Virus record (IMG/VR): IMGVR_UViG_3300042922_000471
Coordinates: 1 to 33,145 of that record
Source of the DNA: a virus
Direction: 5' to 3' (one strand)
Length of the DNA: 33,145 bases
Part shown: piece after piece, positions 1 through 33,145 of the stretch
How the letters are laid out: each line of letters opens with the position of its first letter
Position numbering within the stretch: position 1 is the first letter of the stretch
Position numbers and translations under genes: made by a program
The notes under the pieces: generated by a model
What the model saw: the letters and a program-made list of their open reading frames with translations, nothing else
What the model was told of the DNA's origin: nothing
Database searches by the model: none

Positions 1-1
1 G

Positions 2-586
2 TTGCCGAACGGACGCACCGTGTCCTGGGATACCCTGCGGGACGATGACAAGGATAGCCTGCCAGACTGGTCAGAAGTGGTAGAAGAAGCTAAAAAGCTG
101 GGCTTTGCCTGGGGCGGAGATTGGCGGACATTCAAGGATATGCCTCACCTGGAGATGGTGTTTGATCTTACCACCACGCAGCTGCGGCAGGGAAAGAAGC
201 CGGCAGCGTCCTTAATAGAAAAAGCATTCGCTGTAATTGATAAATATATGGAGGAGGCGGACGAATTGTCCAAGGAAGACGTAAAGCGCATTACTGATTT
301 AGAGGCGGCGGTTAAAGCATTGACGAACAGCAGGGATGTACTCAAGGAACAGGCCTTGCAGCAGGCCGGAGAAATTAAGGAGTTGAGCGCCTTATTGCTG
401 GAGCTGACCGACACTAACCCACCAGTATGGGCGAAAGATGCGCTTAATGCTTTTGCAAACACTCCGTCAGTAATCAATGGCAAGCCGGTAATTGATACGC
501 CGGACAAGGCTACTTATACCGAGGCTCGGCTGATTGCGATTCTGTACCGGCTGGGGCTGGCTGCGCAGCAGAAAGGGGCTAAGTAA
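2..586 (+). CDS. endolysin C-terminal part (M15 L-alanyl-D-glutamate peptidase type), cut by window edge
   Basis: The reading frame is open at the left edge, so the true start lies upstream and only the last 194 residues are seen. The segment WGGDWRTFKDMPHLEM (about residues 37-52) is the signature of the VanY/CwlK-type M15 peptidases used as endolysins by Gram-positive phages; the His of PHLEM is the expected zinc ligand. The rest (about 60-194) is helical and charged and is probably a linker and wall-binding or oligomerisation part, but I do not recognise a named binding domain. The holin follows after 2 nt, forming a lysis cassette that ends the late operon. It would cleave the peptide stem of host peptidoglycan. 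The family assignment is good; the substrate bond is inferred from the family. Confidence 0.8.
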   Translation: MPNGRTVSWDTLRDDDKDSLPDWSEVVEEAKKLGFAWGGDWRTFKDMPHLEMVFDLTTTQLRQGKKPAASLIEKAFAVIDKYMEEADELSKEDVKRITDLEAAVKALTNSRDVLKEQALQQAGEIKELSALLLELTDTNPPVWAKDALNAFANTPSVINGKPVIDTPDKATYTEARLIAILYRLGLAAQQKGAK

Positions 587-588
587 CC

Positions 589-969
589 ATGGATACTGTA
601 TACCAAAACATCGCGGACAACTTGCTGACTTACCTGGTGGGCGCCGTAGCACTTATCATCATAGCCTTTGCTTTGCGGCACTGGCGGGCGTTGGGGGCGT
701 GGATCAAGGCTAAGAAGGCGGCGGCAGAGGCGGACACCAAGCAGAAGCTGCAGGCTCTTTTGTGGTCGAAGGCACTGGAGGCGTACCTTTATGCGGAGAC
801 GGCATTCGCGGAGTTGGAAGGATCAGAAAAGATGAACAAGGCGCTGCAGTATGTCTCCGACAAACTTGCGCTGCTTGGCATATCATTTTCGCCAGAAGAG
901 ATCCGGGCAGCCATTGAAAAAGCGTGGTACGAGTACGAAGGAGAAGAGAAGAAAAAATCGAAGTTGTAA
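589..969 (+). CDS. phage holin, LLH-like family
   Basis: This 126-residue protein has one strong hydrophobic helix near the N-terminus (about residues 13-31, LLTYLVGAVALIIIAFALRHW) followed by a long, charged, Ala/Lys/Glu-rich helical cytoplasmic part. That layout, and the ending with KALQYVSDKLALLGISFSPEEIRAAIEKAW, matches LLH-type holins of Bacillota phages. It would form membrane lesions that time lysis and let the endolysin reach the wall. It starts 2 nt after the endolysin stop and is followed 23 nt later by a strong intrinsic terminator, so it is the last gene of the late transcript. An antiholin or spanin-like partner is not visible next to it. Confidence 0.8.
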   Translation: MDTVYQNIADNLLTYLVGAVALIIIAFALRHWRALGAWIKAKKAAAEADTKQKLQALLWSKALEAYLYAETAFAELEGSEKMNKALQYVSDKLALLGISFSPEEIRAAIEKAWYEYEGEEKKKSKL

Positions 970-992
970 ATTCCCAAGCGTTTGGGATTATG

Positions 993-1031
993 AAAGCCCT
1001 GCTGGCCGTAATGGTCCGCAGGGCTTTTTTT
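993..1031 (+). terminator. intrinsic terminator of the late operon (probably bidirectional)
   Basis: A 10-bp stem AAAGCCCTGC / GCAGGGCTTT (993-1002 with 1018-1027) is followed by a run of T to 1031. It lies directly after the holin and overlaps the last bases of the convergent minus-strand gene, so it probably also helps end that transcript, although the T run on that strand is poor. A small palindrome TCCCAAGCGTTTGGGA lies just before it (972-987). Confidence 0.9.
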
Positions 1032-1542
1032 ATTTCAGTATTTCAAACTCTGAATCCCCAACTTTTTTTAATCCCGTTTGAGCGACACCTTTTTGAGATA
1101 GAGCAATTTTCCCCTTGGCGATAAGTGCCGGATCGTCAGGAAGCTGAATGTCGATGAAAACAGAAGTTGCACCGTTTTTTTGTTCCAAGGCAAGAACCCT
1201 TCCGTTTTCGACCAAAGCTTCTAATTGAGCCTCATCAGTAGATTCAGTGGATAGCGTAAGATACCACATTCCAGACTTATCAAGTCTTTCATTTACGATT
1301 TCATATTCTGGAACCTCTGCTGTCTGTTCTGCTACAACTGGGGCCTCGGTAGGTGATTCAGTAGGTTTTTGGGTTGGTGCTTCTGTTGGATCAGTCGTTG
1401 GCTCCACTACAGCCGATTGAGCTTCTTCAGTCGGCGTTGCGACTTCAGTAGGTACGCTATCCTGTTTATTGAAAATCCCGATAATTCCAGCAATTACGAT
1501 GATAACCCAAAACCACCACTTCTTATAAAATGGTTTCTTCAT
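1030..1542 (-). CDS. membrane-anchored protein with Pro/Thr/Glu-rich stalk, function unknown
   Basis: The 170-residue protein starts MKKPFYKKWWFWVIIVIAG, a positively charged end and a single hydrophobic segment (about 8-24), with no lipobox Cys, so it is likely a bitopic membrane protein with its C-terminus outside. Residues about 28-78 are a low-complexity stalk of PTEAPT-like repeats. The last 90 residues form a compact domain that I do not recognise. The ribosome site GGGGGAAAG lies 3 nt before the ATG, and a TGGTAGAAT extended -10 lies at 1579-1587. It is transcribed against the late operon between the lysis genes and attP, a typical place for genes expressed in the lysogen (host-surface change or superinfection exclusion). 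That role is inferred only from position. Confidence 0.65.
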   Translation of the reverse strand: MKKPFYKKWWFWVIIVIAGIIGIFNKQDSVPTEVATPTEEAQSAVVEPTTDPTEAPTQKPTESPTEAPVVAEQTAEVPEYEIVNERLDKSGMWYLTLSTESTDEAQLEALVENGRVLALEQKNGATSVFIDIQLPDDPALIAKGKIALSQKGVAQTGLKKVGDSEFEILK

Positions 1543-1578
1543 GTCTTTCCCCCTAAATCTGATAATAATTTCAAATTT

Positions 1579-1587
1579 ATTCTACCA
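1579..1587 (-). promoter_or_regulatory. candidate extended -10 promoter for the membrane-anchored protein
   Basis: On the minus strand the sequence reads TGGTAGAAT, an extended -10 element of the TGnTAnAAT type, about 40 nt before the start codon at 1542. No good -35 was found. Two other nearby genes in this region also appear to use extended -10 elements. Confidence 0.4.
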
Positions 1588-1637
1588 GATATAGGTAAGA
1601 CTATCTATGTATTTTACAAAGAACAATATATGTTAAG

Positions 1638-1720
1638 GGGAGCGTGCGCTGCTCCCTCGTAGCGGGTTCCCGCGACCATCCCCACTTGTGGGGGCAGTTT
1701 CGGCCGGTTCCCATCCGGCC
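1638..1720. other. cluster of four short GC-rich hairpins
   Basis: Four perfect inverted repeats lie end to end: GGGAGC/GCTCCC (1638-1643 with 1651-1656), GCGG/CCGC (1662-1673), CCCCA/TGGGG (1680-1693) and GGCCGG/CCGGCC (1702-1707 with 1715-1720). The patch is much more GC-rich than its AT-rich surroundings. It lies between two minus-strand genes, just after the stop of the upstream one (1739). None has a clear U tract, so it is not a textbook terminator. It could slow or end transcription, or be a small structured RNA. Confidence 0.5.
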
Positions 1721-1738
1721 ATCATCAGGCAGGGCAGG

Positions 1739-1948
1739 CTATTTTTCAAAGACAGCATTATACGCAGCGTTTAATGCTTGAACTCTAACCACTATTTCTT
1801 CGTTTTTTTCTTGAAGTGTGAGAATGTTATTTACATAACGTATGAAAAGTACTTGGGCTATCTCTTTTGATACCTCGTAACCCATGCCAATGATTTTCAA
1901 ATCCTCAAAATTTACCTTGTATCTTTCATAGTGATAATTGAAATCCAT
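1739..1948 (-). CDS. small hypothetical protein (about 69 aa)
   Basis: The frame can start at GTG 1960 (73 aa), but the GGGGGTG ribosome site at about 1955-1962 overlaps that codon and sits 7-9 nt before the ATG at 1946-1948, so I choose the ATG, giving a product that starts MDFNYHYERYKVNFEDLK. It is soluble and mostly helical, with no motif that I recognise. It lies alone between the two-regulator module and the hairpin cluster. The sequence TATAGGAATAT just upstream also occurs upstream of the arm-domain gene at 4469. Confidence 0.5.
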   Translation of the reverse strand: MDFNYHYERYKVNFEDLKIIGMGYEVSKEIAQVLFIRYVNNILTLQEKNEEIVVRVQALNAAYNAVFEK

Positions 1949-2070
1949 GATGTAACTCACCCCCTGTTATAGGAATATGGTCTCAACTGTTAAACTTTGT
2001 ATTTAATTACCGATATCAATTTCGACATTAAGTGACACATTTTATATCCAGCAGACATTACAATACGGGT

Positions 2071-2087
2071 AAGCGAACGTATAGTCT
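2071..2087. promoter_or_regulatory. operator-like site, copy 1
   Basis: AAGCGAACGTATAGTCT at 2071-2087 matches AAGCAAACGTATGTTCT at 2489-2505 in 14 of 17 positions. It lies upstream of the small minus-strand gene ending at 1739 and downstream of the XRE gene at 2169-2387. A repeated site next to two XRE regulators suggests an operator for one of them. The half CGAAC also fits a Gram-positive LexA box, but the second half is poor here. Confidence 0.4.
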
Positions 2088-2168
2088 TAATTAATCTACA
2101 AATTCGTTAAAATATAGCGAACAATCTATAGTTATAGCTATAGACTCGCCCGGGGAGAGCCGACTGGC

Positions 2169-2387
2169 TCAGGGGGTCATCATTAGCTCATACAAATCTT
2201 CCATGTAACAACCTACAGCATTTGCAACCGTCGCGGCAGCATCGAAAGACATAGGTTCTTTGTCGTTCACCCAATTAGAGATTTGCTGAGGCGAATAGCC
2301 CGTTCTACGCGATAGTTCAGCTTGAGTCATTTTCTTTTTAGCTAATAAATATCGCAGTCGGCATCTCCCGCGGGAGAGCTTGACCAT
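2169..2387 (-). CDS. small XRE-family helix-turn-helix regulator
   Basis: The 72-residue protein is one XRE/Cro-CI type helix-turn-helix domain: LRYLLAKKKMTQAELSRRTGYSPQQISNWVNDK (about residues 11-43) carries the classic TQAELSRRTGYS recognition fold, followed by two further helices. It has no C-terminal oligomerisation or protease domain. The start ATG is preceded by AAGGA at a rather long distance (11 nt). It is divergent from the XRE gene at 2573; each has a TGnTATAAT promoter in the shared 185-bp gap. It may be a Cro-like partner of that gene, forming a second switch near attP, separate from the main one at 4567-5282. Confidence 0.8.
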   Translation of the reverse strand: MVKLSRGRCRLRYLLAKKKMTQAELSRRTGYSPQQISNWVNDKEPMSFDAAATVANAVGCYMEDLYELMMTP

Positions 2388-2430
2388 TCGAACATAATTC
2401 CTTCCTAGTATAAGGATGACGTTCGAGCGG

Positions 2431-2439
2431 ATTATACCA
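2431..2439 (-). promoter_or_regulatory. extended -10 promoter for XRE gene 2169-2387
   Basis: On the minus strand the sequence TGGTATAAT is a perfect extended -10 element, about 45 nt before the ATG at 2387. The -35 position holds only a weak match. The promoter faces away from the divergent one at 2524-2532, so one operator between them could control both. Confidence 0.6.
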
Positions 2440-2488
2440 TACTTTCATTATTCTCTGAAATAACAGAACAAGTAATGAAAATCCGGAA

Positions 2489-2505
2489 AAGCAAACGTAT
2501 GTTCT
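2489..2505. promoter_or_regulatory. operator-like site, copy 2, resembling a LexA box
   Basis: CAAACGTATGTTCT (2492-2505) fits the Bacillus LexA box pattern CGAAC-N4-GTTCG with one change at each end. It ends 18 bp before the extended -10 of the plus-strand XRE gene, where a bound repressor would block RNA polymerase. It is also the second copy of the site at 2071-2087. Either LexA (SOS-linked induction) or one of the neighbouring XRE proteins could be the ligand. Confidence 0.4.
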
Positions 2506-2523
2506 ATCTCTATATTTTTTTTA

Positions 2524-2532
2524 TGATATAAT
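2524..2532 (+). promoter_or_regulatory. extended -10 promoter for XRE gene 2573-2812
   Basis: TGATATAAT at 2524-2532 is a perfect extended -10 element (TGnTATAAT), 40 nt before the ATG at 2573. The -35 region is poor, as is usual for this class. Confidence 0.6.
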
Positions 2533-2572
2533 AGTTTGAACAAACAAATAATTACCAAAGGTGGTATACATC

Positions 2573-2812
2573 ATGGGTGATGGGATCAGGATATCAGATG
2601 CAAGGGAACAAGCCGGAATGTCTATTTGCCAACTCGCTAAACATTTAAAATTATCTGAAGATAAAATGATTAGCATCGAATCCGACGCCTCCGGAATATC
2701 GGCTGCACTGGCAATGAAAATCTCGGAAGCTCTTGGAATGAACATCGACGACATTTGCTTTTCAGTGGAGAAATCCGTTGAATTAGTTCGGTGTCCGATT
2801 GGTGTCCGGTGA
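2573..2812 (+). CDS. small XRE-family helix-turn-helix regulator
   Basis: I choose ATG 2573 (79 aa) over GTG 2561 because the AAAGGTGG ribosome site lies 8 nt before it and overlaps the GTG. Residues about 5-62 (ISDAREQAGMSICQLAKHLKLSEDKMISIESD...) form an XRE helix-turn-helix. The last codons overlap the left pair of GGTGTCC repeats near attP (2790-2807), so the C-terminus (VRCPIGVR) is dictated partly by a DNA site. Its position next to the attachment site suggests a role in lysogeny control or in excision, but this is inference. It faces the integrase gene across the attP core. Confidence 0.7.
   Translation: MGDGIRISDAREQAGMSICQLAKHLKLSEDKMISIESDASGISAALAMKISEALGMNIDDICFSVEKSVELVRCPIGVR
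2790..2807 (+). promoter_or_regulatory. candidate integrase arm-type sites, left arm
   Basis: Two GGTGTCC repeats (2790-2796 and 2801-2807) are spaced by exactly 11 bp, one helical turn. The same pair with the same spacing occurs on the other side of the core at 3053-3070. Tyrosine integrases of this class bind short direct repeats in the arms of attP with their N-terminal domain. The pair sits inside the 3' end of the XRE gene. Confidence 0.5.
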
Positions 2813-2920
2813 CATTAAATCGTATTCGTTTAATACGTCGGATTAACCATTGAAAAGCATTGTTCATCCATAAACAACTGAATATTTGCGGCTCGTTCTA
2901 TTATATACATACCTTAGGAA

Positions 2921-2966
2921 CAGCCTTCCAAGCTGATAGCGTGGGTTCGATTCCCATCACCCGCTT
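2921..2966 (+). other. attP-like core: 3' part of tRNA-Gly(UCC)
   Basis: The 46 bp from CAGCCTTCCAAGCTG to CACCCGCTT are the 3' part of a bacterial tRNA-Gly with anticodon TCC: anticodon stem and loop (CTTCCAA), T arm GTGGG-TTCGATT-CCCAT and the 3' acceptor strand CACCCGC. The 5' half of the tRNA is not present upstream, so this is not a complete gene; it is the copy that a phage carries to restore the host tRNA after insertion. The integrase gene ends 78 bp to the right. Phage genes lie on both sides, as expected for attP rather than attL or attR. Confidence 0.8.
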
Positions 2967-2983
2967 AATCCCTTTTTTACGCT

Positions 2984-3010
2984 AAAACCCTTGCCCCACA
3001 AGGGTTTTTT
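2984..3010. terminator. bidirectional intrinsic terminator after integrase
   Basis: AAAACCCTTG and CAAGGGTTTT (2984-2993 with 2999-3008) form a 10-bp stem with a 5-nt loop, with T runs on both strands. It lies 34 nt past the integrase stop on the minus strand and would also stop plus-strand transcripts crossing attP. Confidence 0.85.
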
Positions 3011-3043
3011 ACATGAATAGTTTTCGACATATAGATACTACTT

Positions 3044-4273
3044 TTAACTGGTGGTGTCCAATTGGTGTCCACTGGGCTTTTTAGGGTCCAATACTTCAAG
3101 CAGGTTTTCTCCTTCCGGAATATACGTTTGATCTCGCTCCATATAGGTGTCCGTGGTGGTAGCCAAGCGGGCGTGCCGGAGTTGGCTTTGAATCGCTCTG
3201 ACGTCAGCACCATATTCTCGGAGCAATGTAGCTGTTGTATGCCGCAGATCGTGCAGGCGTATACGGGGTAAACCGTACCTATCCAGGATTGTCCTCCAAC
3301 GCAGAGAAGGAGTGTTTGGATAGTAAGGAAGACCTTTGCCTGAATGAAATACATAATTATGCTCTCCTCCTTTCCAATCGCCCGGTGCCATGCGCAGCCG
3401 GGTTCTTATTTCTTTCATACGAAATGCATTCAGCTCGTTCATATACCAGCGTGGCATTGGAACAAAACCTTCAGACTCAATCGTTTTCAGATCCGCATCA
3501 ATGGCCTGGCCTTCTTCATCGAATGTTCTTTGCTTCTCTACATAAACCCTAGATAGCTTGAAGTCAGCCGCCGGCCATTCCACTGCCAGATATTCTCCTC
3601 GACGATACCCACCAAGAAGTACACCAAGATAATACAGTTTCCAATTATCCGGCTCATTGTAAAGCGCAGTTATAACGGTTGAAATCTCAGCAGAGGAATA
3701 GGAGCGCTTGCGTGTCTTCAAACGTCTCTGCTCCTGTTTAAGTGGTGTCGGCCGTCTCACACCGTCCATGGGGTTTGCAGCTATAATTTTCCACTCTGTT
3801 GCAGTGTCAAATATAGACTTCAAGGCTTTATAAATATTGAGTAAAGTGTTAGTGGCCAGCGGACCTTCACGTTTATCTTTGCGAGCACCTGGAGCCGAGA
3901 GTCCGGTAAAGTACCTGACTATTTGTATGGTGCTGACCTTGTCCAAATGATAGTCGCCAAACTCGGGTATGAGCCTACCTTTAACATAATCCATTGTCAT
4001 TTTACGAGTATACTTGCTCATTTTGATGTCAACATGATTCGTCTTCCAATCGCCTAAAACAAACTCTTCAAACCCCAATGTTTTAGGTTTCACCCAATCC
4101 CCATTAATAACGGATTCCTCAAACCTAGCAGCTGCTAAATCCAATTCTCCTTTTTTGGGTTTGCGATCAAGAGTGATGGTCTTTGTTTTTCGAATGCGTT
4201 TACCCTTGGCATCATATCCAAGCTCGGCTATCAATCGGTACTTATTCTCCCCGCGCTGTATCCAGTTCGCCAT
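3044..4273 (-). CDS. int: tyrosine recombinase/integrase
   Basis: The 409-residue protein has the usual three parts: an N-terminal arm-type DNA-binding domain (about 1-60), a SAM-like core-binding domain (about 65-165) and a catalytic domain (about 190-390). The catalytic residues are visible: R224 (GYRRGE), K263 (DLKTIESEGF), H341 and R344 (HDLRHT), H367 (LRHARLATT) and nucleophile Y377 (TDTYM). It inserts phage DNA at the host tRNA-Gly gene, whose 3' end forms the adjacent core. The ATG at 4273 has AAGGAG 10 nt upstream and overlaps by 32 nt the end of the small arm-domain gene, so the two are probably translated together. GGTGTCC repeats overlap its 3' end (3053-3070), another copy being at 3146. 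Confidence 0.95.
   Translation of the reverse strand: MANWIQRGENKYRLIAELGYDAKGKRIRKTKTITLDRKPKKGELDLAAARFEESVINGDWVKPKTLGFEEFVLGDWKTNHVDIKMSKYTRKMTMDYVKGRLIPEFGDYHLDKVSTIQIVRYFTGLSAPGARKDKREGPLATNTLLNIYKALKSIFDTATEWKIIAANPMDGVRRPTPLKQEQRRLKTRKRSYSSAEISTVITALYNEPDNWKLYYLGVLLGGYRRGEYLAVEWPAADFKLSRVYVEKQRTFDEEGQAIDADLKTIESEGFVPMPRWYMNELNAFRMKEIRTRLRMAPGDWKGGEHNYVFHSGKGLPYYPNTPSLRWRTILDRYGLPRIRLHDLRHTTATLLREYGADVRAIQSQLRHARLATTTDTYMERDQTYIPEGENLLEVLDPKKPSGHQLDTTS
3053..3070 (+). promoter_or_regulatory. candidate integrase arm-type sites, right arm
   Basis: Two GGTGTCC repeats (3053-3059 and 3064-3070), 11 bp apart, mirror the pair at 2790-2807; over 18 bp the two pairs differ at a single central position (GGTGTCCGATTGGTGTCC versus GGTGTCCAATTGGTGTCC). 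They lie 87 bp to the right of the core, inside the last codons of the integrase. The matching spacing on both sides supports use as arm sites. Confidence 0.5.
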
Positions 4274-4469
4274 CTGGCTTCAGCTCCTTTTCCTGGTTTG
4301 CTGCACGCGCTGTCCTTTCAAATTCCGCCGCAGTTGCCAGTAGTTCTTTTCTTGTGGGTTGATGATCGAACTTAAAATTTTTTGTTTGTCGCATGCGCTT
4401 GCCTTTTGAGTTTCTTTCAATCTCTACATAAAAGCGATACTTTAAATCATCTATTTTTTTCCATTTCAC
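4242..4469 (-). CDS. stand-alone copy of the integrase arm-binding domain
   Basis: The 75-residue product starts at GTG 4469 behind a very strong site (AAGGAGGTG, 8 nt). It aligns with the first 60 residues of the integrase it overlaps: shared blocks are KYR (10-12), E16, KGKR (22-25), TK (29-30), a D and P in the next strand, EL and AA-FE near 42-51. This is the AP2-like three-strand plus helix arm-binding fold. No core-binding or catalytic part follows; the frame stops inside the integrase start region, which is in another frame. It is probably a protein in its own right that binds the same arm repeats, perhaps steering integration versus excision. That role is inferred. Confidence 0.75.
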   Translation of the reverse strand: MKWKKIDDLKYRFYVEIERNSKGKRMRQTKNFKFDHQPTRKELLATAAEFERTARAANQEKELKPDGELDTARGE

Positions 4470-4566
4470 CAGCTATTCACCTCCTTATAGGAATATATGT
4501 TCTATTTTTTATGTATGTAAAGTCAGGGTGACTTATTGTCAAAAATTAGGCATTTCTTGTATGTAG

Positions 4567-4905
4567 TTATTTGCGTTTGGTTTTAATGTAGTGAATGTAA
4601 TCGACAATGTCTTGAATTTCCTCTTTTGAAAAGTAGTCGCCAGTAAATTCTTTGGATATTGCATTCTGTAGATCATACGAAAGTAACTCCATGCCACCGA
4701 TTTCAATTAAATTGCTTTTCTTAATATTGAAGTGCCTGGAAATCCGTTCAATAGCACCCATTCTCGGTTCCTTAGCGCCTGTTTCCCAAGCCGAAACGGC
4801 TTTATTAGTAACTCCTGCAATCTCTGCTAATTCCTGTTGCGTTAAGCCAAATCGTTTTCTAAGTATTTTTAAATTCTCAGCAATACCAAATTCATACTCT
4901 GCCAT
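4567..4905 (-). CDS. CI-like repressor, XRE family
   Basis: The 112-residue protein has an N-terminal XRE helix-turn-helix (about 8-62: LKILRKRFGLTQQELAEIAGVTNKAVSAWETG) and a short helical C-terminus (about 70-112) likely to dimerise. It lacks a LexA-like self-cleavage domain, so induction must depend on another signal. It is divergent from the Cro-like gene, and its promoter (-35 TTGATT, 17-bp spacer, -10 TATAAT) is embedded in a perfect 16-bp palindrome, so it or Cro can regulate this promoter directly. The ribosome site before the ATG is weak, which fits low-level repressor synthesis. It is the best candidate for the lysogenic repressor. Confidence 0.85.
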   Translation of the reverse strand: MAEYEFGIAENLKILRKRFGLTQQELAEIAGVTNKAVSAWETGAKEPRMGAIERISRHFNIKKSNLIEIGGMELLSYDLQNAISKEFTGDYFSKEEIQDIVDYIHYIKTKRK

Positions 4906-4938
4906 TTTACCAAGTCAACCGCCTCTCTTATTACCTTT

Positions 4939-4998
4939 AAGTCGATTATAATCGACAAGTAGATATAAATCAACCTAAAAGTAGAAAAAAATCACCTT
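4939..4998. promoter_or_regulatory. operator cluster of the lysis/lysogeny switch
   Basis: Three related sites lie in tandem. Site 1 contains the perfect palindrome GTCGATTATAATCGAC (4941-4956). Sites 2 (4957-4976) and 3 (4979-4998) both begin AAGTAGA and contain AAATCA, and read as weaker versions of the same pattern. Spacing from start to start is 18 and 22 bp. Graded site strength between divergent CI and Cro genes is the familiar lambdoid arrangement. The middle and right sites lie between the two promoters. Confidence 0.7.
4945..4973 (-). promoter_or_regulatory. promoter of the CI-like repressor gene
   Basis: On the minus strand, TTGATT (4968-4973) and TATAAT (4945-4950) are separated by exactly 17 bp. 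The -10 is the centre of the palindromic operator, so a protein bound there must block this promoter. Confidence 0.75.
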
Positions 4999-5005
4999 AA
5001 TGCTA

Positions 5006-5034
5006 TTGACATTCTACTTTAGGGAGATTAACAT
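5006..5034 (+). promoter_or_regulatory. candidate rightward early promoter
   Basis: A consensus -35 TTGACA (5006-5011) is followed after 17 bp by TAACAT (5029-5034), a moderate -10. It would drive the Cro-like gene at 5067 and the early operon. It lies just right of the three operator sites, so repressor binding at site 3 would overlap its upstream edge. Confidence 0.6.
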
Positions 5035-5066
5035 GAAGTCACAAACAAGGGAATGGAGGGCAGAAG

Positions 5067-5282
5067 ATGGAGCTTGAAATACGGAGACTAACAGTTAAAC
5101 AGGCCAGACTGTCGGCAGGTTTAACTCAGAAGGAAGCTGCTGAAAGGCTAGGTGTACACCGACAAACCCAGAGTAAGTGGGAAAAGGATGCATCAGATAT
5201 GCCAATGGCAAAAGCATATGCCTTTGCAAATGTAGTGGGAAGGAAATTTGAGGATATTTCATTTATGGTCGAGTCTACTTAA
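5067..5282 (+). CDS. Cro-like XRE regulator
   Basis: The 71-residue protein is little more than one XRE helix-turn-helix (about 10-62: VKQARLSAGLTQKEAAERLGVHRQTQSKWEKD). It begins the rightward operon directly opposite the CI-like repressor, with GGAGGG before the ATG. Position and size fit a Cro protein that shuts off the repressor promoter after induction. It ends 33 nt before the start of the next gene. Confidence 0.8.
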   Translation: MELEIRRLTVKQARLSAGLTQKEAAERLGVHRQTQSKWEKDASDMPMAKAYAFANVVGRKFEDISFMVEST

Positions 5283-5315
5283 AGAAGACTTTGTATCATG
5301 GAAAGGAGGAGACAC

Positions 5316-5606
5316 TTGTCTACTTTAGATTTTATAGAGACCCTTAAAACTGAAGTTTCCGAGGATGTCTTTGTGAGACTGATGGAACAACTTGAACCTC
5401 TTATTCAGCAAAAATTAAGACATAATGCATTTGGAACACAGGAAGCTGCTGCTTACATTGGTTGCAGTGACCGCATGCTTCAGCTTATGTGTAAACGTCG
5501 GGAAATTAAGTTTTACAAAATAGGGACGGATTATCGTTTCCGCCAAAGCGTTCTCGACGAATGGATAGCTGAGCAAGAGAGGGCGAGTTGCAATTCTGAG
5601 GTGTAG
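5316..5606 (+). CDS. excisionase-like helix-turn-helix protein
   Basis: I choose TTG 5316 (96 aa) over ATG 5298, because AGGAGG lies 6 nt before the TTG and would sit inside the longer form. Residues from about 39 on (FGTQEAAAYIGCSDRMLQLMCKRREI, then FYKIGTDYRFRQSVLDEWI) form a MerR-like winged helix of the HTH_17/excisionase type. The N-terminal third is helical. As the second gene of the early operon it could be the directionality factor for the integrase, but proteins of this fold also act as simple regulators. No better excisionase candidate is in the window except the stand-alone arm-domain protein. Confidence 0.65.
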   Translation: MSTLDFIETLKTEVSEDVFVRLMEQLEPLIQQKLRHNAFGTQEAAAYIGCSDRMLQLMCKRREIKFYKIGTDYRFRQSVLDEWIAEQERASCNSEV

Positions 5607-5667
5607 CCCCTCTACCAGCCATCATAACCACATATCCACAATTTATTCACAGGAAGGAGTAACCATC

Positions 5668-5826
5668 ATGAACAACACCCAAGAAAAGAATCAAGAAATC
5701 GAACGCATGCTCTACCGGGGCAAGGTCATCATCAACGAAGCGCGTCGGCAGTTGGGTAAGCCTCCGCTGTATGACCTGGAGGCGGAGAGATTGGGGGCAG
5801 CAAGCCAAGCAGAACGGGGGTATTAA
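5668..5826 (+). CDS. small hypothetical protein (52 aa)
   Basis: An ATG at 5668 is preceded by AGGAAGGAG at 8 nt, an excellent ribosome site, and opens a 52-residue frame starting MNNTQEKNQEIERMLYRGK. The product is charged and helical, with no motif that I recognise. It fills an otherwise empty stretch of the early operon in the right direction. The strong site is the main evidence that it is expressed. Confidence 0.6.
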   Translation: MNNTQEKNQEIERMLYRGKVIINEARRQLGKPPLYDLEAERLGAASQAERGY

Positions 5827-5919
5827 TTGTGACACTTGATCACTTGGCCCGTTTGTGGGTCAATCACTCACTCCAATATGAAATCATTCAAAGAAATATC
5901 AATCGAAAGGAACGCGCCC

Positions 5920-6552
5920 ATGGACAATCCAGTAATTAAGCAGAAAGCCGATGAACTCCGGCAACGTGTAGGGGGTACGATTTTTGGTTTCCCCATTGAA
6001 GAGAACAATCCGCGGTCTTCATATGCTGTTGTTGTCTATGCTGGAGGACTGTACCATGTGTACCCCAAAGCCAGCGACATTTCACTTGCGGCGACAGGCG
6101 TCAAAACCATTCTGGATGCCATGAAGAAAGAAGGCTATGACGTTAGCTTTGAAAAGGATGTGCGCTTAGTAAGCTTCGAGGCACAAATGAATGCCCCGGA
6201 TGTAACTATGCGGAGGTTAAAGAAAGAAAATATTAGTCGTCCTCTTTTTGAAAAAGACGTTGATATTATGAACAATCCAGACGATCCCGAAGGCTGCCTA
6301 TTCTCTTCGCGTGGGCTTTTGAAATGGACCTATATCGAAATGGTTGATGAGAAGAACCCAAAAGCATTTCGGTTCATGGATGAATACTACAAAATTCTAG
6401 CAGGTCTGAGGTATGGGAAAACAGCAGCGGCTATCAAACAAGAAGTCCGCAGGTTGAGTAAAGAAGAAGCCATAGCCTGGATCGAGAAGACACATGCCCG
6501 TTATGTAACGGATGGATCAATCATTTTCGGTATTATGCAGAGATTGGTGTAG
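5920..6552 (+). CDS. early protein of unknown function, paralogue of next gene
   Basis: The start at ATG 5920 (210 aa) is chosen because AAAGGA lies 8 nt upstream; a longer frame from 5836 has no such site. The N-terminal half (about 1-110) has mixed strands and helices with a YAVVVYAGGLYHVYPKASD segment. The C-terminal half (about 120-210) repeats the next protein: SSRGLLKWTY, FMDEYYKILAGLRYGKTAAAIKQEV and AIAWIEKTHARYV. I know no function for this family. It lies in the early operon, so host takeover or regulation is likely, but nothing more specific can be said. Confidence 0.7.
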   Translation: MDNPVIKQKADELRQRVGGTIFGFPIEENNPRSSYAVVVYAGGLYHVYPKASDISLAATGVKTILDAMKKEGYDVSFEKDVRLVSFEAQMNAPDVTMRRLKKENISRPLFEKDVDIMNNPDDPEGCLFSSRGLLKWTYIEMVDEKNPKAFRFMDEYYKILAGLRYGKTAAAIKQEVRRLSKEEAIAWIEKTHARYVTDGSIIFGIMQRLV

Positions 6553-6565
6553 GAGGACATCTACC

Positions 6566-6910
6566 ATGAATAATATGCTGACCTTCTTAACTAAGGGAAT
6601 TGATATCACACCGAAGGAAAACGGCCAAGAAGGCTATGATATTTCCTCACGAGGCATTTTGAAAGCCGCCTATTTAGCCGCGCTGGAAGATCAAGGAACC
6701 AGGGGTACCCTGATCATGGATGAATATTTTAAACTTTTGGCTTCAAGACGCTACGGGAAAACGATAACCGCAATTAAGCAGGAGTTGCAGCTCATGACCC
6801 AAGCGGAAGGGCTGGCATGGATCGAACGCACATATGCCAGTTACATTTCTGATGAACTGACCATTCAGGCAATCCTTGCTAATTTGATGTGGGAGGCAGG
6901 ACATGAATAA
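6566..6910 (+). CDS. early protein of unknown function, short paralogue of previous gene
   Basis: The 114-residue product starts at ATG 6566 behind AGGAGG (9 nt). Almost all of it aligns with the C-terminal half of the previous protein: ISSRGILKAAY versus FSSRGLLKWTY, IMDEYFKLLASRRYGKTITAIKQEL versus FMDEYYKILAGLRYGKTAAAIKQEV, and LAWIERTYASYI versus IAWIEKTHARYV. This is a tandem duplication in which one copy has a fused N-terminal domain. The SRRYGKT stretch resembles a P-loop only superficially. It overlaps the next gene by 8 nt. Confidence 0.7.
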   Translation: MNNMLTFLTKGIDITPKENGQEGYDISSRGILKAAYLAALEDQGTRGTLIMDEYFKLLASRRYGKTITAIKQELQLMTQAEGLAWIERTYASYISDELTIQAILANLMWEAGHE

Positions 6911-7394
6911 CGGTTTGGAAGTTGCAAGACAAATACTCTCTGATGATATTCGGAAGATCACTCTGCAGGAGGCGCGGCAGAATGTGCAAATGTCTGTTGC
7001 TGAAGTAGCAGGAGCAACCGGGGTTTCTGAATCAACTTTGAATGAATGGGAAAAAGATTCCAGTAAAATTGAACTCTTTGAGTTTGAAAAGATTTGTCGT
7101 CTTTATCGCATAAACATAGCGCACGTATTTGGAGGGAAGACAGAAGACCTGCTAAAGGCAAGGGCAGAACTCAATACACCATCCAGCAGCTTGATTGATA
7201 AAGCCGCAACCGGAACCCGCCGTCTTGTATTCCTTACGCATATCAAAAATAAATTGGTTCGTTCGGCTTTTGCCATCCAGGAGGAACCAGAAATGTATAC
7301 CTTGGAGAACATTTTTTCTGATCTCATGGATGTTGTTTTGGATATTAGCGAGGAAGAGAGCGTAATTGTCGAAGGTATTGCTGAAAAAATGTAG
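6903..7394 (+). CDS. XRE-type DNA-binding protein with helical C-terminus
   Basis: Residues about 19-78 (ITLQEARQNVQMSVAEVAGATGVSESTLNEWEKD...) form an XRE helix-turn-helix. The remaining 85 residues are helical and acidic (YTLENIFSDLMDVVLDISEEESVIVE) and may oligomerise or bind a partner. The ATG overlaps the end of the preceding gene by 8 nt, showing translational coupling. It is the third regulator of the plus-strand early operon. Its target is unknown. Confidence 0.75.
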   Translation: MNNGLEVARQILSDDIRKITLQEARQNVQMSVAEVAGATGVSESTLNEWEKDSSKIELFEFEKICRLYRINIAHVFGGKTEDLLKARAELNTPSSSLIDKAATGTRRLVFLTHIKNKLVRSAFAIQEEPEMYTLENIFSDLMDVVLDISEEESVIVEGIAEKM

Positions 7395-7406
7395 GGGGTG
7401 GAGCGA

Positions 7407-7646
7407 ATGCGGGAAATTTGTCTTAATGATCTGGCTTATGTTGCTGACTTGAAATCAAGAGTGACGAGTGCGGCATATTCGCTGGAAACCGAAGTGGAAA
7501 CACCGGAGGTAGTCGTAGAAATACTGAAGGACATCGTCATTGATTTTATTGAGTTTGAAAAAGCCATGGAGCATTCCTTTGTACAGGAAGGCATGGTAAA
7601 TAGGAAAAATCGCCTCAACGCGGATACCTTGGCGGGGTCACGTTAA
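7407..7646 (+). CDS. small acidic hypothetical protein (79 aa)
   Basis: ATG 7407 is favoured over GTG 7398, as GGGGGTGGAG overlaps the latter and is well placed for the ATG. The product (MREICLNDLAYVADLKSRV...) is helical and acidic, with no known motif. It follows the XRE gene by 12 nt. Part of its helical stretch (VVEILKDIVIDFIEFEKA) is similar in character, but not clearly homologous, to the end of that protein. Confidence 0.6.
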   Translation: MREICLNDLAYVADLKSRVTSAAYSLETEVETPEVVVEILKDIVIDFIEFEKAMEHSFVQEGMVNRKNRLNADTLAGSR

Positions 7647-7671
7647 GACGATCTGAATTTAAAAATCATAT

Positions 7672-7739
7672 GGAGCTTCTTGGCGTCATTATACAGGCAT
7701 AGTTCTGTTTGCGTCAAGGGGCTCCCATAAATTAGGAGC
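7672..7739 (+). promoter_or_regulatory. candidate RNA switch covering the ribosome site of the next gene
   Basis: GCTCC (7721-7725) can pair either with upstream GGAGC (7672-7676) or with downstream GGAGC (7735-7739), which is part of the ribosome-binding site of the gene starting at 7749. The upstream pairing is supported by a second helix (CTTG 7679-7682 with CAAG 7715-7718) and an inner hairpin (ACAG 7693-7696 with CTGT 7705-7708). The two states are mutually exclusive, so translation could be turned on or off by stabilising one of them. The ligand, if any, is unknown. Confidence 0.4.
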
Positions 7740-7748
7740 GTGTGCATT

Positions 7749-8165
7749 ATGTCAATCATTCTATCTTCAGCTTCAATTGCTGGGAAGTCCCTTATTCTTC
7801 AGTCTGCCCGTAAACCCGCTAACTATTTTGACCGGGTTTATGTCAATGCCAAAAATATCATGCGCAAGCAGGGGGTAAGCGCTCTGCTTGCCTTTTGGCA
7901 GCAGGAATTGGAGAAGCGTCCGGCAGCGTCGCGTTCGGCCTGCTGGCGTCCTCTGCTGCGTATGGCCCGCTCTATTGTGTGGAGCCAGAACGTTCGCTAT
8001 GGCGAAACTCTCGAGGTCGGATTCGACTTTGTTGAGACAGAACCAGGCGCGTGGCTTCCGTACATTTGGGCATATGGGACCGGTAGCGACAACCGTTCAG
8101 CCAAGTGGTTTGCGGATCCGGAACGGAATGTGCTTATTGGCTGGGATCAGGAGGTGCGGGGATGA
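7749..8165 (+). CDS. early phage protein of unknown function
   Basis: ATG 7749 (138 aa) has TAGGAG 10 nt upstream. The protein is not recognised. It has a basic helical N-terminal half and an aromatic C-terminal half ending WFADPERNVLIGWDQEVRG. That ending resembles WYSDPAKSQFNEWDREAQ in the next protein, and both have a preceding GV-aliphatic-aliphatic helix, so the pair may be diverged duplicates. The stop overlaps the start of the next gene (ATGA). Upstream lies the candidate RNA switch. Confidence 0.6.
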   Translation: MSIILSSASIAGKSLILQSARKPANYFDRVYVNAKNIMRKQGVSALLAFWQQELEKRPAASRSACWRPLLRMARSIVWSQNVRYGETLEVGFDFVETEPGAWLPYIWAYGTGSDNRSAKWFADPERNVLIGWDQEVRG

Positions 8166-8554
8166 AAGAAGAAGCTGTCAAGGACGCATTTGATGGGATG
8201 AGAATTGAGCAGCTGGTGGACTATCTCATGAAAGAGACCATCGAAGCGGTGCAAGAGCGTGGCGTTCAGCACATGCTTAATCGCATGGAGGATGCCATTG
8301 CTGAAACCTTCAAGGGTAGAACGGTACCGCGCTATGCTCGGGGCATCTTTCTTGTCACGATTGAATGTGCGATCTATAAGCTTTATTCCATTCCAAACCA
8401 TACGTTGACCGTTGCCCACGGTATCGACCATGAAGATGCTTGGATCACTGCAATCTGCTCCAGTGGAGCTTTCGCACTTTGGTATTCTGATCCAGCCAAA
8501 AGCCAATTCAACGAGTGGGACCGGGAGGCACAGTATGCCGAAAAACGGAATTGA
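8162..8554 (+). CDS. early phage protein of unknown function
   Basis: ATG 8162 (131 aa) follows CAGGAGGTG at a good distance and overlaps the previous stop by 4 nt. The N-terminal part is a helical, acidic segment, and the C-terminal part has the pattern ALWYSDPAKSQFNEWDRE shared in spirit with the preceding gene. No catalytic motif is visible. It is co-translated with its neighbours in a block of overlapping short genes. Confidence 0.6.
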   Translation: MKEEAVKDAFDGMRIEQLVDYLMKETIEAVQERGVQHMLNRMEDAIAETFKGRTVPRYARGIFLVTIECAIYKLYSIPNHTLTVAHGIDHEDAWITAICSSGAFALWYSDPAKSQFNEWDREAQYAEKRN

Positions 8555-8825
8555 TATCCGCCTGGCATTACAAGAGTTGGGCGCAGCCCCTAAGCTGCCT
8601 ACCTCCCGTTTTCAGGGCAGGTATATCCATCTGCAGATCAATTACAGTTACTTTTCAGATCGCTATCCAGACATTATGGACGCTCTCATGGAGTTGGAGC
8701 CAGTAATCGGCAAAGCAGCGGTTCTTGAAGTAATGGAGCAGGTGCTCTGGCGGGTTATGGAAGGCAGGGAAGCCGTGAGAGACTTCCTGCTCGCTGTCTT
8801 TGGGGAGGTCAACCATGTCGGATGA
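8535..8825 (+). CDS. early phage protein of unknown function (96 aa)
   Basis: The start ATG 8535 lies inside the end of the previous gene (20-nt overlap) with GGGAGG 6 nt upstream. The protein begins MPKNGIDIRLALQELGAAPK and is mostly helical (MDALMELEPVIGKAAVLEVMEQVLWRVMEG). No motif is recognised. The tight overlaps on both sides make expression with the surrounding operon very likely. Confidence 0.6.
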   Translation: MPKNGIDIRLALQELGAAPKLPTSRFQGRYIHLQINYSYFSDRYPDIMDALMELEPVIGKAAVLEVMEQVLWRVMEGREAVRDFLLAVFGEVNHVG

Positions 8826-8976
8826 ACTGCTGCATGCCTTAGGAGATTACTTCGTCCGCTGGCGGATCGGCTACGCCTTCGGCATTACGTTCAGCCAATT
8901 TGTAGAGCAGTACAATACCGGTCAGTGGAAGCATGTAGATATCGCAATCTTCGGCTATAAAACAAATATCAAGTAG
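8815..8976 (+). CDS. small hypothetical protein (53 aa)
   Basis: ATG 8815 is preceded by GGAGGT at 5 nt and opens a 53-residue frame (MSDELLHALGDYFVRWRIGY...NIK) that ends 8 nt before the replication initiator. It overlaps the previous gene by 11 nt. It is soluble, aromatic and slightly basic, with no known motif. Confidence 0.55.
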   Translation: MSDELLHALGDYFVRWRIGYAFGITFSQFVEQYNTGQWKHVDIAIFGYKTNIK

Positions 8977-8984
8977 GTGGGATC

Positions 8985-9902
8985 ATGGCACGGCCAACAA
9001 AAGAAGGACTGGACTATTTCCCCTTGGACATTGACTTCGACCAGGACGACAAGCTGGTCGTGCCGGTGAATAAATTCGGCATGCAAGGCCTTGGCATCAT
9101 CGTGAAATTAATGGCCGAGATCTATCGAAATGGCTACTTCTACCCTTGGGGGGAGCGGGAGCAATATGTATTCGGTAATCGAGTTAATGTTGACATTAAT
9201 TCGATAAATGATGTCGTAAACGAATGTCTAAAGTGGGGATTCTTCCACGAGGGTCTGTTTGAAAAACATCAGATTCTAACCTCGAAGGGATTCCAAAAAA
9301 GGTTCATTGAAGCATCCAAGCGGCGCAAAGTTACGACGTTCATTTCGGAATATACGCTGATTGATCTGAGGGCTGCCTGCAAAAAGTGCAGCCCTATAAA
9401 TGAGGTTGATGTTAACGGAAACGAAGTAAATGTATACATTAACTCCGATAAAGTTAGCAATATGTCAACAGAAAGTACACAAAGAGAAAGTAAAGAGAAA
9501 GTAAAAGGAAATAAAAGAGAAAGTAAAAAAGATATAAAAGATTTATCCGCCGAAATTTTCAATTTCCGCTCCCGGTATTCTGCGGAGCTATTAAAAATTA
9601 TAGATCAATACCTGGACTTCATTCGGGAGACCCGAAGCAGCAAAAAGATAGCAGATAGTATCATCGTGAAAATTCTGAACTATTTTTCCAAGTACAGTCT
9701 GGTGCAGGTCGAATACGCCATGCTACAGCACATGAGCATGGAGGATAAGCGGAGCGCACCGGAAATGTACACCTTCGGCATTATCCGCAAGAGTACAGAG
9801 GCTGAGGCAGCAAGGAAACTGCAGCAGCTAAGGGAAGGCCGCAAGGGAGGAAAACAGCCTTGGGATTCTGATGCCTATCTTGATTCCCTGAAAGAGGAGT
9901 GA
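8985..9902 (+). CDS. replication initiator (DUF4373/Lin1244 N-terminal domain, DnaD-like)
   Basis: The first 120 residues (ARPTKEGLDYFPLDIDFDQDDKLV...KFGMQGLGIIVKLMAEIY) are the DUF4373 winged-helix domain found at the start of replisome organisers of Bacillota phages. A Lys/Glu-rich linker (about 160-185) follows and then a helical C-terminal part (about 190-285), likely DnaD-like. It would bind the phage origin and recruit the loader and helicase encoded next. The linker is encoded by AAAGAGAAAGTA repeats that may themselves be part of the origin. Starts at ATG 8985 after GGTGGGAT. Comparable to the SPP1 G38P position in a 38-39-40 type set. Confidence 0.8.
   Translation: MARPTKEGLDYFPLDIDFDQDDKLVVPVNKFGMQGLGIIVKLMAEIYRNGYFYPWGEREQYVFGNRVNVDINSINDVVNECLKWGFFHEGLFEKHQILTSKGFQKRFIEASKRRKVTTFISEYTLIDLRAACKKCSPINEVDVNGNEVNVYINSDKVSNMSTESTQRESKEKVKGNKRESKKDIKDLSAEIFNFRSRYSAELLKIIDQYLDFIRETRSSKKIADSIIVKILNYFSKYSLVQVEYAMLQHMSMEDKRSAPEMYTFGIIRKSTEAEAARKLQQLREGRKGGKQPWDSDAYLDSLKEE
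9481..9525 (+). repeat. iteron-like AAAGAGAAAGTA repeats inside the initiator gene
   Basis: Exact 12-bp copies start at 9481, 9492 and 9514, that is at spacings of 11 and 22 bp, one and two helical turns; a partial copy precedes them at about 9470. The tract is AT-rich and lies inside the replication initiator gene, where many phages hold their origin. It encodes a low-complexity KE-rich linker, so a simple coding explanation is also possible. Confidence 0.4.
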
Positions 9903-9907
9903 GCAGC

Positions 9908-10204
9908 GTGGCAGGCAACATGAAGATGACAGAGAAAGAGGCTGGGAAGCTGATCGTGATCATTCGGGATTTTGTCCCTTCCTACCAGCCGTCCAAAACA
10001 ACCGCCGCAAACTGGCAGCGAATCCTCGGTAAGAAAATGACTTACGAAGAGGCCGAGAAATACCTTTACCAGCACTTTGAAGAAAGCCGCTTCCTCCCGC
10101 TCCCCGCTGATCTGATCAGCAAATGGCAGGAGGACTTTAATCCAGACGATATCGTTCCCATGGAACCGCCAGCAGACATGAGGGGGCCGCAGCAGGATGA
10201 ATGA
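9908..10204 (+). CDS. helicase loader, G39P-like
   Basis: GTG 9908 (98 aa) is chosen since AGAGGAG lies 8 nt upstream. The core segment NWQRILGKKMTYEEAEKYLYQHFEESRFLPLPADLI matches the pattern of SPP1 G39P-type loader/inhibitor proteins (Trp, Tyr, then an FxP block and an acidic, disordered tail). Such proteins hold the hexameric helicase inactive until it reaches the initiator at the origin. Its place between the initiator and the DnaB-type helicase, with an 8-nt overlap into the latter, supports this. The family call rests on pattern and context. Confidence 0.65.
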   Translation: MAGNMKMTEKEAGKLIVIIRDFVPSYQPSKTTAANWQRILGKKMTYEEAEKYLYQHFEESRFLPLPADLISKWQEDFNPDDIVPMEPPADMRGPQQDE

Positions 10205-11486
10205 CTTTGAGACAGAGCAGAACGTCCTTGCTGGTATGCTGGCCTCCGAGAAGATGCTGTATGACGGTCTCGCCGTTGTCACCGTGGATCACTTTGTAGA
10301 CGAGCAGCATCAGCTCATTTATGCAGAAATTGCAGGCCGGGCAGAGCAGGGACCGCCAAACTGGAACATGATCTACCGGGAATTGAAGAACCGGATCGAT
10401 GTGAAACAAATGATGGCGCTGAAGGGGCTGCTGACCGATGAAAGCAGCTTCAGCTATTGGCTGGAGAAGCTACATGACCTATTCGTCCGCCGAATGTATA
10501 TGACGGCAGCTCGGCAGATATACAGCATTGCCGAGAGCAATCGGCCGCTGAAGGAAATCACGGAGCTGGTTGAACAACGAATCATGAAAGTGAACGCCGT
10601 GGAAGGTACTGAGCGAATCGTGACGCCAGAAGAAGCCGGGAACAACGCGCTTGAAGAGTTTGAACGGCGGATCAAGGCGGAGCAGCCCATTCATGGTATC
10701 CGCCTTTCGCGTGAAGTACCAACGGGAGGTATGCCGCAGATCGACGGTTTCCCTGGACTAGACGAATTGTTCCGAGGCTTGCGCGGTGGGGATTTGATTA
10801 TCGTGTCCGCTCGGACAGGTGACGGTAAGACGGCGCTGGCACAAAATATTGTCCGGCATGCCAGTATCCATCAAAACTATCGGACCTTTTATCAAAATAC
10901 CGAGATGAAGGAGAACGAAATGGTGTTCCGGTTCGCTGCTCAGATGTCCGGCAAGAGCTTCATGGGCATTGATGGCGGGACGCTGGACAGTTGGGACCGC
11001 GCAGCGGTGAGGCGGGCATTTGAGCAATATGCTGAATCCAGGATTTTTATATCCCACCTTCCAACACTGACGCCGGAGCGCAGCCGTGGTCTTTCCCGAC
11101 AGTTCAAAATCAAATACGGGCAGCCGGATCTGATCATAATCGACTATATCGGCCGGATGGACCTGAAGTTATCGAAAAATAAGCAAGAGCATCAGGTGCT
11201 TCGTGATATCGCCAAGGAATGCAAGCGGCTGGCGGCTGAAGTGAATGCTTGCGTGATCCTAATCGCCCAGCTCAACAAAGACGGCAGCCTTCAGGGTGCG
11301 CAGGCAATGGAGAATGAGGCAGACGGCTTCCTGAAATTTGAGCCCCTGACCAAAGATGTGCGTGAGCGGGCTCCGCAGGGGGCAACCCATGTATTGACCG
11401 CAGCAAAAGCACGGCGCGGTCAGAAGGGCAAGGAAATATTCGTCAGCTTCAACAAGGACCGCATGTACATGACCGAGGTACGGTGA
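10197..11486 (+). CDS. replicative DNA helicase, DnaB family
   Basis: The 429-residue protein has the DnaB N-terminal helical domain (about 1-110), linker (about 140-180) and RecA-like motor (about 185-429). Visible motifs are Walker A ARTGDGKT (205-212, K211), catalytic E236 (QNTEMKE), Walker B LIIIDY (312-317, D316), the AQLN motif (357-360) and an arginine-finger region KARRGQKG (404-411). It unwinds DNA 5' to 3' at the phage fork and recruits host primase. Length is close to bacterial DnaB. The ribosome site is weak, and the start overlaps the loader gene by 8 nt, so translation is probably coupled, matching a loader-helicase complex. Confidence 0.95.
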   Translation: MNDFETEQNVLAGMLASEKMLYDGLAVVTVDHFVDEQHQLIYAEIAGRAEQGPPNWNMIYRELKNRIDVKQMMALKGLLTDESSFSYWLEKLHDLFVRRMYMTAARQIYSIAESNRPLKEITELVEQRIMKVNAVEGTERIVTPEEAGNNALEEFERRIKAEQPIHGIRLSREVPTGGMPQIDGFPGLDELFRGLRGGDLIIVSARTGDGKTALAQNIVRHASIHQNYRTFYQNTEMKENEMVFRFAAQMSGKSFMGIDGGTLDSWDRAAVRRAFEQYAESRIFISHLPTLTPERSRGLSRQFKIKYGQPDLIIIDYIGRMDLKLSKNKQEHQVLRDIAKECKRLAAEVNACVILIAQLNKDGSLQGAQAMENEADGFLKFEPLTKDVRERAPQGATHVLTAAKARRGQKGKEIFVSFNKDRMYMTEVR

Positions 11487-12037
11487 TGGATGAGCGGGAG
11501 CGGGAACGCAAGGAGAGGATGTTCCGGCAGCAGTACAAGGATTTGATTCTCGAAGCAACACGGATTGCTGTAAAAGGCGGGGTTCTCTCAGAAGCGTATG
11601 AGGACTTCGTCATTGATCATTTAGACGGCATGATTGATTCGCTCAGTAATGACGATTTTGATTACCTGGTGAAGAACGAACGGCTCCCGGTAAGAGTAAT
11701 CCGCACAGAAGAAGGCCGCACCGCTGTGCTTGAGAAGTTGAGGGTGGCCCAGCAGCTCCAGAAGGAGCCGAGCCTAACAGATATGGACCGGAACAACTTG
11801 AAAGGCTACACGGAGGCGCTGGAAGCTCTACTGAGGGAGAGCGAAGGACACGGCATTTTACCGTCCGCAGTGGAAGCATCGGGCCTAAGCGAAATCGACC
11901 AACTCCGCGCCCGCATCTTCAAAGCAGCTGACATCCTGGATGCTATGAATCCGGATGATGCCCGGCTGCCGGAATACAAACGACTCTATCAAGCCCTATG
12001 GGACAAATATAACGAGCTTCAAAAACAAGGAGGTTAA
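11486..12037 (+). CDS. helical early protein of unknown function
   Basis: ATG 11486 (183 aa) overlaps the helicase stop by 1 nt and has GAGGT upstream. The protein is acidic and strongly helical, starting with a charged RERERKERMF segment, with no catalytic motif. Two helical parts are joined near residue 128. Position after the helicase suggests an accessory to replication, but there is no direct evidence. Confidence 0.6.
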   Translation: MDERERERKERMFRQQYKDLILEATRIAVKGGVLSEAYEDFVIDHLDGMIDSLSNDDFDYLVKNERLPVRVIRTEEGRTAVLEKLRVAQQLQKEPSLTDMDRNNLKGYTEALEALLRESEGHGILPSAVEASGLSEIDQLRARIFKAADILDAMNPDDARLPEYKRLYQALWDKYNELQKQGG

Positions 12038-12041
12038 CCAC

Positions 12042-12725
12042 ATGTTGAAATCAGCTTCGCAATTAATCAGTGAGATTCTCAAAAAGCATCTTCCAGAGAA
12101 ACAAGAAGACCATAAAACCGAAGCATTGAGAAAGTCGGTGCTGAGAACATCAACACTTTTGGACCTGATGGAGGATGGGAAACTTAAGCAGGATTTGGAA
12201 CAATACTACCTTTCTCAATGCGAACAATTTGCTGAACGTATCGCATTGAAACAAAGAATGGGTTTGCTTGCTGCTTTCCACCCCGTAAGCCAGGGAATTA
12301 TGCTACAACCGGCTCCCGCTCAAGATCCCCGCAAGCAGGCGGACAACGAGATCAACAATTTGAAGCGAATCAGCGAAGTCGTCGCAGAGGTATATCAATA
12401 CATGTGCATGAAGAGAGACGAGCGGCGGCTCCATTGCTTGGCGGGTATCCAAGAGCGGCGTTTCCTGATCCGGCAGCAGCCAGATAACCAATGGGGTGTA
12501 TACGAGCTGTGCAAAGCGGTCTACGAGCTGGCCGAGCTGGACCGAGTAAACTTCAATGCCGCAGGGCTACCGGAGAAGTTGGAGCTCATCCTTGAACTGA
12601 TTCCTTTTGCGGAAAACAAAGCCGTTTGTGAAGGTGTGATGGAGTATCACGACTCCCGCTTACAGCAAGGATGGGAAATGGCGTACTTACAGGAGCCGGC
12701 TCATGAGCAAGCCGATAGACTATAA
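12042..12725 (+). CDS. helical protein of unknown function
   Basis: ATG 12042 has AGGAGG 8 nt upstream (227 aa); a longer frame to 11955 lacks such a site and overlaps the previous gene. It is helical and charged, with a segment AELDRVNFNAAGLPEKLELILELIPFAENKAVCEGVM near the end. No motif is recognised. The last 23 nt overlap the sigma factor gene, so the two are likely translated together; a functional link with the sigma factor (for example as a partner) is possible but only inferred. Confidence 0.6.
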   Translation: MLKSASQLISEILKKHLPEKQEDHKTEALRKSVLRTSTLLDLMEDGKLKQDLEQYYLSQCEQFAERIALKQRMGLLAAFHPVSQGIMLQPAPAQDPRKQADNEINNLKRISEVVAEVYQYMCMKRDERRLHCLAGIQERRFLIRQQPDNQWGVYELCKAVYELAELDRVNFNAAGLPEKLELILELIPFAENKAVCEGVMEYHDSRLQQGWEMAYLQEPAHEQADRL

Positions 12726-13851
12726 CCCGCATTTAGGGCAAAAGGACGAAGTCGTTCAGCAATACATGAGGATGGTCCACTATTATGCTAATCGGTACAA
12801 AAAGCGGTGTACAACCACGATTAGCTATGACGATTTAGTAAGCGAAGGGACTATTGGCTTAATCAAAGCTTTTAACAAATATGACCCGACGGCATTCGGT
12901 GGAAAAGTTACAAGGTTTTCCACCTTCGCCGTTCCTTACATCCAGGGAAACATTCTTCGTGTTCTTCGCGAGAAAAGCGGGTTAGTCAGACCGCCCCGGT
13001 TGATTCATGAAACAGCTGCAAAGATCAGATGGAAGGACATGTATGACAGTTCTCCGGAAGAGATTGCAGCAGAGTTGGAGATATCGCCCGATTTGGCCGC
13101 CAAAACACTGCACTACTTGAACAACGCCTCTGTTGTCTACTTGGATAAGCCGATATATTCAGACGGAGAATCTGAAATCACCGGTCTCGATCAGTTGGGC
13201 GGAATAGACGATTTATCCGGCATTATGATTCAGGAATTTGTATCATTCCTTAAACCGAAGGAACAGCAGATTTTCCTGTTGCGGTGTGAAGGGAAGCCAC
13301 AAGCTGAAATCGGTGAAATCGTAGGTACGACACAACCCCAAGTGGGGAGGGCAATCCGGCGAATCAATGCACGATTTGAAAGATATATGACCAATCCTGA
13401 AAGTGAGGAATTTAACATGACAAGAGAAATGACCACACGCAAGATCAATGCTGAAGAAGCCAAACGGCTGGGAGTGAGAACGGTGCTGGATGAAATCGAA
13501 TGGTATTCAGGTGAAGCCGCTTCTGGAATTGCGAGTGTCAGCCTCAATTCATTGGGAATGCACATCAGCCGGCAGGCAGCTGAGACGCTGAATCTGAAAC
13601 CAGGCGATTTCATCCAGGTAGGGTTTAACGGTGCGCTGCTCCGCATGGTAATTCGCAAGACTGATACGGGAACCAAACTGAACAAGTCTACCGGTACCAG
13701 CGGATCGGTGGCGACCAACAATAAAGCAATCGGACGCTGGATTCTCAGCAAGAATGTTGTTCGTAAACGTTATGCACTTCAGTTCGATGAAACCACGCAG
13801 GTCTACTTCATCCAACTCGAAGCAGATGTTCAGGAAGCGGGTACCGCCTAA
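12703..13851 (+). CDS. phage sigma-70 family factor (SigB/SigF-like) with extra C-terminal domain
   Basis: Residues 1-238 form a complete small sigma factor: region 2 (about 20-92, including SYDDLVSEGTIGLIKAFNKY and RFSTFAVPYIQGNILRVLRE), region 3 (about 105-145) and region 4 (about 184-229, LKPKEQQIFLLRCEGKPQAE, then a QPQVGRAIRR recognition helix). It has no region 1, like SigB/F/G proteins, whose usual size is about 240-260 aa. A further 144 residues (239-382) follow, containing SLNSLGMHISRQAAETLNLKPGDFIQVG, which has the look of a swapped-hairpin AbrB/SpoVT-like fold. The ATG at codon 239 has its own ribosome site. It would direct host RNA polymerase to phage promoters. Confidence 0.85.
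   Translation: MSKPIDYNPHLGQKDEVVQQYMRMVHYYANRYKKRCTTTISYDDLVSEGTIGLIKAFNKYDPTAFGGKVTRFSTFAVPYIQGNILRVLREKSGLVRPPRLIHETAAKIRWKDMYDSSPEEIAAELEISPDLAAKTLHYLNNASVVYLDKPIYSDGESEITGLDQLGGIDDLSGIMIQEFVSFLKPKEQQIFLLRCEGKPQAEIGEIVGTTQPQVGRAIRRINARFERYMTNPESEEFNMTREMTTRKINAEEAKRLGVRTVLDEIEWYSGEAASGIASVSLNSLGMHISRQAAETLNLKPGDFIQVGFNGALLRMVIRKTDTGTKLNKSTGTSGSVATNNKAIGRWILSKNVVRKRYALQFDETTQVYFIQLEADVQEAGTA
13417..13851 (+). CDS. possible internal in-frame product: AbrB-like C-terminal domain alone
   Basis: Within the sigma gene, ATG 13417 is in frame and preceded by GTGAGGA 7 nt upstream. It falls exactly where the sigma fold ends (residue 239). The 144-residue product could be made separately as a stand-alone DNA-binding protein, or the site may be a relic of fusion of two adjacent genes. 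The segment about 37-75 of this part (LGMHISRQAAETLNL, then PGDFIQVGFNG) resembles AbrB/SpoVT hairpins. Confidence 0.4.
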   Translation: MTREMTTRKINAEEAKRLGVRTVLDEIEWYSGEAASGIASVSLNSLGMHISRQAAETLNLKPGDFIQVGFNGALLRMVIRKTDTGTKLNKSTGTSGSVATNNKAIGRWILSKNVVRKRYALQFDETTQVYFIQLEADVQEAGTA

Positions 13852-14315
13852 TGAAATTCAACGCACATCAAGCCACTCGCCAGATCATTGAACTGATCCA
13901 GGAAGCGAAATCCACCTATGAGCAGCTGGAAGCGGACGAACAGCGCTATACCGACGAATCCAATGACCTCAACCATGCACTGGAGCTGCTGCCCCTGACT
14001 CCGGAACAGCGGAGGGATTACGGGGAGCAGCTTGGAGAATGCCGCTGGAAGCGCCGGCAGGCGAAGGATGCAATGGAGCAGCTAGAGCCGCTTGTATCCT
14101 ACTTGAAATTACAGAGAAGCTTAATCGGCGGTCTTAACCAGGTCTATCAGGATATTAATACCGCAGTGCAGGAACAGTCCAAGCGTTATTATCGCGTCCG
14201 GGTTCGAAAGGACTTGGGCGAAGTATTTGAACATCGGGCAAAGGAGAAGGCAGCGCCAAAGGCTGCAGGCGTTTCGGTTCGGAGGGATCGGCGGGTGCGC
14301 TGCCGGCTGATATAG
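13851..14315 (+). CDS. coiled-coil protein of unknown function
   Basis: The ATG overlaps the sigma stop (TAATG). The 154-residue product is rich in Gln, Glu, Arg and Lys with heptad-like spacing over about 1-110 (IIELIQEAKSTYEQLEADEQRY...), so it is probably a coiled coil, ending in a basic tail (VSVRRDRRVRCR). It has no recognised domain. Translational coupling to the sigma gene may point to a related role. Confidence 0.6.
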   Translation: MKFNAHQATRQIIELIQEAKSTYEQLEADEQRYTDESNDLNHALELLPLTPEQRRDYGEQLGECRWKRRQAKDAMEQLEPLVSYLKLQRSLIGGLNQVYQDINTAVQEQSKRYYRVRVRKDLGEVFEHRAKEKAAPKAAGVSVRRDRRVRCRLI

Positions 14316-14331
14316 AGAGGAGCTGAGCGAA

Positions 14332-14421
14332 TTGCATATCGGCGCACTGATTTTCATCATTCTCCTGTCCTTCATTCTGATTGTAGTGGAGCGGAGATCC
14401 GAACGGAGGGATAACGCATGA
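14332..14421 (+). CDS. tiny membrane peptide (29 aa)
   Basis: A TTG at 14332 behind AGAGGAG (9 nt) opens MHIGALIFIILLSFILIVVE followed by a basic tail RRSERRDNA: one transmembrane helix with a positive cytoplasmic end. The stop overlaps the next start (ATGA). Such micropeptides are easy to miss. It may act on a membrane partner. Confidence 0.45.
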   Translation: MHIGALIFIILLSFILIVVERRSERRDNA

Positions 14422-14543
14422 CACAATACGTAATGGAACACCCGTATATCACGGCATGCCTTATTTTCATGCTCATAGGGGTAACGGGTGATGTTCTTAA
14501 GAAATTTGCCGAACGTAATTCAAATAAGAAGCCCAAGGAGTGA
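14418..14543 (+). CDS. small membrane protein (41 aa)
   Basis: ATG 14418 has GGAGGG 7 nt upstream. The 41-residue product has one hydrophobic helix (about 10-25, YITACLIFMLIGVTGDV) and a lysine-rich end (NSNKKPKE). It overlaps the preceding micropeptide by 4 nt, so the two could form a pair. The function is unknown. Confidence 0.5.
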   Translation: MTQYVMEHPYITACLIFMLIGVTGDVLKKFAERNSNKKPKE

Positions 14544-14549
14544 TGCAGG

Positions 14550-14783
14550 TTGACCAATATTCACAAGCGTAAATCAAAGGCGCCGAAAAGAGCCTGGCGG
14601 ATCTTGCAGCGCATTACCGGATTTCACCGGATTCACCATCATTACTGGTCCTACGGCTGGAAGTTTCCGTTCCTGAAGGTAGGCTATTTTCCGAAAGGGC
14701 TGTTCGGCACTTACTACGGATTCAAGCAACTCAAGGGACGCGGGAGTGATTATCATAACTGCACAAAAACCGGGATTTACTGA
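14550..14783 (+). CDS. small basic protein of unknown function (77 aa)
   Basis: TTG 14550 lies 9 nt after AAGGAG. The product is rich in Lys, Arg, His and aromatic residues (FHRIHHHYWSYGWKFPFLKVGYFPKGLFGTYYG), suggesting a nucleic-acid- or membrane-surface-binding role. I do not recognise the family. Confidence 0.55.
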   Translation: MTNIHKRKSKAPKRAWRILQRITGFHRIHHHYWSYGWKFPFLKVGYFPKGLFGTYYGFKQLKGRGSDYHNCTKTGIY

Positions 14784-14801
14784 GCGGGAGGGATAACTGT
14801 C

Positions 14802-15077
14802 GTGGATAAGTTCACATCCGAAATGCTTACCCGTATTGCTGAGGCGGCGGATCGGTGTTTGGTTAAGTTCGATCACGAGGACCTTGATAAATATATCGAA
14901 AAGGGGAATGACATCGATAAAACGGTGCTCATGACCTCTTTCGAGGAAATGAAGGATTTAGGTAGGGTCAAAACGAAGCACGGCCTGTTGGAAGTGAGAT
15001 ATTCCTCATTTATTCCTCCGAATGCGATATGGCTCGTTAAAACGAACGCATGGGATTACGCTCCTTGGAAGTATTAG
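14802..15077 (+). CDS. hypothetical protein (91 aa)
   Basis: GTG 14802 follows GGGAGGG. The product (MDKFTSEMLTRIAEAADRCLVKF...) is a small mixed alpha/beta protein with no recognised motif. It ends 123 nt before the lipoprotein; the gap holds three AATTATTCC repeats and a perfect hairpin. Confidence 0.55.
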   Translation: MDKFTSEMLTRIAEAADRCLVKFDHEDLDKYIEKGNDIDKTVLMTSFEEMKDLGRVKTKHGLLEVRYSSFIPPNAIWLVKTNAWDYAPWKY

Positions 15078-15123
15078 CAGGAAAACAGACAGGAATTATT
15101 CCAAAAATTATTCCTAAAGCCGG

Positions 15124-15141
15124 GGGACGAGATTTCGTCCC
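15124..15141. other. perfect hairpin before the lipoprotein gene
   Basis: GGGACGA-GATT-TCGTCCC is a 7-bp stem with a 4-nt loop, with outer AGCC/GGCT pairing possible. There is no T run, so it is not a typical terminator. AATTATTCC repeats flank it at 15094, 15106 and 15176. Confidence 0.4.
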
Positions 15142-15200
15142 GAATGGCTGTCATTTCTCAATCAAAATATTCTGAAATTATTCCAGAGAGGATGAATCAA

Positions 15201-15599
15201 GTGAAAAGAATTTTGCTTTTAGTCGTTTTGGTAGGAGCAGCATTCACACTGAGCTCATGCTCTGACGCTGATATTGCGTCGGAGAATCTTTCCAAAGCAG
15301 CGGATAACTTTGAAATAGACCGCCGTATCGTGTTTTACAACGGGATTACCGACACCTATCTGCTTTCCATTGAGGGACGCTGCTCGCTTGGTAACAGTGA
15401 TGACCGGAACACGCAGGTCACTGTTACCTGTAAGACAGGGGAAAACGCCTATAAGAAGCATTTCCTTGGCCTGTCAGACAACGTGACTTACTTTGCTGAA
15501 CAGTTAGACTCCGCAAATGTCAGCGCATATCACTATCGTGTAGTGTTTAAGCCGCAGGCCATCGTGCCGGACATTGATTTAAAAGTTAGCGGAGAATGA
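15201..15599 (+). CDS. phage lipoprotein
   Basis: GTG 15201 (132 aa) has GAGAGGA 8 nt upstream and gives an ideal lipoprotein signal: MKRILLLVVLVGAAFTLSSC, with LSSC as lipobox and the lipid-carrying Cys at residue 20. The mature part is a predicted beta-rich domain with two further Cys that may form a disulfide (RCSLGN... and VTCKTG). It would be anchored to the outside of the membrane. Phage lipoproteins often block superinfection, but this one sits in the late-early region rather than with the repressor. A strong terminator follows. Confidence 0.75.
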   Translation: MKRILLLVVLVGAAFTLSSCSDADIASENLSKAADNFEIDRRIVFYNGITDTYLLSIEGRCSLGNSDDRNTQVTVTCKTGENAYKKHFLGLSDNVTYFAEQLDSANVSAYHYRVVFKPQAIVPDIDLKVSGE

Positions 15600-15605
15600 C
15601 ACAGC

Positions 15606-15644
15606 AAAGCCCCTGCAATCCTTGGCCGGGTCCGCAGGGGCTTT
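15606..15644 (+). terminator. intrinsic terminator after the lipoprotein
   Basis: An 11-bp stem AAAGCCCCTGC / GCAGGGGCTTT (15606-15616 with 15634-15644) is followed by a T/C-rich tract. It separates the lipoprotein from the ArpU-type regulator, which therefore needs its own promoter or readthrough. Its sequence is similar to the terminator at 993-1031. Confidence 0.85.
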
Positions 15645-15656
15645 CTCATTGAATTA

Positions 15657-15693
15657 ATCAGCTCATGCTCATTATACCATATGAGGAGCTGAT
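15657..15693 (+). promoter_or_regulatory. inverted repeat masking the ribosome site of the ArpU gene
   Basis: ATCAGCTC (15657-15664) is complementary to GAGCTGAT (15686-15693), and the latter includes part of the GAGGAG ribosome site (15683-15688) of the gene that starts at 15698. In RNA this would sequester the site. If transcription starts within the repeat it would instead be a DNA operator. Confidence 0.4.
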
Positions 15694-15697
15694 ACAC

Positions 15698-16141
15698 ATG
15701 GGGGCAGAACCATTGATGGCAGACATCCAGCGAATTGACGAGGAAGCTACAAGAGACGCCGTCGAGAAGTACCTGAAGCAAGCCCGCGAATACATGGTCA
15801 CTGACTATATTCCGGAAGAGGCGAGCGTGACCGCCTCCATAAGCGCCACGCCACGCAGCTACACGGGCCTGACCAGCGATCAGACCGGGAACATAGCCAC
15901 CCGTAACGTAGACGAGCCGGAGCGCCGCAGGCGGCATGTAGACCGTGCGGAGCGGGCAATCAGTAGGCTGGGTTCACGGCAGCAGAAGCTTATCCGGTTT
16001 CGATATATAGATGATGATGACATTCTGGATATCGACGCCGCGCAGGAGCTGGGCTTCAGTGATCGGCACTACCGGCGTATTAAATCGCTGGCAATCTACC
16101 GCCTGGCGGGCATGCTTGGGCTGCTTATTTTGCGCGAATAA
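15698..16141 (+). CDS. ArpU/RinA-like late transcriptional regulator
   Basis: ATG 15698 (147 aa) follows GAGGAG by 9 nt. The C-terminal part is a sigma-region-4-like helix-turn-helix: RAERAISRLGSRQQKLIRFRYIDDDDILDIDAAQELGFSDRHYRRIKSLAIYRLAGMLGLL (about 85-145). The N-terminal half is helical with a middle linker. ArpU and RinA proteins activate late operons of Gram-positive phages. Directly after its stop lie four tandem 11-bp repeats and a promoter, then the structured RNA and the packaging genes, a fitting target. A hairpin covers its own ribosome site. Confidence 0.8.
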   Translation: MGAEPLMADIQRIDEEATRDAVEKYLKQAREYMVTDYIPEEASVTASISATPRSYTGLTSDQTGNIATRNVDEPERRRRHVDRAERAISRLGSRQQKLIRFRYIDDDDILDIDAAQELGFSDRHYRRIKSLAIYRLAGMLGLLILRE

Positions 16142-16147
16142 TCAAAA

Positions 16148-16190
16148 TGTCCGCTTTATGTCCGGTCTATGTCCGCTCTATGGCCGATTC
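16148..16190 (+). repeat. four tandem 11-bp repeats upstream of the late promoter
   Basis: TGTCCG starts at 16148, 16159 and 16170 and TGGCCG at 16181, each exactly 11 bp apart, with the unit TATGTCCGCTC. All lie on one face of the helix and end 15 bp before the TG of the extended -10 at 16205. They begin 7 bp after the arpU stop. This is the layout of activator-binding iterons, and the ArpU-type protein is the obvious candidate ligand. Confidence 0.7.
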
Positions 16191-16204
16191 TTTGCTTTTT
16201 GGCG

Positions 16205-16213
16205 TGTTATATT
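16205..16213 (+). promoter_or_regulatory. candidate late promoter, extended -10
   Basis: TGTTATATT is an extended -10 element lacking a good -35, as expected for an activator-dependent promoter. The four 11-bp repeats end 15 bp upstream. Transcription would begin near 16220 and run into the structured RNA. Confidence 0.5.
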
Positions 16214-16410
16214 GGTAATACGGAAAACAAGGCGAGACACAGTGACAAGTGCCCCGGATGCGTGTAGACGATTAAGTTCCACTTAGTCCAGTGCAGCGGG
16301 GCAATTCACATATAGGCGGTCGCCCAATGGGTTTAACTGGCCCCGCTTATGGGGCGAGTGAGTCCGCCGCAAGAAGCCGTATCGCTCCCGGCTACAGGAG
16401 CAGCATAACT

Positions 16411-16572
16411 GATGTGGTGGCGGAATAGGTAGACGCTAATGGCAGATAGATGGGCTTAGTGGTTAAAATCCACGAGCGGACAATCACGGCGAAATAGCCG
16501 ACTCCGCGACGCCGTAGTTAACCAGGCAGACGAGTAGACCATCATGCAGGGTGCAAATCCTTGCCCACATCG
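16411..16572 (+). ncRNA. tRNA-Leu-like domain with oversized central arm
   Basis: GATGTGG and CCACATC (16411-16417 with 16565-16571) form a perfect 7-bp acceptor stem. Next comes TGGCGGAATAGGTAGACGC, a normal tRNA-Leu-type D arm with the conserved GG. A T arm GCAGGG-TGCAAAT-CCTTGC precedes the acceptor, with TGC where TTC is normal and a 6-bp stem. Between D and T arms, instead of a 17-nt anticodon arm, there are about 109 nt that fold as one long arm: TAATGG/CCATCA, TGGTTAA/TTAACCA (16460-16466 with 16518-16524), GCGGA/TCCGC (16476-16480 with 16503-16507), CGGC/GCCG. An alternative hairpin GTGG-TTAAAAT-CCAC resembles an anticodon arm. No CCA is encoded. It is not a normal tRNA; the layout recalls the tRNA part of tmRNA. 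Confidence 0.6.
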
Positions 16573-16583
16573 AATCTTCATAG

Positions 16584-16629
16584 GGTATGTCGTCAATGTC
16601 CTCCGGGCGTTAGAGCGGCATACCTTTTT
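16584..16629 (+). terminator. intrinsic terminator of the structured RNA
   Basis: GGTATGTCG (16584-16592) pairs with CGGCATACC (16616-16624) over 9 bp, with one G-T pair, and is followed by TTTTT. It lies 12 nt after the tRNA-like domain, giving the RNA a defined 3' end. Late genes downstream would need readthrough or another promoter. Confidence 0.8.
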
Positions 16630-16718
16630 AATATTCCCAAGCGTTTGCTAATTTTTGCCAAGCAGGGAATACTCCTACGGTGTAGAATCTGTTCATATCA
16701 CATCAGAGGAGTGTTCAT

Positions 16719-16991
16719 ATGTCACAGCAAAAGCCAGACCCTAGTAAAATCATCATCCCTGTAGAAGACGCAGACGGCGAGTTCAGAATGATTCGCCTCA
16801 GTGAAGTCAATGCAATTACTGGTGAAATCGAAGGAGACCCGCAGTCAACTGCTATATTCCATGTAGGCGGCAAGCAGTATAAGAATCTGCATACGGATAA
16901 GGGTGTACAGCAGTTCAACGAATACTGGTTGCTCAACAAGGATAAGCACAAAGGCGATGCGATACCGGGGATCAGAATCGAAGAAGAGTAA
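16719..16991 (+). CDS. small protein, possibly LytTR-like DNA-binding
   Basis: ATG 16719 has AGAGGAG at a good distance. The 90-residue product (IIIPVEDADGEFRMIRLSEVNAITGE, then AIFHVGGKQYKNLHT) has a strand pattern and an isoleucine-pair, acidic turn and LHT ending that recall LytTR DNA-binding domains, though the match is weak. It is the first protein gene after the structured RNA and is in the head-operon direction. A regulator of late genes is one reading; I am not sure of the family. Confidence 0.6.
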   Translation: MSQQKPDPSKIIIPVEDADGEFRMIRLSEVNAITGEIEGDPQSTAIFHVGGKQYKNLHTDKGVQQFNEYWLLNKDKHKGDAIPGIRIEEE

Positions 16992-17024
16992 GGAAAATTT
17001 TCCTGAGCAGAGGGTGATTACTGC

Positions 17025-17216
17025 ATGCGAGATGGACCATTCATTGAAGCCGGCGATATCAGGGGCTTCAGGTACCGAACTGGCGGCGTAATTGTTGAAG
17101 AGTCCGGCCGGGTGATCAGCACGGATAAGGAAACATCCGGACTTCAGGTGATAGAAGTGCAGTTCCCTAATGGGCGGATACGAAAGTATTCTCGTCAGCA
17201 TTTGCCGAATGAGTAA
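17025..17216 (+). CDS. small hypothetical protein (63 aa)
   Basis: ATG 17025 follows AGAGGGTG by 8 nt. The product (MRDGPFIEAGDIRGFRYRTGG...) is beta-rich and basic with no recognised motif. It lies 33 nt after the previous gene, so the two are probably co-transcribed. The next 270 nt hold no gene that I can support, only a terminator at 17439-17471. Confidence 0.5.
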   Translation: MRDGPFIEAGDIRGFRYRTGGVIVEESGRVISTDKETSGLQVIEVQFPNGRIRKYSRQHLPNE

Positions 17217-17438
17217 GAGATACGGCGAGAGGGCGGCCATACCTTTAGTAGATCAGCAGATACCGGCATTTATCGGTTTGACCGCGGATTCGGCTGCTCA
17301 GTAAAATGGTCTTGTTCTCCTCTGTAACAAAGTCCGTAAAGATTTATAGTAAAGAGCGCAGCGCATTTACTGCGGATGCACAGCGGCCGCCATGATCCTG
17401 GTCTCACTCTTTGCAGGCATGAACTGAATACATTATCC

Positions 17439-17471
17439 AAAGCCGTTCCTATTACAGGGGCGGCTTTTTTT
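17439..17471 (+). terminator. intrinsic terminator
   Basis: AAAGCCG (17439-17445) pairs with CGGCTTT (17461-17467), with extra CC/GG pairing inside, followed by a T run to 17471. It divides the small-gene block from the zinc-ribbon gene that starts 18 nt later. The head operon must therefore be read through it or be started downstream. Confidence 0.8.
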
Positions 17472-17488
17472 GTTGGGGGAATGGCGTT

Positions 17489-17638
17489 ATGAAGAAGAGA
17501 CCAAAGCAGAAGGATCCGCCCCGGCAGCCCGTGAAATGCAGAGGCTGTCTATGGGGAGAATGGACCGGCACAAAGCAATTCTGTAGCCGCTTGGAATGCC
17601 AGAGGAATGAGATAAGGAAGGGTGAGCAGCGTGATTAG
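17489..17638 (+). CDS. small zinc-ribbon-like protein (49 aa)
   Basis: ATG 17489 lies 8 nt after GGGGGA and gives a 49-residue basic protein with four Cys: C17 and C20 (CRGC), C32 and C37 (CSRLEC), spacing fit for one zinc. The N-terminus is rich in Lys and Pro. Small zinc-ribbon or HNH-like remnants are frequent just before phage terminase genes, but the His/Asn of an HNH nuclease is absent. It overlaps the next gene by 8 nt. Confidence 0.6.
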   Translation: MKKRPKQKDPPRQPVKCRGCLWGEWTGTKQFCSRLECQRNEIRKGEQRD

Positions 17639-18065
17639 AATACAGACGACAATTAACCTTGGGTGTGAGCAGATCGAGCGCATCATTGAAGTGGACGACA
17701 TATCCACTTTATCGGCCGAAGAAAGAGAACTGCTGATTGACCTGGCAACCGGTCCGCTTTCTTTCAAACGAGAAGAGGACGGGGAACCCATTGAAGATAC
17801 GCTGGCTATGAGCGCCGCCTCTATCTTTGCCATGAGTGCAATGGGTGGGAAGATTTCTGTGCCAGATAAGCCGGCCTATCCATCCTACACGCAGAACCTG
17901 GTAGAGCACGGACTGTTTGAGAAGGAGTTCCGGATTAAGCACAAGCTCGAGGCTATCCGTGTGCTCCAAGATATTGAGGGGTACAGCAGCTATATGGATA
18001 TTCTAGCCGCATCCCTGATGGAAGACTTCGGGTACGAGGTTCAGAAGGGTGAAGAGAATGCCTAA
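17631..18065 (+). CDS. conserved hypothetical protein (144 aa)
   Basis: GTG 17631 is chosen, with GGAAGGG 8 nt upstream; it overlaps the zinc-ribbon gene. The product starts MIRIQTTINLGCEQIERIIEV and is an acidic alpha/beta protein with no motif I recognise. It lies in the short block of accessory genes preceding cos and the terminase. Confidence 0.6.
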   Translation: MIRIQTTINLGCEQIERIIEVDDISTLSAEERELLIDLATGPLSFKREEDGEPIEDTLAMSAASIFAMSAMGGKISVPDKPAYPSYTQNLVEHGLFEKEFRIKHKLEAIRVLQDIEGYSSYMDILAASLMEDFGYEVQKGEENA

Positions 18066-18249
18066 TCACGAATGCAATGGACGCCCTACCACATGGGCTG
18101 ATATTAAGATTGAGTATGACCCGGAGGATGCGGAGTGGGGATTGGTTGTAGACTTTCAGTGGATCAGTGAAATCAACCATTGTCCTTACTGTGGCACCCC
18201 TTTAAGGGCTGAAATTGGTGAAAAAGCTTCAAAATCGTCCCAAATTTAA
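18058..18249 (+). CDS. small zinc-ribbon-like protein (63 aa)
   Basis: ATG 18058 overlaps the previous gene by 8 nt, and AAGGGTGAAG precedes it. The 63-residue product has a CPYCG knuckle (C43-C46 approximately) and a further His/Cys pair at the N-terminus (HEC, 4-6), giving a possible split zinc site. The last residues are polar (KASKSSQI). Its function is unknown; it is the last small gene before the presumed cos region. Confidence 0.6.
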   Translation: MPNHECNGRPTTWADIKIEYDPEDAEWGLVVDFQWISEINHCPYCGTPLRAEIGEKASKSSQI

Positions 18250-18449
18250 ACTTTTGGGTCCTTCTGGCAAAAAAAAGAAATGCGGGTGCGCGTGAGCCCG
18301 ATTTCTGATCAGTTTTTTTCTGGAAAAATCACTTCCGTTTCCGCTTCTCAGAGCGTGGGACGGGGCGGGCTGGCGAGTTCCTTCGAATTAAGCCCCAATA
18401 TGAAGGCGGCGGGGAAATACGCTTAAAACGGAAGCTAGGGGGGTCTGCG
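18250..18449. other. presumed packaging (cos) region
   Basis: This 200-bp gap just before the small terminase gene has no reading frame of note. It contains GGGTCCTTCTGGC (18256-18268), close to GGGTCCTTTCCGGC next to lambda cosN, a CGGG/CCCG hairpin (18283-18300), and a perfect 9-bp inverted repeat CTTCCGTTT (18332-18340) and AAACGGAAG (18426-18434), which may be TerS-binding sites. Since terminase and head proteins are lambda-like, a cos site here is expected. The exact nicking site cannot be read from sequence alone. Confidence 0.5.
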
Positions 18450-18980
18450 ATGGCGGAAGTCAAGAAGGCAAAACAGAATGTTGGCGAAATGGAGATTTCG
18501 ACGAGCGAATTGGCTGCCATCGTAGGGAAAACCTCCCGTTGGATCCGGCAATTAACCTCTGAAAAGGTCCTGATACAGTCAAAAAAGGGTAAATATCTGC
18601 TTGCAGACGCGGTTCAAGCGTACATTTTGCACGTTTCAGGGGGTGCAAAAGAAGATGGTAAGCCGACATTTACGGACCACAAGACGGAGCATGAGCGAAT
18701 TAAAGCGGAGAAAGCGGCGCTGGAGCTGGCCGAAATGCAGGGAAACATGCATTCTTCGGACGACGTTAAGGCCATTATGGGCGATATAATCATCACCGCA
18801 AAGACGAAATTGCTGGCAATTCCGCAGCGTGTCAGCCTGAAACTGGACAAAGAGCCTTCGACAGTGATCGAAAAGACGCTTACCCGGGAGATTGCCGGAG
18901 CGCTGGCCGGGCTGACAGAGTATTCCCCGTCCCTTTTCTCCGGGAAAGTGGGTGAAGAGGATGGTAGCGAAGAAGACTGA
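18450..18980 (+). CDS. terS: terminase small subunit (Nu1/DUF1441-like)
   Basis: ATG 18450 follows AGGGGGGT. The 176-residue protein has an N-terminal winged helix-turn-helix (about 15-60: ISTSELAAIVGKTSRWIRQLTSEKVLIQ... GKYLLADAVQAYI) and a helical middle part (about 75-110, HKTEHERIKAEKAALELAEMQG) typical of Nu1-type small terminases, then a domain that contacts the large subunit. It binds cos DNA and assists cutting and packaging. It overlaps the large subunit gene by 20 nt. Confidence 0.85.
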   Translation: MAEVKKAKQNVGEMEISTSELAAIVGKTSRWIRQLTSEKVLIQSKKGKYLLADAVQAYILHVSGGAKEDGKPTFTDHKTEHERIKAEKAALELAEMQGNMHSSDDVKAIMGDIIITAKTKLLAIPQRVSLKLDKEPSTVIEKTLTREIAGALAGLTEYSPSLFSGKVGEEDGSEED

Positions 18981-20790
18981 GGCGCTTTTCAAACAAATTT
19001 CCCGTCTTTGGGAGCCCAAGCCTCCAATGACGGTTTCCGAATGGGCAGACGCTTACCGTGTACTCAGTAAAGAGTCAAGTCCCGAGCCAGGGCCTTGGCA
19101 GACGGAGCGGACGCCATATACAAAAGAAATCATGAACTGCATGAATGACCCAGCGGTGGAAGAGGTTGCAATCATGGCCTCAGCTCAGGTGGGTAAATCA
19201 GAAATCCTGCTGAACATCGCAGGATTTTTTGCTGATCAAGAACCGGCTCCGATGATTTACATGCTGCCGGACAAGGGACTAATTAAATCCGTTTCTCAGG
19301 AGCGGATTACACCAATGATCAAAGCGAGCCCGCGGCTTCGGAATGTATTTGCCGCAGCCAAAGGGAGATCAGCAAATAATACCATCGCCAAAAAGAGTTT
19401 TTCGGGTGGGTACCTGCAGTTGGTCGGAGCCAATTCTCCGGCGCAGCTTTCCTCCCGGCCGGTCCGTGTGGTCATGGGCGATGAGGTGGATCGGTTTCCG
19501 GTGTCCTCCGGGACTGAGGGTGATCCAGTCAACCTGCTCAAGATCCGGACAACCAACTTCCATAATCGGAAACACATCTTCGTTTCCACGCCGCTGGTAG
19601 AGGAAACCAGCCGCATTAATCGCTTATACCTGGATAGCACGCAAGAACAATGGTGTTTGCCTTGTCCGTGCTGCGGCGACCTGCAAGCTTTGGACTTCAG
19701 CAATTTGAAATTCACCCGGAATGATGCGGGTGAGGTGAAGAACGTCGAAGGGGCTTGTCGAGCCTGCGGTGCGTTGTCTTCAGAAAAGGCATGGAAGTCA
19801 GGGGCAGGACAGTGGGTGGCAAGACAGGAGCATCCCTTCCGCCGCGGGTTTCACCTGACTCAAATCGTCAGCCCTTGGGTGACTTGGAAGAAGATTGTCT
19901 CTGGATTTTTAGAGGCTGGAAACGATCCGGAAATGCTTCAGGTTTGGGAAAACACCGTCATGGGCAAACCTTGGCGCGTCACCGGCGAGAAGCTGGATGA
20001 GAACGAGCTGATGCAGCGCGGCGAGGAATACGAAGCCGACGTTCCGGACGGCGTGAAGATCCTGACCGCCACAGTGGATACACAGGACAATCGCTTTGAA
20101 ATTGAAGTGAAGGGCTGGGGAGTCGGCCGGGAGTCCTGGGGGATTCGCTATCATATCATTCATGGTGATTTAGAACAGCCAAAGATATGGCAGGAGTTAG
20201 ATGAATACCTGCAGCGGCAATGGAAAGACAAGAACGGCCGTTCCTTCGGCATCGTAGGCGCGTTCGTTGACTCCGGGGGCCACTACACCGGCAGTGTATA
20301 TAAGTTCTGCGCTTCACGGCTGGGTCGCCGCATCTATGCGATCAAAGGTGAAGGTAAAGAGAACGGCGGATACGTTCCACTGTATAACGGATATTCCAAC
20401 AATAACCGGTACAAGGCTACCGTGATTCGCATAGGCGTTGATGAAGGAAAGTATCGGGCATCGAATGACCTGAAGCGCAAACGGCATGGCCCTGGGTACT
20501 GTCACTTTCCGGCCAATACACCCGGACATGACAACCGGGGGTACAACGAGGAGTATTACCTGGGGCTCACTGCGGAGAGTTTGGTTTCCAAGAAACGTAT
20601 GGGCGTGACCTATCAGGTGTGGCAGCCGATTCGAAAGCGGAATGAACCCTTCGACTTGCATGTTTATCAGCTTGCGCTGTTGGAACTGCTTAATCCTAAT
20701 CTGGATTCGCTTGCGCCGGCATCTGGTCAGAACGTGGGAGCCGCGAAAAAGACGAAGCGTAAGCGCGGCACCATTAGTAAAGGCTTGTAG
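18961..20790 (+). CDS. terL: terminase large subunit (lambda gpA family)
   Basis: The 609-residue protein (ATG 18961, or GTG 18952) has Walker A SAQVGKS (74-80), Walker B VVMGDE (170-175), coupling motif VSTP (208-211) and a Cys cluster CLPCPCC...CRAC (232-269) that probably binds zinc. The C-terminal nuclease part shows VDTQDN and FVDSGG acidic motifs. It is the packaging ATPase and cos nuclease. The order TerS-TerL-gpW-portal and the Cys insert are as in lambda gpA-like terminases of Bacillota phages. Confidence 0.92.
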   Translation: MVAKKTEALFKQISRLWEPKPPMTVSEWADAYRVLSKESSPEPGPWQTERTPYTKEIMNCMNDPAVEEVAIMASAQVGKSEILLNIAGFFADQEPAPMIYMLPDKGLIKSVSQERITPMIKASPRLRNVFAAAKGRSANNTIAKKSFSGGYLQLVGANSPAQLSSRPVRVVMGDEVDRFPVSSGTEGDPVNLLKIRTTNFHNRKHIFVSTPLVEETSRINRLYLDSTQEQWCLPCPCCGDLQALDFSNLKFTRNDAGEVKNVEGACRACGALSSEKAWKSGAGQWVARQEHPFRRGFHLTQIVSPWVTWKKIVSGFLEAGNDPEMLQVWENTVMGKPWRVTGEKLDENELMQRGEEYEADVPDGVKILTATVDTQDNRFEIEVKGWGVGRESWGIRYHIIHGDLEQPKIWQELDEYLQRQWKDKNGRSFGIVGAFVDSGGHYTGSVYKFCASRLGRRIYAIKGEGKENGGYVPLYNGYSNNNRYKATVIRIGVDEGKYRASNDLKRKRHGPGYCHFPANTPGHDNRGYNEEYYLGLTAESLVSKKRMGVTYQVWQPIRKRNEPFDLHVYQLALLELLNPNLDSLAPASGQNVGAAKKTKRKRGTISKGL

Positions 20791-20813
20791 CCTGAAAGGG
20801 GGTGAAGGAACGT

Positions 20814-21038
20814 ATGCCAATGACATGGCAAGAAGCAGAAGTACATTTGAAGGCATGGCAAGCGGCGGATCTGGCCGTTTCGACAGGCCAGTCGTATTCC
20901 CTGGGAAGCCGAAGCCTAACGCGGGCCAATATCGCGGATATCCGGCAGCAAATTATGTATTGGGAAAAGAAGGTCCTTGAGCTTCAGACCGGCCGCCGTG
21001 GAGCTCGGGTAATGCGTGCGGTTCCTCGCGACCTATGA
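20814..21038 (+). CDS. gpW-like head-tail joining protein (DUF6148)
   Basis: ATG 20814 (74 aa) lies behind AAAGGGGGTGAAGG. The product (TWQEAEVHLKAWQAADLAVSTGQSYSLGSRSLTRANIADIR) has the pattern of gpW/DUF6148 proteins: two helices joined by a small beta turn. It plugs the portal after packaging to hold DNA in the head and prepare the tail joint. It sits between terminase and portal as in lambda and shares 4 nt (ATGA) with the portal gene. Confidence 0.75.
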   Translation: MPMTWQEAEVHLKAWQAADLAVSTGQSYSLGSRSLTRANIADIRQQIMYWEKKVLELQTGRRGARVMRAVPRDL

Positions 21039-22621
21039 ACATTGTAGATCGAGCGATAGCAGCCGTTTCCCCGGAGCGAGGCCTCAAAAGGCAAGTAGCT
21101 CGCCGGAAAATGGAAGTTATGAACTCTGGATATGCCAATCATGGAGCCAGTCGGACAAAGAAATCATTGCTCGGCTGGATTTTTCGCGGGGGTTCGCCAG
21201 ATGAGGATATTATTGACAACCTGGAGACGTTGCGGCAGCGGTCCCGTGATTTGTACATGGGCGGGGCCACACTTGCAACCGGAGCACTGAAGACGGCAAG
21301 GACGAATATCGTCGGTACCGGACTGCGGCTGAAGCCGGCGCTGGATGCTGACTTCCTGGGCCTAAGTGAGGATGAAGCCCAGGAGATTAAACGCACCATT
21401 GCCCGCGAATTTTCCATGTGGGCAGACTCTCTGCACTGCGATGCTAATCGAATTAATAATTTCTACGAGCTGCAGCAGCTCGCCTGTCTGTCTTATCTCA
21501 TGAGCGGGGATGTGTTCGGCTTACTGCCGATGGTTCCGCGCAAGCATTCCATTTATGACCTGCGCATTCGGCTGGTCGAAGCAGACCGCTGCTGTGATCC
21601 GAGAGACAAGGGCGGGAAAGACATTAAAGGCGGGGTTGAAGTAAACAGTGATGGCGAAATCGTGGCCTATCACTTTGCTAATAAGCACCCTTTAGCTAAA
21701 GGGGTGTATGACATTAGCGGCTGGGCCAGAGTTGAGGCGTTCGGCACAGAGACAGGCCGCCGCAATGTCGTTCATATGATGGAATCGGAACGGCCGGAAC
21801 AGCGGCGGGGTGTCCCGTTTATCGCGCCGGTGATCGAATCATTGAAGCAACTCGGGCGCTATACGGAAGCAGAACTGATGGCTGCTGTAGTATCCGGGAT
21901 GTTCACCGTCTTCATACAGTCTGAAGCTGCTACCAGTCCACTTGCGGACAGCATCGATCTGGACGAACAAGTGGATACCAACGACGAAAACAGCTATGAG
22001 TTGGGCAACGGCGCGATTGTCGGCTTGGGACCAGGAGAGACGGCCAACACGGCCAATCCTGGCCGCCCAAATACCGCCTTTGACGGATTTGTAACCTCTA
22101 TTCTTCGTCAAGTGGGGTCAGCGCTGGAGATTCCATATGAGTTACTGGTGAAGAACTTCACCTCGTCTTACTCGGCCAGCCGGGCGGCGCTGCTGGAAGC
22201 CTGGAAGATGTTCCGAATGCGCCGGAGCTGGATCGCAAATGATTTTTGTCAGCCCATATATGAAGAATGGTTCGCAGAAGCCGTGGCAAAGGGACGTATC
22301 CCAGCACCCGGCTTTTTTGATGACGAATTAATTCGCCGGGCTTACACGAAGGCGGAGTGGCATGGTCCGTCACCGGGCCAATTGGATCCGCAGAAGGAAG
22401 CGACAGCTGCTGTCACCCGGATTGAAAACGGGTTGAGCACGCGGGAGCGGGAAGCTGCAGAGATCAACGGCAGCGACTTCGAACAGAATCATCGGCAGTT
22501 GGTCCGCGAGGAACGCATGCGCCGGGAAGATGGCTTAACCGCCACGCCAGCAACGGAGGGAGGTGAAAAAACGAATGCCGAAAATGACGACGACGATCTT
22601 CGCCGCCAAGAAGATCAATAA
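21035..22621 (+). CDS. portal protein, lambda gpB family
   Basis: The 528-residue protein carries the lambda-type portal pattern: basic N-terminus, then TLRQRSRDLYMGGATLATGALKTARTNIVGTGLRLKP, a central block with VEADRC and GWARVEAFGTETGRRNVVHMM, and LEIPYELLVKNFTSSYSASRAALLEAWKMFRMRR, and a disordered acidic end. It forms the dodecameric ring through which DNA enters. It overlaps gpW by 4 nt and the protease gene by 47 nt. Confidence 0.95.
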   Translation: MNIVDRAIAAVSPERGLKRQVARRKMEVMNSGYANHGASRTKKSLLGWIFRGGSPDEDIIDNLETLRQRSRDLYMGGATLATGALKTARTNIVGTGLRLKPALDADFLGLSEDEAQEIKRTIAREFSMWADSLHCDANRINNFYELQQLACLSYLMSGDVFGLLPMVPRKHSIYDLRIRLVEADRCCDPRDKGGKDIKGGVEVNSDGEIVAYHFANKHPLAKGVYDISGWARVEAFGTETGRRNVVHMMESERPEQRRGVPFIAPVIESLKQLGRYTEAELMAAVVSGMFTVFIQSEAATSPLADSIDLDEQVDTNDENSYELGNGAIVGLGPGETANTANPGRPNTAFDGFVTSILRQVGSALEIPYELLVKNFTSSYSASRAALLEAWKMFRMRRSWIANDFCQPIYEEWFAEAVAKGRIPAPGFFDDELIRRAYTKAEWHGPSPGQLDPQKEATAAVTRIENGLSTREREAAEINGSDFEQNHRQLVREERMRREDGLTATPATEGGEKTNAENDDDDLRRQEDQ

Positions 22622-23894
22622 CAGCGCGGAGCTGACGATTTACGCGCCGATCGAGGATGAAGAATCCTGGTGGTACGACTCCGTGACGCCCAAGGGGGTC
22701 ATGCGAGCGGTGGCCAACCTGGGAAATGTATCTGAAATCGTGGTCCGAATTAACAGCAACGGCGGCAGCGCCTTTGCAGGGATGGCGATTTATCAGTATC
22801 TCAAGGACCACGCCGCGAAGATCACGGTGAAAGTGGATGGCCTGGCCGCCTCGGCAGCCTCCATTATCGCAATGGCAGGCGACAAGATCATTATGGGTAC
22901 CGGCGCCATGCTGATGATTCATAATCCATGGACCGTCACCATGGGTGAAGCCAGTGAGCTGCGCAAGACAGCAGACACGTTGGACAAAATCAGTCAGTCC
23001 CTGGTTGCCGTGTATCAGGAGCGTACCGGCAAAGCGCCGGAGGAACTTCAGACTATGCTGGATGATTCTACATGGCTGACCGGAGATGAGGCGGTTTCCA
23101 TGGGATTTGCGGATGAAGTAGACCGACAGTTCCAAGTTTCTGCAGCCATTCGCGGCGGAATCGCCGTGTTCAATGGTCAACGCTTTGACTTGCGGGCTTT
23201 TGCTTCAGTACCAAAGCTGCCGGAAGCTGCTGAAGATCTTAACATCCGTGACGAAGCCAACTCCCTACCACTCTTTGATGTTGGCGAGCGCTGCGTAATT
23301 GTAGGCACGCCTCACGATCCGTCTCATACAGGCGGAGAAGTCAGGGAAGCTGTCCTGACCTGGACCTATGGTCTGCTTCTGGATGGGATGGAGGATATGG
23401 GCGTGCATCACTGGTATGTCGAATCGGAACTTGGTCCGGATGAATCGAGCAGTGAAGACGATGAGCCGGACATGAGTTCTATGAATAAAACCAAAACACC
23501 TGGAGGTGCTGAAACTGTGAAGGACTTAGGAGAATTGAAAACCAAACACCCGGATATTTACCAAGCGGCCATTCAGGCGGAGCGGGACCGAATCAAGGCG
23601 CTGGATGATCTGGCTTCCCCTGCGAATGCCGCGATTATTACCGCCGCCAAAGAGTCGGGAGCTACGCCAGAAGCGACAGCGATGGAGATCATCAAGGCAG
23701 ATAATGCCCGCCGCGCTGCGATGGCCGGCAAGCTGAAGAGTGATGCCGACAAGTCGGGGATCGATGATCTGGAACCGGATGCTCCGGACGATCTGATTCC
23801 TTCCTCAAAGGAAGTTAAGGATCAGAAGAAGACCGAGGCACAAGCTTCAGGCATTGCTGCCAAGGCCCAAAAACTCAGAGGAGGTACACGATAA
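22575..23894 (+). CDS. head maturation protease (S49/ClpP-like) fused to scaffold
   Basis: ATG 22575 (439 aa) has GGAGGTG upstream. Residues 1-190 are a ClpP/SppA-like serine protease: GGSAFAG (63-69), GLAASAAS (89-96, probable nucleophile S93), MIHNPW (H116) and a GFADEV end (probable D180). Residues about 231-290 are an extra domain (RCVIVGTPHDPSHTGGEVRE, then MGVHHWYVESEL) that is not part of the usual lambda gpC layout. From about 315 the Ala/Glu-rich helical part is the scaffold, which can also be made alone. It cleaves head proteins during maturation. Confidence 0.88.
   Translation: MPKMTTTIFAAKKINNSAELTIYAPIEDEESWWYDSVTPKGVMRAVANLGNVSEIVVRINSNGGSAFAGMAIYQYLKDHAAKITVKVDGLAASAASIIAMAGDKIIMGTGAMLMIHNPWTVTMGEASELRKTADTLDKISQSLVAVYQERTGKAPEELQTMLDDSTWLTGDEAVSMGFADEVDRQFQVSAAIRGGIAVFNGQRFDLRAFASVPKLPEAAEDLNIRDEANSLPLFDVGERCVIVGTPHDPSHTGGEVREAVLTWTYGLLLDGMEDMGVHHWYVESELGPDESSSEDDEPDMSSMNKTKTPGGAETVKDLGELKTKHPDIYQAAIQAERDRIKALDDLASPANAAIITAAKESGATPEATAMEIIKADNARRAAMAGKLKSDADKSGIDDLEPDAPDDLIPSSKEVKDQKKTEAQASGIAAKAQKLRGGTR
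23517..23894 (+). CDS. nested in-frame scaffold protein (Nu3-like)
   Basis: Within the protease gene, a GTG at 23517 in the same frame has GGAGGTG exactly 8 nt upstream (23502-23508). It gives a 125-residue product starting MKDLGELKTKHPDIYQAAIQ, highly helical with an Ala-rich centre and a Lys/Gln-rich tail. This is the arrangement of lambda C and Nu3: the same frame yields a protease-scaffold fusion and a more abundant free scaffold. The strong site inside a gene is hard to explain otherwise. Confidence 0.75.
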   Translation: MKDLGELKTKHPDIYQAAIQAERDRIKALDDLASPANAAIITAAKESGATPEATAMEIIKADNARRAAMAGKLKSDADKSGIDDLEPDAPDDLIPSSKEVKDQKKTEAQASGIAAKAQKLRGGTR

Positions 23895-24259
23895 TGCCGG
23901 AACAATACACAGACATTTTTGCTTATGACAATCTGTTTGCGGGGCCGCCGCATGTCATTGCCAAGGGAGTCATCTTCCAGGGTTCTGGCACATTCAAGCG
24001 CGGCCAACTTGTGCAGTATGTCAGCACGAATGCTGCGGGAGTCGATACCGTGAAGCCCTATGTCGGTGGAGAAACAGATACTCCCTACGGCGTCCTTGCG
24101 GATCCGGTGGTTATCGTGACCACGACGCAGCCGGCCTCAATCTATCTGAGCGGAGAATACAACTTGGCTGCGCTCAGAATCGACGGGACGATTGCTGTAA
24201 AAGACCATGTTGAAAAGCTGCGCAAAGTCGGACTGATCGTGAAGACAGTCGTAAAATAA
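23894..24259 (+). CDS. head decoration protein (lambda gpD-like)
   Basis: ATG 23894 overlaps the protease stop (TAATG), with AGAGGAGG 9 nt before. The 121-residue protein is beta-rich with the gpD pattern VIAKGVIFQGSGTFKRGQLVQYV, then PYGVLADPV and IYLSGEYNLAALRID. It is expected to trim the expanded capsid at its threefold points. Confidence 0.85.
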   Translation: MPEQYTDIFAYDNLFAGPPHVIAKGVIFQGSGTFKRGQLVQYVSTNAAGVDTVKPYVGGETDTPYGVLADPVVIVTTTQPASIYLSGEYNLAALRIDGTIAVKDHVEKLRKVGLIVKTVVK

Positions 24260-24270
24260 GGAGGATAACC

Positions 24271-25314
24271 ATGGGATACTATGATACTCGAACATTGCTT
24301 GCTGCCATCCGGCAGATTCCACCAATGCAGACCTTTCTGCGGGACCGGTTCACGGTTCAGGGAAAGACCTTCCCTACCAAAACGGTGGAAATCGAATACA
24401 CCAAAGGTAAGCGCCGCCTGGCTCCGTATGTTTCTCCTTTGCTTCCGGGCAAGGTAGTCAGCCGGGATGGACGCTCCGTGAAGGTGATTGAGCCTGCTCT
24501 GATCAAGCCGGCGCGTAGCATCACCGTCATTGATATTGATCAGCGCGGCTTTGGTGAAACTCTGTACTCCGAGAAAACACCAGAGGAGCGTGCAGAGGAG
24601 CTGCTGGCCAGTGACTTGATATATCTGGATGATATTATCACGCGTCGTGAAGAGGTCGCCCTTGCGGAGCTGATCTTCACTGGGAAGGTTACGCAAATTG
24701 GTGAAGGCGTCAATCAGGTCATTGATTACGGTCTGACCAACAAAGAAATCTTGACCGGGACCAATTTGTGGAGTAACGCCGCGAGCAAACCTGTCGGCAA
24801 TCTGATTAACTGGAAGCAGTTTGTCGGTAAGGCTTCGGGTGGAACTGTCGGGACCGTGCTCATGGCTACAGATGTCGCGCAGGCCTTCATCGAAAATCCA
24901 CAGATTTTGAAACTGCTGGATAACCGCGGGTTCTCGCTGGGTAGCATTGCGCCTAAGGATAACCAGAACGGCGCCAGTTACATCGGATACCTGAACTTCC
25001 CAGGCGTGGAGTTCTGGAGCTATGACGATTGGTATCTGGACGACACGGAGCTGGACGGCAACGGTGACCCTACACTGAAGCCTGTCATTCCGGCCGGTCA
25101 CATCGCCTTCTTGCCGAATAGCCCGTTCATCCAGTTCAACTATGGGGCGATCACGCTGATGGGCGATGACCACAAGCACAAAACCATTGAAGGTTCCCGC
25201 GTGCCGGATGTATGGTCTCAAAAGGACCCAGCAGTAACTTGGTTGAATATCCACGCCAAACCACTGCCGGCTCCGATGAACGTCGATGGCTGGTTCGTCG
25301 CTAAGGTTCTGTAG
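24271..25314 (+). CDS. major capsid protein (lambda gpE family)
   Basis: The 347-residue protein follows gpD by 11 nt with a strong ribosome site (AAGGAGG). Recognisable features are YDTRTLLAAIRQIPPMQTFLRDRFT at the N-terminus, KGKRRLAPYVSPLLPGKVV in the middle and GAITLMGDDHKHKTIEGSRVPDVWSQKDP near the end. It is the lambda gpE (HK97-fold) type; there is no N-terminal prohead part, in keeping with the separate scaffold. Confidence 0.95.
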   Translation: MGYYDTRTLLAAIRQIPPMQTFLRDRFTVQGKTFPTKTVEIEYTKGKRRLAPYVSPLLPGKVVSRDGRSVKVIEPALIKPARSITVIDIDQRGFGETLYSEKTPEERAEELLASDLIYLDDIITRREEVALAELIFTGKVTQIGEGVNQVIDYGLTNKEILTGTNLWSNAASKPVGNLINWKQFVGKASGGTVGTVLMATDVAQAFIENPQILKLLDNRGFSLGSIAPKDNQNGASYIGYLNFPGVEFWSYDDWYLDDTELDGNGDPTLKPVIPAGHIAFLPNSPFIQFNYGAITLMGDDHKHKTIEGSRVPDVWSQKDPAVTWLNIHAKPLPAPMNVDGWFVAKVL

Positions 25315-25327
25315 AGGAGGGAACGAT

Positions 25328-25666
25328 ATGCCGATTATTTCCGATTGGGTTTTTAACACACCGGACGGAATGATTCCCGCCGGTGAGGTCGTGCGGCTGA
25401 CGGAAGAAGAAGAAACAGAGCTTGTGCAGAAGGGGCTTGCGGTTTGGGTGGATGAAGAATCCGATACCAGCGCAGCCCCTTCTGACGTTCCACCGGATGA
25501 TCCGGACGATGGCGAGGAATGGCCCACGGCGGAAGCCTTTGCTGCGGCGAAGGCAGATGAGCAAAAGGAATTGCTGCTTGAGGCCGGGATCGAGCCGGCC
25601 TCCAATGGTCCAGAGCGTCTGAAGCAGTACGAAGCCTGGCTGCAGGAGGATGGTGGAACGGAATGA
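25328..25666 (+). CDS. small acidic head protein (gpFI position)
   Basis: ATG 25328 (112 aa) has GAGGAGGG upstream. The N-terminal part (IISDWVFNTPDGMIPAGEVVRLTEEEETELVQKGLAVWV) is a small beta/alpha unit; a Pro/Asp-rich acidic linker and a helical end (EWPTAEAFAAAKADEQKELLLEAGIEP) follow. Between capsid and gpFII this is where lambda has FI. Sequence similarity to FI cannot be claimed. It overlaps the next gene by 4 nt. Confidence 0.55.
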   Translation: MPIISDWVFNTPDGMIPAGEVVRLTEEEETELVQKGLAVWVDEESDTSAAPSDVPPDDPDDGEEWPTAEAFAAAKADEQKELLLEAGIEPASNGPERLKQYEAWLQEDGGTE

Positions 25667-25992
25667 ATATGCCCGTTCCCAATTTTAAAGACTTCCTTGT
25701 TAGCGACATTCAGAACGTCTTCCTGAATGTAGATGAGCATGCGGATATGTACACCATTGACGGAAAGCTTGTTAAGGCCGTGCTTGATTCAGCCACGGAT
25801 AGCAAGCACCCCCTGGCTTATGCTGAGGGGGTTTCGCTTGTTGCCGACGTGCTTTACGTGGATGCGCAGGAGCTGGGCCGTGTGCCGAAGCAGGACGGCT
25901 GGATTACGATCAATGATGTAAAGTACCACATTATCCGAGTAGCCTCTGAGCGGGGCATGCTCGCGCTCTATTTGGAGGTTAATGCCGGATGA
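25663..25992 (+). CDS. head-tail attachment protein (gpFII-like)
   Basis: The 109-residue protein (ATG 25663, or ATG 25669) matches the pattern of lambda FII-type attachment proteins: FKDFLVSDIQNVFLNVDEHAD at the start and DVKYHIIRVASERGMLALYLEV near the end. It joins gpW-portal connector and tail. It overlaps both neighbours by 4 nt. Confidence 0.75.
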   Translation: MNMPVPNFKDFLVSDIQNVFLNVDEHADMYTIDGKLVKAVLDSATDSKHPLAYAEGVSLVADVLYVDAQELGRVPKQDGWITINDVKYHIIRVASERGMLALYLEVNAG

Positions 25993-26570
25993 AAATTGAG
26001 GGATTAAGCGATGCAATCAAAGGGACAAAGTCTCTGCGGAGCAAGATGCAGCCTGCGGCGTCCCTCGCCTTAAACCGTGTCGGCCAGGGTATCGTAACTG
26101 AATCCGCCCGAAAGGTAAAGGAGACGTACAACATCAAGGCAGCTGACGTGAAGGCGGGGCTGCGGCTGGTGCTGTCTTCTCCAGATGCTGGGGAAATCTT
26201 CATCAAAGCTCGCGGAAGAAACTTGCCGATTACACGGTTCAAGGTAACGCCGAAGGCTCCGGCCAAAAAGCGCAAGGTAATCAAGGCCGCCGTCAAGCGA
26301 GGAGATACCAAAAAGCTAGGCCCGGCGTTCATCACCTTCAGGCGTGGAGAAAACCGGGTCATGAAGCGTAAATTCCCGACAGGTCAGAGCGGACGCCCCC
26401 GCGTTGTTAACCGTTTGGGGCAACGTCCTGAATTGCCAATCGAGGAGCTTCATGGTCCGGCGATCCCGCGCATGCTCAATGAACCTCAGGTGCTGGCGCA
26501 CATCCAGGACGAGGCTCAGAAGCGGATGGATAAACGACTTGAGCATGAAATCAAACGAATCTTGAAATGA
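25989..26570 (+). CDS. minor tail protein Z-like
   Basis: The 193-residue basic protein has the gpZ pattern: ALNRVGQGIVTESARKVKETYNIKAADVKAGLRLV at the N-terminus and AFITFRRGENRVMKRKFPTGQSGRPR, then GPAIPRMLNEP in the C-terminal half. It is a head-tail neck component in lambda-like and myovirus tails. It starts overlapping gpFII by 4 nt. Confidence 0.8.
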   Translation: MKIEGLSDAIKGTKSLRSKMQPAASLALNRVGQGIVTESARKVKETYNIKAADVKAGLRLVLSSPDAGEIFIKARGRNLPITRFKVTPKAPAKKRKVIKAAVKRGDTKKLGPAFITFRRGENRVMKRKFPTGQSGRPRVVNRLGQRPELPIEELHGPAIPRMLNEPQVLAHIQDEAQKRMDKRLEHEIKRILK

Positions 26571-26571
26571 G

Positions 26572-27015
26572 GTGATTCCGATTTCTACACCCATTCTGTT
26601 ACTGCAAGCACTGAAAAACCACCTGCAGGACTTGGTCAGTGATAACGTCCAGGTAAAGCCGACGATTCACATTGGGTTTCTGCCGCCGAAGAACAAGGAT
26701 AACGAGAATATTAGCGATTTCCCGTTTATCATTGTCAGGCCGCATGTGGGGAAAGACCTGCAGGATAATTCCAAAATCACGGTAAAACTCGTGTTTGGGA
26801 TTAAAACCGACGATCCGGAAGGCTTCATGGACCTGTTTGGAATCATGGAGCAGGTCCGTTTTGACCTGCAGCGCAGGCGGATTATCGACAGGCGTTTCAA
26901 AATGGAACTCCCGTATGATTGGGAGTTTTTCGAGGAGCAGCCTTATCCGGAATGGATTGCGCAAGCAACAACCATCTGGACATTGCCAGCAATACAAGAG
27001 GAGGGATTGCTTTGA
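26572..27015 (+). CDS. tail terminator/neck protein (gpU-like position)
   Basis: The 147-residue frame begins at GTG 26572, but an AGGTG that overlaps this codon could instead serve an ATT start at 26581, so the exact start is unsure. The protein contains FPFIIVRPHVGKDLQDNSKITVKLVFGIKTDDPEGFMDLFGIMEQVRFDLQRRR, which is like neck/tail-completion proteins of phages with contractile tails. It lies between gpZ and the sheath. Role inferred from pattern and place. Confidence 0.6.
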   Translation: MIPISTPILLLQALKNHLQDLVSDNVQVKPTIHIGFLPPKNKDNENISDFPFIIVRPHVGKDLQDNSKITVKLVFGIKTDDPEGFMDLFGIMEQVRFDLQRRRIIDRRFKMELPYDWEFFEEQPYPEWIAQATTIWTLPAIQEEGLL

Positions 27016-27371
27016 ACGTGAAAAAAGATAAACCAGGAGAATCAGCCGGGCCGAATGCCGGAACACTCGATATTTTGCCTGAAGGAGAAGTGGTATTTCC
27101 AAAGGGAGAGGGCGAAGTTCCAATTTCGGAGCCGGATAAAGCCGTTACTCGGATTTACCTGGGGCCGAATCTCCGCGCAGGCCGCCTGCTGCAGTCTACC
27201 GTATTCCGGGGAGGTACTCCGGCCTATTTGCAGCCTCTGCTCGACGAGTTGCCGGACGTAGCGGCTCTGATTGTACCTGTGGACGAAATATCAGATGTAC
27301 AGGCACGTATCGCCCGGACCGGTACGCCGGAATATGGGGCCTATAACGCAATACTGAAAGGAGGGTTTTAG
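27012..27371 (+). CDS. tail-region protein of unknown function
   Basis: TTG 27012 overlaps the previous stop (TTGA) and follows GGAGGGA; GTG 27018 is an alternative. The 119-residue product has a conserved block TRIYLGPNLRAGRLLQSTVFRGGTPAYLQPLLDELPDVAALIVPVDEI. Small proteins of this kind lie just before the sheath gene in many myoviruses of Bacillota. The function is not known to me. Confidence 0.6.
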   Translation: MNVKKDKPGESAGPNAGTLDILPEGEVVFPKGEGEVPISEPDKAVTRIYLGPNLRAGRLLQSTVFRGGTPAYLQPLLDELPDVAALIVPVDEISDVQARIARTGTPEYGAYNAILKGGF

Positions 27372-27374
27372 ACG

Positions 27375-28820
27375 ATGGCATTCAAACACGGTGTTTCAAT
27401 CATTGAGCAAGCCACATCTGTACTCGCACCGACAGAAGCGACAAGCGGTATTCCGTTTGCCGTGGGTACGGCGCCGGTAAATTTGGCGACAGCCCCGGTA
27501 GCGGTGAATACCCCGGTGCTTGTATATACCTATGCCGAGGCGGTAGCTGCGCTCGGGTATTCGGATAATTGGGAGGATTACACGCTCTGCGAGCTGATTT
27601 ACTCGCATTTTGCGTTATATGCCAAATCTCCGATGATCCTGGTCAATGTCCTTGACCCAGCGACCAATAAAACGGCGGTTGCGCCCGCGACATTGCCGGT
27701 CAGCAACCGGGTGGCAACCCTGGCGGTAGACGGCGTGTTGCTCCCGTCCATCGTTGTGAAATCTTCGGATGGAGTAACCACGTACAGCAAAACTACTGAC
27801 TACACGGCAGCCTTTGACGAGGACGGCCATGTAATGATTACAACCAAGTCCACCGGAGTAATCGGCGGCAGCGTTGCGCAGCTGCAGGTAGGTTACGACA
27901 AGCTGAATCCTTCGGCTGTGGATGCTGATGACATCATTGGTGGCGTGACTCAAGACGGAGCTTACACCGGCTTTGAACTGATTAACCAGGCTTACCCTCG
28001 CTTTGGCGTCCTGCCGGACCTGCTACTTGCTCCAGGCTGGTCGCACTTGCCGACGGTTGCGGCAGTCATGAAGGCTAAAGCCGGAAACATCAACGGTAAT
28101 TTCAAAGCTATGGCTCTCACGGACCTTGATCCGGAGCAGGCCTATACGGATGCGGGAGCCTGGAAGTCAAATAACAGCTATACAGGCCCCCTGCAGATTG
28201 TGACGTACCCCATGCTGACCCTGGGGGAGCGGCTGTTTCATTACTCCTCGCAGTTGGCCGGGGTCATTGCTACAACGGATGCGGCCAATGGCGGGATTCC
28301 ATTCGCTTCCCCGTCCAACAAACCATTGCAGGCAGACGGTACGGCGCTGGCGGACGGAGCCGCCTTGTATCTCGGCGCAGATCAGGCGAGCTACTTGAAC
28401 AGCCTGGGTATCACGACAGCCTTGAATCTCGGAACAAGTGGCTGGAAGTCATGGGGCAATAGCACCGGGGCGTTCCCGGCCAATACGGATCCGAAGGACA
28501 GTTTCATTCCGATACGCCGGATGTTTAACTGGATTGGCAATAGCGTCATTCTGACGTATATGCAGAAGGTTGACGATCCAATGAATAAACGGCTGATTAC
28601 AACCATTACGGACAGCCTGAACATTTGGCTGAATGGTTTGACCAGTTCAGGCGCTCTGCTGGGTGGACGGGTGGAATTTAACGATTCTGAAAACCCCGTC
28701 ACAGATCTGATGGCAGGCAAACTCACTTTCCATTTGCATATCACACCGCCAGGTCCGGCACAAGAAATATCATTCCTCTTGGAATACGACACATCATATC
28801 TGACCGCGCTGTTCGCGTAG
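27375..28820 (+). CDS. tail sheath protein
   Basis: The 481-residue protein starts AFKHGVSIIEQATSVLAPTEATSGIPFAVGTAPVN, a typical sheath N-terminus, and has the C-terminal sheath domain (GWKSWGNSTGAFPANTD, then PIRRMFNWIGNSVILTYMQKVDDPMNKRLITTITDSLNIWLNGL). It is the contractile part of the tail, the sign that this is a myovirus. A strong AAAGGAGG precedes it. Confidence 0.95.
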   Translation: MAFKHGVSIIEQATSVLAPTEATSGIPFAVGTAPVNLATAPVAVNTPVLVYTYAEAVAALGYSDNWEDYTLCELIYSHFALYAKSPMILVNVLDPATNKTAVAPATLPVSNRVATLAVDGVLLPSIVVKSSDGVTTYSKTTDYTAAFDEDGHVMITTKSTGVIGGSVAQLQVGYDKLNPSAVDADDIIGGVTQDGAYTGFELINQAYPRFGVLPDLLLAPGWSHLPTVAAVMKAKAGNINGNFKAMALTDLDPEQAYTDAGAWKSNNSYTGPLQIVTYPMLTLGERLFHYSSQLAGVIATTDAANGGIPFASPSNKPLQADGTALADGAALYLGADQASYLNSLGITTALNLGTSGWKSWGNSTGAFPANTDPKDSFIPIRRMFNWIGNSVILTYMQKVDDPMNKRLITTITDSLNIWLNGLTSSGALLGGRVEFNDSENPVTDLMAGKLTFHLHITPPGPAQEISFLLEYDTSYLTALFA

Positions 28821-28833
28821 AAAGGAGTTAAAC

Positions 28834-29352
28834 ATGCCACAAGTACCTGAAAGATTAGCAGGCTATAGCGTGTTCAGAGACGGAACGGAGCGGGTCGGCA
28901 CAGCTGACATTGAACTTCCGAGCTTGGAGTCCATGAGCGATACCGTTTCCGGAGCAGGAATTGCGGGTGAGGTGGAAAGCCCGACGATTGGTTTCTATAG
29001 TAGCCTGGGTGTGACCTTGAACTTCCGGACCTTGGATGTTCCAATGATCCGGCTCGCTGCCCCAAAAGCCCATGCTCTGGATTTCAGAGGGGCGCAGCAG
29101 GCGTATAACTCGACCACCGGTGAATACGAAAGTATCCCGGTACGGGTAAGCGTGCGTGCGGTACCAAAGAATACCACGTTGGGAAATTTTGAAGTCAATG
29201 CGGGTACCGGAAGCTCCATCGAAATGGAGTGCAATTATCTGCTGATCTTTATCAATAATGTAAAAATGCTCGAGCTCGACAAATTTAATAACATCTGCTG
29301 GATAGATGGAGTCGATTACCTGGCTCAGTACAGACAGCACTTGGGATTGTGA
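28834..29352 (+). CDS. major tail tube protein (P2 FII-type)
   Basis: The 172-residue protein follows the sheath gene by 13 nt, with AAAGGAG upstream. It has the pattern of contractile-tail tube proteins: RLAGYSVFRDGTERVGTADIELPSLESMSDTVSGAGIAGEVESPTIG and NYLLIFINNVKMLELDKFNNICWIDGVDYL at the end. It stacks as the inner tube through which DNA passes. Confidence 0.92.
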   Translation: MPQVPERLAGYSVFRDGTERVGTADIELPSLESMSDTVSGAGIAGEVESPTIGFYSSLGVTLNFRTLDVPMIRLAAPKAHALDFRGAQQAYNSTTGEYESIPVRVSVRAVPKNTTLGNFEVNAGTGSSIEMECNYLLIFINNVKMLELDKFNNICWIDGVDYLAQYRQHLGL

Positions 29353-29363
29353 GGGATTAAATC

Positions 29364-29684
29364 ATGCCAACAACCGAAAAAAATACTTCCGTGGAGGCCG
29401 ACGAGCACGTTTATACGCTCAGTCGGCCTTATGTGTTTGAAGATGTAGAATACAAGTTCTTGAATTTGGATTTTGAATCTCTGTTTGGAGATGATCTGCT
29501 GAAGATCAACGCCCGATTCGATGCGGAAGCGAAGAACTTTTCCTTTGTGAAAGCTCTCTCGCTGGCGTATCAACTTGAAGTGGCAGCTGCTGCTGCAAAG
29601 GTTCCTGTTCAGTTCTTCAATAGATTGCCAGCGAAAGACGTGCAAAGAATCGGCCAGAGGGCGCAGAATTTTTTGCTCGTTTAG
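29364..29684 (+). CDS. tail assembly chaperone, short form
   Basis: The 106-residue protein (SVEADEHVYTLSRPYVFEDVEYKFLNLDFESLFGDDLLKINARF) has the pattern of gpE/gp41-type tail assembly chaperones, located between tube and tape measure as always. It would coat the tape measure protein while the tube is built. Its gene ends in a slippery heptamer, three codons before the stop, from which a longer form is made. Confidence 0.85.
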   Translation: MPTTEKNTSVEADEHVYTLSRPYVFEDVEYKFLNLDFESLFGDDLLKINARFDAEAKNFSFVKALSLAYQLEVAAAAAKVPVQFFNRLPAKDVQRIGQRAQNFLLV

Positions 29685-29878
29685 GCCTGGCAGACAAACA
29701 AGGCCCGCGCAAGCTGAAAAAGCTGGCTGCGGGCCTTTCTTCTGCATATTTCACTCCAATTCCGTTTTGGCTTAACATGCCGCCGAGAGAAATGTACGAG
29801 TGGATTGAGGATGCCAATGAAATGGCGAAGGAACGGGATAAACCTCAGCAGCAAAAGCCAAAGCGGAAAAAGAGGTGA
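29364..29878 (+). CDS. tail assembly chaperone, -1 frameshifted long form
   Basis: A TTTTTTG heptamer (29669-29675) is in the correct phase (T-TTT-TTG) for -1 frameshifting. After the slip the frame continues ARLGLADKQGPRKLKKLAAGL, then FTPIPFWLNMPPREMYEWI, to TGA 29876-29878: 104 + 67 = 171 residues. The FW-LP-EM--W pattern is the known hallmark of E'-type extensions. A hairpin (GGCCCGC/GCGGGCC, 29702-29708 with 29729-29735) lies 26 nt downstream; it is further away than usual for a stimulator. No start codon with a ribosome site was found for the extension, so a frameshift is the only good way to express it. Confidence 0.85.
29669..29675 (+). promoter_or_regulatory. -1 programmed ribosomal frameshift site
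   Basis: TTTTTTG in phase T-TTT-TTG is a classic slippery heptamer, three codons before the stop of the short chaperone. It brings the ribosome into the frame of the downstream extension. Confidence 0.85.
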
Positions 29879-29886
29879 AGTAGCTC

Positions 29887-32748
29887 ATGGCAGGCAAAGA
29901 GTACAAAATAGCGTTTGAATTGCAGGCAAAGCTTGAATCTAGTTATAACACGGTGACGCACAAGGTTCTGGATAACCTTGAAAAGATCAACGATACCGCT
30001 CGCGCCATTGAGGCGATTCGCATTTCCGGAGATATGGTCCGTCCATTACGAGAAGGGCTTCAGGCAACGGAGCGGGAGTTTGATCAGTTGCGCCGGATGC
30101 CGCGGATTGATGGCATCTTTACTGAAACCGTCAAAGAACTCAAAGAAGCGGTCAAGGAATCTGCACAACTCGCCCGTAACCTGCAGGAGATTGCCCGGAT
30201 CCGGATGCCGTCGAATATGTTCGGTAATGACCTGCAGCGGTATACCCGGGATATGCAGGATCTCGAGCGCCGCATGCGGGAGATTAACGACATCCAAGGA
30301 CCGCAACCAGGTGAAGGCGGAGGCGGCGGAGGCGGTGGTGAAGGCGACGGAGGAAGTTCCGGGGTGTGGGCGCTCGGCGGAGCTGCACTTGCCGGGGGGA
30401 TAGGCGTTGCTGCTATAGCTGGGCTTGGGTTGGCCGGCCATGCAGTATTCTCTTTTTCAGAAGAATATCAAGAAGCGATGAACCAAATCCAATCTGCTAC
30501 CGGTGCAACATCTCAACAAATGGAAGGATTTAGCGACATCGCAGAGCATCTCTATAACCAGAACATGGGCGAAAGTTTTTATGATATTGCCGAGTCTTTA
30601 AGCGTCGTCAGACAGGTGACCAAACAATCCGGCCAAGATCTGGAGGATGCGACCCGTAATGGGATGATATATGCGGATGTCTTTGGGGAGGAGATCGCTG
30701 AATCCACCAAAGCAGCAGATACGATGATGCGAAACTTTGGGATCACTTCGACCGAGGCCTACAACCTGTTAGCCCAAGGCGCTCAAAAAGGCCTGAACAA
30801 ATCCGGTGAGCTGCTGGATACCGCGAATGAGTACAGCGGATATTTTGCTAAACTTGGATTTTCAGCCAATGGGATGTTTGATACCTTCGCGGCCGGTCTT
30901 GATGCCGGTGCCTTCAACCTCGATAAGGTAGGGGACGGGATTAAAGAATTTGGTATACGTACCAAAGATGGTTCAAAAGCGTCTTTGGAAGCATATAAAG
31001 CGATCGGGCTAAATGGAGCTAAAATGACAGCAGAATTTGCTGCTGGCGGAAAGACAGCACAGGAGGCCTTTTTAGAAACGACAAAAGCAATCGCGGCCAT
31101 TAAAGACCCCTTTATTCAAAATCAAGCGTCAGTTCAATTGTTTGGTACACAGGCAGAGGATTTGGAAGCCCGGGTTATTAAAGCATATGCCAATGTGCAA
31201 AGTCAGTTTGATATGACTAAAAACACCATGGATGAGATAAACAAGGTCAAATACAACACCATCGGGCAGGCTTTTGGGAGTATTGGCCGTACCCTGCAGA
31301 CGTCGCTCATACTTCCGATTTCCAAGCACCTGTTACCTATGTTTTCAGGATTGGCAGGGAAAATGACGGAATGGGTTCCTGCGGTTGTTGGAGCTTTTGG
31401 AAAAGTGGGCGGAGCTTTTAAAGAAGCGATTGAATCTGTCCAACATTTTATGAAAAACGGGTTTGGTGACGGGATGGAAGGAGCCAGTGTGAATTTTCTG
31501 ACTTCATTAGGTGTCGACTCAGATACAGCAGAAGTAATCATTCTGCGCCTTTCATCAATTTACAAAACGTTCGCAGGTACAATTAGTAATATCAAGAAAT
31601 TATTCAGTGGAGAAGTCAATGTAGCCGGAATGTTTGGGTTCAAAAAGAAGGACATGAAGGGCATCACATCAGGTTTCAAGGATATTGTCGGTGGACTCAT
31701 GGGCTATTGGGCGGATTTCGGCAAGAATCTGCTTGAATTGTGGCCGAACATCAGAGGGATATTCATCTCTTTGGGAACAATCGTCAAAACCGTTGCTCCG
31801 ATAGTGGGGGCGCTGGTAACAACCGCCGTCGCAGGATTCAAGGCGATATATAACGCCGTGCTCCCGATTGCGACTTACCTTGCAGGAAAAATGTGGCCTA
31901 TCGTGCAGAACATCTTCAATTTCCTCAGCACCCAGGCATTCCCGCAGGTTGCCCGGTTAATTGCTGCCCTTATGCCGCAAATCATGGGCATTGCTTCCAA
32001 GGTGCAGGAAGCGTTCGGCGCTATCGGTGGATGGATCAGTCGGACGTTTGAAGCACTGAAGCCTACGCTGGATAACCTGTTCGCAACCTTCGAATTTGTT
32101 TGGGGAGCGATTAAAATCGTGATATCCAATGCCATTGATGCGATCGGCGGCGTAATCAGCGGTCTCCTGACTTCACTGGGCGGAATCATCGACTTTGTTA
32201 CCGGCGTGTTTAGCGGAGACTGGGGCAAGGCATGGCAGGGTATTCGGGAGGTGTTTGAAGGAATATTTACCGGCATTGGGGCTGTTCTTGTATTTCCAAT
32301 TAACGTGGCTGTCGATGCCATAAACGCAGCCATTCGAGGGATTAATAAAATTAAATTTGATATTCCTGACTGGGTTCCTGGCATGGGCGGGGATACATTC
32401 GGCTTTGACATACCGACAATCCCGCATGTCGGCGGTTATGCGAATGGCGGCTATGTGGACAGTCCAGAACTGGCGTGGATAGGCGAGGGACGTTCGCCGG
32501 AATGGATTATCCCCGAAAACAATTCAGCTCGATCTCAGGCTCTCCTGCAGGCTGCAAACCGCAGTATGGGAGGCGGAGACGCTGGCGGGACCACCATTGG
32601 GGATTTCATCTATAAGCCAGTATTCAATTTCTATGGTCCAGCGGATCAGGAAGCTGTACAGAAGATGGAGCAGCGGAACCAGCAGGAGTTCGGGAAGCAG
32701 TTTGCAGATTATAAACGTCAGGCTATGAGAAGGAGCCTATCGACATGA
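29887..32748 (+). CDS. tail tape measure protein
   Basis: The 953-residue protein starts with charged helices (about 1-135), then a Gly-rich linker (about 138-158) and a hydrophobic stretch (about 160-190, ALGGAALAGGIGVAAIAGLGLAGHAVF). Residues about 195-440 match the phage minor tail/TP901 tape-measure domain (YQEAMNQIQSATGATSQQM onward), and further hydrophobic helices follow (about 630-700). The C-terminal YANGGYVDSPELAWIGEG segment is also typical. By the usual rule of about 0.15 nm per residue the tail would be near 140 nm (inference). The gene follows the frameshifted chaperone by 8 nt and overlaps the LysM gene by 4 nt. Confidence 0.95.
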   Translation: MAGKEYKIAFELQAKLESSYNTVTHKVLDNLEKINDTARAIEAIRISGDMVRPLREGLQATEREFDQLRRMPRIDGIFTETVKELKEAVKESAQLARNLQEIARIRMPSNMFGNDLQRYTRDMQDLERRMREINDIQGPQPGEGGGGGGGGEGDGGSSGVWALGGAALAGGIGVAAIAGLGLAGHAVFSFSEEYQEAMNQIQSATGATSQQMEGFSDIAEHLYNQNMGESFYDIAESLSVVRQVTKQSGQDLEDATRNGMIYADVFGEEIAESTKAADTMMRNFGITSTEAYNLLAQGAQKGLNKSGELLDTANEYSGYFAKLGFSANGMFDTFAAGLDAGAFNLDKVGDGIKEFGIRTKDGSKASLEAYKAIGLNGAKMTAEFAAGGKTAQEAFLETTKAIAAIKDPFIQNQASVQLFGTQAEDLEARVIKAYANVQSQFDMTKNTMDEINKVKYNTIGQAFGSIGRTLQTSLILPISKHLLPMFSGLAGKMTEWVPAVVGAFGKVGGAFKEAIESVQHFMKNGFGDGMEGASVNFLTSLGVDSDTAEVIILRLSSIYKTFAGTISNIKKLFSGEVNVAGMFGFKKKDMKGITSGFKDIVGGLMGYWADFGKNLLELWPNIRGIFISLGTIVKTVAPIVGALVTTAVAGFKAIYNAVLPIATYLAGKMWPIVQNIFNFLSTQAFPQVARLIAALMPQIMGIASKVQEAFGAIGGWISRTFEALKPTLDNLFATFEFVWGAIKIVISNAIDAIGGVISGLLTSLGGIIDFVTGVFSGDWGKAWQGIREVFEGIFTGIGAVLVFPINVAVDAINAAIRGINKIKFDIPDWVPGMGGDTFGFDIPTIPHVGGYANGGYVDSPELAWIGEGRSPEWIIPENNSARSQALLQAANRSMGGGDAGGTTIGDFIYKPVFNFYGPADQEAVQKMEQRNQQEFGKQFADYKRQAMRRSLST

Positions 32749-32948
32749 TCTATACCACAGTACAAGGAGATACCTGGGATGGTATCTCTTTTAAAGTTTA
32801 TGAGCAGGCAAGCCTTATGACGCTGCTGATCAACGCTAATCCGGAGTATGTTTCGACTGTCGTGTTTTCTGGTGGTGTCATTCTGACAGTGCCGGAAAAG
32901 CCGGCAGACGCTGCCGATACGCTGCCGCCGTGGCGGAGGGAGGATTAA
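32745..32948 (+). CDS. LysM tail protein (gpX-like)
   Basis: The 67-residue protein is a single LysM-like unit: YTTVQGDTWDGISFKVYEQASLMTLLINANPEYVSTVVFSGGVILTVPE. Such gpX proteins are baseplate/tube-cap components next to the gpD hub in P2- and Mu-like tails. It overlaps the tape measure stop by 4 nt, and the next gene starts 1 nt after it. Confidence 0.88.
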   Translation: MIYTTVQGDTWDGISFKVYEQASLMTLLINANPEYVSTVVFSGGVILTVPEKPADAADTLPPWRRED

Positions 32949-32949
32949 C

Positions 32950-33145
32950 GTGGAGAACATGCAGGACGCACGCAGGGCGGTGCTAGTGATCACGTACAAC
33001 GGCAAGGACATTACCACTGATCTCGCCAAGTCGCTGATTGACTTTTCTTATAACGATGCAGCGCCGGGGGATGCGGATGATATTGCTATTAATCTCGAAG
33101 ACCGGGCGTTGAATTGGTCCGGTCCCTGGTCTCCGGTGGAAGGCG
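32950..33145 (+). CDS. baseplate hub protein (late control gpD/XkdQ-like), cut by window edge
   Basis: GTG 32950 has GGAGG upstream, 1 nt after the LysM stop. The 65 visible residues (ARRAVLVITYNGKDITTDLAKSLIDFSYNDAAPGDADDIAINLED) are the N-terminus of the gpD/XkdQ hub family, which sits at the tail tip. The rest lies beyond the right edge, where baseplate and fibre genes are expected before the endolysin at the left edge of this window, if the genome is circular. Confidence 0.8.
   Translation, partial: MENMQDARRAVLVITYNGKDITTDLAKSLIDFSYNDAAPGDADDIAINLEDRALNWSGPWSPVEG

Follow-up and report, generated by a model that had tools for sequence, protein, structure and literature searches.

The window analysed here is a virus contig of 33,145 bases, which encodes an integrase, a repressor, replication genes, a recombination directionality factor (RDF)-type protein, ArpU, terminase, and head and tail genes. 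This gene content, running from integrase to tail, indicates a temperate tailed phage, perhaps incomplete, and the virus infects Paenibacillus-type bacteria. The gene of interest is an open reading frame (ORF) on the plus strand, 12703–13851, which starts at an ATG with AGGAG 5' of the start and encodes 382 amino acids. The product matches PHROG 351 over residues 10–376 (E = 1e-60) and, as judged by its translation, this match and its homologues, is a phage sigma factor with a C-terminal AbrB/B3-like domain. The stop codon overlaps, via TAATG, the start of a downstream plus-strand gene at 13851–14315, which belongs to phrog_2717 and has no assigned function; a gene of the same type adjoins the sigma gene at locus L104 too. 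An ArpU/RinA-type transcriptional activator (phrog_248, E = 5e-27) is encoded at 15665–16141 (+), so that the phage has both a sigma factor and an ArpU activator, as the first-pass annotation had claimed. Between the sigma gene and ArpU, positions 15144–15599 encode a VG64/recombination directionality factor family protein (phrog_478, E = 3e-55).

Two further features of the window were recorded. Positions 1030–1542 on the minus strand give a weak match to a superinfection exclusion protein (phrog_4980, E = 8e-6). Within the replisome-organizer gene at 8985–9902, a purine-rich 11-bp repeat (AAAGAGAAAGT) recurs four times at positions 9481–9540, each copy overlapping the next; these are possibly the iterons of a phage origin. 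A promoter scan with the sigma-70 consensus gave matches no more numerous than in shuffled sequences, and no target promoter motif emerged.

Sigma-70 regions 2, 3 and 4 occupy residues 18–220 (12754–13362, +). Pfam places Sigma70_r2 at residues 18–91 (E = 8e-11, 42 bits, cut-off 24) and Sigma70_r4_2 at residues 176–220 (E = 3.5e-9, 36.6 bits, cut-off 25.7), and the match to Sigma70_r3 is weak (14.6 bits, under the Pfam cut-off of 25.3). In a phmmer search against solved structures the top two matches are the sigma factor chains 8x6g_H (E = 1e-16) and 1l0o_C (E = 4e-14). The initial description of this part as a SigB/SigF-like factor of the usual size agrees with regions 2 and 4 being above cut-off and with the best solved relatives, and on these sequence matches residues ~8–232 are classed as a full-size phage sigma factor, probably of the sigmaF/sigmaB type.

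The remainder of the protein had been read as an added AbrB-like domain spanning residues 239–382. In a full-length model residues 238–274 form a low-confidence, disordered linker, and beyond it AlphaFold2, run on the domain with 21 relatives, predicts an independent fold with pLDDT 92–95 over the core. The AbrB-like assignment holds over residues ~279–320, the first hairpin unit (13537–13662, +): aligned by hhalign against MazE-family proteins (L079–L081, where L079 is Pfam MazE_antitoxin), this segment gives 93% probability, E = 3e-7 and 32% identity over 41 aa, and the predicted elements E40-43, E48-50, H52-57, E65-71 and E76-82 fit one AbrB unit in a monomer prediction. It does not extend to the whole of 239–382, where matches are weak and the best are to B3-type pseudobarrels. 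Compared with AbrB and MazE (SpoVT-AbrB) proteins, which the hairpin unit resembles, the domain is longer, with a second beta-alpha-beta-beta part, is fused to a sigma factor, and has no Pfam AbrB/MazE match. No Pfam family matches the domain, and no AbrB/MazE match was found among 21 members. We considered and rejected two AbrB halves in one chain (an internal repeat): hhalign of both halves finds nothing, which leaves secondary structure as the sole basis for a pseudo-dimer, and we make no such claim.

Structural comparison of the domain gave weak matches to known structures. Foldseek against the PDB yielded no match at E ≤ 0.001, with a B3 domain at rank 9 of the list (probability 0.60). 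In VIA the six best rows are all plant B3 DNA-binding domains (Z 3.1–3.5, below the level that the tool treats as meaningful; rmsd 3.5–4.3 Å over 87–91 residues), and all non-B3 entries have Z of 2.4 or less; no other coherent group of structures came out of the PDB comparison. The domain resembles these plant B3 domains (LEC2, FUS3, VAL1 and ARF5) over residues 38–138, a weak resemblance of fold only, with no sequence link. No AbrB, MazE or MraZ entry appears in the Foldseek or VIA rows, which does not count against them. Among predicted viral proteins Foldseek gave a series of matches at a probability close to 1, including many small stand-alone proteins (99–136 aa), and the best viral fold match is a 114-aa protein of Bacillus phage Mgbh1. 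A search of solved structures by sequence with a single domain protein found none. PHROG 1084 matches the domain weakly (E = 0.03); looked for in related phages it gave no match, and a control likewise matched nowhere. With the domain profile, the search of solved structures gave only CheW, at E > 1, which was taken as chance. Being weak, the fold matches do not establish DNA binding by the domain; the B3 resemblance together with the MazE-family match makes it likely without proving it, and we conclude that the domain probably binds DNA.

Homologues indicate that the domain is a module. It stands alone in loci L004 and L068: WP_274338680 (159 aa, L004 2932–3411) is a stand-alone domain, with a copy in L068. 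L004 belongs to a 215-kb Paenibacillus urinalis plasmid, NZ_CP118109, on which a separate sigma-like HTH gene lies 11 kb from the stand-alone domain gene. With its genes for a phage holin, ribonucleotide reductase and DNA polymerase III alpha, this plasmid looks like a large phage-plasmid. The short forms of L004, L068 and L074 carry AT-hook-like RGRPRK/RRGRPP sequences at the N-terminus, ahead of the domain. In L077 and L078 the fusion partner of the same domain is instead an HTH protein of unrelated sequence (MRPKKTGPDCGLTKRIF... and MKPLKDGPACGLTKKIF..., respectively).

Full-length homologues of the fusion are present in the Paenibacillus larvae phages Hayley/Vegas and Brevibacillus phage Emery, and also in IMG/VR contigs, a B. 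laterosporus genome and several Paenibacillaceae genomes. These sigma-domain fusions, in phages and prophages of Paenibacillaceae and Brevibacillus, are 31–44% identical to that of the window. In the first Paenibacillaceae family search the domain was found in 7 of 394 genomes, and scanning viral contigs with the single sequence P0001 turned up no relative. Apart from ArpU, TerS/TerL and the gene at 13851 (in a few loci), little detectable neighbourhood is common to the window and the other loci; beyond the fusion, few genes of these phages have a detectable counterpart in the window, so the sigma-fusion gene is retained as one unit in differing genomic contexts. In Paenibacillus phage PG1 we rejected the domain as the neighbour of a short sigma factor, the overlapping 174-aa gene being a Holliday junction resolvase (phrog_843).

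What the domain does for the sigma factor can be judged against a known precedent, the ECF41 sigma factors, which like the product of the window gene carry a C-terminal extension. In ECF41 factors that extension is large and controls activity: removing part of it increased activity ~20- to ~120-fold, and removing all of it abolished activity (PMC3426412). By analogy, the C-terminal domain could be a switch built into the sigma factor and acting in cis, through protein contact or ligand sensing, with the free domain, if made separately, inhibiting in trans as an antagonist or anti-sigma factor from the same gene. The disordered linker of the model would suit a swinging regulatory domain. However, the folds that the domain matches are DNA-binding ones (AbrB/MazE, B3) and include neither SnoaL nor any known anti-sigma fold, and its joining to an unrelated HTH protein argues for a DNA-related role independent of sigma. 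ECF41 proteins also differ in type, as ECF factors without region 3 and with a SnoaL-type extension, and the part of the ECF41 study considered here describes no nested start (PMC3426412). The window gene encodes a Group 3-type sigma factor with a weak region 3, and its domain has no SnoaL Pfam match. We regard a built-in switch, in cis or in trans, as the main rival reading, and as an unlikely one.

The first-pass annotation had noted that the 144-aa part begins at an in-frame ATG with its own ribosome site. This ATG, at 13417–13419 within GTGAGGAATTTAACATG, is residue 239, and the putative internal translation initiation region, 13399–13419 (+), reads AGTGAGGAATTTAACATG, with the Shine–Dalgarno (SD) sequence GAGG (in GTGAGG) ahead of the ATG. 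The SD duplex of –11.8 kcal/mol is the top value among the 21 in-frame starts of the ORF, and local RNA structure is low. The sigma-70 consensus scan found no match upstream of this start on the plus strand. The predicted short product, the C-terminal domain alone (13417–13851, +; 144 aa), is backed by the AlphaFold2 fold, the stand-alone homologue and the viral look-alikes.

The internal site is conserved. All 20 sigma fusions examined have, exactly at the junction, a strong SD sequence followed by an in-frame ATG or GTG, which is the strongest start of the 45 codons before the domain. These fusions reduce to 16 representatives, which form about 11 lineages sharing no more than ~62% identity. 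SD duplexes across the 20 fusions range from –9.4 to –13.2 kcal/mol. As background, such a start occurs in 38 of 964 equal 45-codon stretches (3.9%) of other long ORFs at the same loci. Among the ~20 in-frame starts per ORF, the junction start is the best internal one in all 16 representatives; in L058 and L071 it ranks second, the better start lying near the true N-terminus. Compared with the rest of the ORF, the surroundings of the junction start show less RNA structure (mean percentile 0.79, KS p = 6e-4). Translational pauses have been proposed at domain boundaries, and the SD-like sequence, located at just such a boundary, might be a pause that helps the sigma part to fold before the domain, with no short protein made. 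A pause, however, needs no in-frame start codon at the right spacing; all 20 junctions have one, whereas a start in frame follows just 42 of 417 (10%) strong SD-like sites inside other ORFs, and we consider a pause very improbable.

Codon usage and linker sequences bear on whether the start itself has been selected. Upstream of the junction start, synonymous codon choice favours SD strength when the 16 representatives are pooled (Stouffer p = 6e-5, Fisher p = 0.002, values that are approximate because the sequences are related); the L006/L007 group shows no codon bias toward SD strength. The linker residues before the start vary (PESEEFN-M, PRKEERS-M, LKREAIK-M, KVERRDS-V, FEKGELI-M), so that the protein sequence alone does not explain the start, and in two lineages the Met is replaced by a GTG-coded Val. 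L006 and L007 are 86% identical: the GTG of L007 is GTT in L006, where an ATG lies two codons further, so that the start shifts and yet persists. The HTH fusions L077 and L078, which share the domain, have a junction without such a start, indicating that the internal start goes with the sigma fusion. That the start is a by-product, with no selected function, of protein constraints on an acidic/basic linker (KE/EE/RE plus Met) is the least probable explanation of those considered here, since, even if Glu, Lys, Gly and Arg codons readily spell GGAG and the synonymous-codon test is not significant for any single sequence (p 0.06–0.58), it is at odds with the pooled codon bias, the unconserved linker residues, the shifted start and the L077/L078 junctions. 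We regard it as very likely that the internal start is under selection and, judging from these sequence features, likely that a short 144-aa protein would be made from it.

Starting from the two-part architecture and its conservation, the conserved internal start, the separate domain gene and the predicted independent fold, all of which can be read from the sequences, we infer production of the short protein, DNA binding by the domain and some joint action of the two products. On balance, we favour a model in which one gene would yield a sigma factor with an AbrB/B3-like DNA-binding domain and that domain alone, two regulators that may cooperate. Translation from the first start would give the sigmaF/sigmaB-type sigma factor carrying the C-terminal domain, and the conserved internal ribosome site at the junction would give the domain alone. 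The sigma part would take over the host RNA polymerase core, and the fused domain, on its flexible linker, would grip DNA beside phage promoters, probably upstream of –35 and near region 4, thereby adding promoter selectivity. The free domain, translated from the same mRNA, would bind either the DNA that the fused domain grips or that fused domain itself, and may either build a larger complex with the full-length form, which we favour, or compete with it and limit the sigma factor.

AbrB-type proteins form oligomers. This property, and the analogy with Cas11 of type I CRISPR-Cas, in which internal in-frame translation yields the C-terminal part of a large protein as a separate subunit (PMC11899642), are the reasons for which we favour a partner role. 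The proteins and their function are unrelated to those of the window gene; what is alike is that a large protein is made together with its own C-terminal part. That the free domain would be a partner rather than a competitor or cis-regulator is, on this analogy, a tentative reading.

A parallel is found in Herelleviridae. The sigma factors of Bacillus phages P59, 278BB001 and SBSphiJ6 and of Lysinibacillus phage LysYB1 carry a C-terminal HTH-tail extension, and in-frame starts are again present at the junction: ATG 252 in P59 (SD –12.9), TTG in LysYB1 (–11.9), and GTG in 278BB001 and SBSphiJ6 (–8.7). In phages CM1 and BM15 the HTH-tail extension is a separate gene directly behind a sigma gene. 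The comparison is a small sample of three or four lineages (loci L112, L113, L111, L117, L118 and L119), and hhalign finds no link between the HTH-tail extension and the domain of the window. PHROG 8794 is annotated ‘sigma factor’ and is actually the extension alone. The arrangement suggests the same logic, a sigma factor and a partner that are fused and also separately available.

The sigma fusion as such is already known in databases as a sigma factor (phrog_351 and deposited phages). The PHROG 351 sigma factors of Hayley/Vegas and Emery have the same full-length architecture, at 33–34% identity over 97% of the protein, and are annotated ‘RNA polymerase sigma factor’, without annotation of an internal start or a second product. 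In the open-licence literature searched, we found no description of the nested second product, the AbrB/B3-like identity, or the stand-alone and HTH-fused forms of the domain. Gene finders would miss the second product because its start is in frame.

Transcription cascades had an early model in phage sigma factors, and the usual view assigns a single protein to each such gene. We raise as a possibility that in Firmicute phages a single gene has repeatedly come to specify, as overlapping products, both a sigma factor and its DNA-binding partner. The fused form would direct RNA polymerase to the promoters of the phage, and the domain that is translated separately would assemble with the fused form or tune it. 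If true, this would be a general and unreported design with two unrelated partners, AbrB/B3-like in Paenibacillaceae phages and HTH-tail in Herelleviridae. The conserved second start predicts a hidden regulator in deposited phages, including P. larvae phages Hayley and Vegas and Brevibacillus phage Emery. The window gene offers a concrete and easily tested case, a sigma factor with its own predicted DNA-binding domain whose mRNA would also supply that domain in free form, and gives reason to seek nested products in other phage regulators.

Follow-up and report, generated by a model that had tools for sequence, protein, structure and literature searches.

A tRNA-Leu-like RNA element without an anticodon arm in late leaders and tRNA islands of Bacillota phages

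A gene-free leader between arpU and the packaging genes

What occupies the roughly 400 nucleotides that separate the late activator gene of this virus from its packaging genes? The window (the whole stretch of DNA analysed, positions 1 to 33,145 of IMG/VR record IMGVR_UViG_3300042922_000471) encodes an integrase, a recombination directionality factor, a DnaB-like helicase, TerS, TerL, portal and head proteins, and the nearest relative of its TerL is that of Paenibacillus larvae phage Lily (52%). The region in question, 16220–16629, is bounded by the ORF of an ArpU/RinA-type late transcription activator directly upstream (15665–16141, phrog_248, E = 5e-27; + strand, as are all features of the leader described below) and by small ORFs ahead of terS and terL (18450 and 18952). 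A preliminary description of this DNA had seen no credible gene here, and indeed no ORF of at least 50 aa spans 16220–16629; the only frames that touch it are the tail of the + strand frame 16011–16286 and the start of 16561–16764. Upstream of the ArpU gene, 12703–13851 encodes a 382-aa phage protein with matches to sigma-70 regions 2 and 4 (Pfam; sigma factor in PHROG).

The activator-like repeats reported ahead of the region are present as ATGTCCG-type direct repeats with 11-bp spacing at 16147–16186, which we presume to be activator sites and which also lie behind ArpU in relatives L002–L010 (L numbers denote loci of the comparison set). As for the promoter reported with them, a TATATT-like −10 box and presumed start of the late leader can be seen by eye at 16209–16222, with similar boxes by eye in relatives, but a sigma-70 scan scored no consensus promoter pair ahead of the RNA region. 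A late promoter at this position is plausible.

The 410 nt of 16220–16629 have a predicted fold of −148.4 kcal/mol (z = −2.46). Of the three long-range helices proposed earlier, what stands is that the 5′ leader domain (16220–16410) is predicted to fold stably and with long helices (z = −2.81); the long-range helices in these 5′ 190 nt are a thermodynamic prediction only, with no homologue aligned there. The terminator at the other end is as good as had been claimed, a hairpin (stem ~16582–16626) followed by TTTTT within 16572–16629 (z = −4.80), and the stretch made up of T-arm (below) and terminator is 82% identical in Paenibacillus rhizophilus (L232). A directly adjoining terminator was rejected as a general feature of the family, since it follows 20% of the elements and 9–10% of flanking controls, too weak a difference.

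Architecture of the element at 16411–16571

An exact search of viral contigs with the central piece of the window returned no matches, so relatives were sought through the D-arm and T-arm. Among phage records, the best distant BLAST matches came down to two short segments, one GGTGGCGGAATAGGTAGACGC-like and one GCARGGTGCAAATCCTTGC-like, which correspond to the D-arm and the T-arm of a tRNA-Leu-like element. The window element lay outside the training set of covariance model R1, which was made with 24 other members. R1 matches the window exactly once, at full length and precisely over 16411–16571 (60.2 bits, E = 2.6e-14, R1 E-values being rough). That this segment has a tRNA-Leu-like core is near certain, and the tRNA-like 3′ domain of the preliminary description is in that sense real, sharpened to a Leu type with defined ends and placed in a broad family of Bacillota phages.

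The element opens with the 5′ strand of a 7-bp acceptor stem, GATGTGG (16411–16417), which pairs with CCACATC at 16565–16571 and has the support of family covariation. It is followed by U8, G9 and a Leu-type D-arm, TGGCGGAATAGGTAGACGC (16418–16436, stem 16420–16422/16434–16436), identified by family conservation and by the tRNA-Leu genes that R1 cross-matches. The hypervariable middle domain stands in place of an anticodon arm (16437–16545, 109 nt) and is multibranched in the minimum free energy (MFE) fold, with a closing helix P3 (16449–16453/16539–16543; supported also by comparison of the family with shuffles) and hairpins at 16454–16477 and 16487–16500; an alignable middle is found in L153. 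After A-U48 (16544–16545) comes the T-arm (16546–16564), with a 6-bp stem GCAGGG/CCTTGC, the loop TGCAAAT, and G in place of U at position 55. The window element has A15-U48, G18G19 and A20a, has no CCA, and carries G73 as discriminator (16572). Its tRNA-like part has z = −1.74, and the unconstrained MFE fold already forms the acceptor, D and T arms.

The hairpin GTGG-TTAAAAT-CCAC (16459–16473) was considered as an anticodon arm and rejected, because the same hairpin in L153 is T-arm-like (GGTTCGAATCC); its equivalent is T-arm-like also in the second element of L047. That second copy (L047, ~2265–2425) has an ordinary TTCAAAT T-loop on the same 6-bp T-stem, lacks an anticodon arm, and has a middle that aligns with that of the window.

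Standard tools pass over the element. ARAGORN called no tRNA or tmRNA gene in the window, and Rfam gave no matches there, the tRNA, tmRNA, GOLLD and ROOL models included, in agreement with the earlier view that this is neither GOLLD nor ROOL; over 16100–16720 at up to E = 10, Rfam gave one chance match only and no Y RNA, GOLLD or ROOL. R1, in turn, has weaker matches in four bacterial genomes, and all six that were fetched are tRNA-Leu genes; judged by sequence, the element is homologous to tRNA-Leu.

Covariation across the family

Pattern scans that used only the D-arm or only the T-arm independently retrieve the same object, and 267 distinct elements were collected. A D-arm lies upstream at 197 of 210 T-arm sites (2 in the downstream control), and among 73 D-arm loci with a T-arm that closes the acceptor stem the T-stem is 6 bp in all 73 and position 55 is G in 72; nine D-arm loci missed by this strict rule are all scored by the covariance model. 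The acceptor stem, GATGTGG/CCACATC in the window, differs in sequence elsewhere and is still complementary. In 156 non-redundant elements that were retrieved by T-arm and whose D-arm was located by sequence, acceptor pairs 1–6 are formed in 95% of cases versus 45% (maximum 50%) with shuffled partners, and pairs 2–6 show all four Watson-Crick types. Doubly changed cells number 227 versus 62 in shuffles among 54 selected cores, and sliding the register abolishes the signal; since these cores were picked for their regularity and assembled from separate arms, the unbiased figure is the 95% versus 45%. The check for covariation among homologues that had been suggested for the locus therefore comes out positively for the tRNA-like part, and covariation and covariance model score together put this domain far beyond chance. 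The strong compensatory change in the stems indicates that selection acts on them.

Tertiary pairs of the U8-A14 and A15-U48 type make the elbow of a tRNA. In the T-arm set U8 is kept in 153 of 156 elements and A14 and A15 in all 156, figures that carry a selection bias because a D-arm similarity of at least 14/19 was required; A15, U48, G18, G19, A20a, U8 and A14 are kept jointly in 146 of 156, with U48 fixed by the search pattern, and U48 is found in 64 of 64 elements of the independent D-arm set, where it was unselected. The discriminator is A73 in 55% of elements versus a 35% background (z = 6.4), and NCCA is encoded in 1 of 229.

The hypervariable middle domain

Across the family the middle domain ranges from 1 to 352 nt. 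The shortest middles, of 1 and 8 nt (phiFL3A and L023), mean that the tRNA core can stand alone. A closing helix abutting the A-U48 before the T-stem occurs in 36% of the family versus 5% in shuffles. Structure is evident in those middles that can be aligned. A hairpin, a 9-bp helix and a loop-loop pseudoknot recur in six elements (from Bacillus, Lentibacillus, Sporosarcina and viral contigs), and over the whole element this subgroup has 16 pairs changed on both sides versus 7.8 in shuffles, with the pseudoknot covarying. Inner T-arms were dropped as a family feature because they occur in only 7 of 229 elements (0.04 in shuffles).

A whole tRNA-like gene is nested in the middle domain of the L168 element (tRNA-Lys TTT, 4968–5040, complement) and another in that of L050 (~620–690), and in L113 and L139 there is apparently an insertion in the D-loop as well, where AATAG...GTAGACGC is split by a long insert, beyond the anticodon-arm position.

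Distribution and genomic neighbourhood

The carriers are phages and prophages of Bacillota, among them Listeria phages PSA, B025 and A511, Enterococcus phages phiFL3A and EfV12, Bacillus phages phi3T and Grass, and Leuconostoc and Paenibacillus phages, and the element is without annotation in nearly all records viewed. Among 84,980 species genomes surveyed, 108 stretches were recovered; all named isolates among them are Bacillota, and the few other labels belong to metagenome bins, in which phage contigs can readily be misassigned. At E = 1e-9, 4 of 300 Bacillota genomes (one of them the chosen centre) and none of 198 genomes of another phylum score.

Two settings recur. Seventy-two elements lie at most 1.5 kb downstream of ArpU (3 lie upstream), and in the virulent phages A511, EfV12, Grass and Maenad the element sits, unannotated and without ArpU, inside a tRNA island (in A511 at L331 5028–5168, minus strand); tRNA genes near elements are on the same strand in 150 of 150 cases. 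For 67 of 163 elements neither ArpU nor a tRNA gene was detected nearby. Of the 11 closest ArpU relatives just one has the element, which is therefore an accessory part.

Other RNAs occur in the same neighbourhoods. Further tRNA-like elements of other D-arm types, with the anticodon arm missing or malformed, lie beside the Leu-type element in L005 (3334–3451) and L103 (2117–2189), and comparable non-Leu elements lie upstream of it in L120, L123, L132, L140 and L201; two of these neighbours score 42–43 bits with the Rfam tRNA model. The tRNA island of Enterococcus phage EfV12-phi1 holds an apparently unannotated tmRNA gene (L105 838–1188, RF00023, 122 bits). In Listeria phages PSA, B025 and LP-037 the Rfam mcrA RNA is downstream of the element, and in PSA the sRNA rli62 (Rfam) is upstream (L102 1753–1888 and 2147–2198, L013 1775–1825 and L107 2203–2253 for these RNAs). 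SPbeta-like phage Goe14 has a skipping-rope annotation (L332 1557–1666) just after hup, at the position that the element occupies in phi3T, with a DUF3800-VIII RNA close by (2863–2928), and the post-hup site of SPbeta-like phages is possibly a locus at which RNAs are swapped. Identity with the skipping-rope RNA was rejected, as no scanned locus gave an Rfam match to that family, and the SPBc2/Goe14 sequence at the site has no D or T arms. Beside its tRNA island A511 has a gene annotated as an RNA-binding protein (L331 234–1754), and the protein placed like it in Listeria phage CKA15 has been suggested to be Ro/Rsr-like (PMC12282133). A CKA15 time course found very high transcription of noncoding regions beside the tRNA island, suggested to be Y RNAs (PMC12282133), the coordinates of which were not matched to the tRNA-Leu-like element.

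Possible function

Action on a synthetase or RNase by tRNA mimicry, as the preliminary description proposed, is the reading we favour. In this scheme the phage would transcribe the leader late, and its 3′ domain (16411–16571) would be a tRNA-Leu mimic that folds as a class II tRNA does in its upper half (acceptor stem, D-arm, T-arm and elbow), for which decoding is impossible because a hypervariable structured domain replaces the anticodon arm. Host RNase P at the 5′ end and RNase Z at the 3′ end would cut it from the leader, just as for the CCA-less tRNAs that these phages encode. Downstream of the elements a bias to U74, T/A75 and A/G76 resembles what CCA-less tRNAs show at these loci, and on the upstream side U-1 is enriched, the −1 and −4 biases being only partly like those of true tRNAs; these flank biases fit maturation by RNase P and RNase Z, and we consider the promoter use and processing outlined here probable. 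The released element would then act as a decoy or competitor of tRNA-Leu, its variable domain serving as effector or hiding it from recognition by the host. We give an even chance to action as a competitor through mimicry, and put the reading as a whole, an excised tRNA-Leu decoy, at about the same level.

The likeliest partner would be the host leucyl-tRNA synthetase (LeuRS) or another reader of the tRNA-Leu core, perhaps a defence enzyme that attacks tRNAs. E. coli LeuRS requires A73, A15-U48, G18G19, A20a and D/T-loop contacts that include G18:U55, while the anticodon and variable arms are dispensable and an armless tRNA-Leu is still charged (PMC9976931). The phage elements keep the D-arm and 15–48 features that LeuRS reads and drop a fixed A73 and U55, the pattern that might be expected of a mimic that is bound yet uncharged. 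G18:U55 is, however, a leucine identity contact in E. coli (PMC9976931), so that with G55 both charging and LeuRS binding may be weaker, and conservation of the D-arm could reflect descent and the elbow fold rather than LeuRS. LeuRS is the best single candidate, and as the specific partner it is still doubtful.

The strongest alternative is that the element is punctuation for processing, a signal at which host RNase P and RNase Z dock and cut to free the leader or neighbouring tRNAs from the remaining transcript, and that it has no action in trans. RNase P needs little beyond the acceptor-T stack, the 3′ flank bias is that of CCA-less tRNAs, and the element lies in a late leader or among tRNA genes of the same strand. 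Cleavage alone would not call for the near-invariant D-loop, A15-U48 and G55, and it leaves the conserved pseudoknotted middle of one subgroup unexplained; in the window, moreover, the terminator right after the element leaves little downstream to separate. We regard punctuation as unlikely.

Another possibility, to which we assign a rather low probability, is a shield against anti-phage defences that cut tRNAs in the anticodon or variable loop, a tRNA shape without the cut site occupying the nuclease. The patchy, accessory distribution would suit this, as would a middle that is hypervariable exactly where such nucleases cut, and phage tRNAs are known to counter Septu and retron-Eco7, which cut the variable loop of tRNA-Tyr (PMC13096335); Leu-type elements would nevertheless be odd against cutters of tRNA-Tyr or tRNA-Lys.

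Some members might instead be special-purpose tRNAs that are CCA-tailed, charged with leucine and used outside decoding, like tmRNA or cell-wall glycyl-tRNAs. Provided that A73 and the D/T contacts are kept, LeuRS can charge an armless tRNA-Leu (PMC9976931), and the enrichment of A73 over background could mean that some members are charged. Nearly half of the elements have another discriminator, however, as does the window with G73, U55 is lost in 72 of 73, NCCA is all but absent and no tag ORF was seen, and we think this improbable.

A role in antitermination of the late operon, raised in the preliminary description, or in attenuation would have the leader control read-through in cis, and its place downstream of the presumed late promoter and ahead of the late genes, with a terminator following, would suit it. 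The same element also occurs in virulent phages (A511, Grass, EfV12 and Maenad), inside tRNA islands and away from any ArpU promoter, and is absent from 10 of 11 close ArpU relatives, which makes this very unlikely. A degenerate or intron-bearing tRNA-Leu gene, suggested by the homology, has next to no probability, since the covariation contradicts a pseudogene and the middles of 1 and 8 nt without an anticodon arm, which could not be spliced into a tRNA, rule out an intron.

Returning to the tRNA-Leu mimic, an RNA missed by tRNA finders and Rfam is present in hundreds of phages and prophages of Listeria, Enterococcus, Bacillus, lactic acid bacteria, Paenibacillus and rumen Clostridia. It is a natural tRNA-Leu core without the decoding parts, occurs in model phages PSA, phiFL3A, phi3T and A511, and may account for some of the RNA left unannotated in late leaders and in the tRNA islands of phages. 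We suggest, tentatively, that it represents an undescribed and widespread class of noncoding RNA in phages, a tRNA-Leu mimic that lacks an anticodon, carries a hypervariable pseudoknotted effector and, late in infection, would bind and block LeuRS or a defence enzyme that senses tRNA. If so, it would be an RNA-based action of phages on host translation or defence, the counterpart in RNA of protein anti-host factors.

Comparison with known RNAs

The literature searched on phage tRNA-like RNAs, ArpU leaders, Y RNAs, decoys and SPbeta RNAs, mostly non-subscription papers, held no description of the element, and an earlier description is possible. The closest known RNA is tRNA-Leu itself, with which it shares the D-arm sequence, U8-A14, A15-U48, G18G19, A20a, C56 and a 7-bp acceptor stem. 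It differs in having no anticodon arm or CCA, no fixed discriminator, G55 for U55, a 6-bp T-stem that brings acceptor and T stems to 13 bp rather than 12, and a hypervariable middle of up to hundreds of nucleotides. tmRNA (RF00023) likewise combines a tRNA-like acceptor/T domain with a domain of helices and pseudoknots in place of the anticodon arm, but the D-arm of the phage element is of true Leu rather than Ala type and there is no tag ORF. The staphylococcal non-proteinogenic tRNA-Gly has a T-loop altered at U55, as the element does, but is a complete tRNA with an anticodon and is charged and serves the cell wall.

The ends of Y RNAs form the Ro-binding stem, whereas those of the tRNA-Leu-like element form an acceptor stem; no Ro-like protein was matched among the 20 window proteins compared with PHROGs or the 10 compared with Pfam. 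Bacterial Y RNA (YrlA) resembles the element in being a noncoding tRNA mimic and, according to work cited in PMC12282133, has been reported in phages. GOLLD and ROOL are also RNAs of phages and prophages, found near tRNA islands and of unknown function (PMC12286853), but they are far longer, form cages and have a different structure.

Follow-up and report, generated by a model that had tools for sequence, protein, structure and literature searches.

The upper half of a tRNA, consisting of acceptor stem, D arm and T arm, serves in a phage RNA described here as a frame for a long structured domain that replaces the anticodon arm. Patterns derived from this RNA revealed at least 293 distinct elements of the same kind in phages and prophages, which we refer to as class I. 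They apparently constitute a large, undescribed family of viral RNAs: no prior description was found in open-access papers or Rfam, and an earlier account elsewhere is possible. Since neither tRNA finders nor Rfam recognize the elements, they have been taken for empty intergenic sequence, even in laboratory phages of Bacillus subtilis (phi3T, SBSphiJ), Listeria and Enterococcus.

The RNA was found in a stretch of 33,145 nt from an IMG/VR virus record (the window). The genes for integrase, DnaB-type helicase, sigma factor, ArpU-type activator, terminase and tail sheath characterize its phage as temperate with a contractile tail. The element is located within a gap of 577 nt between the activator gene and a small ORF (16719–16991). 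All feature coordinates are listed in Table 1. The repeats that follow the activator gene are likely, as predicted from their sequence, to be the binding site of the activator, and the TATATT hexamer is a putative −10 element of a leader promoter. Repeats and −10 region recur behind the orthologous ArpU activator in other phages (the repeats in L002–L010). TATAAT-like hexamers are not enriched upstream of the relatives, which lends no support to a general promoter. Another conserved leader structure (ACCGC...GCGGT), possibly another regulatory RNA, follows the promoter in L004–L006 and L009, with or without a tRNA-like RNA.

Table 1. Features of the tRNA-like element and its surroundings (positions refer to the window unless a locus is named).
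Feature	Position	Strand	Evidence or remark
ArpU/RinA-type late transcription activator gene	15665–16141	+	PHROG phrog_248, E 5e-27; also phrog_36
Four direct repeats TGTCCG/TGGCCG, 11-bp spacing	16148–16186	+	Sequence
Candidate −10 element TATATT of leader promoter	16208–16213	+	Aligns with GATACAAT/TATATT at the equivalent site in relatives
Leader hairpin TGCCCCG...CGGGGCA, 5' of the tRNA-like RNA	16250–16303	+	Sequence and MFE fold
Acceptor stem, 5' strand GATGTGG	16411–16417	+	7/7 pairs; covariation in 160 distinct acceptors
D arm GCGGAATAGGTAGACGC	16420–16436	+	Class-I signature; Leu-type
Pseudoknot helix S1, 5' strand ATGGC	16439–16443	+	Pairs with 16511–16515
Cargo-closing helix S2, 5' strand GATGG	16449–16453	+	Pairs with 16539–16543
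T-arm mimic hairpin GTGG-TTAAAAT-CCAC	16459–16473	+	100% of cells paired; loops TTCGAAT/TTCAAAT in relatives
Hairpin H5/H6: GCGGA/TCCGC, internal loop, CGGC-GAAATA-GCCG	16476–16507	+	GNARNA hexaloop
Pseudoknot helix S1, 3' strand GCCGT	16511–16515	+	Pairs with 16439–16443
Closing helix S2, 3' strand CCATC, then conserved AT before the T stem	16539–16543	+	
T arm, 6-bp stem and UGCAAAU loop	16546–16564	+	5–6 pairs in 287/293 class-I elements
Acceptor stem, 3' strand CCACATC	16565–16571	+	7/7 pairs with 16411–16417
Intrinsic-terminator-like hairpin GGTATGTCG...CGGCATACC-TTTTT (T5)	16584–16629	+	Sequence and fold
Terminase small subunit gene	18450–18980	+	PHROG phrog_57/phrog_15 matches for the terminase pair
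Terminase large subunit gene	18952–20790		Follows the small subunit; PHROG matches
Second tRNA-frame RNA in L005	L005 3334–3451		Acceptor AAGTGTG, D arm TAGCTCAATAGGGAGAGC, canonical GGGTTCGATTCCC T arm

A preliminary description of the locus had proposed that an acceptor stem of seven perfect pairs is combined with a D arm of the Leu type and, about 109 nt further on, a T arm. These parts were borne out, the intervening segment being exactly 109 nt long (16437–16545). The D stem is formed by GCG (16420–16422) and CGC (16434–16436). The T stem (GCAGGG/CCTTGC) has 6 bp rather than 5, so that acceptor and T stem together comprise 13 bp, not 12. The discriminator position (16572) is a G, and CCA is not encoded.

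Standard tools do not detect this RNA. ARAGORN, proposed as a check in the preliminary description, made no call on the element in tRNA, intron-containing tRNA, mitochondrial or tmRNA mode and reported no tmRNA tag reading frame in the window. Rfam gave no match, nor did the covariance models for ROOL and GOLLD; permissive E-values over the leader yielded one chance match. A blastn search of GenBank phages with the whole leader was empty because cargo (the replaced domain) and acceptor are too variable, and patterns for the D and T arms were needed. The single-sequence fold is modestly better than that of shuffles (z = −2.4). Folding energy alone is weak evidence, and it is the comparative evidence that is decisive for the window element.

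The initial scan of IMG/VR required a D arm of the Leu type, followed after 60–120 nt by a T arm, and left D-loop position 17 and T-loop position 55 open. It yielded at least 120 loci, with an acceptor match in 112 of the 123 anchors listed (window included) and almost no tRNA calls. In the genome scan, both positions were fixed. Taken together, the two scans separate two classes: class I with A17/G55 and a 6-bp T stem, and class II with U17/U55 and mostly 5 bp. Further scans with strict patterns raised class I to at least 311 unique anchors. The D-arm and T-loop letters are part of the patterns, so their constancy among the matches is partly imposed; the covariation statistics use positions outside the patterns. 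The window element is a class-I member: it has the 6-bp T stem, the UGCAAAU loop and the AT before the T stem, it lacks an anticodon arm, and its cargo contains a closing helix and a pseudoknot.

The frame is constrained at the level of RNA. Among the at least 311 anchors listed, acceptors pair at 7/7 positions in 249 and at 6/7 in 44, compared with 0.2% and 1.9% at control offsets. Pairs 2–6 are canonical in 98.8–100% of 160 distinct acceptors (40–55% when shuffled), with all Watson–Crick types present. D-stem pair 11–24 covaries, being C–G in 309 and U–A in 60 elements. Of the two bases that precede the T stem, the second is U in 155/160 and the first A in 137/160. Acceptor base 1 is free, and the discriminator is not conserved, being A in 84, U in 46, C in 16 and G in 14 of the 160. 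CCA is encoded in only five of the 293 elements but could be added post-transcriptionally.

Other readings raised in the preliminary description were tRNA decay and an intron or inserted segment within a tRNA. An ordinary tRNA-Leu of this kind would account for the Leu-type D arm, and class I shares with tRNA (RF00005) the 7-bp acceptor stem, the D arm and the T arm. However, no anticodon arm (5-bp stem, 7-nt loop) follows the D arm, and tRNA models miss the window element. An anticodon stem at the canonical place occurs in 6/262 elements versus 6.5 in shuffled cargo, not above chance. Cargo length ranges from 26 to 182 nt, with gaps of only 26–28 nt in the smallest relatives, and the acceptor covaries across the 160 sequences. 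With ARAGORN negative on the window element even when introns were allowed, and making a call in only 5/293 class-I elements, we consider this reading scarcely tenable.

The likeness to the tRNA domain of tmRNA, also pointed out in the preliminary description, holds for the anatomy but not for identity. As in tmRNA (RF00023), the upper half of the tRNA is kept, a domain with pseudoknots takes the place of the anticodon arm, and host tRNA-processing enzymes are the expected maturases; the layout is similar, homology is not shown. ARAGORN in tmRNA mode and Rfam were negative on the window element, and only one of 293 class-I elements gave a tmRNA match. No tag frame was reported by ARAGORN in the window, and cargos as short as 26 nt in relatives leave little room for one. 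Unlike in tmRNA, the class-I acceptor is free, CCA is almost never encoded, the D stem is proper and the cargo is exchanged between phages.

A related alternative is that the RNA acts in translation as a non-decoding tRNA-like or tmRNA-like molecule that either accepts an amino acid or binds to the ribosome, EF-Tu or a synthetase. The Leu-like D arm and the intact elbow are in line with this, as the anticodon matters less to bacterial LeuRS than the body of the tRNA. But the discriminator is unconserved, acceptor base 1 is free, CCA is almost never encoded, U55 is replaced by G, and there is neither an anticodon stem nor a tmRNA call. Elsewhere, a stack of 13 bp is a feature of tRNA-Sec and works against EF-Tu binding. 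A normal translational role is disfavoured because of the loss of U55, the 13-bp stack, the free discriminator and the missing anticodon, and we regard translation-linked function in general as improbable.

Clustering of the class-I middles resulted in 219 distinct cargos. A closing helix scoring at least 12 is found in 100 of the 219 clusters versus 24 when shuffled, and its 3' strand ends about 2 nt before the T stem. A helix crossing it, as in an H-type pseudoknot, reaches a score of 12 in 87/180 versus 64 shuffled, which is a modest but clear excess.

For the window cargo, an alignment of nine subfamily members was analysed (the window, L212, L217, L025, L057, L198, L211, L210 and L179). 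L057, L198, L210 and L211, which contain the T-arm mimic, were delimited by hand, since the regular expression settles on the earliest T loop that fits. Across eight helices, 24 pairs are changed on both sides, and the covariation score is 0.58, compared with 0.23 for shuffled controls and 0.11–0.15 for slid partners. The preliminary description had drawn one long arm of four stacked helices. A long structured domain is indeed present, but covariation in the nine relatives supports another layout: one helix closes the domain, a T-arm-like hairpin stands by itself, a further hairpin ends in a GNARNA hexaloop, and a pseudoknot forms through a crossing helix. S2, the T-arm mimic, H5 and H6 all covary. 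In S2, 93% of the cells are paired, with double changes in four of five pairs; such changes affect 4/4 counted pairs of H5 and 3/4 of H6. S1 has 51% of its cells paired and is not column-aligned in every row of the nine. All nine members nevertheless have an S1 candidate of 5–8 bp between the same two regions with differing sequences (ATGGC:GCCGT in the window; ATCAG:CTGAT, ATGCT:AGCGT, ACAGT:ACTGT, GCAAC:GTTGT and ACGAG:CTCGT in others). The hairpin with the TTAAAAT loop, for which a displaced anticodon arm had been suggested, proved instead to be a mutated mimic of a T arm, as seen from the loops of its relatives. Such a mimic is present in 9/276 cargos versus 0.04 in shuffles. A search for a free-standing core of the window cargo by covariance model in 12 bacterial genomes revealed no convincing copy; the weak matches resemble tRNA T arms.

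The replaced domain behaves as a cassette: one frame is found with unrelated cargos and one cargo in unrelated frames. L242 and L399 have the same acceptor and agree at 0.88 upstream, 0.97 downstream and 1.00 in the T arm, while their cargos (44 and 169 nt) agree at only 0.24. Conversely, the cargos of the window and L212 agree at 0.88 although the acceptors differ and the flanks are no more alike than random sequence (about 0.55), and L237 and L238 have identical cargos with other acceptors and unrelated flanks. The phages SBSphiJ and Grass have frame and flanks in common (0.95 and 0.86) but not the cargo, and that of SBSphiJ is also found in the unrelated temperate phage phi3T (E 8e−16). Recombination probably mediates the exchange of cargos, with the conserved sequences of the D arm and T arm on either side as crossover points.

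Nearly all of the at least 293 class-I elements belong to phages and prophages of Firmicutes (Bacillus, Paenibacillus, Listeria, Enterococcus, Lactobacillaceae, Clostridia). Among 84,980 species genomes, 77 matches were listed, again nearly all in Firmicutes: Paenibacillus, Bacillus, Listeria, Weissella, Leuconostoc, Levilactobacillus, Clostridia and genomes from the rumen. A looser pattern detected elements in 14/394 genomes of the Paenibacillus family and 25/397 of the Lactobacillus family; the reversed control pattern gave none. Carriers in GenBank include the Lactobacillus plantarum phages Sha1, H1-Guo, 8014-B2 and phiJL-1, as well as phi3T, Grass, SBSphiJ, EFDG1, Listeria phages B025 and B054 and Leuconostoc phage LN34. 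The GenBank annotation at the element is blank in nearly all cases, a few having only a hypothetical-protein call. An attachment-site remnant was set aside as an explanation, with the integrase gene 12 kb away and the element present in lytic SBSphiJ and EFDG1.

Two genomic settings recur, one behind late activators and one among tRNAs. ArpU/RinA-type activators are the commonest of 94 upstream proteins (phrog_36 in 23 and phrog_248 in 20; the sets may overlap), and HNH endonuclease and terminase families are the most frequent downstream neighbours. Intrinsic terminators are found within 250 nt downstream of 77/249 elements (8–13 in shuffles), and a canonical tRNA within 800 nt of 64/259.

The first setting raises the question of a cis-acting late-leader element, which would act on the late mRNA by attenuation, antitermination, cleavage or protection of its 5' end without release of a separate RNA. 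Many members, among them those of the window, Sha1 and H1-Guo, are placed between the ArpU/RinA gene and the HNH/terminase genes, which would suit such a role, as would the terminators (77/249 elements against about 11 expected). On the other hand, the elements of 8014-B2, Grass and EFDG1 are part of tRNA arrays and that of phi3T adjoins yonN/yonO, away from a terminase leader, and cargo swapping is hard to square with a single cis function. Eleven relatives of the activator were examined as well. In one of them (L005), an element with the same frame and a different middle is located directly downstream, and ahead of it stands a further tRNA-like RNA, which is of another type (Table 1). This second RNA has a long middle with its own T-arm mimic and is recognized by Rfam as a tRNA with insertion (41.9 bits). 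The whole two-RNA module is absent from L004 and L006, in which promoter and leader are retained, and is therefore accessory. A purely cis-acting role thus appears unlikely, though of the alternatives to a separate RNA it deserves the most attention. An RNA of the second type is also carried by L159 (6330–6447, minus strand).

The frequent position just upstream of terminase would also fit a packaging or cos-linked nucleic acid element with a role comparable to that of phi29 pRNA. In phiJL-1 (NC_006936; L414 2564–2671), the element stops a few nucleotides before the end of the deposited linear genome. Many members are far from terminase genes, however, and phages with near-identical flanks have wholly different cargos, which makes this role very improbable.

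We favour, at about even chances, a natural tRNA scaffold that is processed by tRNA enzymes and presents an interchangeable effector RNA, likely a decoy or inhibitor in phage–host conflict. The window element would be transcribed at the start of the late transcript from the ArpU-driven promoter, ending near the terminator. RNase P may recognize the elbow and trim the 5' end, and RNase Z or exonucleases may trim the 3' end. We infer this processing because the frame, with its free-sequence acceptor, D arm, 6-bp T arm, 13-bp acceptor–T stack and G55 in the T loop, holds the parts that these enzymes read; the 3' step is only inferred because the discriminator is unconserved and CCA is almost never encoded. 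The product would be a stable RNA of about 161 nt, in which the frame may provide processing, stability or docking and the cargo may bind a host factor. A decoy or inhibitor is the most likely role because the cargo is the fast-changing, horizontally shared part. That cargos are diverse, are exchanged and recur in unrelated phages with the same host points to a conflict with that host; a defence system as the target is a guess. More tentatively, phages of Firmicutes may possess a modular RNA-effector system in which a constant, tRNA-processed frame carries shuffled pseudoknotted RNAs inhibiting host factors, for example defence systems. If this is true, the system would correspond, at the RNA level, to the exchangeable genes for anti-defence proteins, and a scaffold with swappable RNA cargo would be a new principle for the carriage and exchange of RNA effectors by phages. 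Two unrelated Bacillus subtilis phages with one cargo, and a sister phage with another in the same frame, offer a testable system.

An engineered precedent is the tRNA scaffold for RNA expression, in which a structured foreign RNA is inserted in place of the anticodon arm (PMC3753655). There, as proposed for class I, a foreign RNA in a tRNA frame gains processing and stability. Class I, by contrast, is natural and widespread in phages, and has an altered elbow (A17, G55) and the 13-bp acceptor–T stack. The tRNA-like structures of plant RNA viruses likewise combine tRNA mimicry with pseudoknots, but form the 3' ends of RNA genomes, whereas class I is encoded in phage DNA.

Several other structured RNAs are neighbours of class-I elements. 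ROOL and GOLLD are structured RNAs of phages and prophages, of unknown function and often near tRNA islands (PMC12286853). They are much larger (the ROOL model has 574 positions), unrelated in secondary structure and without a tRNA frame. ROOL matches adjoin class-I elements and never overlie them: in L055 (667–1248) ROOL is located immediately 5' of the element, and in L149, L158 and L164 it is in the same tRNA-bearing locus. In L164 (6328–6851, minus strand), overlapping matches to the tmRNA and permuted-tmRNA models occur in a long tRNA array together with ROOL and a class-I element. The Listeria sRNA rliG (RF02415) is also a late-leader RNA. In L087, a class-I element continues directly from its 5' part, which suggests indirectly that class I is transcribed; rliG leader, class-I element and mcrA RNA follow each other in this one phage leader (3553–4013). 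The region downstream of the A118 activator gene, in contrast, contains no class-I element. Class-I elements may help to explain such orphan RNAs (ROOL, rliG, mcrA RNA, DUF3800 RNAs). In L386 (683–825), a DUF3800-VIII RNA (54 bits) and a DUF3800-VII RNA that scores just below the threshold are found directly 3' of a class-I element, all of them ahead of terminase genes. A SAM riboswitch match (45.3 bits, cut-off 44.4) is located about 1.1 kb upstream of the element in L179 (1159–1264).

Class II comprises 28 elements (L018, L050, L105, L129 and others) with U17, a UUCGAAU loop and mostly a 5-bp T stem. Their discriminator is A in 21/28, the acceptor AGTCAGG is common, and one of them is detected by ARAGORN.
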